Positions 1 to 64,000 of a stretch of 64,000 nucleotides of DNA are shown piece by piece. The DNA is from Acidimicrobiaceae bacterium (GTDB taxonomy: Bacteria; Actinomycetota; Acidimicrobiia; Acidimicrobiales; MedAcidi-G1). The stretch lies in NCBI GenBank assembly GCA_002717365.1, contig PBDJ01000041.1, forward strand, positions 1 through 64,000. The letters run 5' to 3'. The notes beneath the pieces are model-generated. The model was given only the letters and a program-made list of their open reading frames with translations, did no database searches and was not told the origin of the DNA. Every line of letters begins with the position of its first letter. The stretch's first letter is position 1. The translations under genes were made by a program, and so were the position numbers.

Positions 1-60
1 ACGGGTAGCTGCCCTCTCGCCTCGGGTGGTGACCGTGTCCGGTGGGATGGTGGTGGATGA
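1..60 (+). CDS. C-terminal end of an upstream gene, probably ccmA (partial)
   Basis: An open frame runs from the first base to a TGA at 58-60, giving 19 residues rich in glycine. The stop overlaps the ATG at 57 in an ATGA arrangement, the same coupling seen between later genes of this operon. In System I cytochrome c maturation operons the gene before ccmB is usually the ABC ATPase ccmA, so this is probably its tail. The fragment is too short to recognise by sequence, so the identity is inferred from context only. Confidence 0.4.
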   Translation, partial: TGSCPLASGGDRVRWDGGG

Positions 61-773
61 CACCGCTGGCGAGTATGAGCGGCCGGCCGGTGGTTGACGT
101 GCGCCGGTTCCTGGTTGACGTCCGGCTGGTTGCCGGTCGCGACCTTTGGATCGAGGCCCGCTCCCGGGTGGTCGTCGCTCAGGTGGTGCCTTTCGCCCTC
201 CTGGTCCTGATCCTGTTCGGCTTCGCCCTGGATGCTGACCAGCGCACCTTAGACACCTTCGCTCCAGGGTTGTTCTGGGTGGCCGTTCTGTTCAGTGCCC
301 TGCTGGCCGTCCACCGGTCAGCGAGACTGGAGCAGTCGGACGGGACGCTGGACGCACTGCGCATGTCTGGGCTGGCGCCGCTGGCCCTATTCCTTGGCAA
401 GGCGACGGCCGTATTCGTGCAGCTTCTGGCTCTCGAGGCGGTGCTAGTTGGGGGCCTCCTGGTGTTCTACGGCGTCGAGGTGGAGGACCCCGTCCTGTTG
501 ATAGTGGCCGGTGTGCTGGCCGGGGCCACGGTGGCCTCTGCCGGTACCCTTTACGGCGCGCTGGCCTCGGGTCTCGGGGTGCGGGAGACCCTCCTACCCA
601 TCCTGCTGCTCCCGGTTCTGGCGCCGGTGCTGATCTCGGCCACCCGGGCGTTTGACGACGCCCTTGGGGTCGCAGCGGTGGACGGATGGGCCTGGACAGG
701 GCTGCTGGCTGCTACCGCCTTGGTCGCCACCGTGGTCGGTGCCCTGGCCCACGGCGTGCTGATCGAGGACTGA
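57..773 (+). CDS. ccmB: Heme exporter protein B, cytochrome c maturation ABC permease
   Basis: This is an integral membrane protein of about 238 residues with roughly six hydrophobic segments (about residues 25-45, 55-75, 100-125, 135-160, 165-185 and 205-230). CcmB is the permease partner of the ATPase CcmA; together they drive release of heme-loaded CcmE during c-type cytochrome assembly at the outer face of the membrane. Length and layout fit the family. The ATG at 57 is preferred over the GTG at 42 because it overlaps the stop of the preceding frame. It is followed after 12 bp by ccmC. Confidence 0.85.
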   Translation: MTPLASMSGRPVVDVRRFLVDVRLVAGRDLWIEARSRVVVAQVVPFALLVLILFGFALDADQRTLDTFAPGLFWVAVLFSALLAVHRSARLEQSDGTLDALRMSGLAPLALFLGKATAVFVQLLALEAVLVGGLLVFYGVEVEDPVLLIVAGVLAGATVASAGTLYGALASGLGVRETLLPILLLPVLAPVLISATRAFDDALGVAAVDGWAWTGLLAATALVATVVGALAHGVLIED

Positions 774-785
774 TCGGGAGAACCC

Positions 786-1604
786 ATGGCTGGACCAGAC
801 AAGCGACGAGACGGCACCGGGTCCCGCGGCTCGCGGCTTCTGGGCGCCGGGGCGCTGGTCAGCGTTGCCGCGCTAATCGTCCTGGCCTTTGTGGCAACCG
901 ACGCCGACGTGCGCACTCATCCCACGACCGGCGAGGAGTTCGGACAGTTCGATGCCGTGCGGATGCTTTACCTGCACGTTCCGCTGGCCGTGCTTATGTA
1001 CGTCGCGTTCGTGGTCTGTGCAGTGGCCAGCGCTGGGGTGCTACTACGCCGCACGGCCTGGTGGGACGTCACGGCTTACGCGGCGGCCGAGGTGGGCACA
1101 GTGCTGTGCGGTCTAGTCCTGGTGACCGGCTCCATCTGGGGCCGACCGGTCTGGAACACCTGGTGGGAGTGGGGCGACGTACGCCTTATGACCACCCTGG
1201 TCCTCTTTCTGCTGTTCGTCGGCTACCTGGCGTTGCGTCGTACCACTACCGACCCCCGTCTCCAGGCCCGAAGGGCCGCCGTGGTGGCCCTGGTGGCCGT
1301 TCTGGATATCCCGCTCATCAACCGCTCGGTGGTCTGGTGGGAGAACCGGACCCTCCACCAGCAGTCCACCCTGGCTGAGCTGAAAATTGAGGACCTCACG
1401 CTGTTCACCCTCATGTTTGGCTTCCTAGCCTTCGGCCTGGTGGCCTGGTGGCTGCTCGTCCACCGGTTCCGGGTGGGATGGCTGGAGCAGGCAGCGACCG
1501 ACTACGACGTGGCGATAGCCCTAGCCGAGCGTCGGTTTGAGACTTCGGCTACCGACCTAGACGCCGCGATTGGTCGCCGGGACAACAGGGAAGACCCGGT
1601 ATGA
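786..1604 (+). CDS. ccmC: Heme exporter protein C, WWD-domain heme handling protein
   Basis: This 272-residue polytopic membrane protein carries the tryptophan-rich WWD-type signature (WGRPVWNTWWEWGD, about residues 118-131) between transmembrane helices. CcmC binds heme in the membrane and passes it to the chaperone CcmE in System I cytochrome c maturation. A GGGAG ribosome site lies a few bases before the ATG. The C-terminus is longer than the bacterial norm, with a hydrophilic tail after the last helix. The stop overlaps the start of the small ccmD gene by 4 bp (ATGA), so translation is probably coupled. Confidence 0.92.
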   Translation: MAGPDKRRDGTGSRGSRLLGAGALVSVAALIVLAFVATDADVRTHPTTGEEFGQFDAVRMLYLHVPLAVLMYVAFVVCAVASAGVLLRRTAWWDVTAYAAAEVGTVLCGLVLVTGSIWGRPVWNTWWEWGDVRLMTTLVLFLLFVGYLALRRTTTDPRLQARRAAVVALVAVLDIPLINRSVVWWENRTLHQQSTLAELKIEDLTLFTLMFGFLAFGLVAWWLLVHRFRVGWLEQAATDYDVAIALAERRFETSATDLDAAIGRRDNREDPV

Positions 1605-1759
1605 CCCACGCTGGCTATCTGGTGGCCGGGTGGGGCATCTCGCTGGTCGTGTTGGGCGGCTACGCCCTCGGCTTGGTGCGTCGTGGCCGACGGTTGGCGC
1701 CGCGGGTTCCCGTTGACCGGCGTCGTTGGATCGACTCGCCGGGGTCCGACCGTGGCTGA
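1601..1759 (+). CDS. ccmD: CcmD-like small membrane protein
   Basis: A 52-residue frame starts at the ATG overlapping the ccmC stop. It has one hydrophobic helix (residues 7-26, with WGISLVVLGGYALGL) followed by an arginine-rich cytoplasmic tail (RRGRRL). This is the typical CcmD layout: a short single-span protein that helps release heme-bound CcmE from the CcmABC complex. The family is too short and variable for a firm sequence match. Position between ccmC and ccmE, size and topology are the support. Its last codons overlap the ccmE start by 8 bp. Confidence 0.75.
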   Translation: MTHAGYLVAGWGISLVVLGGYALGLVRRGRRLAPRVPVDRRRWIDSPGSDRG

Positions 1760-2288
1760 CGATCCCGGACCACGGTCGGCTCCCTTCGACCTGACCCCTG
1801 AGTCGACACGGCCGGTGGTCCGGAAGCGGCGCCCCGGGGCACTGCTCCTACTCCTAGGCGTGGTGGCCGCCGTGGTCTTCGTGCTCCTGCGCTCCCTGGG
1901 CGATGCCTCCCTGTTTTTCTACGAGGTCCCCGAGGCGGTCGAGCTCCGATCTGAGCTCGGCGACGATCGGTTTCGGGTGGTGGGCACCCCGCAGCCCGGC
2001 CTAGTGGAGGGCGAGTTGGGGGGCGAGGCGGCGGTCGTCTTCACCCTGTGCGCCGGTGACGTCCTGGCCGACGTGGTCCACCTAGGTGACCCGGCTGAAC
2101 TCTTCCAGCCCGGGGTACCGGTAGTGCTCCAGGGGACCTGGAGAGCCGGAAGGCCCCCGAGCCTGACCGGGCTGGATGGGGCGGCCGACGACGGCTGGTT
2201 CCTGCGGACCGACCACATGGTGGTCAAGCACGACAACGACTACCGGTCCGACGGCGCCCAGCTGACTCTCTGCGGGACGGTCGATTGA
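1752..2288 (+). CDS. ccmE: Cytochrome c maturation heme chaperone
   Basis: This 178-residue protein has an N-terminal membrane anchor (about residues 28-48) and a periplasmic beta-barrel (OB-fold) domain. The heme attachment motif is KHDNDY, with the covalent-binding histidine at residue 160 and the conserved tyrosine at 164, so this is the classical H-x-x-x-Y type and not the cysteine variant. CcmE takes heme from CcmC and delivers it to the CcmF/CcmH ligase. The GTG at 1752 is chosen because it gives the normal length and overlaps the ccmD end; the frame stays open upstream to another GTG at 1683, which would add non-conserved residues. Confidence 0.9.
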   Translation: MADDPGPRSAPFDLTPESTRPVVRKRRPGALLLLLGVVAAVVFVLLRSLGDASLFFYEVPEAVELRSELGDDRFRVVGTPQPGLVEGELGGEAAVVFTLCAGDVLADVVHLGDPAELFQPGVPVVLQGTWRAGRPPSLTGLDGAADDGWFLRTDHMVVKHDNDYRSDGAQLTLCGTVD

Positions 2289-4231
2289 ACGCCACCCTCG
2301 GCACGCTCTTCGTCGCCCTCGGCCTATCCGCCTCGGTAGTCGGAGTGGTCGTGGTGGCCTACGGCTTGGCCACCCGCAACCCAGCTCTCGTCGTGCGCTC
2401 CCGAGTGGCCGTGGGATTCCTAGCTGTAGCCGCCGTGGGCCAGGTGGCGGCCATGGAGCGTGCCCTCATCACCCGGGACTTCACGGTGGCCTTCGTGGCC
2501 GAGCACGGCAGCCACCGGACACCGGCTTTGTTCAACGTGGCCACTCTGTGGTCGGCCCTTGAGGGATCGATCCTCCTGTGGGTCCTGGTCCTAGTGGGTT
2601 ACGTAGTTCTGGTAGCTAGGCGGTTTCGCGACCACCTGGACGACCCAATGGTGGGGTGGACCCTCCTGGTCCTGTTTGCCGTCTGCACCTTCTTTTTCCT
2701 GCTGCTAGCAGGGCCGGCTCATCCGTTCGGCCGCTTCAACCCCTGGCCGGGCTACGACGGGCCGGGTCCCAACCCGCTCCTCCAGAACCACGTCCTCATG
2801 GCTTTCCACCCGCCGGTCCTGTACCTGGGCTACGTGGGCTTCACAGTGCCGTTCGCCCTGGCTGTGGCTGCCCTAGCGACTGGACGTCTGGGCGAGGGCT
2901 GGTTGTTGGAAGCTCGACGGTGGACCTTGGTTGCCTGGGGGTGTCTCACCGCAGGGATCCTGCTGGGAGCCTGGTGGTCCTACGAGGTCCTGGGCTGGGG
3001 CGGTTACTGGGCGTGGGATCCGGTGGAGAACGCCTCCTTCCTACCCTGGCTGACTGGAACGGCCTACCTGCACTCGGTCATGGTCCAGGAGCGGCGGGGA
3101 ATGCTCCGGGTCTGGAACCTATCCCTGCTCTGTGCCACGTTCTCGCTGACGATTCTCGGAACCTTCATCACCCGGTCGGGGGTTCTGGACTCCGTGCACG
3201 CCTTCACCGAGTCAGCCATTGGACCGCTCCTACTCGGCTTCTTTGCCGCCGTGGTAGCGACCACCGTGGGCCTCATCGCCTGGCGGGGCGATCAACTCCG
3301 TACAGCGGGGTCGATCGACTCTCCGGTGTCACGCACCGGGGCCTTCCTGGCCAACAACCTGCTGTTCGGGGCCTTCGCGTTCGTGGTGCTTCTGGGCACC
3401 GTCTTTCCGCTACTGGTAGAGGCGGCTCAAGGGAACCGGATCTCGGTAGGCAACCCGTACTTCGAGCGGATGACCATGCCAATCGGCTTCGCCCTGTTAT
3501 TCCTAATGGCGGTGGCCCCGGCACTGCCGTGGAGCCGCACTTCGGCCGAACTGCTCTCGGTACGCCTCCGTTGGCCGGCGGTGGCAGGGGCGGGAGCCAT
3601 GCTGGCCGGCGTCCTGCTAGGAAGCCGGGGCTGGGCCCCCACCCTGGCTGTTGGTCTGGCTGGCTTTGCTGTGGGAGGTGCTGTTCGGCAACTTCTCCTG
3701 GCGGTGGGGGCCAGGGGTCCTAGGGGTCTGATGGGCCGGTCCAGCGGCGGCATGGTTGTTCACATAGGGGTGGCTGTGGTGGCCGTGGCCTTCGCCTGCT
3801 CCTCGGCCTTCGTCCGCCAGGCAGAGTTCCGGTTCACCGATCCGGGCGATCGGGCCTCGTTCGCCGACCACGAGTTGGTCTTCGACGGTGTGGCCACCGT
3901 GCAACTTTCCGAAAAGACCGAAGTCCGAGTGGCTGTACTGGTCGACGGCCACCGCTACTTGCCGGCCATAAGCGTCTTCCCGTTCGGAGGCCAAACCATC
4001 GGTACGCCGGCCACCAGATCCACGTTGCGCGATGACCTCCAGTTGGCGGTGCTGGCCGTACCCGACGAGGAGTCCTCAGCTACCGTTGTCCGGGTCACCG
4101 TCCAGCCCTTGGTGCTGTGGCTGTGGGTTGGTGGGGCGGTGATGGCGGTGGGGACGGTCCTGGCCGCCATCCCGATGGATCGTCGCCGCGACGAGGTTGA
4201 CGTTTCGTCGGTCGACGAGGTGGCCTCGTGA
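2285..4231 (+). CDS. ccmF: Cytochrome c heme lyase subunit CcmF
   Basis: A 648-residue multi-span membrane protein starts at a TTG overlapping the ccmE stop (TTGA). The WWD heme-binding signature WGGYWAWDPVENASFLPW is present at about residue 238, and conserved membrane histidine regions flank it. CcmF, with CcmH, forms the lyase that ligates heme to CXXCH motifs of apocytochromes. The length is normal for the family. The C-terminus has a large extracytoplasmic domain before the last helix (about residues 610-630), as expected. The stop overlaps ccmG by 4 bp. Confidence 0.95.
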   Translation: MNATLGTLFVALGLSASVVGVVVVAYGLATRNPALVVRSRVAVGFLAVAAVGQVAAMERALITRDFTVAFVAEHGSHRTPALFNVATLWSALEGSILLWVLVLVGYVVLVARRFRDHLDDPMVGWTLLVLFAVCTFFFLLLAGPAHPFGRFNPWPGYDGPGPNPLLQNHVLMAFHPPVLYLGYVGFTVPFALAVAALATGRLGEGWLLEARRWTLVAWGCLTAGILLGAWWSYEVLGWGGYWAWDPVENASFLPWLTGTAYLHSVMVQERRGMLRVWNLSLLCATFSLTILGTFITRSGVLDSVHAFTESAIGPLLLGFFAAVVATTVGLIAWRGDQLRTAGSIDSPVSRTGAFLANNLLFGAFAFVVLLGTVFPLLVEAAQGNRISVGNPYFERMTMPIGFALLFLMAVAPALPWSRTSAELLSVRLRWPAVAGAGAMLAGVLLGSRGWAPTLAVGLAGFAVGGAVRQLLLAVGARGPRGLMGRSSGGMVVHIGVAVVAVAFACSSAFVRQAEFRFTDPGDRASFADHELVFDGVATVQLSEKTEVRVAVLVDGHRYLPAISVFPFGGQTIGTPATRSTLRDDLQLAVLAVPDEESSATVVRVTVQPLVLWLWVGGAVMAVGTVLAAIPMDRRRDEVDVSSVDEVAS

Positions 4232-4761
4232 GTCCGGTCCGGTCGGCAGCTTTAGCCGCCGGTCTCGTCCTAGCCCTTCTCGTCGCTGTGTTCGCTACCC
4301 GCGACTCCAGCCGGGACCGAATGACCACCCACCTGGTGGGGGGCGTAGCCCCAGCCGTCGTCGGCATGGCAGTGGATGGCTCGATTTGGGACCTGGACGA
4401 CCAGCGAGGCAGATGGGTGCTCGTTAACTTCTTCTCCACGACCTGCGTGCCGTGTATTGAGGAGCACCCGGAACTGGTGGCCTTCGCCGAGGCTCATGCG
4501 TCGGCCGACGACGTGCGGCTGGTGAGCGTGGCCTTCGACGACCGTCCGGCTGCCGTGGCAGCGTTCTTCGCCGAGAACGGAGGGGGATGGCCGGTGCTCG
4601 TCACCGACACGGGTCGGATCGCCGTGGACTGGGGTGTGGTGGCCGTGCCCGAGTCGTACCTGGTGACCCCCTCGGGCCTCGTGGCGGCCAAGGTGGCGGG
4701 TGGGGTTGACCGGACCGGTTTGGAGGACCTGCTGGACCAGGTTTTGGCAGGGGCGTCGTGA
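4228..4761 (+). CDS. ccmG: Thiol:disulfide oxidoreductase, CcmG/TlpA type
   Basis: This 177-residue protein has an N-terminal signal-anchor (residues 5-22) and a thioredoxin-like domain with the active-site pair CVPC at residues 73-76. CcmG-type proteins keep apocytochrome CXXCH cysteines reduced for heme attachment. The GTG start overlaps the ccmF stop (GTGA). The cis-proline region (VAVPESYLV) expected in thioredoxin folds is visible. It lies between ccmF and the ccmH fusion, which fits this role. Confidence 0.88.
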   Translation: MSPVRSAALAAGLVLALLVAVFATRDSSRDRMTTHLVGGVAPAVVGMAVDGSIWDLDDQRGRWVLVNFFSTTCVPCIEEHPELVAFAEAHASADDVRLVSVAFDDRPAAVAAFFAENGGGWPVLVTDTGRIAVDWGVVAVPESYLVTPSGLVAAKVAGGVDRTGLEDLLDQVLAGAS

Positions 4762-4771
4762 GGTCCGCACG

Positions 4772-5983
4772 GTGAGCCGACGCCTGACCTGGCTAGTCGT
4801 CCTGGCCGTAGTCGTGGGGAGCCTGGTGGCCGCCGAGCAGGCCGGGCGGCCACCCCTCACCAACGCCGACCGAGTCCATGCGCTGGCCGGCGACTTTGCC
4901 TGCCCTGTCTGCAGTGGACAGTCCCTTGGGGAGTCGGACGTACCGATTGCCCGGACCATCCGTTCATCCATCCGCACCATGGTCGACGACGGTCGGACTG
5001 ACGACGAGATCCGATCCGTGCTGGTAGCCCGGTTTGGCGAAGACATCGACTACACGCCGGGGGGAGAGGGCCTAACCGGGCTCGTCTGGGTCCTCCCGGT
5101 GCTGGCCGGTGGGGCGGCGGCGGTCGGTTTGGGGTTGGCGCTAGTGCGGTGGCGGGAGGGACGGTCCGGTGGGCAGCCCCCCCGGCCGCTAGTCGTCGGG
5201 GGTGTTCTCCTGGTTGTCGTGGCGGCCGGGCTCCTGGTGGCCCGGACGGCCGGTCAGCGCCCGACGGGTGGATCTCTTAGCGGTGACATCCGGTCGTCGA
5301 CCCGCACCCTCCTGGTGGAGGCCGGGGTGGCGGATCCCGAGGAGGCCATCGTCCTGTACTCACAGGTCCTGGAAGTGCAGCCGTCTAACGCTGAAGCGCT
5401 GGCCTACCGCGGCTGGGCCCGTTGGCGGAACGGCGAGGGCCTGTCGGCCCGTTCCGACCTGGACGAAGCGGTGGCTGTCGATCCCTCCTATCCGGACGTC
5501 CGAGTGTTCAGGGCCTCCCAGCGCCACTCCGACGAGGACCACATCGGGGCGGCTGCCGACCTGGTGGTCCTCGACGGCCTGGCAGCGCCGCCCATTGTGG
5601 GAGACCTGCTGGCCGCCAGCCGACTGCGGGAGCGCATCGCTGCCGGCCTGGCCTCCGACGGCGATCTACTAGCGGCCTTGGAGGTCCTCGATTCCGGACT
5701 ATCGGCTGACCCGGAGAACGGTTCCCTCCTCGCTGAGCGGGGCTGGCTGCTTGTCCTCACCCGGACACCGGAGTTGGTTCAACGAGGCCTCGGAAACCTG
5801 GACGAGTCGGTAGCCGTCGAGCCAGGAGATCCGCACGCCCGGGCCTACCGCGCGGTGGCCTTGGCCACGGTGGTCGGGAGGCCCGGTGACGCGATTGCCG
5901 ACCTAGAGGTGTTCGCTGCGGTAGACAATCCTCCGGTGGACCTGGTGGACCTACTGGTCGGGATGGGACTCCTCGAGGGCTGA
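4772..5983 (+). CDS. ccmH: CcmH/CcmI fusion: cytochrome c maturation thiol-reductase plus TPR domain
   Basis: The 403-residue protein begins with a signal-anchor, then a CcmH domain with the redox pair CPVC at residues 44-47 followed by SGQSLGESD, then two further membrane helices (about residues 105-125 and 140-160). After these comes a TPR-rich region (about residues 180-395), like CcmI/CycH, which binds the apocytochrome C-terminus. The GTG at 4772 gives the signal peptide right at the start; the frame extends upstream inside ccmG without a better start. It closes the ccm operon. The fusion merges two proteins that are separate in many bacteria. Confidence 0.85.
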   Translation: MSRRLTWLVVLAVVVGSLVAAEQAGRPPLTNADRVHALAGDFACPVCSGQSLGESDVPIARTIRSSIRTMVDDGRTDDEIRSVLVARFGEDIDYTPGGEGLTGLVWVLPVLAGGAAAVGLGLALVRWREGRSGGQPPRPLVVGGVLLVVVAAGLLVARTAGQRPTGGSLSGDIRSSTRTLLVEAGVADPEEAIVLYSQVLEVQPSNAEALAYRGWARWRNGEGLSARSDLDEAVAVDPSYPDVRVFRASQRHSDEDHIGAAADLVVLDGLAAPPIVGDLLAASRLRERIAAGLASDGDLLAALEVLDSGLSADPENGSLLAERGWLLVLTRTPELVQRGLGNLDESVAVEPGDPHARAYRAVALATVVGRPGDAIADLEVFAAVDNPPVDLVDLLVGMGLLEG

Positions 5984-5999
5984 CCCCGGGCGTCCCGGC

Positions 6000-6479
6000 T
6001 CAAGGGGTGGGGTGGTAGCGGGCGTGGGTGATCCGACCACCGTTAATCGTCAGCTCCCAGATGGAGGCGTAGCCGCATTCCCGGCCACCGCTGATCGCTG
6101 CGCCATCGGAGACCAGGTCCCGGACCACATCGTGTATTACGTCGGAGTGGCTACACAGCACGACCGGCGAGGTTTCGGGATCAGTCGCCAGATCCCGGAT
6201 CCGAGTCGTGGTATTCCGCGACGCCCCTTCGAACAGGTAGTCGACCACCTCGGGTCGGATGCCTAGCCGGGTGCACAGTGGGCCCACCGTCTGGAGGCAG
6301 CGGACGGCCCGGCTGCTCAGGACGCGGGTCGGTGACCGATCGGCGAAGAGCGTCGACACCAGGTTGGCCAACCGACCAGCCTGGGCAGCGCCCCTGGCGT
6401 CCAACGGCCGGTCGACATCCTCACCAACCCATTGGTAGGGATCGCCAGCAGACCCGTGGCGAATAAGGAGCAGGCTCAT
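6000..6479 (-). CDS. Histidine phosphatase family protein (SixA-like)
   Basis: The protein is 159 residues, the size of short SixA-like members of the histidine phosphatase superfamily. The catalytic RHG motif is at residues 7-9 and the second catalytic histidine is likely in LCSHSDVIHDVV (about residues 108-119). Such enzymes remove phosphate from phosphoproteins or small molecules; the substrate cannot be told. It is convergent with the ccm operon and stands alone, with a 177 bp non-coding gap upstream. Confidence 0.8.
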   Translation of the reverse strand: MSLLLIRHGSAGDPYQWVGEDVDRPLDARGAAQAGRLANLVSTLFADRSPTRVLSSRAVRCLQTVGPLCTRLGIRPEVVDYLFEGASRNTTTRIRDLATDPETSPVVLCSHSDVIHDVVRDLVSDGAAISGGRECGYASIWELTINGGRITHARYHPTP

Positions 6480-6656
6480 CTTGGTGTCTGGAGGTCAGCC
6501 AAGATCCGTCGGCAAGCGTTCAGGACCCCTCCAGGGTCGACGCGACCGGTGCAAAGGGCAGCCACGGCTGATGTGCCCTCGCGATATAGAGGAGGGGTGG
6601 CCCAGATAATGGCACTTCACGATGGCGTGGACCGTTGACTAGACGTCGCGGCGGGC

Positions 6657-7376
6657 TCAGCCCGTCACGTCGGTGATGCAGACGGCATCGCCCATTGGCA
6701 GCGACGACCGCATCTCGGCCGTCGCTTCGCCATACAGCGTCGACAGCATCCCTCGGACCAGGCCCCGGTCCACAGCACAGATCACCGGGTGTTCGATGGG
6801 GGCGCCCCCGAATGGGCAGTGTTGGGAGACGATGCGCAGGCTGTCGTCATCCGCTCGCTCCGCCCGAGCTGCGAAGCCATGGGCGGTGAGGGCTTCGGCC
6901 ACCACGTGCATCGACGATCGGAATGACCGGTGAACCTCGTCAGTTCCGAGGGACTCCGCCATGCTGCGTCCCACCTCGGCGCCCACCTCCTCGGCCATAG
7001 CCTCGGCCTGTTCCGAGGGCAAGAGGGCCAGCGCCCGGCCGAGCAGGCTGACCAAGACCGCATCTTGGCGGACCGGCAACTCCAACGGAGTGCCGGGATC
7101 GGAAATCCGGTAGTGCTTGGACGGGCGGCCTGCCGTGGCGCCCTCGGCACGCTCCACGGTTACTTCCAGATAGCCGCCGGCGGCCAACTTATCGAGGTGG
7201 TGGCGGGCCACGTTGGAGTGAAGATCGAAGGCGGCCGCCGCCTCGGCCGCAGTGATCCCATCACGGGCTTCTCGAACGTGCAGGTAGATATCCCGACGGG
7301 TCGGATCGCCGAAGGCGCCGGTAATCGCAGTGACCGCCGATGAGAACTCGGTGGCCGTGAGGGGGGCCGTGTCCAC
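6657..7376 (-). CDS. SufR-like winged-helix regulator with a probable iron-sulfur site
   Basis: The 239-residue protein has an ArsR-type helix-turn-helix at about residues 15-85 (GDPTRRDIYLHV, then HSNVARHHLDKL). Its C-terminal half carries CPFGGAPIEHPVIC (Cys187 and Cys200) and a third cysteine at 233 (GDAVC). This cysteine layout resembles SufR, an iron-sulfur-sensing repressor of suf genes. The gene is divergent from an Mrp-type iron-sulfur carrier across 134 bp, which fits control of iron-sulfur assembly. Cluster binding and the target are inferred, not shown. Confidence 0.7.
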   Translation of the reverse strand: MDTAPLTATEFSSAVTAITGAFGDPTRRDIYLHVREARDGITAAEAAAAFDLHSNVARHHLDKLAAGGYLEVTVERAEGATAGRPSKHYRISDPGTPLELPVRQDAVLVSLLGRALALLPSEQAEAMAEEVGAEVGRSMAESLGTDEVHRSFRSSMHVVAEALTAHGFAARAERADDDSLRIVSQHCPFGGAPIEHPVICAVDRGLVRGMLSTLYGEATAEMRSSLPMGDAVCITDVTG

Positions 7377-7510
7377 CCGGCTATTCTACCGAGCCCGACT
7401 CTCCGGCCGCCCGGCCGGGTCCACCGTTGGCATCGTGGCTGGTCCCCGGGCAGATGGAGGATGTCGGTAGCCCCGTGGCGGATCCTGTCCGGGGTACGGA
7501 AGGAGTATCC

Positions 7511-8650
7511 GTGCCGGTCACCGAGTCCCAGGTCATTGAGGCCCTACGCCCTGTCCACGACCCTGAACTGAGGCGCAGCATTGTCGACTTGGGCATGGTC
7601 CGCGGAGTCGCTATCGACGGTCTGCGGGTCAATGTCCAGGTCGCCCTCACCGTTCCCGGCTGCCCTCTGAAGGCTGAGATCCAACAATCAGTAGACGCCG
7701 CCGTGGTGGCTCTCGAAGGGGTAGATGTCGTAGGCGTCGACTTCACCGTCATGAGCGATGCTGAACGCGAGGAACTCCGGGAGCGACTACACGGTGATCC
7801 GTCGGCAACCGCGGGGACTAACCCCACCTTCGGGCACTCCGAGGGTCGGTCCGTGCCGTTCGCTGAGGCCAACTCGTCCACGCGGGTGCTGCTCATCGCG
7901 TCGGGCAAGGGCGGGGTCGGCAAGTCATCAGTCACCACCAATCTGGCGGTGGCCCTAGCCGGTCGGGGTCGAGACGTGGCCGTTGTGGACGCCGACGTTT
8001 GGGGCTTCTCCATTCCACGGATGCTGGGCGTGTCCCATGCCCCGACGGTCATCGACGACATGCTCATCCCACCGGAGGCCCATGGTGTGCGCTGTATCTC
8101 GATGGGGTTCTTCGCTGAGGAGGACCAGCCGGTCATCTGGCGGGGCCCGATGTTGCACAAGGCGTTGGAGCAGTTCCTCACCGACGTCTATTGGGACGAG
8201 CCCGATTACCTCCTGGTTGACCTTCCGCCCGGGACGGGCGACATCTCGATCTCGCTGGCAGGCTTCCTGCCCACCGCCGAAATGTACGTGGTCACCACCC
8301 CCCAGCCGGCGGCCCAGACGGTGGCCCAGCGGGCGGCCTTCATGGCCGAGAAGGTCAACCTCAAGGTCCACGGCATCATCGAGAACATGTCCTGGTTCAC
8401 CGGCGATGACGGCACTCGCTACGAACTGTTCGGCGCCGGTGGTGGAGACTCCCTAGCCAAGCGGCTGGACGTGCCCCTTATCGGTCAAGTTCCACTGGTC
8501 CCCGAGTTGCGTGAGGGTGCTGATCACGGTCGACCGGTGGCCGAAGACCCGACCAGCGAGGCGGGCGTCGTGTTCGCCGAAATGGCCCGAGTGCTGGACG
8601 TTGAGATGAAGCCGACGAAGCGTCGGCACAGGGAACTGAAGATCATCTGA
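7511..8650 (+). CDS. mrp: Iron-sulfur cluster carrier protein, Mrp/NBP35 family P-loop ATPase
   Basis: The 379-residue protein has an N-terminal MIP18/DUF59 domain (about residues 1-85, with the conserved cysteine in TVPGCP) and a deviant P-loop ATPase domain starting with GKGGVGKSS at about residue 131. Family members carry or transfer iron-sulfur clusters. The usual CxxC pair near ENMSWF is absent here (the segment reads WFTGDDG), as I recall for some actinobacterial members. The GTG at 7511 follows an AGGAG site at 7501; the frame is open further upstream but the added residues are not conserved. Two small genes follow in the same direction. Confidence 0.88.
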   Translation: MPVTESQVIEALRPVHDPELRRSIVDLGMVRGVAIDGLRVNVQVALTVPGCPLKAEIQQSVDAAVVALEGVDVVGVDFTVMSDAEREELRERLHGDPSATAGTNPTFGHSEGRSVPFAEANSSTRVLLIASGKGGVGKSSVTTNLAVALAGRGRDVAVVDADVWGFSIPRMLGVSHAPTVIDDMLIPPEAHGVRCISMGFFAEEDQPVIWRGPMLHKALEQFLTDVYWDEPDYLLVDLPPGTGDISISLAGFLPTAEMYVVTTPQPAAQTVAQRAAFMAEKVNLKVHGIIENMSWFTGDDGTRYELFGAGGGDSLAKRLDVPLIGQVPLVPELREGADHGRPVAEDPTSEAGVVFAEMARVLDVEMKPTKRRHRELKII

Positions 8651-8686
8651 GCCAGTCGCCGACCGGCCAGAGCGAAACTGAGGAGG

Positions 8687-8926
8687 ATGACGGTGGACCT
8701 GCGCATTGGGGTGACTAACGCCCCGAAGGAGATCACAGTGGAGTTGGCTGACGACACTGACGTGGACGCCCTACGAGCCGACGTGGACCGGGTGGTCGGT
8801 GGCGAGGAGGGGGCCATGCTGTGGCTTACCGACGTCCGGGGTCGGCAGGTGGGGGTTCCGGCCGACCGGATCGCCTACGTGGACGTGGGCACTGCCGGAT
8901 CCGACAACCCGGTCGGCTTCGGCTGA
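8687..8926 (+). CDS. DUF3107 family protein
   Basis: This 79-residue protein matches the short actinobacterial DUF3107 family: an N-terminal RIGVTNAPKEI strand, a middle acidic helix, then GRQVGVPADRIAYVDVG and a C-terminal VGFG. The function is unknown. A GAGGA ribosome site precedes the ATG. It lies 36 bp after mrp and 21 bp before the sensor kinase, so the three are probably co-transcribed. Confidence 0.85.
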   Translation: MTVDLRIGVTNAPKEITVELADDTDVDALRADVDRVVGGEEGAMLWLTDVRGRQVGVPADRIAYVDVGTAGSDNPVGFG

Positions 8927-8947
8927 TCCGCTGATCGCGAGGGCCCC

Positions 8948-10453
8948 GTGGCGACGTTGGCTGATCTGGCCCGGGCCCACACGGACCTCGATGACGAGGA
9001 CATCGGCATACTCCAGGATCTGTCCAGTACCTGGGGCCTGCTGGCCGACCTCTCGTTCGCTGATTTGCTGCTCTTCGGCCGCCGGGACGGTGAGCCCAGG
9101 GGTCCCCTGGTCCTACTAGGTCACGTCCGACCTACCACCGGCACCACCCTGTATCGGGCCGACCTGGTCGGCCAGGTTTTCGAGTCGTCGCGCCGTCCGT
9201 TAGTCACCGAGGCCTTCGACATCGGAAGAACAACCGCCGGGACGGTCAGCGTGGGAACCGACCGAGATGTCAACGTGGTGGCTATCCCGGTCCGACGGTC
9301 TGGGCACACGGTCGGCGTGGTAGTACGCGAGAGATTCCGCCCGGAGAGCCGTCCTACCAGCGAGCAGGAGCGCACTTATCTGACGGTCTTCGACCGGTTC
9401 GCGTCCATGATCGAGGCAGGCGAGTTTCCTTACCGAGACGTGGAGCGCCTCCGCCACCGGACACCCCGGGTGGGCGACGGCCTCCTGCTGGTCGACGCAG
9501 AGGGCCGTATCGAGTTCGCGTCGCCCAATGCCGTTTCGGTCCTGCATCGGCTCGGGATGACCCGGGGTGTTGTTGGCTCCCGGTTCGACGACACCGGGCT
9601 CGGCTCAGCGATGCTGCGATCGGCGTTCTCCAAGCGGACGGCGGCCATCGATGAGATGGAGCGGTCCGACGAGGTGGCGGTGGTCAGCCACTGCTTTCCA
9701 CTACTGGATGGGGGGGTGGCCACCGGGGCCATCGTCCTCGTCCGCGACGTGACCGAACTACGCCGACGGGATCGTCAGTTGGTGTCCAAGGACACCACCA
9801 TCCGAGAGATCCACCACCGGGTGAAGAACAACTTGCAGACCATCTCGTCGCTACTACGGCTCCAAGCCCGGAGGCTGCAGTCCGACGAGGCCCGGGCGGC
9901 CTTGGGGGAGTCAGTACGTCGCATCGGGTCCATCTCCGTCGTGCACGAGACCCTGGCTCAGAGCGCCGACGACGACGTGGCATTTGGCGAGATCGTGCGC
10001 CCTCTGGTCCGCGTTGTGGAGGAGAGCGTCTCCTCGCCGTTACGTCCCCTGTCGTTCACGGTCCAGGACGAGGCAGGCCTTGTTCCCGGCCAGGTCGCTA
10101 TGACCCTGGCCGTGGTCCTGACCGAGTTACTCCAGAACGCCGTGGACCACGCCTTCCCACCGGACGAGGTAGACGCCTCGGTCTTGGGCACAGTACGGAT
10201 CGAGTTCGACCGGCGTGCCGATGGCTTGGCCGTAAGAGTGGTTGATGACGGGGTGGGAGTTCCCGAGGGTTTCACCGTGGCCGAGGCCACGGGCCTCGGC
10301 CTGACCATCGTGCGGACCTTTGTGGAGAGCGAACTAGGGGGGCGCATCCGACTAGATCGGGTGGAAAGCGGTTCCGGGACAGTGGCCGAAGTGTGGGTGC
10401 CCGGTTCCCGGCTGGTCGACCCGGGGGGAAACGCCCGTGACCCGGCTACCTAG
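8948..10453 (+). CDS. pdtaS: PdtaS-like sensor histidine kinase
   Basis: This 501-residue soluble kinase has an N-terminal GAF-like domain (about 1-150), a PAS-like domain (about 165-270, DGLLLVDAEGRIEFASPN), a HisKA_2 dimerisation domain with EIHHRVKNNLQTISSLL (phospho-acceptor His near residue 288) and a HATPase_c domain (about 370-490, with ELLQNAVDHAF and DDGVGVP). The layout matches mycobacterial PdtaS, which signals to an ANTAR antiterminator, PdtaR. No response regulator is seen next to it. There are no membrane segments, so it probably senses a cytosolic signal. Confidence 0.85.
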   Translation: MATLADLARAHTDLDDEDIGILQDLSSTWGLLADLSFADLLLFGRRDGEPRGPLVLLGHVRPTTGTTLYRADLVGQVFESSRRPLVTEAFDIGRTTAGTVSVGTDRDVNVVAIPVRRSGHTVGVVVRERFRPESRPTSEQERTYLTVFDRFASMIEAGEFPYRDVERLRHRTPRVGDGLLLVDAEGRIEFASPNAVSVLHRLGMTRGVVGSRFDDTGLGSAMLRSAFSKRTAAIDEMERSDEVAVVSHCFPLLDGGVATGAIVLVRDVTELRRRDRQLVSKDTTIREIHHRVKNNLQTISSLLRLQARRLQSDEARAALGESVRRIGSISVVHETLAQSADDDVAFGEIVRPLVRVVEESVSSPLRPLSFTVQDEAGLVPGQVAMTLAVVLTELLQNAVDHAFPPDEVDASVLGTVRIEFDRRADGLAVRVVDDGVGVPEGFTVAEATGLGLTIVRTFVESELGGRIRLDRVESGSGTVAEVWVPGSRLVDPGGNARDPAT

Positions 10454-10533
10454 GAGATACCCGTGACCCGACTCCCTGAGGCCGTTCACCGCCCTAGGGT
10501 CAGCGGGGTGGAAAGCCATCCAGGGCACCGCAG

Positions 10534-11256
10534 ATGATCGCCGGCAGGCTTGATGGCCGACCGCTGGTAATCGCCCACAGGGGTGCTTCGGTGGACCGGC
10601 GGGAGAACACTGTCGAAGCGTTCGAGGAGGCCGCGGTGCAGGGGGCCGACTGGGTTGAGCTGGACGTCCGCCTGTCGGCTGACGACGTGCTGGTCGTCCA
10701 CCACGACGCCCACTTCGATGACGGGAGGCTGGTCCGCGAGACTCCAGCTGACGAAGTTCCCGACTACGTGCCCAACCTGGCCGAGGCCTTCGAGGCCTGC
10801 GGCGACATGGGGGTGAACGTGGAGGTGAAGAACCTGCCAGGCGACCCCGACCACGACGCCTCGGACCAGGTCTGCGCCGCGGTGGCCGGGCTGGTGGCCG
10901 CTTACCGACCGACCGACGAACTACTGGTCTCCTCGTTCGACATTTCTGCTGTAGACCGGATACGCGGCACGGACCCGTCCCTTCCCACCGGCTGGCTGGT
11001 CGTGGAGCGCCACGGAACTGACCTCGTCCTCGACCGAGCCGTGGCCCATGGGCACGGCTCCGTGAACCCGTGGGACGAAATAGTGGACGAGTCGATGGTG
11101 GTGGCAGCCCACCAGCGGGGCCTCCGCATGGTGGTCTGGACGGTCGACGATCCGGGGCGCATCTCCCAACTGGCCGACTGGGGGGTGGACGGCATCATCA
11201 CTAACCGGCCCGAGGTGGCTCGCCGGATCATCGATAGTCGCCTCGACGGAACCTAG
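10534..11256 (+). CDS. Glycerophosphodiester phosphodiesterase
   Basis: This 240-residue protein carries the GDPD family signatures: IAHRGAS near residue 13, ENTVEAF, the metal-binding ELDVR pair and the catalytic VVHHD. Such enzymes split glycerophosphodiesters into glycerol 3-phosphate and an alcohol. There is no signal peptide, so it is probably cytosolic (UgpQ type). It sits 80 bp after the kinase and converges on the lipid kinase gene, so a role in phospholipid turnover is reasonable. Confidence 0.88.
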   Translation: MIAGRLDGRPLVIAHRGASVDRRENTVEAFEEAAVQGADWVELDVRLSADDVLVVHHDAHFDDGRLVRETPADEVPDYVPNLAEAFEACGDMGVNVEVKNLPGDPDHDASDQVCAAVAGLVAAYRPTDELLVSSFDISAVDRIRGTDPSLPTGWLVVERHGTDLVLDRAVAHGHGSVNPWDEIVDESMVVAAHQRGLRMVVWTVDDPGRISQLADWGVDGIITNRPEVARRIIDSRLDGT

Positions 11257-11293
11257 GTCGACGGCTAGTCAGGCCGGGTTCCGCCGGCCGAGG

Positions 11294-12259
11294 TCAGTTG
11301 AAGGCAGCCGACGCCAGAGGGACCACCAGATCCAAGGCGTCCGGGTGATAGCGCACCACCAATTCGGTGGCCGTTCCCAGGTAGTCGCCGTCGACCTGCC
11401 ACGGCACGGCCCTCGACGCGACCACCGTGGCCTCGGTGACGTCGGACCGGAAGTTGACCGCCGGATTGGCGGTCGGTGACGACCGGGTCAGGCCGAGCGA
11501 AGCGGCGACCGCCGGCAGCAGGCGGGCCGGGGACAGGCTCCGGAAGGTGACGGCGGCCAACGGGTCGTCAAGGGTGGTGTCGGGGGCCAGCGACAGGCCT
11601 CGGGTACCCAGGTAGGTGTACGGGTCGGTGTTCAGGAACACCGTGAACACCCCGGGTACCCCGGTTGACGGGTGAGGGTCGCTCTCGTCGCCGAGGACCC
11701 TGGTAGTTACCCGGAAGGTCTGGCTCCGGTGGTCGTAATGCCGAAGCCACGTGTCGACGGCCGCCACGATGAACAGGGGGTGACCGGCGAACCGCTTCAG
11801 GAGACCGCCCCGACGCTCCACCTGTTCGACCACTGCGGCGTCGAAACCCACGCCAGCGTGGAACAGGAAGTGCCGTTGGTTGATAGACCCGAGGCCAATT
11901 CGCCGGATGGAGGCCGCCTCGACGGCGTCCAGCAGAGCCCCTGTGGCCTCAACCGGGTCGTCGGGCAGACCCAGGGTCCGGGCGAACACGTTGGTTGACC
12001 CGCCGGGGAGGGCAGCCAACGCTGTGTCGGTACTGACCAGACCGTTAGCTGCCTCGTTCAGGGTCCCGTCGCCGCCCAGGACGACCACCACGTCCATTCC
12101 GTCCTTGGCGGCGCTCTGGGCCAGCCGAGTGGCGTGGCCCCGCCGGGTGGTGGCGGCCACCTCCAGGCGGTGGTCGGCCGATAAAGCCTTCTGGATCACG
12201 ATCCGGGTCCGGGCCGTGACCGATGAGGCCGAGGGGTTAACGACCAGGAGGATCTTCAC
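11294..12259 (-). CDS. Diacylglycerol kinase-type lipid kinase
   Basis: The 321-residue protein belongs to the DAGK/YegS/sphingosine kinase catalytic family. VVNPSAS lies at the N-terminus and the nucleotide-binding GGDGTLNEAANGL is near residue 63. A second signature, LPGGSTNVFAR, follows at about residue 85. It probably phosphorylates a lipid such as diacylglycerol; the real substrate is not visible. It is convergent with the glycerophosphodiesterase gene, with a 37 bp gap. The ATG is followed by the typical hydrophobic first strand (KILLVVNP). Confidence 0.85.
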   Translation of the reverse strand: MKILLVVNPSASSVTARTRIVIQKALSADHRLEVAATTRRGHATRLAQSAAKDGMDVVVVLGGDGTLNEAANGLVSTDTALAALPGGSTNVFARTLGLPDDPVEATGALLDAVEAASIRRIGLGSINQRHFLFHAGVGFDAAVVEQVERRGGLLKRFAGHPLFIVAAVDTWLRHYDHRSQTFRVTTRVLGDESDPHPSTGVPGVFTVFLNTDPYTYLGTRGLSLAPDTTLDDPLAAVTFRSLSPARLLPAVAASLGLTRSSPTANPAVNFRSDVTEATVVASRAVPWQVDGDYLGTATELVVRYHPDALDLVVPLASAAFN

Positions 12260-12448
12260 GACTCGGAGACCATGCCGCGGCAGGCGGGAGGTCCGGGGGT
12301 GTCGCCCTGGAACGGATCATTGACCACAGACGAACCCTACGTCGCGGGTCACCTCGGGGGGCCAGAGATCGCAGGTGACCGACGACCATCGCGAAAACAC
12401 CTTCCACGGATGGTCCGGTTGTCGTCCACGTCGGGCACACTTTGCGGT
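12260..12448. other. Divergent intergenic region, lipid kinase / etfB
   Basis: This 189 bp gap must hold the promoters of the minus-strand lipid kinase and of etfBA. I see no clear RNA gene or convincing small coding frame in it. The stretch just before etfB (TTTGCGGT then ATG) has no obvious Shine-Dalgarno sequence, so etfB may be leaderless. Confidence 0.3.
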
Positions 12449-13228
12449 ATGAACGTCGTCGTGTGTGTGAAGCAGATTCCCGATCCGGCCGACCCCGGGG
12501 CGTTGGATCCAGAGACCAGGACCCTCAAGAGGGACGTCAAACTCATCTTGGACGAGTCCGACTCCTACGGGGTCGAGATGGGCCTGCAACTGGTGGACGC
12601 CGCTGGCGAGGGTGAGGTCACCCTGGTGTCGATGGCCCCCAACAATGAGGTGGGTGGCCTCCGGACAGCCCTGGCTATGGGCGCCGCCGGTGCTGTGCTG
12701 GTCAGCGACGGGGCCCTGGCCGGCTCGGATGCCCTGTCCACGGCCAAGGTCCTGGCCGCCGCCATCCGGCGCTGCGAGCCGGACCTGGTTCTGACGGCCA
12801 CCGAGTCCAGCGACGGTTATACGGGAACGGTCCCCGTTCAGGTGGCTGAACTGCTGGGACTGCCGTCGGTGACCTTCGGCAAGGAGATCGAGGTGTCCGG
12901 TGGGGCAGCCACCGTTCGCCGACAGACGGAGGCCGGCTACGACGAGGTGGAATGTCCACTCCCTGCCGTGGTCTCGGTGACAGCCGGCGTGGTCGAGCCC
13001 CGGTACCCCTCGTTCAAGGGGATCATGGCCGCCAAGAACAAGCCGGTCGAGGAACTCGATCTTGCAGGTCTGGGTATCGACCCGGCCACTGTTGGCTGGG
13101 CCGGGGCACGCCAAGAGATCACTGAGATCGCGGAGGCACCCGCCCGCGAGGCTGGCGAGATCATCCACGACGAAGGCGACGCCCACGAGCGCATCCTGGC
13201 GTTCCTGGACGATCTCAAGGTTCTGTAG
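12449..13228 (+). CDS. etfB: Electron transfer flavoprotein beta subunit
   Basis: This 259-residue protein is the small ETF subunit, which binds AMP and holds FAD with EtfA. The N-terminus VVVCVKQIPDP is highly typical, as is the segment VPVQVAELLGLP and the ETF-beta signature region ending in KNKPVEEL. It takes electrons from acyl-CoA dehydrogenases, several of which lie later in this window. The ATG at 12449 is chosen because VVVCVKQ starts directly after it; the frame extends further upstream without conserved residues. etfA follows after 9 bp. Confidence 0.95.
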   Translation: MNVVVCVKQIPDPADPGALDPETRTLKRDVKLILDESDSYGVEMGLQLVDAAGEGEVTLVSMAPNNEVGGLRTALAMGAAGAVLVSDGALAGSDALSTAKVLAAAIRRCEPDLVLTATESSDGYTGTVPVQVAELLGLPSVTFGKEIEVSGGAATVRRQTEAGYDEVECPLPAVVSVTAGVVEPRYPSFKGIMAAKNKPVEELDLAGLGIDPATVGWAGARQEITEIAEAPAREAGEIIHDEGDAHERILAFLDDLKVL

Positions 13229-13237
13229 GAGGCCATC

Positions 13238-14206
13238 ATGGGGATCTCGAAGATTTGGGTGTTCGGCGAAGCCACCGAAGCCGGTGCTACCGCCTCCACG
13301 CTAGAGATGCTGACCAGGGCCCGTGACCTGGCCGACACCGTCGAAGTGGTCATGTCGGGCGACGCCGCATCTGTGGCCGGTCCGCTGGGTGCCCACGGGG
13401 CCACCACCGTTCACACCATCGGTGACATTGAGGGAGCGCTTGCTGGTCCCCGGGTGGCCTCGGCTATCGCCGGTGCCGTGGAGGCGGGTTCCGGTCCAGA
13501 CGTCCTGCTGTGTGCCACCTCGTATGACGGCCGCGACGTAGCCGGCCGCCTATCGGCCAGGATTGATCGCCCAGTTATCACCAACGTGGTTGACCTGGCG
13601 GTCGACGGTGACCGCCTGCTGGGCATCGAGCCGGTCTTCGGCGGGACCACCGATGTGACCACCGGCTTCAATGACGACGGCTTGGCCATTTTCCTGGTCC
13701 GTCCCAAGTCATTCGCTGCCGAGGAGTCGGACGGTGGGCTTGCTGACGTGGCCGAGCTGGCTGTCGGTGACCTCGGAAACACCGGGGCGGCCACCGTTCG
13801 CGAGCGCTTTGTTGAGGAGAGCAGTGGTCCGAAGTTAGACGAGGCGGCCGTCGTGGTCTCCGGCGGCCGGGGACTAGGCGATCCCGAGAAGTATGAGATG
13901 ATCGAGTCGCTAGCCAAACTAGTGAAGGGCGCCCCCGGGGCGTCACGGGCCGTGGTGGATGCCGGCTGGGTGCCCTACTCGTACCAGGTGGGCCAAACCG
14001 GCAAGGTTGTCAAGCCGACCGTCTATCTGGCCTGTGGCATCTCCGGTGCGACCCAGCACCTGGTCGGTATGAAGGGTTCAGCCAACATCATCGCTATCAA
14101 CAAGGACGAGGAGGCGCCGATCTTCGGTGTGGCCGACCTCGGCATCGTGGGCGATGTCCACAAGGTCCTGCCCAAACTGATCGAGTCCCTCCAGGCCCGA
14201 GGCTGA
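13238..14206 (+). CDS. etfA: Electron transfer flavoprotein alpha subunit
   Basis: The 322-residue EtfA has an N-terminal nucleotide-fold domain and the C-terminal FAD-binding region. The signature VSGGRGL is near residue 208 and the FAD motif [19 protein letters not shown] near residue 264, followed by NKDEEAPIF and the terminal DLGIVGD. A strong AGGAGG site overlaps the end of etfB. EtfAB passes electrons from flavin dehydrogenases to ETF-quinone oxidoreductase; that gene is not in this window. Confidence 0.96.
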
Positions 14207-14246
14207 GGGTTGCCGGCCGTCGGGGTGACCGCTCCGGCGACCCGGA

Positions 14247-15251
14247 TCAACTGGTCGGATCCGCGACGTCCCGGGCGTCCAACGCCCATGCCAGCCCGTC
14301 GGCCGGGTCCTCGACAGCTATCAACAGATGCCAGCCGGTGGGCGGCGTTCCATCGTCCCACCGCCACCACCTGAGCTCGGCGACCGCACCTCCCAGGTCC
14401 TCCCCATCTGGGGGCCAGGCGTCGTCTAGGCCGGTGAGAGCCGCCGCGCACCACCAGGCTTCGAAGCGGCCACGGGCCATACCCCGTCGCCTGCCGTGGG
14501 CGCCTCCTGATGCTCCGGCCCATGCCAGCAGCCCTAATGCCTCATCGACTGGCAACCTGTGGTGGCGACCGGGGTGCCCGCTGAGCGAGGCCACGGCCTG
14601 GGCTGCGATTCCCCGGACCGCAGCGGCCCTCCGAAAGCCATTGGACTGCTCGGCCCACACGGCGGTGAGGTCTCCGAGCGCGGTCAACCCGGGATCTCCG
14701 TCCGGTCCGGCAGGTGGTGCGTTGTCCACGGCGTCAACGTCGCGGGTGGGCCCGGGAGCCGGGACGGGGTCCTCCACGGAGTAGGCCCCGATGGCTGGCC
14801 CTTCGAGGCGAGGTTCCCATGGGGCGAGGGTTAGGGGAAGCCCAAGCGGGTCCTCGGCCAGGTCCGTCCCCGTGAGGTCCTCGCCCCGGGCGACTCGTTC
14901 GTGGGCCACCACTGAACGGACCGGGCCAGCGTCGATCGGGAAGTGGGGTTCGAGGTCGACCCATCGGTGGGTGGAGGCCACCACCTCGGCCAGGGGGGCC
15001 AAACCGAGCGTGGGGGCGTCGCGTAGCACGGCGGCCGCCGCGCGGTCGGCAGGAGCCTCCAGTGCTAACCGGTGTTCGGCATGGTCGGCAGCCGGCCACA
15101 GCTGGTAGCCGCGGTCGTGGGCTTTCCGAGCCCGGAGCGCCACCTGTTCCAGGTCGTCCCAAGCGCCGTCGTCACACGCCTCATCGACCAGGCGGAGTAG
15201 CCCGTCCAGGTCGCCGCTACCCAGCAGGCGGTCAAGGCCGTGGCCGCTCAC
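14247..15251 (-). CDS. Uncharacterised protein linked to the SCO1664/DUF3090 group
   Basis: I do not recognise this 334-residue protein. It is acidic and rich in tryptophan near the C-terminus ([10 protein letters not shown]), with no signal peptide or membrane span. The first third is helical and charged (about residues 1-90). The GTG at 15251 is preferred, as residues upstream of it are arginine/proline-rich and look non-coding, although the frame is open to 15404. It lies 94 bp downstream of the SCO1664-type kinase gene on the same strand and is probably the last gene of that operon. It is convergent with etfA. Confidence 0.6.
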
Positions 15252-15345
15252 CGGGTCCCCACCCGGGCAGTGTCCCGCAGGGCGGCTGCGGTGGTTCGAC
15301 CGGTGCCCACGTGGAGGGTCACGGGATTCACCTTCCAACCGATGG

Positions 15346-16137
15346 TCACACCAGCGGCCACGGAACCCGCCGCCCGCTGGGGTCGGCTGGGAGCTCGCCG
15401 GCATCCAGCACAGCCCGGGCCCGGGTCACCACGGCATCCCGCTCGAACGAGTCGAGCAGGTCGGCCAGCCCGTCACTTAGGCCGTCGGAAAGTAGGCGGT
15501 CCAGGTCCCCGGCCAGGTCGTCGCCGAGCGGATCGCCGGCGAAGTCCCAGACCACGGTCCGGACCTTGAACTGGTGGTGGAAGCACAGGGCATTGTCGAT
15601 GGCCCACAGGTGGCCGTCGAGGCCGGCCAGGACGTGGCCCGCCTTGCGGTCGGCGTTGTTGGCCACCAAGTCGAAGGCGGCTAGGCGACGGAGGTCGGCT
15701 ACCCGGTCCGGGTCGTGGTGGAGGGTGAAGTAGTGCTCCTCGTAGTCGCACGGCACGTACAACTGGACCGATCCCTCTCCGAACGGGCCGTCGCGCACGA
15801 TCGTTGGGGGGACCAGACCCCACCCGAGGAGGTTGGCCAGCTCCCACGCCGCGGCCTCCCTCCGGTACAGGCCGGGGGGGAAGTCGTGGAGGGGCCGTTC
15901 GCCGCGTCCCGGCTTGTAGACGCCTTGGATTAGGGGAAGGGGGCCGTCATCCGGTGGGGTGACGTCCACCAGGAAGGTGGCGTTCGAGGTCCACGGCATG
16001 CGACCCAGGACTTCCAGGCGACCGGCGGCTAAGACCTCTACGGCTGTTTCGTCGTCGATCGGGCCCCGGGCTCGGAAGGGGCTGGGGGCTCCGTCTCCGG
16101 CGGCCGGGTCCGACGGTGCCGGGGTGTCAGTTGACAC
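15346..16137 (-). CDS. SCO1664 family protein (PI3/4-kinase-like fold)
   Basis: This 263-residue protein fits the actinobacterial SCO1664 family, which has a phosphatidylinositol-3/4-kinase-like domain. Visible kinase-like elements are the lysine strand IQGVYKP (about residue 74), GERPLHDFPPGLYRREAA, a catalytic-loop-like DLVANNADRKAGH and a metal-binding-like AIDNALCFH. The substrate is unknown and may be a protein or small molecule. Its start overlaps the end of the DUF3090 gene by 11 bp. The group is often found near the mycothiol gene mshC in actinobacteria; mshC is not in this window. Confidence 0.85.
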   Translation of the reverse strand: MSTDTPAPSDPAAGDGAPSPFRARGPIDDETAVEVLAAGRLEVLGRMPWTSNATFLVDVTPPDDGPLPLIQGVYKPGRGERPLHDFPPGLYRREAAAWELANLLGWGLVPPTIVRDGPFGEGSVQLYVPCDYEEHYFTLHHDPDRVADLRRLAAFDLVANNADRKAGHVLAGLDGHLWAIDNALCFHHQFKVRTVVWDFAGDPLGDDLAGDLDRLLSDGLSDGLADLLDSFERDAVVTRARAVLDAGELPADPSGRRVPWPLV

Positions 16138-16627
16138 AGGGGCACCAGCCGTCGACCGCGGGGTCGAGCGGTGCGCCGCACCACGGGCACGGCGGCCGGC
16201 CGGCCGCCACTAGTTCCCGGGCCCGGACGATGAAGGCGGCCACCAGTTCGCGGCGCATCGGGAACCGGGCTTGGGCTGGGACCAGGTCCTCGTCTCGCAG
16301 TAGTTCCTCGGCGATAAGGACCAGGCGGTCGGTGGACTGCTGGTAGGTCACCCCGAGGCTGCCGATCACCCAGTCGGCTTCCTCGGGGTCTTCGAACCGG
16401 GCCGACGTCTCCGCTACCTCGACGGCCGGTTCGTCGATCGGCGGCAGGTCACCCATCAGGCCGTGCAGGAACTCGGCCAACCCGGCCACCTGCTGCTTCT
16501 CCAACTTCAGGGAGACCACCTGTCCAGCCCGGCGGGCCTGGAGGAAAAACACCCGCCGCCCCTGCGGTCCGGTGGTTCCGGCCGTGAAGGCGTCGGTGTC
16601 GTCCCAGTCGATTTCCGGCCGTTCCAT
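16127..16627 (-). CDS. DUF3090 family protein with C-terminal zinc ribbon
   Basis: This 166-residue protein matches DUF3090, an uncharacterised actinobacterial family. It starts with a beta-rich domain (RRVFFLQARRAGQVVSLKLEKQQV), continues with an acidic helix region, and ends in a probable zinc ribbon CPWCGAPLDPAVDGWCPC. The ATG at 16627 gives the normal length; the frame is open upstream into the metallo-hydrolase gene but those residues look like shadow coding. It overlaps the next gene by 11 bp and follows the previous by 11 bp, so it is within a tight operon. Confidence 0.85.
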   Translation of the reverse strand: MERPEIDWDDTDAFTAGTTGPQGRRVFFLQARRAGQVVSLKLEKQQVAGLAEFLHGLMGDLPPIDEPAVEVAETSARFEDPEEADWVIGSLGVTYQQSTDRLVLIAEELLRDEDLVPAQARFPMRRELVAAFIVRARELVAAGRPPCPWCGAPLDPAVDGWCPCVN

Positions 16628-16638
16628 CACTGAGGAGC

Positions 16639-18051
16639 CTACGGGTCGGTGTGTCCGGCGGTCCGGAGTTGGAGGGCTCGGGCGGCTGCCGCCTGGTCGA
16701 GGTACACGAGGATCTCTTGGGTGTTGGAGGCCGGGTCCATGACGCGTGCCGTGTAGGCGTCGACTACCAGTTGCTGGACGTCCGGGTGGTGGGGGTCGGC
16801 GTACCACGCCCAGTCGGCCAAGTGACAGGCCTGCGCCACGTCGACGTCCACCAGCGAGTGGGCCCGGTCCACCAGCGGGCCCAGGCCGCCAGCCAGGTCC
16901 ACGATGGTGGCTGCCTGGTCAACCAAGGGGGCCGGCGACCAGTGCGAGGGGATGTCGTCCCACCAACCCGTCCAGCGCTTGATGACCATCCTGGCGATGT
17001 CTCCGGGGGTGACGTACCGGATGGCCAGGGTTGGGTGGTCGGCGAAGCGTTCCGGCCAGTCCAGCGTGTCCACGATGAGGTCCTTGCGGAGGCGGCGGTT
17101 CAGGCCGTCGACCACGTGGTCGATGATGTGCTCGAGAGCGTCGGCCAGGAGGTGGAACTCGGATCGGATCAGTTCGGGGTCGGTGATCGGCTCGCCGTGG
17201 CCGGGGAACAGCGAGAGTGGGCCGAGGTCTGCCATCTCCCTCATGGCCAGGACCCAGTCGTCGGTGCCCCGTTGGGTCCGCTTGCCATTTCCCAGGTTGG
17301 GCAGGAAGCCCTGGTAGTAGTCGGCGCTGTAGAGGGCTCGGCGGTCGGGGAACCAAGCGTAGCACTGGTCGTCGGTCTCTGCTGGGTGGTGAACCAGGTG
17401 GACTTCTTCCCCGCCGACGGTCAACACGAGGCGCTCGTCGAAGGTCTCAGTCGGCCAGACCAGGTCGTCGCGGGAGGTGGGCAGGTGGTGGGGGGGTTGG
17501 TTCATGTAGCGGGCCAGCGAGCCTCGGAGTCGGAGGTAGTAGTCGAACCGATCGACGACGCCTCGGTGGGCCACGATCCGGGGTCCTCCAGCGGCGATTG
17601 TGGCTTCGTCCTCTAGGAGGGCCCAGGTCCCGTAGGCGTGGTCAACGTGGCCGTGGCTGTACACGATGGTGTGGATCGGGCTGGCGGACACCGAGCGGAT
17701 GGCCTCCAGCAGGGCGGGCCCGCCGGGCGCCATGGCGGTGTCGCACACCACCAGGCCGTCGTCGGTTTCGAACACGGCACTGTTGACGATGGGCAGGCGG
17801 ACCAGCCATGACCGGGGAGCCACCTCGATCACCTGGGTCTTGTCCCGGAGGTCCTCCACGGCCGGTCCCGAGTGGCGGTTGAACATGGCCTGGGCGGCCG
17901 GTCGGGAGTACTCGCCGCCAAAGGAGCCCCCTTCGGCGACCCGGGCCATGAGTTCGGGGTCGCCTACCACCAAGTCGATGCGGGCTGCTGTGCACTCGGC
18001 CACGTCGAGGCCTAGGTCACCATGTTCCAGGGCGGCAGGCGAGTTGGTCAC
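16639..18051 (-). CDS. Metallo-beta-lactamase fold hydrolase, alkyl-sulfatase-like
   Basis: This 470-residue protein has an MBL-fold domain with the metal motif SHGHVDH (about residue 134) and further histidines at VHHPAETDDQ and FPGHGEPI. The C-terminal third (about residues 310-440) resembles the alkyl-sulfatase dimerisation domain, including IARMVIKRWTGWWDD. Related enzymes (SdsA1/BDS1) hydrolyse alkyl sulfates, but those are usually exported and longer; no signal peptide is seen here. It sits inside the phosphomutase / DUF3090 / SCO1664 group with gaps of 11 and 21 bp, so it may serve that system. Substrate not determined. Confidence 0.8.
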   Translation of the reverse strand: MTNSPAALEHGDLGLDVAECTAARIDLVVGDPELMARVAEGGSFGGEYSRPAAQAMFNRHSGPAVEDLRDKTQVIEVAPRSWLVRLPIVNSAVFETDDGLVVCDTAMAPGGPALLEAIRSVSASPIHTIVYSHGHVDHAYGTWALLEDEATIAAGGPRIVAHRGVVDRFDYYLRLRGSLARYMNQPPHHLPTSRDDLVWPTETFDERLVLTVGGEEVHLVHHPAETDDQCYAWFPDRRALYSADYYQGFLPNLGNGKRTQRGTDDWVLAMREMADLGPLSLFPGHGEPITDPELIRSEFHLLADALEHIIDHVVDGLNRRLRKDLIVDTLDWPERFADHPTLAIRYVTPGDIARMVIKRWTGWWDDIPSHWSPAPLVDQAATIVDLAGGLGPLVDRAHSLVDVDVAQACHLADWAWYADPHHPDVQQLVVDAYTARVMDPASNTQEILVYLDQAAAARALQLRTAGHTDP

Positions 18052-18072
18052 TTTGGGGGCCTCCGTCAGGGT

Positions 18073-18708
18073 TTAGGGGTGGTCGGCCAGGTGGCCGGTG
18101 GCGTTGATGTTCAGGATGTGGGGTCGGTGTGACCCGTGAAGCACGGCGCTCACCGAGCACGGACTGACCTCCAGCCGCTGAAAGAGGTCCAACGGGGTGC
18201 CTAAATCTCGGGCCAGGGTCGCCTTCAGGGGGTCGGCGTGGGAGACGCACACGATGGTCTGGCCGGGGTGTCGGGAGACCAGGGAATCCACCTGGCCGGT
18301 GATCCGGTCCTGCATTTCGGCGAACGACTCGCCTTTTGGGAACCGAAAAGCCGATGGCTGGTCCTGCACGGTCGCCCAGGACTTCAGTTTGCGGAGTTCC
18401 TGGAGGCGGCGGCCGGTCCAGGCTCCAAAGTCGCACTCGTTCAGTCCGGAAGCCGTTCGAATCCGGCATCCGACAGCCCGGGCGATGGGTGCGGCCGTTT
18501 CCCGGGCCCGTTCCATGGGCGAGGCGTAGACGGCGGCGACGGCTCCGCCGGGTAGTCCGGGTGCCCGGTCGGCCAGGTGGCGGGCCACAGCCTCGGCCTG
18601 GGTTCGCCCCTTGTCTGAGAGGTACAGGTTGGGGGCCCGACCGGGGAGGCGTGCCCCGGTGGTCGGGGTGTGGCCGTGGCGGACGTAGAGCACGAGGGTG
18701 GGGGCCAT
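18073..18708 (-). CDS. MSMEG_4193-type histidine phosphatase / putative phosphomutase
   Basis: The 211-residue protein is a histidine phosphatase superfamily member with the catalytic YVRHGHT at residues 8-14, the SPMERARETA helix, GLNECDFGAWTG and the second catalytic histidine in VCVSHADP. It matches the actinobacterial MSMEG_4193 family, named a putative phosphomutase, which travels with DUF3090 and SCO1664 families. It is the first gene of the minus-strand group and is divergent from the uracil-DNA glycosylase gene with only 25 bp between them. Confidence 0.85.
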   Translation of the reverse strand: MAPTLVLYVRHGHTPTTGARLPGRAPNLYLSDKGRTQAEAVARHLADRAPGLPGGAVAAVYASPMERARETAAPIARAVGCRIRTASGLNECDFGAWTGRRLQELRKLKSWATVQDQPSAFRFPKGESFAEMQDRITGQVDSLVSRHPGQTIVCVSHADPLKATLARDLGTPLDLFQRLEVSPCSVSAVLHGSHRPHILNINATGHLADHP

Positions 18709-18733
18709 TGGTCGCTGAACCTACCCTGCGTTG

Positions 18734-19411
18734 GTGGACGGTGGCCGGGCGCTTCAGGCGGTGCACGACGAGGTGGTTTCCTGTCGGGCCTGTCCGCGCC
18801 TCGTGGCATGGCGGGAACAGGTGTCTGCCGAAAAGAGGGCTGCCTTCCGGGACCAGGACTACTGGGGTCGGGGGGTTCCCGGCTTCGGTGACCTGCAGGC
18901 CCGGATTCTCATTGTGGGATTGGCCCCTGCTGCCCACGGCGCCAACCGGACGGGACGGGTGTTCACCGGGGACCGGTCGGGGGATTTCCTGTTCGCGGCG
19001 CTCCATCGGGTAGGGCTGGCCAGCCAGCCAGAGGCCGTGGGTCGTGACGACGGCATGGAGTTGGACGACGTGTTCATCACGGCGCCGGTTAAGTGCGCCC
19101 CGCCGGCCAACAAGCCCACGTCCGATGAGAGGGCGTCCTGTCGGCCGTTCTTCCAACGGGAGGTGGCGGCTCTGGAGCGGGTCAGGGTCGTCGTGGCACT
19201 GGGCCAGATCGGTTATGTAGCAACGGCCGCCGAGTTCGGGTTGCGTCCGCGACCGGACTTCGGCCACGGGGTGGAGGCGCCCCTACCCGACGGTCGGACC
19301 ATCCTCTGCTCGTATCACGTCAGCCAGCAGAACACGTTTACTGGTCGGCTCACCGGTCCCATGTTCGACGCCATCTTGAACCGGGCCCGACGGCTGGCCG
19401 ACGGTCGGTGA
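18734..19411 (+). CDS. Uracil-DNA glycosylase, family 5 (UdgB type)
   Basis: The protein of about 225 residues carries the family 5 UDG motifs: the active-site GLAPAAHGANRTGRVFTGD near residue 58 and the DNA-intercalation motif SYHVSQQNTFTGRLT near the end. N-terminal CRACPRL and later cysteines (KCAPPANKP, SCRPFF) are expected ligands of the 4Fe-4S cluster of this family. Such enzymes excise uracil and some deaminated purines. The GTG at 18734 or the TTG just before it could be the start; no strong ribosome site is seen. Confidence 0.9.
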   Translation: MDGGRALQAVHDEVVSCRACPRLVAWREQVSAEKRAAFRDQDYWGRGVPGFGDLQARILIVGLAPAAHGANRTGRVFTGDRSGDFLFAALHRVGLASQPEAVGRDDGMELDDVFITAPVKCAPPANKPTSDERASCRPFFQREVAALERVRVVVALGQIGYVATAAEFGLRPRPDFGHGVEAPLPDGRTILCSYHVSQQNTFTGRLTGPMFDAILNRARRLADGR

Positions 19412-19452
19412 CCGGAACGGGGGTGGGTCGACGGGCCGGTAGCCTCGGCGCC

Positions 19453-19806
19453 GTGGTGAACCGTCTCCGTTGCCTCCTCGCTGTCTTTGCTGTGGTTGTT
19501 CTGGCTTCCGGCTGTATGAGTTCCGGGGAGCCCGTCTCGTGGGAGGACCAGACCGACGAGACCGGGGAGGGCCTCGTTGAACGGGAGTTCACAGCGGCCT
19601 GCCTGGCTGCCAACGACGATCTTCCTACGGTCCGGGCCAAGGACTTCTGCGGCTGTGTCCTGGGCCGGGTACAGGCTGCGGTGACGTTCGAGGAGTTCAA
19701 GGGACTCGACGACTTCATCGACAAGCACCGGGACGACGTCACGGTCGCCATGTTGGGCGAGCACTACGGCTGGTTCGTGGAGGCCACAGAGGCCTGCGGC
19801 GCCTAA
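19453..19806 (+). CDS. Small secreted lipoprotein of unknown function
   Basis: The 117-residue protein begins with a positively charged n-region (NRLR), a hydrophobic core and a lipobox LASGC, so it is very likely a membrane-anchored lipoprotein with the acylated cysteine at about residue 21. The mature part is acidic and has further cysteines (AACLAAND, DFCGCVLG, TEACGA) that could form disulfides. Two adjacent GTG codons (19453 and 19456) are possible starts; the frame extends upstream into the previous gene but the signal peptide fixes the start here. I recognise no family. Confidence 0.75.
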   Translation: MVNRLRCLLAVFAVVVLASGCMSSGEPVSWEDQTDETGEGLVEREFTAACLAANDDLPTVRAKDFCGCVLGRVQAAVTFEEFKGLDDFIDKHRDDVTVAMLGEHYGWFVEATEACGA

Positions 19807-19839
19807 CCGGGTTCTGGCAGTCCGAGGTCGGTTGGTATT

Positions 19840-20979
19840 TCAGCCGGCTTTGACGGGCAAACCCACCCGGGCCGTCGGATTGGCCCACTCCGGCCACCGC
19901 TCACGGCTCTTGGCCGACAGGCGGTGCATGAGGGCGATCGCTCCGGGGTCGCTGTCGCCCGGCCGTCCCTCGATTACACCCTCGGCCAGCATCTGCATGA
20001 TGATCTGGCGTCCCAGTTCGGTTCGCACGATGGTCAGGGTCCAGTCGTTGTTCTCGCCGATACCGCCGGTTGAGATGTCAGCGTGCTCGGCGGCGAAGTC
20101 GGGGCAGTAGTTACACCCCTCCCGGGTCCAGGCGTGGCACTCCTTAAGGTTGACCTCGTGGTAGTCGCCGTTGCGCATCCAGATCTGGAATACGCCCTTG
20201 ATGTTCATCTTGACCATGTCCTCCTTGCGGAGGCGGTACTTGGCTAAGAACAGCTCCTCGAAGATGGAGTCGTCGAACGACTTGGAACACAGCAGGCCAA
20301 TGTTCAACTTGATGGGCTTTCCGGCTTTGCCAACCTTTCGGTGCCACATCACCGGTCCGATCGACGTCTGGCAACTCATCCCCACCAGGGCCAGTGAAGA
20401 CAGGCCCCGGTCTAGGGCCTCGGGAATGGCCAAAGTGTTGGCCGAGTAGGTGTAACGGCTTCCCGCCCCGGCCAGGACCGATTCCCGGTCGGTGGCCACG
20501 GCCGGTACGGCCTTCCAACTCCCATCGTGCTCCAGGTGGGAGGTCAGGGCACCGTCGATTACTCCATTTTCTAGGCACCAGATGAGGATCGCCGAGACCA
20601 GGCCTCCGTCCTGGCCCACGGCGTGCACGGCATCGTCGGAGGCTCGGGTGAGCAGGATGTCCTTGTAGACGCCGGACATCTCATCCGGCTGGCGCTCCCG
20701 GGCGAACAGGTGCTGGTCGGCTTCGGTTTCCCAGTCCCGGAACCGGGGACAGGCCCGGGTGCACGATGTGCAGCCCTTCTGGCCGTGGCCGCAATCGTCG
20801 AGACCCAGCTCCTCCTCCAGGTGGAATGGGCGGTACTTCCCGGGCTCGTGCTCGTATCCGATGACGTCATGTGGGCAGGCGATCACGCAGCCAGCGCATC
20901 CCGTGCACAGCCCCGAGGTGATGACCTCGTCGTAGAGCTCCTTCCACTGGAAGGACCACTTCTTGCGGGTTGCAGCCAC
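19840..20979 (-). CDS. Coenzyme F420 hydrogenase/dehydrogenase beta subunit family protein
   Basis: This 379-residue iron-sulfur flavoprotein belongs to the FrhB family. The N-terminal part has a ferredoxin-like set LCTGCAGCVIACP (from about residue 24), a second set CGHGQKGCTSCTRACP (about 63-78) and a third cysteine group in CNYCPDF (about 295) followed by ADISTGGIG. FrhB-type proteins move electrons between iron-sulfur centres, a flavin and coenzyme F420. No hydrogenase partner gene is adjacent, so the electron donor is unknown. Confidence 0.82.
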   Translation of the reverse strand: MAATRKKWSFQWKELYDEVITSGLCTGCAGCVIACPHDVIGYEHEPGKYRPFHLEEELGLDDCGHGQKGCTSCTRACPRFRDWETEADQHLFARERQPDEMSGVYKDILLTRASDDAVHAVGQDGGLVSAILIWCLENGVIDGALTSHLEHDGSWKAVPAVATDRESVLAGAGSRYTYSANTLAIPEALDRGLSSLALVGMSCQTSIGPVMWHRKVGKAGKPIKLNIGLLCSKSFDDSIFEELFLAKYRLRKEDMVKMNIKGVFQIWMRNGDYHEVNLKECHAWTREGCNYCPDFAAEHADISTGGIGENNDWTLTIVRTELGRQIIMQMLAEGVIEGRPGDSDPGAIALMHRLSAKSRERWPEWANPTARVGLPVKAG

Positions 20980-21037
20980 GGGCCGACACTAGTCATGGTC
21001 CCGTGGTCGTCCGAGTTTCGGACCGGTGCGGTGGGCA

Positions 21038-21065
21038 ACACCACTCTCTCGGGGGTTAGTGGTGT
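21038..21065 (-). terminator. Hairpin downstream of tRNA-Arg
   Basis: Perfect 8 bp arms ACACCACT (21038-21045) and AGTGGTGT (21058-21065) enclose a 12 bp loop. The hairpin begins 11 bases after the tRNA 3' end on the minus strand and is followed by TTGCCC rather than a long T tract. A role in tRNA transcript termination or processing is likely but not certain. Confidence 0.45.
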
Positions 21066-21075
21066 CTGCGATTGC

Positions 21076-21150
21076 TGGCGCCCCTGACAGGACTCGAACC
21101 TGTGCACACGGCTCCGGAGGCCGATGCTCTATCCGCTGAGCTACAGGGGC
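21076..21150 (-). tRNA. tRNA-Arg (anticodon CCG), with encoded CCA
   Basis: On the minus strand the sequence folds into a cloverleaf: acceptor arms GCCCCTG and CAGGGGC, D-arm GCTCAGCGGATAGAGC, anticodon loop CTCCGGA with anticodon CCG, and T-arm containing GGTTCGAGTCC. The terminal CCA is encoded (TGG at 21076-21078 on the plus strand). It reads the CGG arginine codon, which is common in this GC-rich genome. The anticodon stem has one terminal mismatch. Confidence 0.95.
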
Positions 21151-21354
21151 TGGGACGGGTCAGGCTACCCCGGCCTCAGGAGGCCCCGATCGCTGCGAAG
21201 GGTCCGCAATTGGTGCCGGTCGGGCCCATGGGGACAACTGCAGCGGACCGAGTCGTAGCCTCCCGGTCGCCATCGGAGATCTTCAGGCGGTGAACCGCTC
21301 CAGACGCCTACGATCCCCAAGACCAGACAGAAGAAATGAAGGGCAGGAGGAACG

Positions 21355-22047
21355 ATGAGCGGAACAATGGTCGAGTTCCCGGCCAACGGGACCGCGGCTG
21401 GTGGCTACCTGGCCGTGCCGGACGGTGGCCGCGGCCCCGGTGTGGTCGTGCTCCAGGAGTGGTGGGGTCTCGTCCCCCAGATCAAGGGAGTGTGCGACCG
21501 TCTGGCCTCGGAGGGCTTCGTGGCCCTGGCCCCCGACCTCTATCACGGGGAGATGGCTGAGCACACAGAGATGGACAGGGCCGGCGAGTTGATGACCTCC
21601 CTGCCACCGGACCGGGCGGCCCGTGACATGTCGGCAGCCATCGACCACCTGCTTTCCTTGGACGCCACCACTGGTAACACCGTCGGCGTGATCGGCTTTT
21701 GCATGGGTGGGATGCTCACGTTGCTGATCGCTGCCCAGGAGGGAGACCGGGTGGCCGCCGCCGTTCCCTTCTACGGCGCCCCTCTCGGTGACGGTGCGCC
21801 CGACTGGTCGGGTCTGACGGCTGCTGTGGAGGGCCATTTGGCCGAGAACGACGACTTCTTTCCTCCGGAGGCCATCAACGCTCTGGGTGCAGAGCTCCGC
21901 GAGGTGGGCCGCGACGTGGTGTTCCACGTGTATGAGGGCACCGGGCACGGTTTTGCCAACGAGGAGAACCCGCTGGGTACTTGGGATGAGGCCGCTGCCG
22001 CTACGGCGTGGGCTCGCACGCTGGCCTTCTTGGGTGCCCACCTCTGA
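21355..22047 (+). CDS. Dienelactone hydrolase family protein
   Basis: This 230-residue alpha/beta hydrolase has the dienelactone hydrolase catalytic elements: the nucleophile elbow GFCMGG (Cys near residue 119), the conserved LQEWWGL near residue 34, and the C-terminal histidine in GTGHGF. Characterised members open dienelactones during chlorocatechol breakdown, but many relatives act on other esters. An AGGAGG site lies 5 bp before the ATG. The gene is preceded by 204 bp without visible genes and converges on the ROK kinase gene. Confidence 0.88.
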   Translation: MSGTMVEFPANGTAAGGYLAVPDGGRGPGVVVLQEWWGLVPQIKGVCDRLASEGFVALAPDLYHGEMAEHTEMDRAGELMTSLPPDRAARDMSAAIDHLLSLDATTGNTVGVIGFCMGGMLTLLIAAQEGDRVAAAVPFYGAPLGDGAPDWSGLTAAVEGHLAENDDFFPPEAINALGAELREVGRDVVFHVYEGTGHGFANEENPLGTWDEAAAATAWARTLAFLGAHL

Positions 22048-22084
22048 CACCGACTTGCTGAAACCGGGTCGGACCGCCGGTAGC

Positions 22085-23023
22085 TCAGCCCGGGTCGACG
22101 GCCAACAGGGCAGCGCCTATTGCCCCGGCGTCCGGACCTAGTTCGGCTAACACGACTTCGACCGGGGGTCGGGAGTCGGCTCCGGGGACCAGGCCGGCCA
22201 GGGCTGTCGCCACCCCGTAGCGCAGCGGCTCGCCGACGTCGGCCAGCCCGCCACCCAGCACGACCCGGGACAGGTCCAAGAGGACGACCAGGTTGGCTAC
22301 CCCGCGGGCCACCTCGGTGCACCATTGGTCGAACACCGCAGCGGCTTGCGGGTCTCCGTCGGCCATCGCCTCGACGACGTGGAAACCGGTGACTCCGTTC
22401 GGGGAGCCCGCCAGGGCTACCCCACGGTCGAAGGCCCCGGTCGTTGCTGCCTCGCTGCCGAGGCGCCCCAGGGCGCTGCCCGAGGCATAGTGCTCCCATG
22501 GGCCCCGGTGGCCGGAGAGGTGCACCGGCCCGGCGGCGTTTACCACCATGTGGCCTGGTTCGCCGGAGAACCCGTGGGCGCCCCGGTGGAGGCGTCCTCC
22601 CAACACGAAGCCACCGCCGATGCCCGTTCCCAGAGTTACTAGGGCCAGGTCGTCGCAGTTCCGGCCCGCTCCGAACCGGGCTTCGGCCAAGGTGGCCGCC
22701 AAGGCATCGTTGCCCACTGTCACCGAGAGCCCGACGGTTTGCTCCAGATCAGGTCCCACCGGGTGGCCGACGGCCCCCGGAAGGTTGGGCGACCACGTCA
22801 CCGTGCCCGCCTGGTCGGCCAGGCCTGCGATGCCCAGGCCCACGGCCTCCACCGGCTCCGGGCTGCGGTCCCAAAGGGCGGCCACCAGAGTGGCCAGGGC
22901 GGCTACCAGGGCCGGACCGTCCTCGACGCTGGATGCCCGCTCCCGGTCGACGACAGCCGCCGACTCGGCGTCGACCAGCAGGGCTGATGCTTTCGTCCCC
23001 CCGACGTCGATCCCAACGATCAT
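22085..23023 (-). CDS. ROK family sugar kinase lacking the zinc cysteines
   Basis: The 312-residue protein has the ROK fold: N-terminal GIDVGGTKASALLVD phosphate loop, the catalytic VGNDALAAT and LGTGIGGGFVLGG. It most resembles glucokinases. The usual zinc site CxCGxxGCxE is replaced by HLSGHRGPWE, although the upstream histidine (EPGHM) remains. So the structural zinc is probably lost, while the active-site aspartate and ATP-binding glycines look intact. The sugar substrate cannot be told. It is followed on the same strand by nothing close, and preceded by the indolepyruvate oxidoreductase gene 10 bp away. Confidence 0.85.
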   Translation of the reverse strand: MIVGIDVGGTKASALLVDAESAAVVDRERASSVEDGPALVAALATLVAALWDRSPEPVEAVGLGIAGLADQAGTVTWSPNLPGAVGHPVGPDLEQTVGLSVTVGNDALAATLAEARFGAGRNCDDLALVTLGTGIGGGFVLGGRLHRGAHGFSGEPGHMVVNAAGPVHLSGHRGPWEHYASGSALGRLGSEAATTGAFDRGVALAGSPNGVTGFHVVEAMADGDPQAAAVFDQWCTEVARGVANLVVLLDLSRVVLGGGLADVGEPLRYGVATALAGLVPGADSRPPVEVVLAELGPDAGAIGAALLAVDPG

Positions 23024-23033
23024 GAGATCGAGG

Positions 23034-26000
23034 CTACGGCTTTGAGGGCGGCGGTGTCTGTCCGCCGATTACGTCTAGAAGTGCCCTGCCACTAGCCACT
23101 TTGAGCGCCTCGTAGCCTTTTACGTTCATGGCAGCCGAGGAAGTCGTGACTGCGGTGTCAAAGTTTTCCTCCGTGAGGCCCTTGAGGAGCCGTCGGACTG
23201 CTCCGGTGTATTCGCGCACCAGGTACTGTTCTAGGCGGCGCACTTCGGTTCGACCGAACGGGTCCCATACGGTTCCCCGAAGGCACCGGCCTTTGGCCAG
23301 GAGCTTCATCAGGGGTCGGCCTAGCACGGCGGGTACGGACAACTTGCCCATCCCGAGTGACCGGAGTACCGGCGGGTGGAGGCGCCATGAGACTTTCGCT
23401 GTTGGGCCTCCGACGGCTTCGGCAGCTGCTTGGCCTTCCGGGGCGAGGAGAAGGCGCGCTACCTCGTATTCGTCCTTGTAGGCGGTCAGGTGATGGAGGC
23501 CGCGGGCCACCGACTCGGTGAGGTCAGTCGACCCTGGTCTGACAGAGCCTTCCCGGGTTGCTGTCTCTTCGACCAGGTCGAGGAACGTCGAGGCGCAGCG
23601 GGAGCCTTGGTAGCCGACCAGGTCCGAGGCGAGCATCCCCAGTAGCGGACCGAGCGCGGTGGCGGCGTCCAGGGCCGCCACGCGGGTTGCGAGGGCTTCC
23701 GGGAGTTCGTCGACGAGGACTTGAACGCTGCCGGAACGGCTTCCGGGCCCTGTCGAAGCGCCAGCGAGGCTGTTGACGGCAGACCTTCCAGCTGTGAACG
23801 CAGCGGTGTTGCGTTCCACGGCCACCCCGTTGAGTTCTATGGCGCGTTCGACTGACGCCGGCTCGATCGGAATAGCACCGGTCTGCACTGCTACGCCCAG
23901 CAGGTAGACGTTGGCCGACGAGGTGTCGCCGAACATGTCCGTGCACGCCTGGCCGGCATCGACGACTTTGTTGTCTTGCGTCCTCGTGACCCCTGCGGCA
24001 CGGTCCAGGAGCTCTGTCAGGTCGGGGAGCTGTCGGCTGGGATGTCCGACCATGGACCCGGTGGGCGTCTCTGTGCTTGAGGCCACCAGCACCGTGCGGT
24101 CCGGATCACCGACGTGTAGTACGTCTTCGGATGCTCCGACGAGCAGGTCGAAGGCCAGGATCGCGTCGGCGCTGCCTTCGCTGATGAGGCTCGATGTCAG
24201 CTCTTTGCTGCGCGACAACCGGATGTCGCTGACCACCGGCCCTGCTTTCTGGGAGATTCCCGTCTGGTCGAGGCCTCGGACCTCGTAGCCGTCGAACATG
24301 GCTGCCGTGGCCAGGATCTGGGCCACGGTGACCACACCGGTGCCGCCTACGCCAGCTAGGCGGATGTCGACGGTGTCGGTGTTAACGATGGCTACAGGTG
24401 CGCCGAGTGGGGCCTCTTGGTCGGGCTCCGGTGTTGCGGCAGGCGGGGCATCCGGGTCGACTGCGACGGTCATGAAGCTGGGGCAATCGCCGTCCAGGCA
24501 ACTGGCGTCCAGGTTGCACGACGTCTGGTCGATCGTGGTCTTGGTGCCGAGTGGCGTTTCCAGGGACTGGACGGACAGGCAGTTGGAAACCTCGCCACAG
24601 TCGCCGCATCCTTCACAGAGGCGGTGGTTGATGACGACGCGGAAGCCCGGCGTGATGGCCTTCCCCCGTTTGCGGAGCCGACGGGTCTGCGCGGCACATT
24701 CCTGGTCGTGGATGAGGACCGTTACGCCGTCGACGGCAGCTAGCACTTCCTGTGCTTCGACCATGCGGGTCCTGTCCCACACCTTGACGCCGGCCGGCAT
24801 TTCGACGCTCCGGTAGCGGCTGCGATCTTCGGTGGTGACCAGCACCTGGCTGACTCCGTGGGCCAGCAGGATCTTGGCGATCTCCGGGACTCCGGTGCCG
24901 CCTACGGCGTCCTGGCCGCCTGTCATGGCCACGGTTCCGTTGTAGAGGACCTTGTAGGTCACTGTGACGCCGGCTGCGACTGCTGCCTGGATGGCGAGCT
25001 GTCCCGAGTGGAAGAACGTCCCGTCTCCCATGTTCTGCGTGAAGTGCCGCCGGTTCACGAACGGCGCCATACCGATCCACGGGGCGCCTTCGTTGCCCAT
25101 TGCCGTCATGCCGATGGTGGAACCGACTCGGTCCTCGTCCATGAGCAGCACCATCATGTGGCATCCGATGCCGGCGCCGACTAGGGCACCGTCGGGAACC
25201 TTGGTGCTCCAGTTGTGCGGGCAACCGGAGCAGAAGTACGGCGACCGTTCCACAGACAGCGGGATCAGCGCCTGCTCGCGGCGTTTTTGTTCCGGGGCGA
25301 GTCGGTCGCCGGAACGAGCTGAGATCCGTCCCCGGAGGCCGTCGACCATGGCGTCGGCATCGAGAATCCCCCAGCTGCGCATGAGGAGCCGACCGTCCGG
25401 GTGGGTCTTGCCGACGACGACAGGCTGGTCAGGACCGCCGTAGAGGGCGTCTTTGACCAGCCACTCGAGGGTGGGGTTCTTCTCCTCGACGACGACAATC
25501 TCGTCCAGTCCTCTGGAGAACTCCCGGATGACCGCCGGGTTGAACGGCACGGGCATCTGCATCTGGAACACGCGGATGCCGGCAGCGGCGATCTCTGCCG
25601 GGGTCGTCAACCCGAGTCGGCCAAGGGCTTGGAGCATTTCGTAGTAGGTGAAGCCGCTGGCGACGAGCCCGATCCACGCATCCGGAGTGTCAACCGTGGT
25701 CCGGTTCAGGCCGTTGGCCAACGCGTAGCGCCTGACCAGCTCGGCGCGGGCCTCCCGGAAGTCCTGCTCCAGTCCCAGGGTGTGCGGGGTGATGAGGTTG
25801 CCGTCAGGGCGGTGTTCGTAGGCGACACCGTCGATGACCATGTCGGGAACCACGGGGATCGTGCGTCCCAGGTCGAGGTTTGCGGTGCCGCTGCCGTCAC
25901 CTACGGCGGCGACGACCTTCAGGGAGGTCCACACTCCGGCCAGTCGGGACAGTTCGACGGCGTGGCGGCCCAGGTCCAGGATCTCCTGGACGTCTCCCGG

Positions 26001-26519
26001 GTAGAGGATCGGTATGTGGAGGTCGACCAGTGCGGAATCCGAACTGGACGGCAACGTGGAGCTCTTGGCGGAGGGATCGTCCCCGACCAGGACGACGGCA
26101 CCTCCGTAGCGCGACGTTCCAGCGAACACGGCATGCCTGAGGGCGTCAGTGGCCCGGTCCAGGCCGGGGGCCTTGCCGTACCAGATGCCCAGCACCCCGT
26201 CGTACTGGCAGTCGGGCTGTTCGGAGGCCAACTGGGAGCCCATCACGGCTGAGGCTCCGAGCTCTTCGTTCAGGCCCGGCTGGTGAACGATCGGAAGGTC
26301 GGGTACGAGGGCAGCGGCCCTGACGATCTCCTGATCAAAGCTTCCCAGCGGCGATCCCGGGTACCCGGAGACGAACGCGGCGGTGTTGAGCCCCGCCAAC
26401 CGGTCGATGCGCAACTGCTGGACTGCGACCCGTGCGAGGGCCTGGATGCCAGTGAGGAAGGTGGTGCCCTGATCCTTCAGGTACCGGTCAGTCAGCCGGT
26501 AGTCGTCGAGGAGTGCCAT
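23034..26519 (-). CDS. Indolepyruvate ferredoxin oxidoreductase, fused alpha/beta subunits
   Basis: This 1161-residue protein joins the two subunits of the thiamine-diphosphate enzyme that oxidatively decarboxylates indolepyruvate and other aryl or branched 2-oxo acids to acyl-CoA, reducing ferredoxin. The N-terminal half has pyrimidine-binding VSGYPGSPLGSFD and the TPP-binding half; a ferredoxin-like cysteine region (RLCEGCGDCGEVSNC and later CLDGDCPSF) lies at about residues 635-690, and the gamma-type domain with AGVGGTGVVT follows from about 725. The size is right for the fused form. The divergent Lrp-type regulator next door suggests control by an amino acid. Confidence 0.92.
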   Translation of the reverse strand: MALLDDYRLTDRYLKDQGTTFLTGIQALARVAVQQLRIDRLAGLNTAAFVSGYPGSPLGSFDQEIVRAAALVPDLPIVHQPGLNEELGASAVMGSQLASEQPDCQYDGVLGIWYGKAPGLDRATDALRHAVFAGTSRYGGAVVLVGDDPSAKSSTLPSSSDSALVDLHIPILYPGDVQEILDLGRHAVELSRLAGVWTSLKVVAAVGDGSGTANLDLGRTIPVVPDMVIDGVAYEHRPDGNLITPHTLGLEQDFREARAELVRRYALANGLNRTTVDTPDAWIGLVASGFTYYEMLQALGRLGLTTPAEIAAAGIRVFQMQMPVPFNPAVIREFSRGLDEIVVVEEKNPTLEWLVKDALYGGPDQPVVVGKTHPDGRLLMRSWGILDADAMVDGLRGRISARSGDRLAPEQKRREQALIPLSVERSPYFCSGCPHNWSTKVPDGALVGAGIGCHMMVLLMDEDRVGSTIGMTAMGNEGAPWIGMAPFVNRRHFTQNMGDGTFFHSGQLAIQAAVAAGVTVTYKVLYNGTVAMTGGQDAVGGTGVPEIAKILLAHGVSQVLVTTEDRSRYRSVEMPAGVKVWDRTRMVEAQEVLAAVDGVTVLIHDQECAAQTRRLRKRGKAITPGFRVVINHRLCEGCGDCGEVSNCLSVQSLETPLGTKTTIDQTSCNLDASCLDGDCPSFMTVAVDPDAPPAATPEPDQEAPLGAPVAIVNTDTVDIRLAGVGGTGVVTVAQILATAAMFDGYEVRGLDQTGISQKAGPVVSDIRLSRSKELTSSLISEGSADAILAFDLLVGASEDVLHVGDPDRTVLVASSTETPTGSMVGHPSRQLPDLTELLDRAAGVTRTQDNKVVDAGQACTDMFGDTSSANVYLLGVAVQTGAIPIEPASVERAIELNGVAVERNTAAFTAGRSAVNSLAGASTGPGSRSGSVQVLVDELPEALATRVAALDAATALGPLLGMLASDLVGYQGSRCASTFLDLVEETATREGSVRPGSTDLTESVARGLHHLTAYKDEYEVARLLLAPEGQAAAEAVGGPTAKVSWRLHPPVLRSLGMGKLSVPAVLGRPLMKLLAKGRCLRGTVWDPFGRTEVRRLEQYLVREYTGAVRRLLKGLTEENFDTAVTTSSAAMNVKGYEALKVASGRALLDVIGGQTPPPSKP

Positions 26520-26561
26520 GGAAGTCTTCTCATTTCCACAAAGTGCCTGTCCTCGATTGTG

Positions 26562-26573
26562 GCATATATATGC
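26562..26573. promoter_or_regulatory. Candidate Lrp operator: 12 bp perfect palindrome in an AT-rich gap
   Basis: GCATATATATGC is a perfect palindrome in the 98 bp between the oxidoreductase gene and the Lrp/AsnC gene. The gap is far richer in A and T than the rest of the window. Lrp-family regulators bind AT-rich, partly palindromic DNA and often control a divergent neighbour. The site would overlap promoter elements for either gene. Operator function is inferred. Confidence 0.45.
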
Positions 26574-26617
26574 TAAGAGAACTTAAATTCCGAATAAACA
26601 ACGGAAAACTATGAATT

Positions 26618-27085
26618 ATGTCAAATATTGATCAATCAGATATCCAAATTCTCGCTGCGCTTCAGTCGAATGCGCGGCAAACAAACCGTGCCATAGCAGA
26701 AGAGGTGGGCCTTGCACCGTCAACGACGTTGGAACGGATCCGCTCACTGGAGGGGCGAGGTGTAGTCACCGGCTACCACGCCGATGTGGACCTCGTTGCG
26801 CTCGGTCGCCCTCTTCAGGCCATTGTGACTCTCCGGCTCCGGCCTAAGACCGGGGCGGTGATCGACAGCGCCATTAGTCGCCTCATGGAACTCCCGGAGA
26901 CCCTTGGCGTGTTTCTCCTGACCGGGATCGACGACCTAATCGTCCACGTGAGCGTCACCGATACCGACAGCCTGCGTCACTTGGTGTTGGATCGCATCTC
27001 CAGTATCGAAGGCGTGGTTGGCGACCGGACCTCGCTGGTCTTCGAACACAAGCAAAAGAGGGTTGCCGAAACTCTGGCTGACTGA
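26618..27085 (+). CDS. Lrp/AsnC family transcriptional regulator
   Basis: This 155-residue protein has an N-terminal helix-turn-helix (residues 6-60: DIQILAALQSNARQTNRAIAEEVGLAPSTTLERIRSL, split by the turn) and a C-terminal RAM/ACT-type ligand domain (about 70-150). Family members sense amino acids. It is divergent from the indolepyruvate oxidoreductase gene, so it probably controls use of aromatic or branched 2-oxo acids. Its first codons are unusually AT-rich (TCAAATATTGATCAATC), unlike its neighbours, and no clear Shine-Dalgarno is seen before the ATG. Confidence 0.9.
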   Translation: MSNIDQSDIQILAALQSNARQTNRAIAEEVGLAPSTTLERIRSLEGRGVVTGYHADVDLVALGRPLQAIVTLRLRPKTGAVIDSAISRLMELPETLGVFLLTGIDDLIVHVSVTDTDSLRHLVLDRISSIEGVVGDRTSLVFEHKQKRVAETLAD

Positions 27086-27149
27086 TTCTCCTGTGGAGCT
27101 GGGGGGAATCGATCCGCCGCCTACGGCTATCCCGCGAGGCCAGATGAAC

Positions 27150-28040
27150 TCAGTGACCCAGACCGGTCAGATCCGCTAGCACGGCGGCGTTGCGGTCCTC
27201 GTCGGAGTCGACGCCCGAAGACGTGGCAGCACCCCGGATGATCCGTCGCCGCACTGCGGCTGAGACAGTGTCGATGCTCAACACCACGGCGATAGTCATC
27301 AACAGCACAGCGCCTACTGCCGGGAAGTTGCGAAACACCAGTTGGGACACCAACTCAGAGCCCACTCCGCCGGCGCCGATCATGCCCAACACCGCCGACG
27401 CTCTCACGTTGATCTCGAAGCGGAACAACCACTGAGAGGTCACCACGGGCAGGATCTGGGGCACGACCCCCCAGCGCATTCCCGACACCCACCGACCCCC
27501 GGTAGCTGCTACCGCTTCCAGGGGTCCGGTGTCCACCCCCTCGATAGTCTCAGTAGCCCACTTCCCGAGGGTGCCCACCGAGTGGATCCCGATGGCCAGC
27601 GCACCGGCCCACGGGCCCAGCCCGGTGATCGGGATGAGGATCACGGCCAGGATCAGCTCCGGTACGGCACGGATCACGTTGAATAGCTGACGTATCGGGA
27701 TTCGAACTGCAGCCGGGGCCACATTCTCGGCGGCCAGGAAAGCCAGCGGCAGGGACAGCGTGGCCCCGATAAGGGTGCCGATCCACGCAATGTGCACCGA
27801 TTCCAGCACCTTGCCCACCACTCCTCGTTCAGCGGCTTCGGCAAAGGCTGGCGGGACCATGCGACGGAAAATGTCCCAGGCATCTCCGGGTGCACCGAGC
27901 AGACGGTCGAGCGAGACGCCCAGGCCAGATATCGACCAGCCGACAACCACGACCAGGATCGTCGCCGCCACAGCGCGGCGGCCCGACCTGATGGGGGCGA
28001 TCGGCCGGTCCGGAGAGGCGATGGTCGGGTCGGCGGACAT
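27150..28040 (-). CDS. phnE: Phosphonate-type ABC transporter permease (second PhnE)
   Basis: This 296-residue membrane protein has about six hydrophobic segments and the permease EAA-type loop (TIEGVDTGPLEAVAATGG) that contacts the ATPase. It is the last gene of a phnDCEE operon and follows the other permease by 1 bp. The two permeases likely form a heterodimeric channel. The substrate may be phosphonate or phosphite. No C-P lyase genes are present nearby. Confidence 0.88.
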   Translation of the reverse strand: MSADPTIASPDRPIAPIRSGRRAVAATILVVVVGWSISGLGVSLDRLLGAPGDAWDIFRRMVPPAFAEAAERGVVGKVLESVHIAWIGTLIGATLSLPLAFLAAENVAPAAVRIPIRQLFNVIRAVPELILAVILIPITGLGPWAGALAIGIHSVGTLGKWATETIEGVDTGPLEAVAATGGRWVSGMRWGVVPQILPVVTSQWLFRFEINVRASAVLGMIGAGGVGSELVSQLVFRNFPAVGAVLLMTIAVVLSIDTVSAAVRRRIIRGAATSSGVDSDEDRNAAVLADLTGLGH

Positions 28041-28041
28041 G

Positions 28042-28848
28042 TCAGACCAGCCGCCTGCGGATGGCCACGCTGACTTGCTCGATCACGAAGACGACGACGA
28101 AAACCAGCACCAGCACGCCCAGTACCCGGTCGAATCGGAAGTACTGCCGTTGGGACTCGACCACCCGTCCGATGCCCCCGGCTCCCACCAAGCCCAGCAC
28201 CACCGACGCCCGGATGTTCAACTCGAACACGTACAGCCCGTATGCCACGTACTCGGGAAGGACGGTGGGCAAGACACCGGTTCGGACCACGGGAGCGTGG
28301 CGGCCGCCGGCCGCCCGGGCCGCCTCCAGCGGTCGGGGGTCAGCGCCGTCGATGGTCTCGCTAAACAACTTCACCATCACGCCTAGCGAGAAGACCGAAA
28401 GAGCCCAAGAACCGGCGAACGCCCCGACCCCTACTGCGGTGACTAGCAACTTGGCCCAGAAGAGGTCGGGTACCGCTCGGACCACGTTCATGACCGACCG
28501 GCTGACCACCAGGGTGACCCGGTTGGGAGAGGTCAACGGCGACATGGCGAAGGCCAAGGGGAGGGCCAGGGTGCAACCGATGAGAGTGGAGATCACAGCG
28601 ATCTGGAGTGTTTCGACCAAGGGGTCCAGCACGTTGTGCCGATCCAGGACCCAATCCCAAGGGATGGGCCAGAACTTCCCCCACAGAGGGTTCGACCAAA
28701 CGCTCCAGAACGAGGAGACGTCAAAGCCGACCTTGCGGCCGGCAAACAGCGTGTAGGCGGTCAGGGCGCCGGCCACCATCCACAGTCGGAGGCCCCGGCG
28801 GGGACGAGACGGCCGACTCGTGGTGGCGCCAACCTGGGGTGCGTTCAC
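28042..28848 (-). CDS. phnE: Phosphonate-type ABC transporter permease (first PhnE)
   Basis: A 268-residue permease of the PhnE family with several transmembrane segments and the conserved loop TIDGADPRPLEAARAAGG. Its ATG overlaps the stop of the ATPase gene phnC by 4 bp. It is similar in layout to the permease encoded just downstream, suggesting an old duplication within the operon. Confidence 0.88.
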   Translation of the reverse strand: MNAPQVGATTSRPSRPRRGLRLWMVAGALTAYTLFAGRKVGFDVSSFWSVWSNPLWGKFWPIPWDWVLDRHNVLDPLVETLQIAVISTLIGCTLALPLAFAMSPLTSPNRVTLVVSRSVMNVVRAVPDLFWAKLLVTAVGVGAFAGSWALSVFSLGVMVKLFSETIDGADPRPLEAARAAGGRHAPVVRTGVLPTVLPEYVAYGLYVFELNIRASVVLGLVGAGGIGRVVESQRQYFRFDRVLGVLVLVFVVVFVIEQVSVAIRRRLV

Positions 28849-29627
28849 CCGGCGGGCTCGGCGTCGATAGTTAGGAGGTCGTCGTCGGTGATTGCTCGGC
28901 CGTAGATCTCCTGGAAGGTGTCGTCGGTGACATCGGAGATGTCGCCGTCGAAGACCACCTCGCCGTCCCGCAAGCCCACCAACCGGCGTCCGAATTCCCG
29001 AGCCAGGTCCAGGAAGTGCAAGTTGACTAGCGTGGTGATCCCCATCTCGCGGTTGATACGCAGCAGGTCACCCATGACCTGCCGACTGGTGACCGGGTCC
29101 AGCGCGGCCACCGGCTCATCGGCCAGCATCACCGCCGGCTCCTGGGCCAGGGCCCGAGCGATACCCACCCGCTGCTGCTGCCCGCCAGACAGGTTGGAGG
29201 CCCGTACATACGCCTTTTCAACAATTCCGACCCGTTCAAGAGCCTGGAGGGCCGCTTCGCGCTCGGCGGACGGCCAGAGCCCAAGAGTGGATCGCCAGGC
29301 CGGGACGGCAGACAGGCGCCCCATAAGCACATTGTTCAGTACTGAGGTGCGGTGCACCAGATTGAACGTCTGGAAGATCATCCCGATCTGCGAACGGATG
29401 ACCCTCAACTCGGCGGCCCCGGCGCCGACCACCTCGGTCCCGTCAATGGTGATCGACCCGGAGGTGGCCGGCACAAGGCCATTCAGGGCCCGCAGGAGCG
29501 TGGACTTACCCGCCCCCGAAAGCCCGACGACCACAACAAACTCACCGTCGTCGACCCGGAGGTCTACGTTGCGCAGTGCCTGGACGCCGCCCCGGTAGGT
29601 CACCGAGACGTCGTCGAACCGGATCAC
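28845..29627 (-). CDS. phnC: Phosphonate-type ABC transporter ATP-binding protein
   Basis: The ATPase has Walker A GLSGAGKST, the ABC signature LSGGQQQRVGIARAL, Walker B VMLADEPVAALDP and the typical PhnC length of about 260 residues when started at the GTG at 29627 (IRFDDVSVTYRGG follows directly). The frame stays open to 29798 with an ATG at 29726, but that start would overlap phnD by 53 bp and add a serine-rich non-conserved leader. The start is therefore uncertain. It supplies energy to the two PhnE permeases. Confidence 0.85.
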   Translation of the reverse strand: MIRFDDVSVTYRGGVQALRNVDLRVDDGEFVVVVGLSGAGKSTLLRALNGLVPATSGSITIDGTEVVGAGAAELRVIRSQIGMIFQTFNLVHRTSVLNNVLMGRLSAVPAWRSTLGLWPSAEREAALQALERVGIVEKAYVRASNLSGGQQQRVGIARALAQEPAVMLADEPVAALDPVTSRQVMGDLLRINREMGITTLVNLHFLDLAREFGRRLVGLRDGEVVFDGDISDVTDDTFQEIYGRAITDDDLLTIDAEPAG

Positions 29628-29673
29628 GGCCCGTGCGTCGGTTGTGTCGTGGTCGTCGGCTTCGGTACCCCGA

Positions 29674-30741
29674 TCAGCCGAGAGGCTCGGTGATCCCGAG
29701 GGCGTCAGCTGCCTTTCGGACGACATCGAAGTCAGATTCGACAGCTCGCCGGATCGATGTCCAGCCGTAGGCCTCGTCGAACACCGCCTCGCCTTCATCA
29801 GTCTCTAGGTAGGCATAGATGGCGTCATAGATGGCGTTCTGCAACGAGTCGGGCAGCAGCGAACTGGCGGCCACTACGTCGTTGGGGACCTCGGCGGTGA
29901 GGTTAAACACGATCACCTTGTCACCCACATCGGTCTTCTCCTTGCGGAGGGTCCGGCGGGCATCGTCGTAGGACACACCGACGTCGGCGTCACCGTTATA
30001 GACAGCGATCACGGCGCCGTCGTGTCCGCCGGTAAAGATCGGAGTGATGTCGTTCACCGGATCGATGCCCGCCTCGATGAGTTGCAGGGCCGGGAACAGG
30101 TAACCGGAGGTCGAGGACTCTGAGGTGAAGGCCACCCGCTTGCCCTTCACCTTGGACAGGTCAGCCATGCAGGAGGTCCCAGGCGATACGTCGCCGGCAT
30201 CCACCGACTCGCCGAGGGCCTTGCCGGAATCACCGAAGTAGACGCCTACCTGCAGTGCCACGGCCTCCAGGGCACCGACCTGGACCACTCCCTCATCCAT
30301 GTTCTCCAGGGCCGTACCCGACTCGGGCGCCGTTTCGCACAGCGATGGGTCGTTGGTCATCCACTGGCCGTGATACGTGGCGGACCCGTACCGGATGGCT
30401 TGGATCAGCACCTCCATATTCCCGAACTGCCGCTGGGCCAGCGTGTAGCCGAACGGCCCGAAGGCCCCCAGGTCGGCCTTGCCGGTTCCCATCGCCGTGA
30501 CCAGGCCGGTGTAGTCGGTGGTCACCACGCCGTTCACCTCGATACCGAGGGTCTCTGACAACACGTCCATGAAGGGTTGGATGTTGTCCTGGAGCGCTTC
30601 CTGCTCCGAACTAGGAACGAAACCGAACGTAATGCTGTCCGGCCAGGTCCCGTCGCCGGCGGTTGACCCCCCGTCGTCGGAGCACCCTGAAGCCAGTAGG
30701 CCCAGAGTGAGTAGAAGTGCGAGCAGTGAACGAGCCTTCAT
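29674..30741 (-). CDS. phnD: Phosphonate-type substrate-binding lipoprotein
   Basis: The 355-residue protein begins with a lipoprotein signal peptide (MKARSLLALLLTLGL then lipobox LASGC) and continues as a PhnD-family binding protein: ITFGFVPSSEQEAL, the loop DYTGLVTAMGTGKADLGAFGP and FTSESSTSGYLFPALQL (split here). PhnD binds phosphonate or phosphite outside the membrane for transport by PhnC/PhnE. The ATG at 30741 is chosen because it gives the signal peptide; the frame continues upstream for 27 residues. It is the first gene of the operon. Confidence 0.9.
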   Translation of the reverse strand: MKARSLLALLLTLGLLASGCSDDGGSTAGDGTWPDSITFGFVPSSEQEALQDNIQPFMDVLSETLGIEVNGVVTTDYTGLVTAMGTGKADLGAFGPFGYTLAQRQFGNMEVLIQAIRYGSATYHGQWMTNDPSLCETAPESGTALENMDEGVVQVGALEAVALQVGVYFGDSGKALGESVDAGDVSPGTSCMADLSKVKGKRVAFTSESSTSGYLFPALQLIEAGIDPVNDITPIFTGGHDGAVIAVYNGDADVGVSYDDARRTLRKEKTDVGDKVIVFNLTAEVPNDVVAASSLLPDSLQNAIYDAIYAYLETDEGEAVFDEAYGWTSIRRAVESDFDVVRKAADALGITEPLG

Positions 30742-30867
30742 GGGACCTCCCCACGAACTTGGTGGCGACCCCTGGTGGCCCGCCGACGCCGCGACCGTAG
30801 TCAAGCAAGACGATGCCTGCATCCATTAGGGCCGGGTTGCCGGAGAACCGGGGCGTAGGGTGCCGCG

Positions 30868-31767
30868 GTGCCAGATCCTGTTCGCGACCAGGCCGGCCTC
30901 GGCCGGGTCTCGGCGATTGTCGCCGTCTGCTTATGGTCGACCGGGAATGTCATCGTGGCTGGGTTTGACTTGCCCGGCCTCCAGACCGGGTTTTGGCGTC
31001 TTGTACTGGGGGCGGTGGTCTACTGGGCGATCCTCTACGCCAGCGGACGGCGCATCACCTGGGTTGTGTTGCGCCGGGTCCTCCCGGTGGCCATCACGTT
31101 TTCCCTGGAGCTCGGAGTCTTCTTTGTGGCTCTCCAACACACCACGGTGGCTAACGCCACCACCATTGGAGCGCTCCAGCCCATCGTGCTGATGGCCGTA
31201 GCTTCGCGGCGCTACCGGGAGCGGGTTGGGTGGTGGCTGGTTGGCGTGGCCCTGCTGGCCATCGGGGGCGTGGCCCTGGTGATGTACGGGGCCGGAGGGG
31301 AGGTCCGGCCCGAGGGGCACCTGACGGGAGACCTCTTCGCCGTGGTCGCTATGGTCCTGTTCTCCGCCTACTTCATCTTCGTCAAGGATGTCCGCCAGCA
31401 GATCGACACGTTCACGCTTCAGACCGCCTCGATGACCATCGGGTTCGTGGTGCTGCTCCCCTTGGCCGCCGTGGAAGCCGGTCAAATCGTTCCCCCCCTC
31501 CCGTCGTGGTCGCAGTGGGGGGTCCTGGCCCTGCTGCTGGCTATCCCCGGAACCGGTCACTTCTTGATGAACTGGGCCCACCTCCACGTCAGCCTCACCT
31601 TGGCCGGCCTCCTGACACTGGCCGCCCCGGTCCTCTCCACCGTGGGTGCCTGGCTAGTCCTGGAGCAGCGGTTGGCCATTTCTCAGGTGGCAGGTATGGC
31701 CGTGGTACTAGGTGCTCTGGTTCTCGTGGTACGGCGAGACGCCCGGCTGCACGCCGAGCCAGGCTGA
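30868..31767 (+). CDS. EamA/DMT-family membrane transporter
   Basis: This 299-residue protein has ten predicted membrane helices arranged as two EamA repeats. Typical signs are WSTGNVIVAG in helix 1, the TTVANATTIGALQPI loop and the second-repeat segment with LAAPVLSTVGAWLVLEQ. DMT transporters export or import amino acids, nucleosides or other metabolites; the cargo is unknown. The start is the GTG at 30868. It is divergent from the phn operon with 126 bp between. Confidence 0.85.
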   Translation: MPDPVRDQAGLGRVSAIVAVCLWSTGNVIVAGFDLPGLQTGFWRLVLGAVVYWAILYASGRRITWVVLRRVLPVAITFSLELGVFFVALQHTTVANATTIGALQPIVLMAVASRRYRERVGWWLVGVALLAIGGVALVMYGAGGEVRPEGHLTGDLFAVVAMVLFSAYFIFVKDVRQQIDTFTLQTASMTIGFVVLLPLAAVEAGQIVPPLPSWSQWGVLALLLAIPGTGHFLMNWAHLHVSLTLAGLLTLAAPVLSTVGAWLVLEQRLAISQVAGMAVVLGALVLVVRRDARLHAEPG

Positions 31768-31891
31768 GCAAAGGGTCCCGGGGTTATTGACGGTGAACAA
31801 AGCGCACCCGAGGGTCCCCGGCGCCCCCGGTAGCATCGACGGGACCGACCGGGGCCTACCCGGTGGGCCTTCCTAACTGTTGGAACCGGCT

Positions 31892-33526
31892 ATGGACGTG
31901 CGCCACATCCTCATCGACGCGGTCCGTACCGCGCTAACCGACCTCGGGATCGACCCAGTGCCCGACGTGGTCCAGCTAGAGCGGCCGGCTAATCCTGACC
32001 ACGGGGACTGGTCGACCAACGTGGCCTTGGCCTCGGCGAAGACAGCCGGTCAGAACCCCCGCGAACTGGGCACCGCCTTGGCTGACCACCTGTCGACCAC
32101 CCCGCCGCCCCACGTGGTTGGTGTCGAAGTGGCCGGTCCGGGCTTCGTGAACTTTCGGCTGGCCGACTCGTGGCTCCACGAGGTGCTGGCCGATGTGGTG
32201 GTCGCCGGAGCCGACGGGTGGGGCCGGCACGACCACGGGGTCGGGGTCAAAGTCATCGTGGAGTTCGTGAGCGCTAACCCGACCGGGCCGCTCCACGCCG
32301 GGCACGGTCGTGGCGCCTGCTACGGCGACTCAGTAGCCCGCCTCTACGAGCGGTGCGGCTACCAAGTGGCGCGCGAGTTCTACATCAACGACCGCGGTAT
32401 CCAAATGCAGAACTTCGCCGCCTCGCTGGCCGCGCGAGCCGGCGGACGGGAGGTCGCCGACGACGGCTATCACGGCCAGTACATCGTGGACTGGGCGGCC
32501 GAGATGCCGATCGACGCCGACCCGCTGGAGTGGGGCTACGCCCGGGCACTGGCCGCCCACCAGTCCGTCCTGGAGTCGCTATCCATCCACTTCGACACCT
32601 GGTTCAGTGAGCGATCCATGATGGCCAGCGGAGCCATAGACCAGACGTTGGCCGACCTGCAGGTCGCCGGCTCCGTGTACGAGGAGGATGGCGCTGTCTG
32701 GCTGCGGAGCAGCGAGCATGGCGACGACAAGGATCGGGTACTGATCAAGGGGGACGGCGAGCCCACTTATCTGATGCCCGACGTGGCTTATCACCGGGAC
32801 AAGTTCGGCCGAGCCGACCTCCTGGTAAACGTCTTCGGTGCCGACCACCACGGCTATGTGGCCCGGATGCACGCCGCTATGGCCCTGCTGGGACACGACC
32901 CCGGTGACTTGGAGATCGCAATTACCCAGCTCGTCAGCCTCCAGAGGGACGGCCAGGAGGTCCGCCTCTCCAAGAGGACCGGCGAGATGGTCGAACTGGC
33001 CGAGGTGGTGGACGAGGTGGGCGCCGATGCGGCCCGCTTCACTTACCTCTTGTTGTCCGTTGACTCCCCCCAGACCTTCGATCTGGACTTAGTGGCCAGC
33101 CAGGTCAACGAGAACCCGGTGTTCTACGTGCAGTACGCCCACGCCCGGATCCACTCGATCGTCCGACGTGCCGAAGAGGCAGGAAACCGGCGGGGTTCGC
33201 TGGTCGACGCCGACCTGTCCCTACTCGTACATCCCCGCGAACTGGAGATCCTACGGGCCTTGCACGAGTTGCCGGACGCCGTGGAGCGGGCCTGCCGGGA
33301 GCGGGCGCCACACCAGGTCACCACCTGGGTCCGAGAGATGGCATCGTCGTTCCACGGCTTCTACCACGACTGCCGAGTGCTGGGCGACGGGATCGACCCA
33401 GCGACCACGACAGCCCGACTGTGGCTGGTCGAGGGGGCGCGCATCGGCCTGGCCGTCGCCCTGGATCTACTGGGCGTGAGTGCACCGACCGAGATGTGGC
33501 GCGACCCTGCTGATGGGGAGAACTGA
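31892..33526 (+). CDS. argS: Arginyl-tRNA synthetase
   Basis: The 544-residue class I synthetase has an N-terminal Add-1 domain, the HIGH-type motif SANPTGPLHAGHGRGA near residue 128, and the KMSKS-equivalent RLSKRTGEM near 360, followed by the DALR anticodon-binding domain at the C-terminus. It charges tRNA-Arg with arginine. The ATG at 31892 is preferred over an in-frame TTG at 31880. It starts the conserved argS-lysA-hom-thrC block; lysA begins 2 bp after its stop. A 124 bp gap precedes it. Confidence 0.96.
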   Translation: MDVRHILIDAVRTALTDLGIDPVPDVVQLERPANPDHGDWSTNVALASAKTAGQNPRELGTALADHLSTTPPPHVVGVEVAGPGFVNFRLADSWLHEVLADVVVAGADGWGRHDHGVGVKVIVEFVSANPTGPLHAGHGRGACYGDSVARLYERCGYQVAREFYINDRGIQMQNFAASLAARAGGREVADDGYHGQYIVDWAAEMPIDADPLEWGYARALAAHQSVLESLSIHFDTWFSERSMMASGAIDQTLADLQVAGSVYEEDGAVWLRSSEHGDDKDRVLIKGDGEPTYLMPDVAYHRDKFGRADLLVNVFGADHHGYVARMHAAMALLGHDPGDLEIAITQLVSLQRDGQEVRLSKRTGEMVELAEVVDEVGADAARFTYLLLSVDSPQTFDLDLVASQVNENPVFYVQYAHARIHSIVRRAEEAGNRRGSLVDADLSLLVHPRELEILRALHELPDAVERACRERAPHQVTTWVREMASSFHGFYHDCRVLGDGIDPATTTARLWLVEGARIGLAVALDLLGVSAPTEMWRDPADGEN

Positions 33527-33528
33527 CG

Positions 33529-34800
33529 ATGGCCGGTCCCATCCCCCTACACCTGCTACCCGACTCGGCGTCGGTCGGACCGGACGGCCGGGCCTCGATT
33601 GGCGGATGTGACCTGGTGGATCTGGCCGATGAGTACGGCACACCGCTCTTCGTGTACGACGAGGACCACCTGCGGAGTCGCTGCCGAGAGGCGGTGGCCG
33701 CCTTCGGGGACGGCGTGGCCTACGCCTCTAAGGCCTTTCTTTGTGGCGCCATGGCCCGCTTGGCCCATGAGGAGGGCATGTGCTTGGACGTGGCCACGGG
33801 TGGCGAGTTGTATGTAGCCCGTCACGCTGGGGTGCCCGGCGACCGTCTGGTCCTCCATGGCAACAACAAGAGCGACCGTGAGTTAGCCATGGCTCTGGAT
33901 GAGGGGGTGGGCCGGATCGTCGTCGACTCGTTCGACGAGTTGGATCGCCTCGACGACCTGTCCACCCGGACTGGGTCCCGGCCTCAGGTCCTGTTGCGGA
34001 TCACCCCGGGAGTGGAGGCCCGGACCCACGAGTTCGTGGCCACCGGCCAGGACGACTCCAAGTTCGGCTTCACGGTGTCGTCTGGCCTTGCCGAGGCGGC
34101 TGTAGAACGTGCTACGGCGTCCGACACCGTGGAGCTAGTCGGACTGCACGCTCACATAGGCAGCCAGGTGTTCGAGGTCGGGGCCTTTTCTCGGGCCGTC
34201 GAGGTCCTGGTGGACTTCGCCGAGTCCTTCGGGTTGCCCGAACTCTCGGTGGGTGGCGGCCTGGGTGTGCCGTACGTGGAGGGGGAGTCGGCTCCGTCGA
34301 TCACCGAGTGGGCTGCCGGTATCCGGGCCGTCTGCGAGGCGGCCGGGGTAACGGCCTCGGTCTCGGCTGAGCCGGGTCGGGCCATCGTGGCGTCGGCTGC
34401 CGTGACCCTCTACCGAGTGGGGACGGTCAAGGACCTACCCGGGATCCGGACCTACGTGGCCGTCGACGGTGGGATGAGCGACAACCCCCGCCCTGTGCTC
34501 TACGGCTCGGGCTATGAGACCTTCTTGCCTCGGTCCACGAATAGCGATCGTCCGCGTGCCGTGCGGGTGGTGGGCAAGCACTGCGAATCGGGCGACCTCC
34601 TGGTCCGCGAGGGCTGGGTCCCCAAGGACATGGTGGTGGGAGACGTGTTAGCTACGCCGGTCACCGGGGCCTATGGACATTCCATGGGTTCCAACTACAA
34701 CCAGGTTCTGCGACCCGCTGTGGTGTTCGTGGCCGACGGCCGGGCCCGTCAGGTAGTGCGACGCGAGACCTTCGAGGACCTGGTTAGCCGGGAGGGCTGA
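33529..34800 (+). CDS. lysA: Diaminopimelate decarboxylase
   Basis: The 423-residue PLP enzyme has the lysine of the internal aldimine in YASKAF (Lys68), the glycine-rich loop GGGLGVPY near residue 240 and the C-terminal catalytic cysteine in GKHCESGDLL. It decarboxylates meso-diaminopimelate to lysine, the last step of lysine synthesis. It sits between argS and hom as in many actinobacteria. The start directly follows the argS stop. Confidence 0.96.
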   Translation: MAGPIPLHLLPDSASVGPDGRASIGGCDLVDLADEYGTPLFVYDEDHLRSRCREAVAAFGDGVAYASKAFLCGAMARLAHEEGMCLDVATGGELYVARHAGVPGDRLVLHGNNKSDRELAMALDEGVGRIVVDSFDELDRLDDLSTRTGSRPQVLLRITPGVEARTHEFVATGQDDSKFGFTVSSGLAEAAVERATASDTVELVGLHAHIGSQVFEVGAFSRAVEVLVDFAESFGLPELSVGGGLGVPYVEGESAPSITEWAAGIRAVCEAAGVTASVSAEPGRAIVASAAVTLYRVGTVKDLPGIRTYVAVDGGMSDNPRPVLYGSGYETFLPRSTNSDRPRAVRVVGKHCESGDLLVREGWVPKDMVVGDVLATPVTGAYGHSMGSNYNQVLRPAVVFVADGRARQVVRRETFEDLVSREG

Positions 34801-34867
34801 CCAACGGAGGGGACGGGACCCCGAATCGGCGCCTTACCGAGCCACCCCGAGCGGTACCGTTTGTCCC

Positions 34868-36166
34868 ATGGAGTCCTCCCTGATCCGTGTTGGAATGCTG
34901 GGCTGCGGCCATGTGGGCGCAGCCCTGGCGGTCCTCGTCGCCGAACGCCGTGACGAGGTAGCCCGACGAACCGGGCTGGACTTGTCAGTGACCCGCATCG
35001 CGGTGCGCAACACGGCCATCGACAGGGACGTTCCAGTCAACGATGACGCCTTCACCACGGATGCCGCCTCGGTAGTAGCCGATCCCGAGGTTGACGTGGT
35101 TGTCGAACTGATGGGAGGCATTGAACCGGCCCGTGAACTGGTAGCGACCGCCTTGTCGTCCGGCAAGCCGGTGGTGACGGCCAACAAAGAACTCCTGGCA
35201 AACCACGGTGCCGAGCTCTACGCCCTAGCCGAGGCCAACGGCGTGGATCTGCTGTTTGAGGCTGCGGTCGCCGGGGCCATCCCGATCATGCGGCCCCTGC
35301 GCGAGTCGTTGGCCGGCGAGCCGATTCGGCGGGGCATGGGCATCGTTAATGGCACGACCAATTTCATCCTGACTCGCATGACCGACGAGGGAGCCAGCTA
35401 CGCCGACGCTCTGGCAGAGGCCCAGAGCCTGGGCTACGCCGAAAGTGACCCAACCGCCGACGTAGAGGGCTTCGATGCCGGAGCCAAGGCGGCCATCATC
35501 GCCACACTGGCCTTCGGTGCCCGGGTGGTGGCTGGCGACGTCTACCACGAAGGTATCTCAGGGATCACGGTGGACGACATCGAGTTCGCCGCCGACCTGA
35601 AGCACTGCATCAAGTTGCTGGCTGTGGCCGAGCAGACGGTCGACGAGGACGGTCGGTCCCAGGTCGGGGTGCGGGTGCACCCCACGCTGGTCCCGCTGGA
35701 CCACCCCTTGGCCTCGGTCAACGGAAGCTTCAACGCGGTATTCGTGGAAGGCGAGGCGTCCGGTGACCTCATGCTCTACGGGCGGGGAGCCGGTGGACGA
35801 CCGAGCGCTTCGGCCGTGCTGGGTGACCTCATCGACGCTGCGGGGAACCTCCACGGAGGCCACGGCGCGGTCATCGGGGATTTGGAGCCAGTCCGGATCG
35901 CTCCCATCGACGACGTGACGTCCGCCTTCTACCTGAACCTCGAGGTGGACGACCGCCCGGGAGTGCTGGCCCAGGTGGCTGCTGTGTTCGGCGAGCACGG
36001 CGTGTCCATCCGTTCAATGGAACAGGAGGGCCTAGGTGGTGAGGCCCGCCTGGTGTTCATCACCCACGGAGCCCAGGAGCGTGACCTGCGCTCCACCCTT
36101 GAGGACCTCCGTTCCCTGGACGCTGTGCGGGCCGTCGGCAGCGTGCTGCGGGTCATTGGCGACTGA
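34868..36166 (+). CDS. hom: Homoserine dehydrogenase
   Basis: The 432-residue protein has an NAD(P)-binding domain (GMLGCGHVGAAL at the N-terminus), the catalytic domain with NKELLANHG and GIVNGTTNFILT, and a C-terminal ACT domain (about residues 350-430) typical of feedback-regulated forms. It reduces aspartate semialdehyde to homoserine, the branch to threonine and methionine. It is followed after 17 bp by thrC. Confidence 0.96.
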   Translation: MESSLIRVGMLGCGHVGAALAVLVAERRDEVARRTGLDLSVTRIAVRNTAIDRDVPVNDDAFTTDAASVVADPEVDVVVELMGGIEPARELVATALSSGKPVVTANKELLANHGAELYALAEANGVDLLFEAAVAGAIPIMRPLRESLAGEPIRRGMGIVNGTTNFILTRMTDEGASYADALAEAQSLGYAESDPTADVEGFDAGAKAAIIATLAFGARVVAGDVYHEGISGITVDDIEFAADLKHCIKLLAVAEQTVDEDGRSQVGVRVHPTLVPLDHPLASVNGSFNAVFVEGEASGDLMLYGRGAGGRPSASAVLGDLIDAAGNLHGGHGAVIGDLEPVRIAPIDDVTSAFYLNLEVDDRPGVLAQVAAVFGEHGVSIRSMEQEGLGGEARLVFITHGAQERDLRSTLEDLRSLDAVRAVGSVLRVIGD

Positions 36167-36183
36167 CCGACGCCGCGATCACC

Positions 36184-37566
36184 ATGCGCTACGTCAGCAC
36201 CCGTGGGGCGGCTCCGGTCCTGGAGTTCGGGGATGCCCTGCTCGCCGGCTTGGCTTCCGACGGGGGGCTTTACGTGCCGGAGTCCTGGTCGGCCCTGCCC
36301 GAAGGTGGGCGGGGCAATTACGTGGAGACGGCGATCGAAATCATGGCCCTGTTCGTGGGCAACGCCATCAGTCGGGACGACCTCGCCGCCATGGTGTCTG
36401 ACGCCTACGCCACGTTTGACACCCCAGAGGTAACGCCGCTTGTCGAGTTGCACGATGGTATTCACCTACTGGAGCTCTTTCACGGCCCGACGCTGGCCTT
36501 CAAGGACATAGCCCTCCAGATGGTCGGACGGCTCTTCGACTACGAGCTAGATCGGCGGGGCCAGCGGGTGACCGTCGTGGGAGCAACATCGGGAGACACG
36601 GGATCGGCGGCTATCGAAGCCTGTCGGGACCGCGAGAACGTTGACGTCATCATCTTGCACCCGGCCGACCGGGTGTCTGACGTGCAGCGCCGGCAGATGA
36701 CCACCGTGGAGGCCGACAACGTGCACAACGTGGCCGTGGAGGGCACCTTTGACGACTGCCAGGACCTGGTTAAGGCCATGTTCGCCGACGTGGCCTTCCG
36801 GGACCAGGTGCGACTGTCGGCCGTGAACTCCATCAACTGGGCCCGGGTGATGGCTCAAATCGTCTACTACGTGGTGGCCGCCGAGCGGCTGGGGGGCCGC
36901 CGGTCTCCGGTGGCATTCGCCGTACCCACTGGGAATTTCGGGAACGTCTTCGCCGGACACGTGGCCCGGCGCGTCGGCCTGAACGTCCCTCAACTAGTGG
37001 TTGGAACCAACACCAACGACGTCCTGACGCAGTTCTTCACCGAGGGCACCATGGCCATCGCTGAGGTGGTACCGACCACCTCGCCCAGCATGGATATCCA
37101 GATCTCGTCCAACCTTGAGCGGCTGCTGTACGAGATCTTGGACCGCGACGGTGCTGAGGTGGCCGCTCGTCTGGACGCTTTCCGGTCCACCGGCCGCTTC
37201 CAGCTGAACCCAGAACACCATGCTGCCCTGTCCGATAATTGGTCAGCGGCCCGTTTCGGCGACGACATAGTCAAGGACTGCATCGCCGCAGAGGCGGACC
37301 GGTCGGGAATCGTGCTCGATCCTCACACCGCAGTCGGCGTGCTGGCCGGTCGGGCCGCCCGTCGCGACCCTTCGATCCCTCTAGTGGCCCTAGCTACGGC
37401 CCACCCGGCCAAGTTCCCGGATGCCGTAGAGGCGGCCACCGGGGTCCGGCCCGAGCTGCCGGACCGTCTAGCCGGCCTCCACGACCGTCCGGAACGCCTA
37501 ACCCGGATGCCCAACGACCTGGCCGTCGTGCAGGAGTTCGTCGAGGCGCACCGGCGTGTCCGATGA
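36184..37566 (+). CDS. thrC: Threonine synthase
   Basis: The 460-residue PLP enzyme of the long (E. coli/yeast-like) type has the PLP lysine in LAFKDIALQ (Lys107) and the phosphate-binding loop GATSGDTGSAA. It converts O-phosphohomoserine to threonine, so it needs a homoserine kinase. No classical thrB is present next to it; the following gene is an ApgM-type protein instead. Confidence 0.96.
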   Translation: MRYVSTRGAAPVLEFGDALLAGLASDGGLYVPESWSALPEGGRGNYVETAIEIMALFVGNAISRDDLAAMVSDAYATFDTPEVTPLVELHDGIHLLELFHGPTLAFKDIALQMVGRLFDYELDRRGQRVTVVGATSGDTGSAAIEACRDRENVDVIILHPADRVSDVQRRQMTTVEADNVHNVAVEGTFDDCQDLVKAMFADVAFRDQVRLSAVNSINWARVMAQIVYYVVAAERLGGRRSPVAFAVPTGNFGNVFAGHVARRVGLNVPQLVVGTNTNDVLTQFFTEGTMAIAEVVPTTSPSMDIQISSNLERLLYEILDRDGAEVAARLDAFRSTGRFQLNPEHHAALSDNWSAARFGDDIVKDCIAAEADRSGIVLDPHTAVGVLAGRAARRDPSIPLVALATAHPAKFPDAVEAATGVRPELPDRLAGLHDRPERLTRMPNDLAVVQEFVEAHRRVR

Positions 37567-37618
37567 CCAGAGAAAGCGCTGTGGTCCCCAACGGCCTCTC
37601 TGACAGGATGATCGGCCT

Positions 37619-38767
37619 GTGAAGCATGTGATCTGCATCCCCGACGGCTGTGCTGACCTTCCGGTTCCCGAGCTGGACGGCTATACCCCGCTGGAGGTTG
37701 CTCACACCCCCGTCCTAGACGCCCTAGCCGCTCGGGCCACAGTGGGTCGGGCGGCCGTAATCCCCGAGGGAATGTCTCCGGGAAGCGATGTGGGCAATAT
37801 GTCGATTCTGGGTTTCGACCCAACCGAGTACCACACCGGCCGAGCCCCCATTGAAGTAGCGGCGATGGGCCACACCCTGCGTCCCGACCAGACGGCCTTC
37901 CGCTGCAACCTGGTCGTCGTTCGCGACGGCGTGATGGTCGACTACGCAGGGGCTAACCCAACCAACGAGGAGGGCGCTGCCGTGATAGCCGGCCTCCAGG
38001 AGGCCCTAGCCGGCGCCCACGAGGGCCTGGAGTTCCTAGCCGGAGTCGGCTTTCGCAACGCCCTGATTGCTCCCGAGGCGTGGCTGGATGCCGACTGCAC
38101 CCCGCCCCATGACCTGTCCGGGGCCCCAATCGTGAACCCGTCGGGTCCGGCCGGCGGGGCATTGACCGACCTTATGGAGAGTTCGAAGGAGGTCTTGGCT
38201 GGCTTCGATCTGGAGGCCAACCAGATCTGGCTGTGGGGCCAAGGATTCCAACCGCGGATCCCATCGTTTCGAGACACCCACGGCGTAGAGGCCGGCCTGG
38301 TCACGGCCGTGGACCTCGTCCGAGGTATCGGAGTGTTGTCGGGCATGAAGATCTGTGACATCCCGGGGGCTACCGGGTGGTACGACACGGACTACGAGGG
38401 CAAGCGAGACGTCGCCCTGGCCGAGTTAAAGGCCGGCCTAGACCTGTTCGTTATTCACGTAGAGGCCACTGATGAGGCCGGCCACGCCGGAGACGTGGCT
38501 GAGAAGGTAGAGGCTCTAGAGAACTGGGACCGCCGGATTCTGGCCGACCTGTTGACCGGTCTGGATGACCTGGGGCCGTGGCGACTCCTGATGCTGCCCG
38601 ACCACGCCACGCCGTTGACCACTCGGACTCACACTCCCGACCCTGTGCCCTACCTGTTGGCGGATTCGGAGGTGGATGGCCCCGGTGGAACCTTCACTGA
38701 GGCCGGTGTGGCCGACCGGGAACCAATTCCAGGACACCACTTGGTTTCCCGTCTCCTAGCCCCCTGA
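37619..38767 (+). CDS. ApgM-type protein; candidate non-classical homoserine kinase
   Basis: This 382-residue protein belongs to the archaeal-type, cofactor-independent phosphoglycerate mutase superfamily, related to alkaline phosphatase. Metal-binding residues are visible in IPDGCAD, PEGMSPGSDVGNMSILGFDP (split), HVEATDEAGHAGD and LPDHATPL. The start is the GTG at 37619. Synteny is the telling point: it stands between thrC and rho, where actinobacteria usually have thrB. A subfamily of ApgM proteins has been proposed as alternative homoserine kinases, so this is the likely role. The glycolytic mutase role remains possible. Confidence 0.75.
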   Translation: MKHVICIPDGCADLPVPELDGYTPLEVAHTPVLDALAARATVGRAAVIPEGMSPGSDVGNMSILGFDPTEYHTGRAPIEVAAMGHTLRPDQTAFRCNLVVVRDGVMVDYAGANPTNEEGAAVIAGLQEALAGAHEGLEFLAGVGFRNALIAPEAWLDADCTPPHDLSGAPIVNPSGPAGGALTDLMESSKEVLAGFDLEANQIWLWGQGFQPRIPSFRDTHGVEAGLVTAVDLVRGIGVLSGMKICDIPGATGWYDTDYEGKRDVALAELKAGLDLFVIHVEATDEAGHAGDVAEKVEALENWDRRILADLLTGLDDLGPWRLLMLPDHATPLTTRTHTPDPVPYLLADSEVDGPGGTFTEAGVADREPIPGHHLVSRLLAP

Positions 38768-38798
38768 CCTGCTCCGATCCCTGTCGTTGCAACGGTGG

Positions 38799-38828
38799 TT
38801 GCCGTCGTTCACGTCGATTAGATACAAT
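38799..38828 (+). promoter_or_regulatory. Candidate sigma-70-type promoter of rho
   Basis: A -35-like TTGCCG (38799-38804) and a -10 TACAAT (38823-38828) are separated by 18 bp, in the only sizeable gap in this block. Transcription would start near 38835, leaving a leader of about 215 bases before rho. The match is good by eye; the start site is not measured. Confidence 0.5.
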
Positions 38829-39050
38829 GGAGGTGTCGTCAGGTGGGCGACGGTTCCCGCGAGATTTCCTTCGTGCCACCACGTGTCCGTGGCGGGATCA
38901 CACGATCGGCCTCGGGACCACCGCTCGACGACACGCCCTCCGTTCCGCTAAGCGGGTCCACGGATGGCAGTCCCCCCTCCCGTACCGTCCCGGTCGGGAG
39001 CAAATCAGACGGGCCATTGGGTCCGAAGAATATATAGAGGTGTTGTGAGC
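38829..39050 (+). promoter_or_regulatory. rho: Long rho leader region, possible attenuator
   Basis: About 215 transcribed bases precede rho. It holds short inverted repeats, such as CCACGTGTCCGTGG near 38879, and two overlapping open frames without clear ribosome sites, one ending at 39048 only 2 bp before the rho ATG. Rho genes in several bacteria autoregulate by attenuation in a leader, so a similar control is plausible. No known riboswitch fold is recognised. Confidence 0.35.
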
Positions 39051-40718
39051 ATGGACTCCACCCAGTTGGAACGCGGAGCGTTGGAGAGTAAAGACCGCGA
39101 TGAACTGACCACGATCGCCAACGCGCTTGGCGGCAAGCCTGGTTCGCGAGCCCGCAAGGCTGAGATCGTGGACCTGATTCTGGATTTGACCGGTACTGGG
39201 TCGAATGGTTCGTCGCCGGACTCGGCGGGGTCTGTCGAAGAGCCCCCGGCCGAGTGGGAGGTCGCGGTGAACGCCGAGGAAGCGACTGTCGAGAAGGTGA
39301 CCGACGAGAAGTCTGAGGACGTCGGTGACGATGCCGAATCATCGGACGGCGGGAAGGCCGATACCACGACCGACCGAGGTGACGGTGAAGGCGACTCCGT
39401 CCGGGCCGATAGCCGGAACTCCGGACAGGACAGCGGACGACAGAACCAGAGTCGGGGACAGCATCAAAACCGCGGCCAGCAGAGCGACCAGAGCGAGCCG
39501 GGAAACCGCCGTCGCCGTCGGCGTGGACGCGAGAGGGACCAGGGGCCTGAAGAGCCGTGGGACGGCGAGCCGGTGGCGGTCTCTGGCCACCTAGACCTAC
39601 GGGATGAGGGATACGGCTTCCTCCGTACCTCCGGCTTCAAGCCATCCAAGAGCGACGCCTATGTCTCGGTCAAGCAGGTTCGCCAGTTCGGTCTCCGCAA
39701 GGGCGATCAGATTGTTGGAGCGTCGCGTCCGGCTAATCGCAGCGAGAAGAACCCCGCCCTGCTTCGGGTGGATTCTGTGAACGGTGCGGATCCCGAGAAG
39801 GCTAAGGGTCGTCCGAAGTTCGAAGACCTCACGCCGCTATTCCCGGACGAGAAACTCAAGATGGAGGTCGGTGACGATCCCACCAACATGACGGCCCGGA
39901 TAATCGACCTGCTCTGTCCGGTGGGCAAAGGCCAGCGCGGGATGATCGTCTCACCCCCCAAGGCAGGCAAGACCACCATCGTCAAGTCCATCGTCCGGTC
40001 GATCGAGACCAACCATCCTGAGGTCAAGCTCATCGTCCTGCTGGTCGACGAGCGACCCGAGGAGGTCACTGACATGCGTCGCTGGATGCTGCGCGGAGAG
40101 GTGGTGGGATCCACCTTCGACCGTCCTAGCGATGAGCACACCCACCTGGCCGAGGTCACCATCGAGCGGGCTAAACGGATGGTGGAGTACGGCGAGGACG
40201 TGGTGATTGTGCTCGACGGCATCACCCGCCTCTCCCGGGCCTACAACCTGGCAGCCGGCCCAGGCACCGGACGCATCATGTCCGGTGGGTTGGACACCGG
40301 CGCCCTCTACCCACCCAAGAGGTTCTTCGGTGCAGCCCGCAACGTAGAGGAGGGTGGTTCGCTGACCATCCTGGCCACAGCCTTGGTCGACACCGGTTCC
40401 AAGATGGACGAGGTGATCTTCGAGGAGTTCAAAGGCACCGGCAACATGGAGCTTCGCCTGGACCGGCGTATTTCCGAGAGGCGGATCTATCCGGCTATCG
40501 ACGTGAACGCTTCATCCACCCGTCACGAGGAACTTCTGTTCGAGCGTAAGCAGCTCAACCAGGTGTGGAAGTTGCGCCGGGTGCTCAACGGCTTGGCCAA
40601 CGACGGCGACGCCGGTGCAGCAGCCGGCCTCGAGCTTCTCATTGACCGACTCAAGACTTTCAACGACAACGACGAGTTCTTGGTGGAGATCGCCAAGGGA
40701 CCGAGCATGGGTGCCTGA
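39051..40718 (+). CDS. rho: Transcription termination factor Rho
   Basis: The 555-residue protein has a Rho N-terminal helical domain (about 1-50), a disordered, acidic then Arg/Gln/Asn-rich insert (about 50-172), the cold-shock RNA-binding domain ([17 protein letters not shown]), and the RecA-like ATPase core with Walker A PPKAGKTT, Walker [10 protein letters not shown] and the Q-loop [15 protein letters not shown]. The long insert is known in high-GC actinobacterial Rho. ATG at 39051 or GTG at 39045 could be the start; an AGAGG site lies at 39036. Rho is a hexameric helicase that terminates transcription. Confidence 0.97.
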
Positions 40719-40776
40719 TCGACACCCGTCACTACAGGTTGTCGACGATCCGAACGCACCGCAGACTGGACCCGTT

Positions 40777-41031
40777 ATGAAGCAGGACATCCACCCGAAC
40801 TACCGGCCGGTGGTCTTCCAAGACCTCAGCGAGGGCACGAACTTCGTGATCCGGTCGACCGTCGAGACCGACGACACCATCACCTTGGACGATGGCGTGG
40901 AGTATCCACTAGTCAAGGTGGAAATCTCGTCGGCTAGCCACCCATTCTTCACCGGCACGATGAAGATCGTGGATACCGCCGGCCGGGTGGAGCGCTTCGA
41001 GCGCCGCTACGGCAAGCGCCGTAAGGGTTAA
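40777..41031 (+). CDS. rpmE: Large ribosomal subunit protein bL31, type B (zinc-free)
   Basis: The 84-residue protein starts [16 protein letters not shown] and contains [14 protein letters not shown]-like residues and a C-terminal RRYGKR. It lacks the CxxC zinc-binding cysteines of the standard L31, so it is the type B form. In many bacteria the zinc-free paralogue is made under zinc limitation, but here it occupies the usual rpmE place between rho and prfA and may be the only copy. Confidence 0.93.
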
Positions 41032-41073
41032 ACCCAAGCATCCGGCCCGGCGTCCCGACGGGTCGTTGAAGTC

Positions 41074-42069
41074 GTGACCCCCGCTCCAGAGCGTCGTCTC
41101 TCCCTCCGAGGCGCCAAGTTGCGCGCCCTGATATCCGACGCGATAGGCGAGCCAGCGTCCGACCTGGAGTCTGACGGCGACCAATGCTTCGATGGCACCC
41201 GGCTGTGGGTGCTGGCCGACGAGGACGATCCTGGGAGCGCTCTGGGTGGCGCCGTGTTCCGGTCCATCCGGTTCGGTGAGGCACCGATGACCGTCTGCTT
41301 CGACGATGGGGAGGCAGCCGCCGAAGCCGCTCGCCGGGCCGAAGCTCTCCTCCCTGCACCAGACGTCCGACAGGTCGACGGTCGTCGGCTGGTCGAGGTT
41401 GTGCCCGCCGAGGCACCCACCGTCGTGGACCCGCCCGGGGTCCTGGTCGGGTTCGAGGACCTATGTCGGAGCGTGGGGGTTGAGCCGGTGGTCGAACACG
41501 GGATCTGGCGTGGGGAAGTGGCCGGTCTCGAGGTTGTCCGGGTGGTCGATGACCCGGAACTAGGAAATCATGTCCAGGTCGGGGTAGGGCGTTTCGATCG
41601 TGAGGCAGGGAAGCTCCTGCACGCCGACCAACCACAGAGCGAGTCGCTGGCCGCAGCGGCTGACCTGGTACGAGCCCATCGTCGACCCGGCACCGGCGCC
41701 CATCCGCTGTCCACGCTGTGCCGGGAGCGTTGGCTCCGGCGGGACCTATGCGCCGACCCGTCCCCGGTGGGCCTGGTTGATCTGGAACCCGTAGATCCCG
41801 CCGACCAGCGGGCCAACCTCCGCGACCCGGCGCCGGCGCCGGCATTGGGCACTGACTCGGATGGTCGGAGGGTGTTAGTGGTTTGCTCAGTGGGGGTGGA
41901 TCCGCAGGTCGTCTCGGCGACCGCCGCCCTGGTACTGCGCGAGTCGCCCGACCGGGTGGTGGTTGCCCTTCCAGATCGAGACGTCCTGGGCCCAGTGAAA
42001 CAGGCCCTGGCCCGCCTCCGGGTGCCAGTCGTCGTGGTCGGTACGGCGTGCGGCTGGGAAGAGGTCTGA
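41074..42069 (+). CDS. Uncharacterised protein between rpmE and prfA
   Basis: I do not recognise this 331-residue protein. It has an N-terminal basic start, a middle mixed alpha/beta part and a C-terminal segment (about 265-330) of alternating hydrophobic strands (RVLVVCSVGVDP, DRVVVALPDRDVLG, VPVVVVGTACGW) that suggests a Rossmann-like fold. No signal peptide, membrane span or known active-site motif is visible. The GTG at 41074 is the start. It is read in the same direction as rpmE and prfA and lies within their conserved block. Confidence 0.65.
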   Translation: MTPAPERRLSLRGAKLRALISDAIGEPASDLESDGDQCFDGTRLWVLADEDDPGSALGGAVFRSIRFGEAPMTVCFDDGEAAAEAARRAEALLPAPDVRQVDGRRLVEVVPAEAPTVVDPPGVLVGFEDLCRSVGVEPVVEHGIWRGEVAGLEVVRVVDDPELGNHVQVGVGRFDREAGKLLHADQPQSESLAAAADLVRAHRRPGTGAHPLSTLCRERWLRRDLCADPSPVGLVDLEPVDPADQRANLRDPAPAPALGTDSDGRRVLVVCSVGVDPQVVSATAALVLRESPDRVVVALPDRDVLGPVKQALARLRVPVVVVGTACGWEEV

Positions 42070-42136
42070 GCGGATCCATCCCGGGTAGTTGCCGCTCTGA
42101 CCGTTCTGTAGGGGGCCGGTCGGTACCCTGAACACG

Positions 42137-43213
42137 GTGCGTGAACAGGTGGAGGCCCTAGAGGCCGAGTACGCGGAGGTCGAAACCCAGTTGGCCAGTC
42201 CGGCGGTTATCGGGGACCCCGAACGGCTCCAGGCTGCGGGACGCCGGTTTAAGGAACTGGAGCAGGTTCTGGCCGTAGGGAGACCGTTGAGCCGCGCCCA
42301 GGATGACTTGGAGACGGCCCGGGAGTTGGCCGAGGAGGCGGAGGGTGACGAGCGCGAGCTCCTCCGGAACGAGATGGCCGACTTGGCGGCCGACATTGAA
42401 CGTCTGGAGGGTGAGCTGCGCTCCCTTCTTCTGCCCCGCGACCCCAATGACGGCCGCCCGGTGATCCTCGAGATCAGGGGCGCGGAGGGTGGCGAGGAGG
42501 CCAACCTCTTCGCCCGTGACCTTCACGAGATGTATTTGGCGCTGGCCGCCGTCCACGGCTGGTCGGTTGAGCCGATGGGGGCCCGGGAGTCCGACATGGG
42601 AGGCTTTAGCGAGGTCGCAGTACTGGTCAGCGGTGAGGATGCATGGACCCGTTTGAAGTACGAGGGCGGGGTTCACCGGGTCCAGCGGGTCCCGGTAACT
42701 GAGTCTCAAGGTCGGATTCACACATCGTCGGCGACGGTCAGCGTCCTGCCCGAGGCCGACGAGGTCGAGGTGGTAGTCGACGACAACGACCTTCAGGTCG
42801 ACGTATACCGGGCCTCCGGCCCGGGTGGTCAGTCGGTGAACACCACCGACTCGGCGGTCCGTGTCACTCACCTACCGACCGGTCTCGTGGTCTCCATGCA
42901 GGACGAGAAGAGTCAACTCCAGAACAAAGTGAAGGCGCTTCGGGTACTGCGAAGCCGGTTGCTCCAGATTGAACAGGAGCGGGCTCGTTCCGAGGCTTCG
43001 GAGGCCCGCCGGGGTCAGGTCGGCGGCGGGGGTCGATCGGAGAAAATCCGAACCTACAACTTCAAGGAGAACCGGGTCACCGACCATCGGATCGGACTGA
43101 CCCTCCACAGGCTGGACCGCATCCTGGCCGGAGACCTGGACGAGGTGACCGACGGTCTACTGGCCGACGAACGGACTCGACAGCTGGCTGAGGGTCTCGA
43201 CGGTGGGGACTGA
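42137..43213 (+). CDS. prfA: Peptide chain release factor 1
   Basis: The 358-residue protein carries the catalytic GGQ (residues 230-232) that triggers peptide release, and the stop-codon recognition PxT-type motif in RVPVTESQGR, which marks RF1 (UAA/UAG) rather than RF2. The start is the GTG at 42137. prmC, whose product methylates the GGQ glutamine, overlaps its end by 11 bp. Confidence 0.97.
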   Translation: MREQVEALEAEYAEVETQLASPAVIGDPERLQAAGRRFKELEQVLAVGRPLSRAQDDLETARELAEEAEGDERELLRNEMADLAADIERLEGELRSLLLPRDPNDGRPVILEIRGAEGGEEANLFARDLHEMYLALAAVHGWSVEPMGARESDMGGFSEVAVLVSGEDAWTRLKYEGGVHRVQRVPVTESQGRIHTSSATVSVLPEADEVEVVVDDNDLQVDVYRASGPGGQSVNTTDSAVRVTHLPTGLVVSMQDEKSQLQNKVKALRVLRSRLLQIEQERARSEASEARRGQVGGGGRSEKIRTYNFKENRVTDHRIGLTLHRLDRILAGDLDEVTDGLLADERTRQLAEGLDGGD

Positions 43214-44093
43214 TCCGACCGGCGACGAGGACACCATCGCCTGGCGAGAGGTCCTAGCCGAGACTGAGGCTCGGGTGGTGGCCGCCGGGCTTCCGGCCCA
43301 GGAGGCTCACTGGATCGTGGAGGAGGCATCCGGGAGCGGTCCGGGAGGCGGCCTGGACGATCCAGTGACCGCTCGGGGTATGACTCATCACGACGCCATG
43401 GTGGGTCGCCGCCTGGCCGGAGAGCCGTTGCAGTACGTCCTGGGACATTGGGCCTTCCGAAGGCTGGATTTAATGGTCGACCCGCGGGTATTGATCCCCA
43501 GACCGGAGACCGAGGTGGTGGCCGAGCTGGCCCTGGCCGAGGTGGACCGGGTGGCCGTCGGCCGGACCGATAGCCCTGTTCGGGTCGCGGACCTGGGTAC
43601 CGGATCGGGGGCCATCGGTCTGTCGATCGCCGCCGAGCGCACCGGAACCCGCGTGTGGTGCACTGACGTGTCGCTCGATGCCCTGGCCGTAGCCCGAGCC
43701 AACTGCACCGGGTTGGGGCAACCTGCCCAACGAGTGACCCTGGCCGAAGGGTCATGGTTTGAGGCGCTACCCACCGAGCTCGAATCCAGCTTCGACGTGG
43801 TGGTGGCCAATCCCCCCTACGTGGACCGGGCCGGAGACCTTCCGGTCGAAGTGGTTGGCTGGGAGCCGGCCGAGTCCCTGTTCGCAGACAGAGACGGTCG
43901 CGCCGACCTGGAGGCGCTAGTGGACGGTGCACAGACCTGGCTGGCCCCCGGGGGTGCCTTGGTGCTGGAGATGTCACCCGACCAAGTTGGGGACCTGGCT
44001 GCTCGCGCCCGGGAGGTCGGCTTCGACGAGGTGGAGATCCACCTCGACCTGACCGGACGGGACCGTGTGATGGTGGCCCGGTCGGCACGATGA
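43203..44093 (+). CDS. prmC: Release factor glutamine N5-methyltransferase
   Basis: The 296-residue enzyme has the SAM-binding DLGTGSGAIGLSIA and the catalytic NPPY motif at residues 203-206 (VVANPPYVDRAG). It methylates the GGQ glutamine of RF1 and RF2, raising release efficiency. The GTG start lies inside the end of prfA (11 bp overlap), and its stop overlaps tsaC by 4 bp, so the genes are coupled. Confidence 0.95.
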   Translation: MGTDPTGDEDTIAWREVLAETEARVVAAGLPAQEAHWIVEEASGSGPGGGLDDPVTARGMTHHDAMVGRRLAGEPLQYVLGHWAFRRLDLMVDPRVLIPRPETEVVAELALAEVDRVAVGRTDSPVRVADLGTGSGAIGLSIAAERTGTRVWCTDVSLDALAVARANCTGLGQPAQRVTLAEGSWFEALPTELESSFDVVVANPPYVDRAGDLPVEVVGWEPAESLFADRDGRADLEALVDGAQTWLAPGGALVLEMSPDQVGDLAARAREVGFDEVEIHLDLTGRDRVMVARSAR

Positions 44094-44755
44094 GCGAGTC
44101 CCTTACGTTGGACGTCGGAGCCGATCCGGCGGCCGCGGTAGCCGCCGCAGTGCGGGCGTTGTCCAACGGTGGCGTGGTGGTCCTCCCAACCGAGACGGTG
44201 TACGGCGTGGCCGCCCTGCCCTCGTGTCGCAATGCCATCGAAGAGGTCTTCCGACGAAAGGGCCGTCCCCCTGAACGCCTAGTGGCCGTGTTGGTGGCCG
44301 ATGACAATCAGGCCCGAGCGCTGGTAGAGGCCGACGACCGGTTCGAACACCTAGCGACGGCTTTCTGGCCCGGGCCGCTCACCGTGGTCGGACACCGTCG
44401 CAGTGGCGGGGACGATGACCTCTTCTTAGGCGATGGAGCGACCGAGAGAGGAGGGGCAACGGTAGGGGTGCGGTGGCCTGATCACGACCTGGTCCGGTCC
44501 ATTGCCGCCGAGGTCGGTCCGATCGCCACCACCTCGGCCAACCGGACTGGCCAACCGACCCCAGATACAGCCGCCGGGGCAGCCGCCGCTCTGGGCGGTG
44601 ACCTACTGGTCTTAGACGGGGGACCGTGTACCGGAGAACCATCCACCGTGGTCGACCTCACTGACCACCCGGCACGGGTGGTTCGCCGAGGGGCTATCAC
44701 CGAGAGCGATCTCGAACAGGCCGGAATCTCCGTGGAGGCCGCTGAACAGCGGTGA
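44090..44755 (+). CDS. tsaC: Threonylcarbamoyl-AMP synthase (Sua5/YrdC/YciO family)
   Basis: The 221-residue protein shows the YrdC signatures: LSNGGVVVLPTETVYGVAALP near the N-terminus (split), then VFRRKGRPPERLVAVL, WPGPLTVV and TTSANRTGQP. It makes threonylcarbamoyl-AMP for the t6A modification of tRNAs reading ANN codons. It is fused to nothing else and lacks the C-terminal Sua5 domain, so TsaC type fits. Its ATG overlaps prmC. Confidence 0.92.
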   Translation: MSESLTLDVGADPAAAVAAAVRALSNGGVVVLPTETVYGVAALPSCRNAIEEVFRRKGRPPERLVAVLVADDNQARALVEADDRFEHLATAFWPGPLTVVGHRRSGGDDDLFLGDGATERGGATVGVRWPDHDLVRSIAAEVGPIATTSANRTGQPTPDTAAGAAAALGGDLLVLDGGPCTGEPSTVVDLTDHPARVVRRGAITESDLEQAGISVEAAEQR

Positions 44756-44787
44756 TCCGAAGAGCGATCGACGGGTAGCCTCGCGCT

Positions 44788-45249
44788 ATGTATGCCGTCG
44801 CCGTCGGGTCCGACCACGCCGGATACGCCCTTAAGCAGCTGCTGGCCGACGAGTTGAGGGACTTGGGCCACGAGGTCTTGGACCTGGGTGCACACTCCAC
44901 CGAGCGGGTGGATTACCCGGACTTCGGCGCCGCGGTGGGACATTCCGTGGCTGACGGCGATGTCGACCTGGGGGTTTGCGTGTGCGGCTCGGGGATCGGC
45001 ATCGCTATGGCGGCCAACAAAATCGCGGGAATCCGTGCGGCCACCGTGCAGGACGCCGAATCGGCCCGCCTAGCAAGGGAGCACAACGACGCCAACGTCC
45101 TGTGCCTTGGCGAGCGCCTGATCGATGCCGAGGTAGCCGTCGATGCCCTCCGGGCCTGGCTGGACGCGGGGTTCGAGGGTGGTCGCCACGCTGGTCGGGT
45201 GGAGAAACTGGCCCAGCTGGACGGGCGAGCGACTGAGAGGAATCGGTGA
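44788..45249 (+). CDS. rpiB: Ribose 5-phosphate isomerase B
   Basis: The 153-residue protein has [11 protein letters not shown] at the N-terminus and the catalytic cysteine and loop [13 protein letters not shown], with the [19 protein letters not shown] strand typical of RpiB (split). It interconverts ribose 5-phosphate and ribulose 5-phosphate in the pentose phosphate pathway. Its stop overlaps the DUF3039 start by 4 bp. Confidence 0.94.
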
Positions 45250-45524
45250 TCGACCGCGGAACTAGGACGGTTCGGCTCTCCGGCCCGGAGACAGCCACCC
45301 CGACGGAGACGGTCGTCGAGCCCACCGTGGACGACGGTGACCACGACCGGTTCGCCCACTTCGCCCGTAAGGCCGACATTGTGAAGTCAGCGGTGACGGG
45401 GAAGCCGATCGTGGCCCTCTGCGGCAAGGTGTGGGTCCCGGCCCGAAACCCCGACCGCTACCCGGTGTGCCCGACCTGTCGCGAGATTTACGAACGGAAG
45501 AAGGCCGGTGAGGCGGGCGCCTAG
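45246..45524 (+). CDS. DUF3039 family protein
   Basis: This 92-residue protein matches the actinobacterial DUF3039 family with the signature [39 protein letters not shown] and CPTCREIYE. The cysteine pairs suggest a metal site. Its function is unknown. The GTG start overlaps rpiB by 4 bp, and it closes the housekeeping block. Confidence 0.88.
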
Positions 45525-45547
45525 GCGCTAGCCCGTCGCCTTCCACC

Positions 45548-46798
45548 ATGGGGATGTTCCGCACGCTCCGAGCCGTGGTGCGGCTCCGGCGTCCGGAGCG
45601 GGACCGGACCGCCCGACGCCTACGGGCAGCGGCCAACGTCGACGACCTACGGAACCTGGCCCGACGACGCCTACCGGCCGGAGTTTTCGACTACATCGAT
45701 GGTGCCGCTGAAGACGAGTTGGCTCTGGCCCGAAACACGGAGGCCTTTCGAGCCGTGACGTTCCGGCCACGGGTCCTCCAGGGTCTGGGTTCCCTGGATC
45801 CATCGACCACCCTGCTGGGTCGGCCGTTGGCCTTCCCCCTGGTGCTGGCTCCCACTGGGTTCACCCGGATCGCCGATCCGGCCGGTGAGTTGGCTGTGGT
45901 CCGGGCGGCCGGCCGAGCCGGGATTCCGTTCACCCTCTCCACCATGGGTACCCGGTCGATCGAGGAGTGTGCGGCGGTGGCTGGGCCAGGAGCCCGTCTG
46001 TGGTTCCAGGTGTACGCCTGGCGCGACCGAGACCTCATCAGACGCTTGGTGGACCGGGCAGCCGCTGCGGGATTTGAGGCGCTCTGCCTGACCGTTGACA
46101 CCGCGGTGCTGGGCCGTCGTGAGCGGGATATCCGCCGGGGACTGACCCTGCCGCCAGAGATCGGACCTGGGACCTTCTTGGACGGAATCCGACGACCCGG
46201 TTGGACCTGGCGGTTTCTGCGGTCGGAGCCGATCCGGTTCGCCAATGTGGAGGGCCTGACCGACGGGAAGGGAGGTCCGGGCGATGGTCGTAGGGCGGTG
46301 GATCTGGCGGGCTACATGAACGCCCAGTTCGACCACGGCCTGTCGTGGGACGACGTTGGGTGGCTTCGGTCGATTTGGAATGGTCCAGTCCTGGTCAAGG
46401 GGATCCAGTCCGTCGCGGACGCTCGGCTGGCAGTTGAACACGGCGTAGAGGGGGTGGTGCTCTCCAACCACGGAGGCCGCCAGCTTGACTCGGCGCCAGC
46501 TCCCTTCGACCTGGTCCCCGAGGTGGTGACGGCTGTCGGTGGGCGTATCGAGGTGGTGTGCGACGGGGGAGTGCGCCGAGGCTCCGACATCGTGAAGGCG
46601 GTAGCAGCCGGCGCCACGGCCACTATGGGAGGACGCCTGTTCCTTTATGCCCTAGCGGCGGCTGGCGAGGCTGGCGTGGACCACGTGCTGAAGCTGCTGC
46701 GGTTGGGGACTGAACGCACTATGGCCTTGGTGGGAGCGGCGTCGGTAGGCGACTTGGGGCCAGCACTGCTGGACACGAAAGGGTCGTCCGACCGGTGA
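45548..46798 (+). CDS. FMN-dependent 2-hydroxyacid oxidase/dehydrogenase (LldD-type)
   Basis: The 416-residue protein is an alpha-hydroxyacid oxidising flavoenzyme. Visible signatures are the active-site tyrosine YIDGAAEDE (about residue 46), the FMN-binding LAPTGF, the catalytic histidine and arginine in SNHGGRQLD and the phosphate-binding DGGVRRGSDIVKA. Members oxidise lactate, glycolate, mandelate or long 2-hydroxy acids. The next gene, a PhyH-type oxygenase that can make 2-hydroxyacyl-CoA, overlaps it by 4 bp, so a coupled pathway is possible. Confidence 0.88.
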   Translation: MGMFRTLRAVVRLRRPERDRTARRLRAAANVDDLRNLARRRLPAGVFDYIDGAAEDELALARNTEAFRAVTFRPRVLQGLGSLDPSTTLLGRPLAFPLVLAPTGFTRIADPAGELAVVRAAGRAGIPFTLSTMGTRSIEECAAVAGPGARLWFQVYAWRDRDLIRRLVDRAAAAGFEALCLTVDTAVLGRRERDIRRGLTLPPEIGPGTFLDGIRRPGWTWRFLRSEPIRFANVEGLTDGKGGPGDGRRAVDLAGYMNAQFDHGLSWDDVGWLRSIWNGPVLVKGIQSVADARLAVEHGVEGVVLSNHGGRQLDSAPAPFDLVPEVVTAVGGRIEVVCDGGVRRGSDIVKAVAAGATATMGGRLFLYALAAAGEAGVDHVLKLLRLGTERTMALVGAASVGDLGPALLDTKGSSDR

Positions 46799-47610
46799 TC
46801 TTCGAGGGCGATTACCGGAGAGACGGCGCGGTCTGCGTTCGCCAGGCCTTCAGTGACGAACACCTCCGGTGGGCCATGGAGGCCATCGAGGCCAACTTGG
46901 CCGACCTCTCGCCGCTGGCCAAGCGGGCTAGTTCCCAGGACGATGGGGCTTTCGTCGAGGATTTTTGCAACTGGGGCCGGATCCCAGAGATGGAGCAGTT
47001 CATCCGCGAGTCGCCTGCTGCGCGGATCGCTGCCACCCTGACCGAATCAAACACCGTTCGTCTCTACCACGACCACGTTCTGGTGAAGGAGCCTGGAACT
47101 CGACAGCACACCCGTTGGCATCAGGATCTTCCCTACTACAACGTGGACGGCTATCAGAATGTCAGCATGTGGTTTCCCGTCGACCCGGTGGACCGGTCGG
47201 CCGCCATTCGCTTTATTGCTGGCACCCACCGTGGGCCCTGGTACATGCCTCGCACCTTTCTTGACGATCGGGCTGCTTGGTTTCCGGAGGGCAGCCTCGC
47301 TGAAATTCCCGACTTTGATGCCGATCCCGAGCGGTGGCCGGTCATTGGATGGGCGCTTGAACCGGGCGACGCCGTCTTTTTCAACATGTTGACCGTGCAT
47401 GGTTCGGGCGGGGTGTGCGGAACCACCCGGAGGCGTGTCCTGTCGATTCGCTTCCTAGGAGACGACATGGTCCACGCTCCTCGCTCGTGGCCGACGTCGC
47501 CTCCCTTCCCGGGACTCGTCGAAGAACTAGATGACGGCTGTCCCCTCGACCATCCCCTCTTTCCGGTCCTGTGGACTCGGAGTGGGGCCGAGGCCAAATC
47601 ACGAAACTAA
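46795..47610 (+). CDS. Phytanoyl-CoA dioxygenase (PhyH) family protein
   Basis: The 271-residue protein is a member of the Fe(II)/2-oxoglutarate oxygenase PhyH family. The metal ligands are visible as HQD (in RWHQDLPYY) and the distal histidine in VHGSGG, followed by an arginine (RRRVLSIRF) that can bind 2-oxoglutarate. PhyH relatives hydroxylate carbon 2 of branched acyl-CoAs or other small molecules. The GTG start overlaps the hydroxyacid oxidase stop (GTGA). Substrate unknown. Confidence 0.85.
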   Translation: MIFEGDYRRDGAVCVRQAFSDEHLRWAMEAIEANLADLSPLAKRASSQDDGAFVEDFCNWGRIPEMEQFIRESPAARIAATLTESNTVRLYHDHVLVKEPGTRQHTRWHQDLPYYNVDGYQNVSMWFPVDPVDRSAAIRFIAGTHRGPWYMPRTFLDDRAAWFPEGSLAEIPDFDADPERWPVIGWALEPGDAVFFNMLTVHGSGGVCGTTRRRVLSIRFLGDDMVHAPRSWPTSPPFPGLVEELDDGCPLDHPLFPVLWTRSGAEAKSRN

Positions 47611-47630
47611 GACCGACTCAGCCTTTCGGA

Positions 47631-47661
47631 TATCCCGCCTTTCGTATGCGGTTACGGGATA
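47631..47661. repeat. Inverted repeat downstream of the PhyH gene
   Basis: TATCCCG (47631-47637) and CGGGATA (47655-47661) form perfect 7 bp arms around a 17 bp spacer that contains an inner CCGC/GCGG. It sits between the plus-strand PhyH gene and the minus-strand TetR gene, so it may be a bidirectional terminator. No long T tract is seen. Confidence 0.35.
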
Positions 47662-47744
47662 GGGCTAGCGACGGAACCTAGGCCCACATCGGCGTTCTCG
47701 CGTTCCGAGCTGGACGGAAGGAGCTCCCGGTGGTTCTAGTCGGC

Positions 47745-48380
47745 TCAGGCCACGAGGGTGCTCGGGGTGGTCAGCACCCCGACCAGGACATCGGTCAGGT
47801 CCCGTTCGTAGGACGAGTCGTCGAGAAGCGGGACGACTCCCGAGTCGAGGGTGACGGCCCGGGCGGCCAGAGACGAGGTCATAAGCCGGATCATGGCCAC
47901 CAGGCGGGCGCTACGGATCGTCGGGTCAGGCCCGTTAGCCCGGGCCTCCAGTTCGACCAGTGCCTCGGTGAGGTGGGTCTGATCAACTCCCCCAGGGACG
48001 TTCTGCCAGACCGGGAACCGATCCGATAACTGGGCCACGATGCGGACGTATCGGCGGCCTCGCGGGTAGGCCAGGACGGCGGTCATCGGTCGCACCAGGG
48101 CCGAGACCAGAGGACGGACGTCGACTGGTGCCGTCGGCTCCAGCTGGAGGGCGGCCAGTAGTTCGCCCCGGTGGGCGTCGATGGGGTTGCCGTGCTCAGC
48201 CAGGATGGCGTCCAGCACACCCTCCCGGGAACCGAAATGGTAAGTGAGTGCCGAGGCGTTGCGCTGACCGGCGGTCCGGACGATGTTGCCCATGGCCGAC
48301 TGCCAGATGCCGACCTCGGCGAACTGTCGTTCGGCCTCGGCCAGCAGCCGGGCCCGAGTCTCGCTTCCGTCTCGGGCCAC
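47745..48380 (-). CDS. TetR/AcrR family transcriptional regulator
   Basis: The 211-residue protein has an N-terminal TetR helix-turn-helix (residues 8-55: LLAEAERQFAEVGIWQSAM, then ALTYHFGSREGVLDAIL with the characteristic YHF) and a helical ligand-binding C-terminal domain. The ligand is unknown. It follows the LLM-class flavin gene on the same strand by 25 bp, so it is probably co-transcribed and could control this operon or the neighbouring acyl-CoA ligase. Confidence 0.88.
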   Translation of the reverse strand: MARDGSETRARLLAEAERQFAEVGIWQSAMGNIVRTAGQRNASALTYHFGSREGVLDAILAEHGNPIDAHRGELLAALQLEPTAPVDVRPLVSALVRPMTAVLAYPRGRRYVRIVAQLSDRFPVWQNVPGGVDQTHLTEALVELEARANGPDPTIRSARLVAMIRLMTSSLAARAVTLDSGVVPLLDDSSYERDLTDVLVGVLTTPSTLVA

Positions 48381-48405
48381 GGGACCTCCGGAGTCGTTCC
48401 CGGGC

Positions 48406-49617
48406 CTAGCCCAGGGGGAGCAAGGCGGTAGTTGGGATGATCGACACGTCGAGGTCTTCTGGGATCGCGTACTGGAAGTCCGGGTACCGTCGGCGGGCCT
48501 CAGCTCGGTATCGATCGGTGGAGTGGGTGCGGTCGCCGTCGTACTCCGGGATGACCTGATCGCCGAACAGCTCGATCATCTCCAAGGTCTGGTCATGAGA
48601 TAGACCCTCGGTGGGAAGCCCGAACACCACCTGATCACAGCCCACTTCCTGATAGCGGTTCAGTTGCTCACAGACCTCCTCAGGATTGCCGCACAGCATG
48701 TAGCCGCCGTCGATGGCTAGGTCCAGCAGCTCGTCGGTCCAACCTGGATCGATCGGTGGGTCGGGCCAGGTAATGGCGTCCGGTGACTTAGGCATGGTGT
48801 CGTGGTACATGTTGACCATGGTCACCAGATAGCCCCGCCCCTTGGCCTTGGCCACGGCGCGTGCCTCCTCACGGTCCTCCAGACAAATGCAGGCGTTGGT
48901 CATCATCACGTTGTCATTCCTGAACTGGCCGATCTGCTCGACTGGGTCCTGGATGGCCTCTTTGTAGGCCTCCACCCTGCCCCTGAGGTTGTGGATGGGT
49001 TCGAAGTTGAAGGCAATGGCACCGATGCCCAGAGAGCCGGCCTTGGCGAAGGTGGGCGGGTTGCCGCAGGCCACCCAGAGCGGTGGGTGGCCCTTGCCGT
49101 AGGGCTTGGGGAGGATGTTGTGGGGGGTCGGCACGGTGAAGAACTCCCCGTCGAAGTCGTAGTCCTTCTGCTCCCACATGCGCGGGATCTCGCGGATGAC
49201 CTCGTCCCACTGGGCTTTGGTCTCGCTGGGGTCCATGACGTTGAAGGTGCGCAATTCATGGCTGCCCGCACCTCGACCCGTGCCGAACTCGAACCGGTTG
49301 TTCGTGACGTGGTCGAGCATGGCCGCCCGTTCGGCGATGCGGACCGGGTGTTCCTTGTTGGTCGGCAGACTGGTGATGGCCGAGCCGATGTGGATGTAGT
49401 CGGTCTGGGCGGCAACCCAGCCCATGACTGGGGCGGGGGCCGACATGTGGCTGTACTCGGTCAGGCCGTGGTGCTCGCCGAACCAGATGTACTTCCAGTT
49501 GTGCTTGTCGGCCAAGATGGCGTACTCAGCCTCTCGCAAGAGTTCGGTATGTTCGCTCTCGGAGTCGTGGGCGGCCGGCCCGGGGGTGTAGCCGTTACTG
49601 AAGATGCCGAACTCCAT
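48406..49617 (-). CDS. LLM-class flavin-dependent oxidoreductase
   Basis: The 403-residue protein belongs to the bacterial luciferase-like family (F420 or FMN). Typical segments are GIFSNGYTP near the start, WFGEHHGLTEYSHMSAP, TGRGAGSHELRTF and VWVACGNPPTFAKAG. Family members include monooxygenases and F420-dependent reductases. The exact cofactor cannot be assigned from these motifs. It is divergent from an acyl-CoA ligase gene and followed by a TetR-type regulator. Confidence 0.88.
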   Translation of the reverse strand: MEFGIFSNGYTPGPAAHDSESEHTELLREAEYAILADKHNWKYIWFGEHHGLTEYSHMSAPAPVMGWVAAQTDYIHIGSAITSLPTNKEHPVRIAERAAMLDHVTNNRFEFGTGRGAGSHELRTFNVMDPSETKAQWDEVIREIPRMWEQKDYDFDGEFFTVPTPHNILPKPYGKGHPPLWVACGNPPTFAKAGSLGIGAIAFNFEPIHNLRGRVEAYKEAIQDPVEQIGQFRNDNVMMTNACICLEDREEARAVAKAKGRGYLVTMVNMYHDTMPKSPDAITWPDPPIDPGWTDELLDLAIDGGYMLCGNPEEVCEQLNRYQEVGCDQVVFGLPTEGLSHDQTLEMIELFGDQVIPEYDGDRTHSTDRYRAEARRRYPDFQYAIPEDLDVSIIPTTALLPLG

Positions 49618-49657
49618 CGGGTGCTCCTGGGGTTGGGTCGAAACCGGTGGTCCGGTC

Positions 49658-49677
49658 GATAGTAATGCTATCCATTA
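49658..49677. promoter_or_regulatory. Interleaved inverted repeats between LLM and acyl-CoA ligase genes
   Basis: GATAG (49658-49662) pairs with CTATC (49668-49672) around TAATG, and the same TAATG (49663-49667) pairs with CATTA (49673-49677) around CTATC. The two overlapping palindromes lie in an AT-richer patch of a 115 bp divergent gap and could be an operator for the nearby TetR-type regulator. The function is inferred. Confidence 0.35.
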
Positions 49678-49732
49678 GTATGGTTGAGTCGTTGTTCTGG
49701 GTCAAGACCGACGGGCCCAGTACGGTCGCCGG

Positions 49733-51259
49733 GTGGACCAGCCCCGGCCGTGGACCGAGCACACTGATGGCGCTCCGTTCGACCTCCCTGAGCCGGGCAC
49801 GCTGGTCGGCGCCTGGGCGGCGACCCTCTCCGGTGATCCCGACCGGCCTCTGCTCCACGGTCCATGGGGAGGTGTCGGGACACGGTGGGTCGGTCGGGGG
49901 GAGTTCCTGGATCACACAGCCCTGCTCGCTGGCCGTCTGGTGGCCGCTGGCCTAGAAGCTGGGGACCGTGTGCTGGTCTCCGGACCGTCGTCGGTAGATC
50001 TAGCTGCTGCCCACGTGGCTTGCTTGCGGGCTGGCCTGGTGGTCGTGCCCGTCAACGGCGGCTACCGGGAGGCGGAGCTTGCTCACCTGGTTAGGGACTG
50101 CGCGCCGCGGGCCGCCCTCGTTGACGACGACGGCTGGGTCGACCTACTAGCCGGCTTGGCCCCTGACCTCCTGGTGGCCGACACCAAGGTGGATCTACCC
50201 GACGGCAGCCCCGGCGATCGCCTGGACCGCGTGGCTCCAGAGGATCCGGCCCTCCTCGGGTATACCTCAGGAACCACCGGGCGACCCAAAGGCGCTGTGC
50301 TCACCCAGGCAAACCTGCTAGCCGGGGCCTGGTCAGTGGTCGTGGCCTGGCGGTGGACTAGCGCCGACCGTCTGCTCCTCTGCCTGCCTCTGTTCCACAT
50401 GCACGGCCTGGGGGTGGGCCTCCACGGCACCCTGCTGGCTGGAGGCTCGGCCGTCTTGCAGGCTGGTTTCGCTCCCGATGCCGTATTCGACGGCCTGGCC
50501 GATCACCGCTGCAGCATGTTCTTCGGCGTTCCGACCATGTATCACCGCCTGGCCGACCATCCTCGGGTGACTGATCTCGGAGCGCTTCGGTTGTGCGTAG
50601 CCGGCTCGGCACCCCTGGCCGCCGACCTGCACCACCGTCTGGTCGTTAAGGGCGGGGTGGCCGTGTTGGAGAGATACGGCATGACCGAGACGGTGATGCT
50701 GGTGTCCAATCCATTCGATGGTGAGCGTCGTCCGGGTGCCGTGGGGTTCCCCCTGCCAGGCGTGGAGGTGCATCTGGCCGAGGGAACTGGCGAGGTGCTG
50801 GTCCGGGGACCGAACGTGTTCACCGGCTACTGGGAGCGGCCCGAAGCCACGGCCGAAGCCTTCGCAGAGGATGGAGACGGATCATGGTTCCGGACCGGGG
50901 ACCTCGCCGCGGTGGACAGCGACGGCTACCTGTCTCTTGTGGGCCGGATGAAGGAGCTAATCATCAGCGGTGGCCTAAACGTTTACCCCCGGGAGGTCGA
51001 CGACGTTCTGGCCGGCCACCCGGCGGTGGCCGAGGTGGCGGTGGCCGGGGTGCCGTCCTCCGAGTGGGGCGAGGAGGTAGTGGCTTGGGTGGTACCGGTT
51101 GACGGACGGGAGTGCCCGACGGCGGCCGATCTCCGCTCCTACGCCGGAGACCATCTGGCCTCCTACAAGTTGCCCCGCCAGGTGGTGGCCATGGATTCCC
51201 TACCCCGCAATGCCCTTGGCAAGGTGGTCCGGCACGAGCTACGGCTCCCGGGATCCTGA
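49733..51259 (+). CDS. AMP-binding acyl-CoA synthetase
   Basis: The 508-residue ANL-family enzyme has the AMP-binding motif YTSGTTGRPKGAVLT near residue 178, the hinge region GRMKELIISGGLNVYPREVDD and the C-terminal catalytic lysine motif RNALGKVVRHEL. It activates a carboxylic acid to its CoA thioester. The substrate is not evident; the overall length and motifs resemble short/medium acid or malonyl-CoA synthetases. The start is the GTG at 49733. It is divergent from the LLM-flavin gene. Confidence 0.9.
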   Translation: MDQPRPWTEHTDGAPFDLPEPGTLVGAWAATLSGDPDRPLLHGPWGGVGTRWVGRGEFLDHTALLAGRLVAAGLEAGDRVLVSGPSSVDLAAAHVACLRAGLVVVPVNGGYREAELAHLVRDCAPRAALVDDDGWVDLLAGLAPDLLVADTKVDLPDGSPGDRLDRVAPEDPALLGYTSGTTGRPKGAVLTQANLLAGAWSVVVAWRWTSADRLLLCLPLFHMHGLGVGLHGTLLAGGSAVLQAGFAPDAVFDGLADHRCSMFFGVPTMYHRLADHPRVTDLGALRLCVAGSAPLAADLHHRLVVKGGVAVLERYGMTETVMLVSNPFDGERRPGAVGFPLPGVEVHLAEGTGEVLVRGPNVFTGYWERPEATAEAFAEDGDGSWFRTGDLAAVDSDGYLSLVGRMKELIISGGLNVYPREVDDVLAGHPAVAEVAVAGVPSSEWGEEVVAWVVPVDGRECPTAADLRSYAGDHLASYKLPRQVVAMDSLPRNALGKVVRHELRLPGS

Positions 51260-51311
51260 ACAGCGGCAGCCCGGCTGGGGCCGACCGCCTACCCTGTGCG
51301 AGGCTCGATTC

Positions 51312-52004
51312 ATGGCTGACCGACCGACCCGAGTGGACTTCCACTTCGACGTGATCTGTCTGTGGGCCTACCAGACTTCCTTGTGGATGCGCGACGTCCG
51401 GGACCGACAAGGTCTCGAGGTGGACTGGCGGTTTTTCAGCCTCGAGGAGATCAACCTTGTCGAAGGGAAGAAGCACCCGTGGGAGCGGGACTGGTCCTAC
51501 GGGTGGTCGATGATGCGGGTCGGTGCCCTGCTCAAGCGGGAGGACCCGGCCCTGGGCGACGCCTGGTACCTGCGGGCCGGAACGGCCCTCCACGTGGAGG
51601 GCCGCAAGCCCCATCGGCCTGAAGTAGCCCAAGATCTACTGGCCGAGATGGGCCTTGCACCGGGCCTTGTTGACGAGGCACTGGCCGACGAAACCACCCA
51701 TGACGACGTCCGGTCCGACCACGAGCGGGTGGTGTCCCTCGGCGGCTGGGGTGTACCGACTCTGGTTTTCCCGGGCGCCGATGAGGACGAATCCCGTAAG
51801 TTGTTCGGTCCCGTGCTCATCGACCCCCCGACCGGCGAGGCTGCTGACCGGTTATGGGACCTCGTGGTGGGCTGGCTGGAGTTCCCGCACTTCTTCGAAC
51901 TGCAGCGACCCAAGACTGAGGCCGACTTGACCGCGGTCGGCCGGGTGTTCCAGCCCTACCTTGAGGCCCGGGAGTGGGACACCGTGGCCAATCCGACCCC
52001 CTAG
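51312..52004 (+). CDS. DsbA-family protein with degenerate CxxC site
   Basis: The 230-residue protein has a DsbA-like thioredoxin fold with inserted helices. The N-terminal active site reads DVICLWAYQ, so only the first cysteine of CxxC is kept, as in 2-hydroxychromene-carboxylate isomerase and glutathione- or mycothiol-linked relatives. The segment GWGVPTLVF carries the cis-proline. A thiol-dependent isomerase or reductase role is likely; mycothiol is the probable thiol in an actinobacterium. The ATG at 51312 is chosen because VDFHFDVICLWAY starts soon after it. A mycothiol-type enzyme follows after 15 bp. Confidence 0.8.
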   Translation: MADRPTRVDFHFDVICLWAYQTSLWMRDVRDRQGLEVDWRFFSLEEINLVEGKKHPWERDWSYGWSMMRVGALLKREDPALGDAWYLRAGTALHVEGRKPHRPEVAQDLLAEMGLAPGLVDEALADETTHDDVRSDHERVVSLGGWGVPTLVFPGADEDESRKLFGPVLIDPPTGEAADRLWDLVVGWLEFPHFFELQRPKTEADLTAVGRVFQPYLEAREWDTVANPTP

Positions 52005-52019
52005 ACGCCGGAGGCAACG

Positions 52020-52838
52020 GTGGAGATTGACCTGGACCGAGGACAGATCCTGGGAGGGCTGGAGGAGATCTGGTCTATCTGGTCGAGTTGGGCAGACGGT
52101 CTGTCTGGGGATGATTGGGTCACGCCGAGTCGCTGCCCGGGATGGACCGTCCAGGACAACCTGGCTCACCTCATTGGTACCGAGCGCATGCTCCAGGGCC
52201 GCGAGGCGCCAGACGTCGATTACCCGACCGAGCACCTGAAGAACCCGATTGCCGAAGGCAACGAGCGGTGGGTGGAGTCGATGCGTCCATTGTCGGGGCC
52301 TGAGGTCCTAGCCGAGTTTCGGGCCGTGTCGGCCGAACGCCTCGGACAACTGCACGCCATGTCTGATGAGGAGATCCTGAAGGTTGGCTGGTCTCCAGTG
52401 GGTGAGGTGCCGTATCTGCGCTTCATGCATGTCCGGATTTACGACTCGTGGCTGCATCTCGAGGATTGCCGGGCTCCGCTCGGCCACCCGCCTTGTGCAG
52501 GAGGACGACCGGCCGAGATGTCGGTGGCTGAGGTGACTACGGCTGCTGGCTTCGTTATTGGCAAGAAGGCCGGAGCGCCCGACGGGAGCAGGGTAGAGGT
52601 CACCCTGACTGGTCCGGTGGCCGCCACCATCCGGGTAGCCGTTGACGGCCGGGCCCGGGTGGTCGAGGAATTGGACGGTGAGCCCACGGCGACACTTGCC
52701 CTGTCGTCCAACGACTGGCTGGCTCTGACTGGTGGCCGGGTGGATCCGGTGCCCCTCATCGAGGACGGCCGGGTGGTCCTCGGTGGCGACCTCGTCCTAG
52801 CTCGCCAGATGGCCGAGCGCCTGGCCTTCACCATCTGA
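52020..52838 (+). CDS. Maleylpyruvate isomerase family mycothiol-dependent protein
   Basis: This 272-residue protein has the DinB-like metal-binding four-helix domain of the MDMPI family (SRCPGWTVQDNLAHLIGTE with metal ligand histidine, and later MHVRIYDSWLHLEDCR) and a C-terminal SCP2-like domain (about residues 160-270). Family members use mycothiol. The first studied one isomerises maleylpyruvate in gentisate degradation. The exact reaction here is unknown. The start is the GTG at 52020. The DsbA-like gene upstream suggests a thiol-linked pathway. Confidence 0.85.
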   Translation: MEIDLDRGQILGGLEEIWSIWSSWADGLSGDDWVTPSRCPGWTVQDNLAHLIGTERMLQGREAPDVDYPTEHLKNPIAEGNERWVESMRPLSGPEVLAEFRAVSAERLGQLHAMSDEEILKVGWSPVGEVPYLRFMHVRIYDSWLHLEDCRAPLGHPPCAGGRPAEMSVAEVTTAAGFVIGKKAGAPDGSRVEVTLTGPVAATIRVAVDGRARVVEELDGEPTATLALSSNDWLALTGGRVDPVPLIEDGRVVLGGDLVLARQMAERLAFTI

Positions 52839-52861
52839 CTCGGCGGTCGTAGTATCGGACC

Positions 52862-53509
52862 ATGGCCTTCGGACACCGGCTGCTGACCGTCCCTGATCCC
52901 GCCGATGCCCTCTCAGGGCGGGATCAGGCCGTAGTCGTGCCGGAGGCCCACTATGTCAACGGCCGGTCGATGGTGCCCCCGTTCCCGGACGGCGTGGACA
53001 CCGTGGTCCTTGGCATGGGCTGCTTCTGGGGCGCCGAGCGGAAGTTCTGGGAGACCCCCGGAGTGTGGACCACCGCCGTGGGCTACACCGGCGGGTACAC
53101 CCCGAACGCCACCTATCAGGAGGTGTGTTCCGGGATGACCGGCCACAACGAGGTGGTCCTAGTGGCTTATGACACCGGTGTGCTGTCGCAGGCCGATGTC
53201 CTGCGGGTTTTCTGGGAGAACCACGATCCCACCCAGGGTATGCGCCAGGGCAACGACGTGGGCACCCAGTACCGATCAGGGATCTATGTAGCCGATGATT
53301 CCCAACGAGACGTCGCCCAGTCCACCCGGGAGACCTACGCCGCCCAACTGACCGCTGCTGGCTTCGGCGAAATCACCACCGAGATCCTGGTCCGTTCCGA
53401 GTTCTTCTACGCCGAGGACTACCACCAGCAGTACCTAGCCAAAAACCCTTCGGGATACTGTGGCATGGGGGGGACCGGCGTGTCCTGTCCGGTTGGCGTC
53501 CCCACCTGA
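52862..53509 (+). CDS. msrA: Peptide-methionine (S)-S-oxide reductase
   Basis: The 215-residue enzyme has the catalytic GMGCFWGAE (Cys54), [20 protein letters not shown] and the metal-like signature segment [12 protein letters not shown]. It repairs oxidised methionine residues. The C-terminal [14 protein letters not shown] holds the recycling cysteines. It is convergent with the PEP-utilising-type gene, with a 42 bp gap. Confidence 0.95.
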
Positions 53510-53551
53510 GCCGCTCTGGTTCCCGGTCCCAGTACTTCGGGATCCGACTTC

Positions 53552-55282
53552 TCAGTATTCCAGGACGGTGACCGTTCCGGCCGTTCCGTCAACCTCGACC
53601 AGGGCACCGTCGGGAATGCGTTCCGTTGCATTCTCCACGGAGACCACGCATGGGATACCGAGTTCGCGCGACACGATGACCGCGTGGCTCATCAGCGCCC
53701 CCACTTCGACTATCACGGCGGCCGAGGGCAAGAACAGCGGCGTCCACGCTGGATCGGTGATGGGGGCCACGAGCACTTCGCCGGGTTCTAGATCGACAGC
53801 GTCGGCTGGGTCCATCACTACCCGGGCTCGTCCCCGGGCCACGCCCTGGCATCCTGACGCTCCGGTCAATACATCTCCTGGCTGTACCGGCTTGCTCCGA
53901 GTCAGCGATGCGTGGTCTGACTCCAACTCCTCAATGGTCGGAACCTCGTGTTGCCCGGTGATGAAGAAACGGGGCTCCACTGCCGTGTAGCGGTCATACA
54001 GGGCCCCGCGTTCAGCCAGCGTCCCAGCAAAGGAGGCTGGATCGACGAGGTAGGAGGGCAGTTCATCGATCGGGTCCAGTAGGGCGACCCGGGTGGGGTC
54101 AGGATCTCCACCCCGCTCGGCGGCCCGCCTCACCAACTCCCGGTACACGCGCTTGGTGGGTGCTCCGAGGTAGATGGCCCGGTCGCGTGTGGCTTCGCGG
54201 GCCTGGGCCCACCAAGGGGCGGCGAGTAGCGCCTTGTCAAAGTTCCGTCGATCGAGTCCCTTGACGTGGGGGCGTACCACGTCGACCGCTGCGGCCCGAC
54301 GGGCGTCGTCGCTGGCCAAACGGGTCGCCGGGTCAAGGTCGTGGTCGGCTAGACGCATCCGGTCGATGGCCACTAGGGCCAACTCGGGTGTGTTCTCCCA
54401 GTTCCGCGACGAGAGTTCCCAGTCGTTGGGTCCGCGGTGACCGTGGGCGGCCGTGAAGGCAGCGAATTGTTTCCGGAAGTCGGCTGCCTCCTGGTTGCCG
54501 GTGATCCTGTCCAATAGGCCGTCCACACCGATGTCGAACGCGGCACCCAAGGACGGCTGATTGCGTACCGTCCGGGCGATGGCGTAGAGGTCCCGGGAGT
54601 ACTCGGCAGACTTCACGTCTCCAGCCGACCCGATCAGGTGGGTAACGAGCCCAGGCTCGCCAGCCGCCACGCAGGCGTCAGCCAGCATCCCGGTCACGAT
54701 CGAAGCCAGTCCCGACGAGAGCATGTGGTTGTGGAAGACCGGCCCGAAGGCCTTAGGGAAGGCATGGAGGTGGGCTATCAACTCCGCATCCGGAGCGTTC
54801 AGAGACGGGCAGCAGGCACGATGGGCCTCAGCTTTGGCAAAGCTGTCGGACACCATGGGTGGCATAGATCGGGTACTCAGGGCACCGAGGACCGAACGCA
54901 GGATTCGCAGTGACGACAGCAGGCTGCGGTCACCCTTACGGGGTTCATATGGTGGAGGGTCGCCCTCACCGAAGAACGCGATGTCGATCGCCTCAGCCGA
55001 GGAGCCGGGAGCCCGCACGCCCAGGATCCTGAGGTAGGAGAGGTTGAGGTAGGCGTAGCCGCCATACAACCCGATGATCACCGGATTGTCACCCGAGAAG
55101 TCGTTTGCCCGGGTTACGCCAAGTTCGGCGTAGGCATCGCGCCATGCCTTCTCAGCTGCGATGACACCCAGCCGGTAGGACAGGGGGGTGAGTACCTCGG
55201 GGAAGACCTCCCCCACGTTGCCCCGGGTGTTGATCGGCCAGCGCGGGTCGACTGTCCCTTCGATAATCCATGACGTGCCCAT
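53552..55282 (-). CDS. PEP-utilising-enzyme mobile-domain protein lacking the ATP-grasp domain
   Basis: This 576-residue protein ends in a PEP-utilising swivelling domain with the phospho-acceptor histidine in GALMSHAVIVSRELGIPCVV. The rest (about residues 1-470) resembles the substrate-binding domain of rifampin phosphotransferases and PEP-synthase-like proteins, starting NTRGNVGEVFPEVLTPLS. The N-terminal ATP-grasp domain that those enzymes need to phosphorylate the histidine is absent. It either relies on a separate ATP-grasp partner or has another role. It follows the acyl-CoA catabolic operon by 77 bp on the same strand. Confidence 0.78.
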   Translation of the reverse strand: MGTSWIIEGTVDPRWPINTRGNVGEVFPEVLTPLSYRLGVIAAEKAWRDAYAELGVTRANDFSGDNPVIIGLYGGYAYLNLSYLRILGVRAPGSSAEAIDIAFFGEGDPPPYEPRKGDRSLLSSLRILRSVLGALSTRSMPPMVSDSFAKAEAHRACCPSLNAPDAELIAHLHAFPKAFGPVFHNHMLSSGLASIVTGMLADACVAAGEPGLVTHLIGSAGDVKSAEYSRDLYAIARTVRNQPSLGAAFDIGVDGLLDRITGNQEAADFRKQFAAFTAAHGHRGPNDWELSSRNWENTPELALVAIDRMRLADHDLDPATRLASDDARRAAAVDVVRPHVKGLDRRNFDKALLAAPWWAQAREATRDRAIYLGAPTKRVYRELVRRAAERGGDPDPTRVALLDPIDELPSYLVDPASFAGTLAERGALYDRYTAVEPRFFITGQHEVPTIEELESDHASLTRSKPVQPGDVLTGASGCQGVARGRARVVMDPADAVDLEPGEVLVAPITDPAWTPLFLPSAAVIVEVGALMSHAVIVSRELGIPCVVSVENATERIPDGALVEVDGTAGTVTVLEY

Positions 55283-55359
55283 GGCCCCCCGATTGTGGGC
55301 CCTCCAGAGGCCCGCTCGGCGAGGCTAGGCGTGCCGGGCGAGTAGGTGTGAGCCGGGGA

Positions 55360-56469
55360 TCAGTCCAGGATTCCGGCGGCGATCAACTCCTCAAGTCGTT
55401 CGGGTTCGACCCAGTTGAGTTGCCACGACTTGGCCCGTCGGAAATAGAGCTGGGCGTCGCACTCCACGGTGAAGCCCATCCCGCCGTGGACCTGGATAGC
55501 CACGCTGGTCACGTCTCGACAGGTTTGGGTGGCGAACAGCTTGGCCATGGGGGCCAGTGTGGTGACATCCCGTCCCTGGTCCCGGGCCCACGCAGCCTGA
55601 TGTACCAGTATCCGACCTCCATCAATGGCTGTAATCCCGTCGGACAGGTAGTGGCTGATCGACTGGAAGGAGCCGATCGGCTTGTCGAACTGGTGTCTTT
55701 CGCGGGCGTAATCGGTGGTCAGGGCGTGGGTGGCCAGGGCGGCTCCGATGGCCTGGGCGGCCACCAGGACCATGGCGTCGAGCATCACGGCGTGCCAGGT
55801 GTCCCAGCCGGTCCCGGAGTCGCCGATCCGGTCGGTGGTCGGGATACGCACGCCGTCCAAGTCGACCCGGTATTGGGTGTCGCCGGCCACCGTCCTCTGA
55901 AGGGTCAGCGTCACCCCGTCGGCGGCCGGGTCCATCAGGTAGAGGTCGACGTTGTCGCCGGTACGGGCCACGACAATCAGACGGTCGGCAGACGAGGCGA
56001 AGGGAACGTGGCGCTTAGTACCGGTCAGGACCGTCGTGTCGCCGTCAGGACGAGCTTTCATCTGGACCCCGGTTGGTCCGGACCCGTTATCGGGCTCCAG
56101 CCACGCCGGAACAAGAATGGCGTCGCCGGCGGCTAGGAGGGGTAGCCACTCGGCCTGCTGCTCGGGTGAACCGGCTTCGGCCAGAATGCCGGCCGCCACC
56201 ACTGAGGATGCTAAGTGGGGCGATGGCACCAGACTGCGTCCGAACTCCTCGTAGACAACAACGGCGTCTAGGAGGCTCATGGCCGAACCCCCGTGTTCCT
56301 CGGTGAGCATCAGGCCGGTCAGGCCCATGGCGGCCAGCTGGTTCCAGAATCCGTCGTCGTAGCCCTTTGGATCGTCTTCTAGGGACCGCACGGTGTCGGC
56401 GGCATCGGCGCAGAGGCTGCGGACAGCGTCGCGCAGCATGTCCTGTTCGTCAGTGAAGGCCAGGTCCAT
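55360..56469 (-). CDS. Acyl-CoA dehydrogenase family protein (short form)
   Basis: The 369-residue flavoprotein has a shortened acyl-CoA dehydrogenase fold beginning DLAFTDEQDMLRDAVRSL and ending with HGGMGFTVECDAQLYFRRA. It lacks the usual C-terminal GT(S/A)xIQ-type FAD segment seen in its neighbour. Such short forms occur as one half of heterotetrameric dehydrogenases of steroid side-chain degradation (ChsE type). The ATG at 56469 follows an AGGAG site; the upstream frame is not conserved. It is the last gene of a five-gene operon. Confidence 0.82.
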   Translation of the reverse strand: MDLAFTDEQDMLRDAVRSLCADAADTVRSLEDDPKGYDDGFWNQLAAMGLTGLMLTEEHGGSAMSLLDAVVVYEEFGRSLVPSPHLASSVVAAGILAEAGSPEQQAEWLPLLAAGDAILVPAWLEPDNGSGPTGVQMKARPDGDTTVLTGTKRHVPFASSADRLIVVARTGDNVDLYLMDPAADGVTLTLQRTVAGDTQYRVDLDGVRIPTTDRIGDSGTGWDTWHAVMLDAMVLVAAQAIGAALATHALTTDYARERHQFDKPIGSFQSISHYLSDGITAIDGGRILVHQAAWARDQGRDVTTLAPMAKLFATQTCRDVTSVAIQVHGGMGFTVECDAQLYFRRAKSWQLNWVEPERLEELIAAGILD

Positions 56470-56476
56470 CGGACTC

Positions 56477-56953
56477 CTAGGGGCACCAGTTGTCGCCGCG
56501 GCGCGACCATGGGTTGTCATCGGTGTCCCGGGGGAGGGACACCCGGGCAGCACAAGTGGTGGCTACCACCTCACCTACCCGCAGGGACACGTCCAGGTCG
56601 ACCCATCCGCAGCCGGAGTCGTCAATTGCCGTCCCGGTGACGGTGGCTGAGAAGGCCATGTGGTCTCCGGGGAATACTGGGGTGTTCATACGGAAGGTCA
56701 TGCGACCTAGCCGGCCGGTGGGCCCCGTCCAGTCGGTGACGTAGCGCTCGAACCACGCTGCCTGGTTAGGGGTGTTGAGGAAGATGTCCTGAGTGCCGTT
56801 CCGGTGGACGGCGAAGTCGCGGTCGTGGTGCATGGGACGCCAGTCCCTCGATGCCAGGGCACCGAGCACCACCGTGGTGGCCGTGACGTCATAACTCAGG
56901 TCGGGGAGCCGATCACCGACCGTCACGTCACCATGGAGGAGCCGGGTAGCCAT
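56477..56953 (-). CDS. MaoC-like enoyl-CoA hydratase subunit (catalytic type)
   Basis: The 158-residue hotdog-fold protein keeps the hydratase-2 catalytic pattern D-x-x-P-x-H as SRDWRPMHHD (Asp37, His42). It probably adds water to an enoyl-CoA. Its ATG overlaps the stop of the preceding hotdog gene by 1 bp (TGATG), so the two are likely subunits of one hydratase, as in ChsH1/ChsH2 of cholesterol degradation. The shorter protein here would be the catalytic one. Confidence 0.8.
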   Translation of the reverse strand: MATRLLHGDVTVGDRLPDLSYDVTATTVVLGALASRDWRPMHHDRDFAVHRNGTQDIFLNTPNQAAWFERYVTDWTGPTGRLGRMTFRMNTPVFPGDHMAFSATVTGTAIDDSGCGWVDLDVSLRVGEVVATTCAARVSLPRDTDDNPWSRRGDNWCP

Positions 56954-57519
56954 CAGTCGTCCTCTTTCGGATCGGCGGGTTCTGCCTCCTCGGGCCGTTG
57001 GTAGCCGAAGGCCGTGTAGGACTCCACGCCCAGAAGGGCGTCGTCCTGATTGAGGTACTCGACGTCGATGGTCCAGAACCGGCCATGCCCCAGCCGGGTG
57101 GCTTTAGGCTCGCTGACCGACCGAAGAACTTGCCGGGACCGTACCCGGTCGCCGACGCGGACCGGTTCGTGGAAGGTGTTGGTATTCGAGGAGATGATGG
57201 CCTCGGGGAGGTCCAGGTCCTCCTTGAGGTCGAAGTGGGCCTGGAGCGGCACAGCGGGCTCGGATCGTCCCGGGGACCAGTGGTGGGGGCGGAACCAAAC
57301 CGAGAGCATGGTCGGCGGGGCGATAGGCCCGCCGGTGAGGTCGGCAGCCACGTCCTCGTCCCAGAACAACGGGTTCCCGTTCTGGACCGAAGCACATGTG
57401 GTCCAGATGTAGCCGTGTTCGACGGGAAAGCCGCCCTCCTCCTCATACTGCACGACGCCGATTCGGGCCGTTACCTCTTCAGGGACTGGGGTCAGGGCAT
57501 CGGGAGTTGGGGCGGTCAC
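56953..57519 (-). CDS. FAS1-like dehydratase / MaoC-like hotdog subunit (non-catalytic type)
   Basis: The 188-residue hotdog protein fits the FAS1-like dehydratase domain family. Where active hydratases have D-x-x-P-x-H it reads QNGNPLFWD, so the catalytic aspartate and histidine are missing. It most likely pairs with the catalytic protein encoded next (1 bp overlap) in a heteromeric hydratase. The GTG start overlaps the stop of the CoA-transferase gene by 4 bp. Confidence 0.78.
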   Translation of the reverse strand: MTAPTPDALTPVPEEVTARIGVVQYEEEGGFPVEHGYIWTTCASVQNGNPLFWDEDVAADLTGGPIAPPTMLSVWFRPHHWSPGRSEPAVPLQAHFDLKEDLDLPEAIISSNTNTFHEPVRVGDRVRSRQVLRSVSEPKATRLGHGRFWTIDVEYLNQDDALLGVESYTAFGYQRPEEAEPADPKEDD

Positions 57520-58682
57520 GCGATTACCCCCTCGGCCCGCAGGACCGACAGCTCGTCATCGGTGAAGCCGGCGGCACCCAGAACCTCATCGGTGCACGGG
57601 ACCGCCTGGTCATGGACGGCCAGAGTGGTGGCATCGACCTGACCGGCTAGGGGGGCAGCCACCTGACCGATTGGACCAGCCGTCGGATGGATGACCTCAG
57701 TGAACAGCCCTCGGGCCCGGAACTGCTCGTCGTCGACCACCTCGGTGATGTCGTGGACAGCCGACACGCAAGTGTCAGCTGGTCCCAAGTCGGCCACCCA
57801 CTCGTCTCGGCTACGTCGGGCGAAGGCGGCGGCAAAGTCGGACCTCATGGCGTCGACGGCGTCATCGTCGTGCTGGTGGTCAATCCACCGGTCGCACTCC
57901 AGGGCCCGGCAGAGGTTGGCGAAGAAGTGGGGCTCGATGGCGCCCACTGCCAACCATCTACCATCGGCTGCCCGGTAGACGTCGTACCAGGCGTACCGCC
58001 CGGTCAACAGGCCATGGCGGGGGCCGGGCCGAGTTCCCTCGGCCAGGTACTCGTCGACGGCCAGAGACATGAGCGACAGGACGCCGTCGGCGATCGAGAC
58101 GTCCAGGCGAGTGCCCTCCCCGGTCACGGCCCGGGCGGCCAGGGCAGCGCAGATGGCAGCCACCGCTTGGAGGCCGCCCCCGGCGCTGTCGGCCACCGTG
58201 GCTCCGGGCAGGGCCGGTCCGCCGTTGCAGTCGCGTCCCGAGCAGTGGAGGTAACCGCCAACGGCCAGGTAGTTCAGGTCGTGGCCGGCCCAGCCAGCAC
58301 GAGGGCCACTCTGGCCGTAGCCGGTGGTGGAGCAGTAGACGATCCCCGGATTCCGGTCCCGGACGGCCTCGTGGCCGATGCCCAGCCGGTCCACCACCCC
58401 AGGTCGGAAACTCTCGATGACCACGTCGGCCACGGTGGCTAGACGGAGGAAGGCCTCTCGGCCGCCGTCCGACTTGAGGTCGAGCAGCACCCGCCGCATG
58501 CCCCGATGGGCGCTATAGGCGTAGGGGGGCGGCACGATCTGCACCCCGGCGTCCCGGGGGACGGGCCCAACCTTGACCACGTCGGCTCCCCAGTCGGCCA
58601 GCCACCTCGAGGCTCGCACGGCGGGCCCCACCGAGGCGAGGTCTAGGACAGTCACGCCGTCGAGGAGGGGGCGGTCGTCCAC
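57516..58682 (-). CDS. CaiB/BaiF family (class III) CoA-transferase
   Basis: The 388-residue protein begins with LDGVTVLDLASVGPAVRASRWLADWGADVVKV (split here), typical of class III CoA-transferases, and has the later DVSIADGVLSLMSL and the family's catalytic-aspartate region (VSIADG). It moves CoA between carboxylic acids, or acts as an epimerase (alpha-methylacyl-CoA racemase type), a step common in steroid side-chain degradation. The GTG start lies 8 bp after the dehydrogenase gene. Confidence 0.85.
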   Translation of the reverse strand: MDDRPLLDGVTVLDLASVGPAVRASRWLADWGADVVKVGPVPRDAGVQIVPPPYAYSAHRGMRRVLLDLKSDGGREAFLRLATVADVVIESFRPGVVDRLGIGHEAVRDRNPGIVYCSTTGYGQSGPRAGWAGHDLNYLAVGGYLHCSGRDCNGGPALPGATVADSAGGGLQAVAAICAALAARAVTGEGTRLDVSIADGVLSLMSLAVDEYLAEGTRPGPRHGLLTGRYAWYDVYRAADGRWLAVGAIEPHFFANLCRALECDRWIDHQHDDDAVDAMRSDFAAAFARRSRDEWVADLGPADTCVSAVHDITEVVDDEQFRARGLFTEVIHPTAGPIGQVAAPLAGQVDATTLAVHDQAVPCTDEVLGAAGFTDDELSVLRAEGVIA

Positions 58683-58690
58683 GGTTCAGC

Positions 58691-59884
58691 CTAGAAATTC
58701 TTGGGGAGGCCAAGGCCCCGCCGGGAGATGATGTTCTTCTGGACCTCCGACGTGCCCCCTCCGATGGTGTCCAGCACGGTGTAGCGGTAGGTGGACTCGG
58801 CTCGCCCGGCCATGGGGGCTCCGGCGGTACCGACTCGTAGTTGGGCCCCGGGTCCCCCCAAATCCATGGAGGCGTCGGCCAGCGCCTTGGAGAACTCAGT
58901 GGTGAACAACTTGTACTCCGAGGCCTCAATGGTGGGCGGGGCCCCACCGCCGGCTTCGGCCTTCATGGAGGCATCGACCACTCGGAGGCCCATGCCGTGG
59001 GCGACAGCTGCCGTGGTGGCCAGGCGGGCGATCCGGGACCGCACCCTTGGGTCCTCCCTGAGCGGTTGGCCGTCACGGGTGGTCGTGCGCACGTGGTCGA
59101 GCAGCAGGTCCAGGCGCTGCTTCACCGGGGAGAAGGTGAACATGGTGAAGCGCTCCAGGTCGAGGGCCTGGGAGATGTATTGGAAGCCGTGGTTGAGCTG
59201 GCCGACTACGTACTCCTCGGGGACGAACACGTCGTCGAAGAACACGTCGTTTGTCCGCTCGTCTCCCATAGTCCAGATGCCCTGCACGGTGATCCCGGGG
59301 TGATCCATGGGGACCAAGAAGAGAGTGATGCCAAAATGCTTGGGGGCGTTCGGGTCGGTGCGGGCGCCCACCCAGTACCACTCGGCGAAGTGGGCCGAGG
59401 TGGTCCAGGTCTTTTGGCCGTTCAGAATCCAGCCACCCTCGGTCTCAGTGGCTTTGAGCTTCATGGCTGCGGCATCCGAGCCGGCTTCCGGCTCGCTGTA
59501 GCCGACGGCGAACTCCACCTCGTTAGCCAGGATCTTTGGGAGGAACTCCTCCTTAAGAAACTCCGAGCCGTGGGCGATGAGGGTCTTGCCGATGATGCCA
59601 ACACCCTTGCCGATCTGGGGGCCGCCGCGGGCGGCCAGGGCCTCGTTGAGGATGTACTCGTAGATACCCTCGCCCGCCTGGCCGCCGTACTCTCGGGGCC
59701 AGGTGATGCCCAGCCAGCCCTGCTCGCCCAACTTCTTCATAAGAGCCCGACGCTTGGGGGTGTCGACGATTTGGGCCATGTTCTCCCGGGTTGGGTCGAA
59801 TACCTCGGGGTCGTCGTTGGCGTCTAGGAACGCCTCGACCTCGGCCCGGAAGGCCTCCTGTTCGGGAGAGAAGTCGAAGTTCAT
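58691..59884 (-). CDS. Acyl-CoA dehydrogenase
   Basis: The 397-residue flavoprotein has the classic segments FAVGYSEPEAGSDAAAMK, NGQKTWTTSAH and the C-terminal GGGTSEVQKNIIS. The glutamate found in the medium-chain enzyme at the EGT position is a glycine here, so the catalytic base, if active, lies elsewhere. It is the first gene of the minus-strand catabolic operon. No Shine-Dalgarno is visible before the ATG, which lies 8 bp from a large palindrome. A second, unlike dehydrogenase closes the operon. Confidence 0.92.
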   Translation of the reverse strand: MNFDFSPEQEAFRAEVEAFLDANDDPEVFDPTRENMAQIVDTPKRRALMKKLGEQGWLGITWPREYGGQAGEGIYEYILNEALAARGGPQIGKGVGIIGKTLIAHGSEFLKEEFLPKILANEVEFAVGYSEPEAGSDAAAMKLKATETEGGWILNGQKTWTTSAHFAEWYWVGARTDPNAPKHFGITLFLVPMDHPGITVQGIWTMGDERTNDVFFDDVFVPEEYVVGQLNHGFQYISQALDLERFTMFTFSPVKQRLDLLLDHVRTTTRDGQPLREDPRVRSRIARLATTAAVAHGMGLRVVDASMKAEAGGGAPPTIEASEYKLFTTEFSKALADASMDLGGPGAQLRVGTAGAPMAGRAESTYRYTVLDTIGGGTSEVQKNIISRRGLGLPKNF

Positions 59885-59892
59885 GGGTCGCA

Positions 59893-59939
59893 GTACGGTA
59901 GATGGTGGGATCTGACGGTGTGTCAGATCCCTACCGTAC
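59893..59939. promoter_or_regulatory. Nested palindrome: first operator copy plus outer inverted repeat
   Basis: The inner palindrome GGATCTGAC / GTCAGATCC (59908-59916 and 59922-59930, 5 bp spacer GGTGT) is enclosed by perfect 9 bp outer arms GTACGGTAG (59893-59901) and CTACCGTAC (59931-59939). Only a 6 bp bulge on the left separates inner from outer arms. The inner part matches the second palindrome 124 bp away. It is placed just upstream of the minus-strand dehydrogenase start, so it would control that operon, probably as a TetR-type operator. Confidence 0.7.
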
Positions 59940-60032
59940 CGGAACTCAGGAGGTGCACCCCATCTGAGCGGTCCTCCTTGAAATGACAGGCTTCTGGCCC
60001 GGAACTCGCGCTTCCACCGTCAACTACTCTAG

Positions 60033-60053
60033 AATCTGACGGTTCGTCAGATT
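60033..60053. promoter_or_regulatory. Second operator copy, overlapping a candidate -10
   Basis: AATCTGAC (60033-60040) and GTCAGATT (60046-60053) flank a 5 bp spacer GGTTC. Together with the first copy it defines a 21 bp consensus RATCTGACGGTKYGTCAGATY. A -10-like TAGAAT (60030-60035) overlaps its left arm, so binding would block the plus-strand operon. No TetR-type gene lies adjacent; the nearest one is at 47745. Confidence 0.7.
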
Positions 60054-60108
60054 TGTGCGGGCCGGTGACGACACCGCCCGTGGGGAAGCCACCGGACGGG
60101 AGGAGAGC

Positions 60109-61512
60109 ATGAACGGCACACGGGGGATCCTCGCCTATGGCGCCCACGTGCCCTACCGGCGTCTCGCCCGCTCGGCCATCGCCGAGGTGATGGGTGCCGG
60201 AGGCGGGGGCGGGTACCGCGCTGTCGCCTCGTTCGACGAGGACACAACGACTATGGGCGTGGAGGCGGCCCGCCAGGCTCTGGCCGGAGGTGCCCCCGCT
60301 CCCCGGGCCCTCTGGTTTTCGACGGTCGCCCCCGCCTATCTGGACAAGACCAACGCCACGGTCGTCCACGCCGCCCTCCGCCTGGGCGCCTCGGTCCCGG
60401 CCCTGGACTTCGGTGGGGCACCCCGGTCGGCGATCGGTGCTCTTCGCACGGCCCTGGCCTCGGGCGACCGCACTCTGGTGGTGGCCTCCGACCTCCGAGT
60501 CGGTCTGCCTACCGGTCCCGAGGACGGCGGCGGCGGCGACGCCGCGACAGCCGTACTGGTCGGCTCCGACGAGGACGGCCCGCTGGTGGCCGAGTACCTG
60601 GGGGGAGCCACGGCCACGGCCGAGTTCACCGACCGGTGGCGGACCCCCGGCGAGGCGCACTCCCGAACCTGGGAGGACCGGTTCGGCGAGCAGGCCTACC
60701 TGCCCCTGGTCCGACAAGCCTGGGCTGATGCCCTCGAGTCCACCAACCTGACGGCCGCCGACGTGGCGATCTCCGCGGTAACCGGCTTGCACGGTCGGGC
60801 CACCAAGAAGGCGGCCGTTGACCTAGGTGTGACTATCGCCGAAGACCGGACCGACACAGTCGGGAACGCCGGTGCCGCCCACCCGACACTCCTACTGACC
60901 GATGTCTTGGACGGTGCGACGCCGGGCGACGTGGTAGCCCTTGTCGTGCTGGCCGACGGCTGCGAGGTTCTGTTCTTTCGGGCCACTGACGCCCTGACCA
61001 CTGGACGGCCGACCCGGTCGGTGACCGACCAGGTTGAGAATCGGGCCGACGTCTCCTACGCCCTGTATCTGGCTTGGCGGGGTCTCTTGGAGGTTCAGCC
61101 TCCAAACCGACCGGAGCCCAACCGCCCGTCGTCGTCGGCCGCCGCCCGGCGAAGCGACTGGAAGCACGGCTTCGTGGGCTCCACCGACCGGTCCACCGGC
61201 ATCACCCACCTTCCGCCGTCGCGGGTCGGGATCTCCGGCGGCGAAGTCGACAATATGGAGCCCGCGCCCATGGCCGACACCGTGGGCACTGTGGCCACCT
61301 TCACCGTCGACCACCTGGTCTACTCACCCAGCCCGCCGGTGGTGTTCGCCGTGGTCGACTTTGACGGAGGCGGGAGGATGCCCGTCGAGCTGACCGACGT
61401 GGACCCGTCAGAAGTGGAGATCGGGACCCGAGTGGAGATGACGTTCCGCCGGCTGTTCACGGCCGATGGTCTGCACAACTACTTCTGGAAGGGTCGGCCC
61501 CTCCGGGGCTGA
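60109..61512 (+). CDS. HMG-CoA-synthase-like protein fused to a DUF35 OB-fold domain, cysteine-depleted
   Basis: The 467-residue protein has a thiolase-fold N-terminal domain related to HMG-CoA synthase (about 1-340: GILAYGAHVPYRRL, FDEDTTTMGVEAAR) and a C-terminal DUF35-type OB-fold (about 350-467, with DNMEPAPMADTVGTVATF and a final YFWKGRP). The position of the catalytic cysteine reads DFGGAPRSA, and the rubredoxin-like zinc-ribbon cysteines of DUF35 are replaced (GSTDRSTGITHLPPSRVG). It therefore looks non-catalytic, possibly a scaffold for the thiolase encoded next. AGGAG lies just before the ATG. Confidence 0.8.
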   Translation: MNGTRGILAYGAHVPYRRLARSAIAEVMGAGGGGGYRAVASFDEDTTTMGVEAARQALAGGAPAPRALWFSTVAPAYLDKTNATVVHAALRLGASVPALDFGGAPRSAIGALRTALASGDRTLVVASDLRVGLPTGPEDGGGGDAATAVLVGSDEDGPLVAEYLGGATATAEFTDRWRTPGEAHSRTWEDRFGEQAYLPLVRQAWADALESTNLTAADVAISAVTGLHGRATKKAAVDLGVTIAEDRTDTVGNAGAAHPTLLLTDVLDGATPGDVVALVVLADGCEVLFFRATDALTTGRPTRSVTDQVENRADVSYALYLAWRGLLEVQPPNRPEPNRPSSSAAARRSDWKHGFVGSTDRSTGITHLPPSRVGISGGEVDNMEPAPMADTVGTVATFTVDHLVYSPSPPVVFAVVDFDGGGRMPVELTDVDPSEVEIGTRVEMTFRRLFTADGLHNYFWKGRPLRG

Positions 61513-61526
61513 GTGGGAGCGACGAC

Positions 61527-62723
61527 ATGGCCTCACACGGAATCCGCGATCAGGTGGCGATCGTAGGTATGGGCTGCACACCGTTTCGCGAGCACTGGGA
61601 CCGCTCCTTAGACGACCTGCTAATCGAGGCCCACGGCCTGGCCCTGGTCTCAGCTGGCATGACCAAGGACGATGTCGACGCCTACTGGTACGGAACTTCG
61701 CAGTCCTCGGCATCGGGCATTTCGCTGGCCACCCCGCTCCGGCTGGACAACCGTCCCGTAACTCGGGTCGAGAACTACTGCGCCACCGGCTCGGAGGCGC
61801 TGCGCCAGGCCTGCTACGCCGTGGCCTCCGGGGCCTACGACGTAGCGGTGGCCATCGGTGCTGAGAAGGTCAAGGACGGCGGCTACCAAGGGCTCAACGC
61901 CTTCCCGATTCCCACCGATGGGACCAACCGCACGCTCACCGCGGCGGCCATGTTCAGCCTCATCTTGCCCGCCTACGCCAAGCGGTATGGGGTCGGCGAG
62001 GACGATCTACGCCACGTGGTGGCGAGGATCGCCGAGAAGAACCACTACAACGGGGCCCGCAACGAGTTGGCTCAGTTCCGCCGGGAGACTTCGGCCGAGG
62101 TCATCTGCGAGATGGCCGCCGTGGCCGGCCGCCTCTCGGTCTTCGACTGCGCCGGAGTGGCCGACGGGGCGGCAGCGGCCGTCGTGGTTTCCGCTGAGCG
62201 GGCCACCGACTTCTGCGATGACCCGCTATACGTGAAGGCCCTGTCGCTGGTGGCCGGCAACGGTTCCGGTCTGGTCGACCCGTCGTTCGACTTCACCACG
62301 CTGCCCGAGTGCGCAGCATCGGCCACCGATGCCTACGCCCAGGCCGGTATCACCGATCCCCGCGCCGAGTTGGCCATGGCCGAGGTCCACGACTGTTTCA
62401 CGCCCACCGAGCTTGTCCTCATGGAAGACCTTGGGTTCTGTGACCGAGGCACTGCATGGAGCGAGGTCCTAGACGGGACGTTCGCCCTGGATGGCGAACT
62501 ACCAGTGAATCCGGACGGCGGGTTGAAGAGCTTCGGCCACCCGGTGGGAGCCAGCGGCTTGCGTATGCACTATGAGGCGTGGTTGCAACTTCGGGGGCGG
62601 GCACCTGAAGAGCGGAGGATCGGCACGCTGGGTGACCGCAGCCGCGCCCTTGTGCACAACCTCGGGGGTTACCCAGGCGAAATGGTGTCCTTCGTGAGCA
62701 TTGTTGGCACCGAGAAGGATTAA
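61527..62723 (+). CDS. SCP2-type thiolase / acetyl-CoA acetyltransferase-like protein
   Basis: The 398-residue thiolase-fold protein keeps the nucleophile cysteine region ENYCATGSEAL (near residue 87), the HDCF motif in EVHDCFTPTE and the C-terminal GHPVGASG. It resembles lipid-transfer-type thiolases and the aldolases (Ltp2) of steroid side-chain degradation, which work with DUF35-bearing partners. It follows the DUF35 fusion by 14 bp. It may release a short-chain unit from a sterol-like or branched acyl-CoA. Confidence 0.88.
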   Translation: MASHGIRDQVAIVGMGCTPFREHWDRSLDDLLIEAHGLALVSAGMTKDDVDAYWYGTSQSSASGISLATPLRLDNRPVTRVENYCATGSEALRQACYAVASGAYDVAVAIGAEKVKDGGYQGLNAFPIPTDGTNRTLTAAAMFSLILPAYAKRYGVGEDDLRHVVARIAEKNHYNGARNELAQFRRETSAEVICEMAAVAGRLSVFDCAGVADGAAAAVVVSAERATDFCDDPLYVKALSLVAGNGSGLVDPSFDFTTLPECAASATDAYAQAGITDPRAELAMAEVHDCFTPTELVLMEDLGFCDRGTAWSEVLDGTFALDGELPVNPDGGLKSFGHPVGASGLRMHYEAWLQLRGRAPEERRIGTLGDRSRALVHNLGGYPGEMVSFVSIVGTEKD

Positions 62724-62726
62724 CGG

Positions 62727-63434
62727 TTAGGGCGTCAGGGCCAGCCAGGCGCTGAGGACCGCCTCGTCACCGAACACCTCGACGGTCGGTCGGCGGCGTC
62801 CCCACACCAGCAGCGCTAGGTCCGATGCGGTACTCCGTGCCGCAGCATCCCCCTTAGCGTGTTCGTTGCTCACGACCAGTTGGTCATTGAGCGACGAGAG
62901 CATCCACTCGCCCTCGCCGTCGGTTTGGTGCAGGTGGAGGGTCGAGGTCGGGTATCCGCTGATCGGACCCCTCATTCCGTAACGCCAGGCGACGTCGAGG
63001 ATCTCGTCAACGGCGTCGCGCGCCAGGTTGGCATCGAACGGCGTGGCCTCACCGACGGCGTTTTCCGCGTCCCACCGGTGCATTGAGTTCTCGTGGGCCA
63101 TGCGCCGCACCATCCACGACACGGTCCGGCCGTCCTCGGGGCACCAGTTCCAGCACGGGGTGTCGGGGTCGGTTTCCGAGAGGAGGGAGATCAGAGCGTC
63201 GAGCCGCTCGGCGGCTGTGGACCCGTCGTCGGCATCGGGTCGGCTGGCCTTCTCGGGCTGGGCGGCGGACACCTGGGTAGCCATGAAGGTCCAGACCGTC
63301 CGCAGGTGCTCGGCCAGGGCGGCGTTGTCCCAGTCGGGGCAGTGCTCGACACGGGCATCCGGGTCCCGCGCCACGGCGGCCAGCAGGGCACACCCTTCTT
63401 GTTTGACGGCGGTGAGTAGCGCGTCGAGCTCCAT
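62727..63434 (-). CDS. Maleylpyruvate isomerase family mycothiol-dependent protein
   Basis: The 235-residue protein is a second MDMPI/DinB-type member: VEHCPDWDNAALAEHLRTVW holds the first metal-binding histidine and MAHENSMHRWDAENA the others. The C-terminal part (about 150-235) is the smaller SCP2-like domain. It is convergent with the thiolase gene with only 3 bp between and follows the PAC2-family gene on its own strand by 27 bp. Substrate unknown. Confidence 0.85.
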   Translation of the reverse strand: MELDALLTAVKQEGCALLAAVARDPDARVEHCPDWDNAALAEHLRTVWTFMATQVSAAQPEKASRPDADDGSTAAERLDALISLLSETDPDTPCWNWCPEDGRTVSWMVRRMAHENSMHRWDAENAVGEATPFDANLARDAVDEILDVAWRYGMRGPISGYPTSTLHLHQTDGEGEWMLSSLNDQLVVSNEHAKGDAAARSTASDLALLVWGRRRPTVEVFGDEAVLSAWLALTP

Positions 63435-63461
63435 AGGCGGAGTCTGGCTCGCCGAGCTGGC

Positions 63462-64000
63462 TCAGTCCTCGTCGGGGTGACGTTGGTCCTGGTCGCGAAG
63501 GAAGGCCTCCAACTCAGCGGCCAGGTCGTCGCCCCGCGGCATCAGGTCCTCGGACCGGTCCACCTGGGACTCCAGCCGTCGGACATGCTCGGTCACCTCT
63601 TCATCGCCGGCCACCGCCTGGTCGACCCGCAACTGCCATTCGGCGGCTGGCCCGTCCAGGGCGACATGGGCCGTGTCCACTCCAGTCACCTGTTCGAATC
63701 GTCGCAGGAGCGCTCGGGTGGCCTTCGGGTTGGGAGAGTCCGGCAGGTAGTACGGCACCGAGACCCGGAGGGAGATGGCTGGAACCCCGGCCCGGTCCAT
63801 GGTGTCGAGCAGCACCCCCACCACGCCGGTTGGGCCCTGGTAGGAGGGGTTGTCCAGGCCGAGGCGCTCGGCTAGGTCCCGGTTGGTGGAGCTACCGGTA
63901 ACTGCCGGGGGTCGGGAGTGGGGCGACATGCCGCTCATCGACCCGAGGGTTACCACCATCTGGCTCCCTGTTCGGGTGGCTGCCTCCCGCAGGGCCTCGG
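63462..64000 (-). CDS. PAC2 family protein (partial, N-terminus outside the window)
   Basis: The frame runs off the right edge of the window. The visible 179 residues include the PAC2-type region (TGVVGVLLDTMDRAGVPAIS, then VPYYLPDSPNPKATRALLRRFEQVTG) and an acidic C-terminal tail with two helices (VTEHVRRLESQVD, AELEAFLRDQDQ). PAC2 proteins are related to proteasome assembly chaperones and are common in actinobacteria. The reading frame is open beyond the ATG at 63959 and family-like residues continue upstream, so the gene starts further right. Confidence 0.8.
   Translation of the reverse strand, partial: EALREAATRTGSQMVVTLGSMSGMSPHSRPPAVTGSSTNRDLAERLGLDNPSYQGPTGVVGVLLDTMDRAGVPAISLRVSVPYYLPDSPNPKATRALLRRFEQVTGVDTAHVALDGPAAEWQLRVDQAVAGDEEVTEHVRRLESQVDRSEDLMPRGDDLAAELEAFLRDQDQRHPDED

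Follow-up and report, generated by a model that had tools for sequence, protein, structure and literature searches.

An ApgM-type protein encoded between thrC and rho is a candidate replacement for homoserine kinase in Acidimicrobiia

Homoserine kinase catalyses the second-to-last step of threonine synthesis, and its gene, thrB, takes the bracketed place in the common actinobacterial order argS-lysA-hom-thrC-[thrB]-rho-rpmE-prfA. Previous work found this step unaccounted for in 29 of 148 organisms, which places it among the most frequent unexplained gaps when amino-acid pathways are predicted (PMC7311316). The same paper records that TIGRFAM curators proposed TIGR02535 as a homoserine kinase replacement, suggesting a donor such as phosphoenolpyruvate, and that BT2402 of Bacteroides thetaiotaomicron is required in minimal medium without a threonine supplement; according to a personal communication cited there, BT2402 did not rescue an Escherichia coli thrB mutant. 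A gut-genome study gave the name ThrB2 on the strength of co-occurrence and co-localisation (PMC9026213), and a later tool paper refers to BT2402 as ‘the alternative homoserine kinase’ with conserved zinc sites (PMC9765024). Two other proteins bear on the question: Dehre_1608, a proposed threonine kinase that resembles TIGR02535 and is encoded in a cobalamin operon (PMC4285132), and DvMF_0971 of Desulfovibrio vulgaris, a shikimate-kinase-like homoserine kinase that complements E. coli thrB (PMC5764234). An earlier note on the DNA studied here had mentioned that a subfamily of ApgM was proposed as a non-homologous homoserine kinase, and the proposal is indeed in print, as TIGR02535 and as ThrB2. 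In the literature that we covered, which left most subscription journals outside its scope and included papers accessible only in part, we found no report of homoserine-phosphorylating activity for any ApgM-type member and no report of ApgM replacing thrB in Acidimicrobiia. The replacement idea itself is thus already published; new here are its extension to Acidimicrobiia, the partition between two ApgM paralogues and family-specific changes at His113 and Tyr145.

We analysed a 64,000-nt stretch of DNA (the window; contig PBDJ01000041.1, positions 1–64,000) from a MAG of the family MedAcidi-G1. An ApgM-type protein had been placed in the interval between thrC and rho, and an open reading frame (ORF) lies exactly there on the plus strand, 52 bases downstream of thrC and about 200 bases upstream of the rho ORF. 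The gene run argS-lysA-hom-thrC-[ApgM gene]-rho comprises the following features:

starts at 31880, upstream of lysA: argS
33529..34800, plus strand: lysA, diaminopimelate decarboxylase, in a common gene run with the ApgM-type gene (TIGR01048, 437.7 bits)
34868..36166, plus strand: hom, homoserine dehydrogenase with an ACT domain (PRK06349, 528.5 bits; PF00742, PF03447, PF01842)
36184..37566, plus strand: thrC, threonine synthase of the long type with Thr_synth_N (TIGR00260, 259.2 bits, cut-off 167.1; PF14821)
37619..38767, plus strand: ApgM-type gene, GTG start, 382 amino acids; candidate homoserine phosphotransferase (ThrB2/TIGR02535-like), a putative binuclear metalloenzyme
38964..40718, plus strand: rho, an ORF named in the first reading and used as a BLAST query for synteny; downstream boundary of the thrC–rho slot

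Farther upstream, at 27150–30822 on the minus strand, the window holds what by eye is a phosphonate/phosphate ABC transporter (two permeases, an ATPase and a binding protein).

In an hmmscan search the window protein matched TIGR00306 (apgM) at 378.9 bits, over the cut-off of 320, and scored under the cut-offs of TIGR02535 (‘proposed homoserine kinase’; 390.1 bits, cut-off 446.3) and NF003242 (cofactor-independent phosphoglycerate mutase; 401.8 bits, cut-off 426). Among seven other sequences of its clade that were scanned, three were over and four under the TIGR02535 cut-off, and five, including L126 of the window's family, were over that of NF003242. The Pfam domains of the protein are PF10143 and PF01676; Pfam showed no GHMP kinase domain, and the protein does not belong to the GHMP homoserine kinases of TIGR00191. 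An AlphaFold2 model built from an alignment of 40 rows has a mean pLDDT of 96.3. Among solved folds it comes closest to archaeal proteins of the phosphoglycerate mutase type, the best being 2zkt_B (Z 43.7, root-mean-square deviation (r.m.s.d.) 2.6 Å over 355 residues), with 3kd8_A at Z 31.3 and r.m.s.d. 5.6 over 344 residues. Values of dN/dS, 0.060 with L148, the nearest relative fetched (96% identical), and 0.074–0.129 in five further pairs, show that the protein evolves under purifying selection; a seventh pair yielded no dS.

The earlier note saw no GHMP-type homoserine kinase in the window, and the same holds for the whole MAG, in which neither thrB (TIGR00191) nor the GHMP domain PF00288, positive in 14 of 14 controls, found a match. 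Because no GHMP gene of any kind was found there, the absence of thrB from this MAG, which is 77.8% complete, proves little by itself. Incompleteness as the cause was ruled out by a family-wide search: a real thrB occurs in none of the 48 genomes of the family, two of which gave weak matches (29.6 bits or lower), and the classical thrB elsewhere that the earlier note had named as speaking against its idea did not come to light. TIGR00306 matched in 43 of the 48 (40 over the cut-off, three partial). Of the 23 family genomes with completeness of 90% or more and contamination of 5% or less, 21 have ApgM and one has a weak thrB match. All 31 family ApgM sequences that were read are of the window type.

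Next to this family we set a class sample of 149 Acidimicrobiia genomes, all with completeness of 85% or more apart from that of the window. We called thrB at E ≤ 1e-20, a threshold placed by inspection between 3.0e-26 and 1.7e-14, where the ranked matches leave a gap. On this basis, thrB is present in 91 genomes and window-type ApgM in 43; both occur in 9, thrB only in 82, ApgM only in 34 and neither in 24 (Fisher p 3.7e-10, uncorrected for kinship). The replacement pattern is also seen in the taxonomic order of the window (both 0, thrB only 30, ApgM only 9, neither 5; n = 44) and in the majority states of 41 families (both 3, thrB only 18, ApgM only 16, neither 4; p 3.2e-5), the latter table being our nearest substitute for a phylogeny-corrected count of switches. 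A thrC match (TIGR00260) was found in 147 of the 149 genomes, over the cut-off in 146. The complete genome CP011489 (IMCC26256) encodes an ApgM protein identical to that of G003, in which the thrB match is weak (2.1e-4). The main exception is formed by the nine genomes with both genes (seven of family f23, one of f36 and one of f41), which may reflect redundancy or transition.

As 24 of the 149 genomes have neither gene, the absence of thrB alone does not call for ApgM. Sixteen of these belong to one family, f17, whose 16 genomes of about 1 Mb (for example, G011) all lack thrB and window-type ApgM, with a thrC match in 14; these organisms may be threonine auxotrophs at the homoserine kinase step or may use a third homoserine kinase. 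In the window's order, five genomes that are 95–98% complete (G031, G087, G111 and G134 of f2, and G147 of f13) carry hom-thrC (L098–L101, L105) but no ApgM and, apart from a weak match in G134, no thrB. Two of the five, G087 and G134, have an SDR-like gene after thrC. In L074 such a gene lies between thrC and ApgM; as a possible rival kinase it was set aside, since it is oxidoreductase-like by eye and in the window's family ApgM directly follows thrC.

In that family, thrC lies directly upstream of ApgM in 29 of 30 loci, the window's own counted, and the locus of the lone exception, L155, begins at a contig edge; rho is seen downstream in 20 of the 30, within flanks of only 1.5 kb. Of 40 class ApgM loci, representing 40 of the 43 ApgM genomes (the window, G094 and G135 left out) and in several cases cut by contig ends, 27 have thrC upstream, 33 have rho downstream and 24 have both. 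At greater distance, mostly in other phyla, hom or thrC lies within about 4 kb of ApgM in 44 of 59 loci, which come from the best 80 of 581 matches and were picked by patterns from the ApgM alignment, not by their neighbours. Loci titled Bifidobacterium breve (L168) and Acidobacteria (L162) carry hom-thrC-apgM-rho genes that group with Acidimicrobiia in the tree and are probably mislabelled MAGs. A Peptococcaceae locus (L228), in which ApgM is accompanied by both hom and a thrB-like gene, speaks against simple replacement.

The thrC–rho slot had also been described as the position of thrB, a claim that stands for one relative of the same order but for few of the thrB loci examined in the class. 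In G075 of the window's order (L095), we find hom-thrC-thrB-rho-rpmE, with a thrB of 135.3 bits to TIGR00191, under the cut-off of 168.25. Class-wide, with thrB marked in loci by BLAST with a G002 thrB query, thrC adjoins thrB in 2 of 37 thrB loci (L009 and L095), which hold 36 distinct genes (G010 twice) against 91 thrB genomes and include 15 loci with flanks of only 1.5 kb. rho directly follows thrC in 7 of 10 thrC loci of the window's order taken from ApgM-less genomes. In relatives that have thrB, the slot is therefore usually vacant and seldom occupied by that gene.

The window protein has the two-metal site and Ser nucleophile of alkaline phosphatase superfamily phosphomutases. Asp9, Ser56, Asp285, His289, Asp328, His329 and His338, which we take to be the metal ligands and the nucleophile, are conserved throughout its clade, partial or frameshifted rows aside. 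The DRRAGR loop of mutase-type ApgM and of 3kd8 (in which HMMER and MAFFT place the gaps differently) is absent, and the window protein has DYAGAN at 108–113. Compared with a second, mutase-replacing ApgM clade, the window-type clade shows DRRAGR changed to D-F/Y-A/S-A/G-G-H and Lys282 to Glu, together with a WLWGQG block; the nine sequences of that second clade and one structure suggest that the loop defines mutases. In the second clade itself (L058–L065, L085), the metal-ligand position His289 is Glu in all nine members.

The window's family departs from its relatives at two further positions. At residue 113, all 31 family sequences have Asn, Ser or Thr, whereas 40 of 40 sequences from other families of the class have His; at residue 145, Phe is found in 29 of the 31 and Tyr in 41 of 41 from those other families. 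In the distant set, drawn from the best 80 of 581 matches, residue 113 is His in 53 of 58 sequences and residue 145 is Tyr in 59 of 59. These changes do not account for the low model scores, as L126 carries them and passes NF003242, and L028 lacks them and fails both models. In a tree of 154 proteins (SH-aLRT support, quick search, midpoint root; BT2402 left out), the window protein groups with hom/thrC-linked ApgM, apart from mutase-type ApgM, whose clade is set off by a long branch with support of 100. The window-type ApgM of the class forms one group (support 99), as does the window's family with its named near-identical records (support 100). Near relatives among the named matches listed are from a Candidatus Microthrix sp. 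MAG (83%) and MedAcidi-G2B (66%).

One alternative is that the window protein is an ordinary archaeal-type glycolytic phosphoglycerate mutase that stands beside thrC by chance, as the phosphoglycerate mutase names of TIGR00306 and NF003242 and the closeness of its fold to 2zkt and 3kd8 would suggest. The MAG, however, encodes gpmA (322 bits; G000:C6), with no match for gpmI; the lack of another phosphoglycerate mutase, which the earlier note had listed as telling against its proposal, is thus not what we find. Across the class, in which curated cut-offs call gpmA in 126 and gpmI in 5 of the 149 genomes, window-type ApgM shows no association with gpmA (both 35, gpmA only 91, ApgM only 8, neither 15; p 0.62). 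The second ApgM clade, by contrast, occurs in 9 of the 149 genomes, all without gpmA and gpmI over the cut-off: it is present in none of the 131 genomes with either gene and, among the remaining genomes, in nine and absent from nine (p 6e-10), these nine further genomes lacking all three mutase types when the same cut-offs are applied. NF003160 is the best match of the two second-clade members scanned. Eight of the nine genomes with the second clade also have window-type ApgM, and the two clades therefore appear to serve different steps within one cell. With the missing DRRAGR motif and the support of 100 for the branch between the two clades, these findings make a chance neighbour with a glycolytic role very improbable, and we conclude that the window protein is not the glycolytic mutase.

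Two other explanations keep the protein out of glycolysis. It might be auxiliary or regulatory in threonine synthesis, the true kinase being another protein, an unlikely reading with which the failed complementation by BT2402 (PMC7311316) and the genomes with both genes (9 of 149) or neither (24 of 149) are in keeping. Against it, the metal site and nucleophile are fully kept, and the known families searched offer no substitute: TIGR00938 is over its cut-off in 0 of 149 class genomes (46 below it, best 106 bits) and without a match in the window's genome, and none of the 48 family genomes has a second full-length shikimate-kinase-like match (matches in 47, the second ones short and at most 26.8 bits). 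Alternatively, the protein could phosphorylate L-threonine for the cobalamin side chain, by analogy with the threonine kinase role proposed for the TIGR02535-like Dehre_1608 of a cobalamin operon (PMC4285132). This we consider extremely improbable: the window gene sits in hom-thrC-rho rather than in a cobalamin cluster, and the reading would leave ThrC without a known substrate source. TIGR01140 (CobD) is over its cut-off in 0 of 48 family genomes, a weak argument, since no more than 3 of 14 controls reached that cut-off and matches below it went up to 217 bits.

We favour a role for the window protein in threonine synthesis itself: on genomic grounds it probably makes O-phospho-L-homoserine for the adjoining ThrC, replacing the missing GHMP homoserine kinase. 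The earlier note's candidate alternative homoserine kinase thus gains support from comparative genomics (thrB in 0 and ApgM in 43 of 48 family genomes, gpmA present). The reaction that we infer, with its donor, phosphoserine and residue roles, would begin with two metal ions, coordinated by Asp9, Asp285, His289, Asp328, His329 and His338, activating Ser56. Ser56 would accept phosphate from the donor and hand it on to the homoserine hydroxyl, as in cofactor-independent phosphomutases, and loop 108–113 and segment 145–147, which carry arginines and His-Arg in the mutase-type clade, would be altered for a different substrate. We know of no ATP site in the phosphomutase fold of the alkaline phosphatase superfamily, and a glycolytic phospho-acid such as phosphoenolpyruvate would fit this fold better as donor. 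For this reason, and because the TIGRFAM curators suggested a phosphoenolpyruvate-type donor (PMC7311316), ATP is doubtful, and the donor is probably not ATP. More tentatively, the protein could be a homoserine phosphotransferase that uses a glycolytic phospho-acid (phosphoenolpyruvate or phosphoglycerate) and arose by a change of acceptor in a phosphoglycerate-mutase-like enzyme, its pocket having changed again in the window's family (His113 to Asn/Ser/Thr, Tyr145 to Phe), perhaps for another donor.

If our proposal is true, the automatic name ‘phosphoglycerate mutase’ would be corrected for many genomes. Acidimicrobiia offer a clean paired set, with thrB-only, ApgM-only and both-gene genomes and a second ApgM clade that replaces gpmA/gpmI, and such a set suits assays and residue swaps directed at acceptor and donor.

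Among known systems, ThrB2/TIGR02535 (BT2402) comes closest to the window protein: it is the best-matching model group, linked to hom-thrC and complementary to thrB, with the metal ligands kept. The window protein differs, in a comparison made through the model and not with BT2402 itself, in its score (390.1 against a cut-off of 446.3 bits), in the family changes at His113 and Tyr145 and in its phylum. Archaeal-type ApgM (3kd8/3idd of Thermoplasma and PH0037 of Pyrococcus, 2zkt) shares the fold and metal site, with 25–31% identity when structurally aligned; in contrast, the window protein has DYAGAN in place of the DRRAGR of 3kd8, and its genome has gpmA. PhpG (NF038358), a phosphonoformyl transferase to 3-phosphoglycerate, is an ApgM relative with, by its family name, transferase rather than mutase chemistry, to which the window protein scores 158.4 bits (cut-off 545). 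The GHMP homoserine kinase ThrB (TIGR00191) would share the inferred product and, in G075, shares the gene position, whereas the sequences are unrelated and the window protein has no GHMP domain. Finally, DvMF_0971, described as a non-orthologous replacement of ThrB (PMC5764234), parallels the window protein in that respect but is a relative of shikimate kinase rather than of ApgM.
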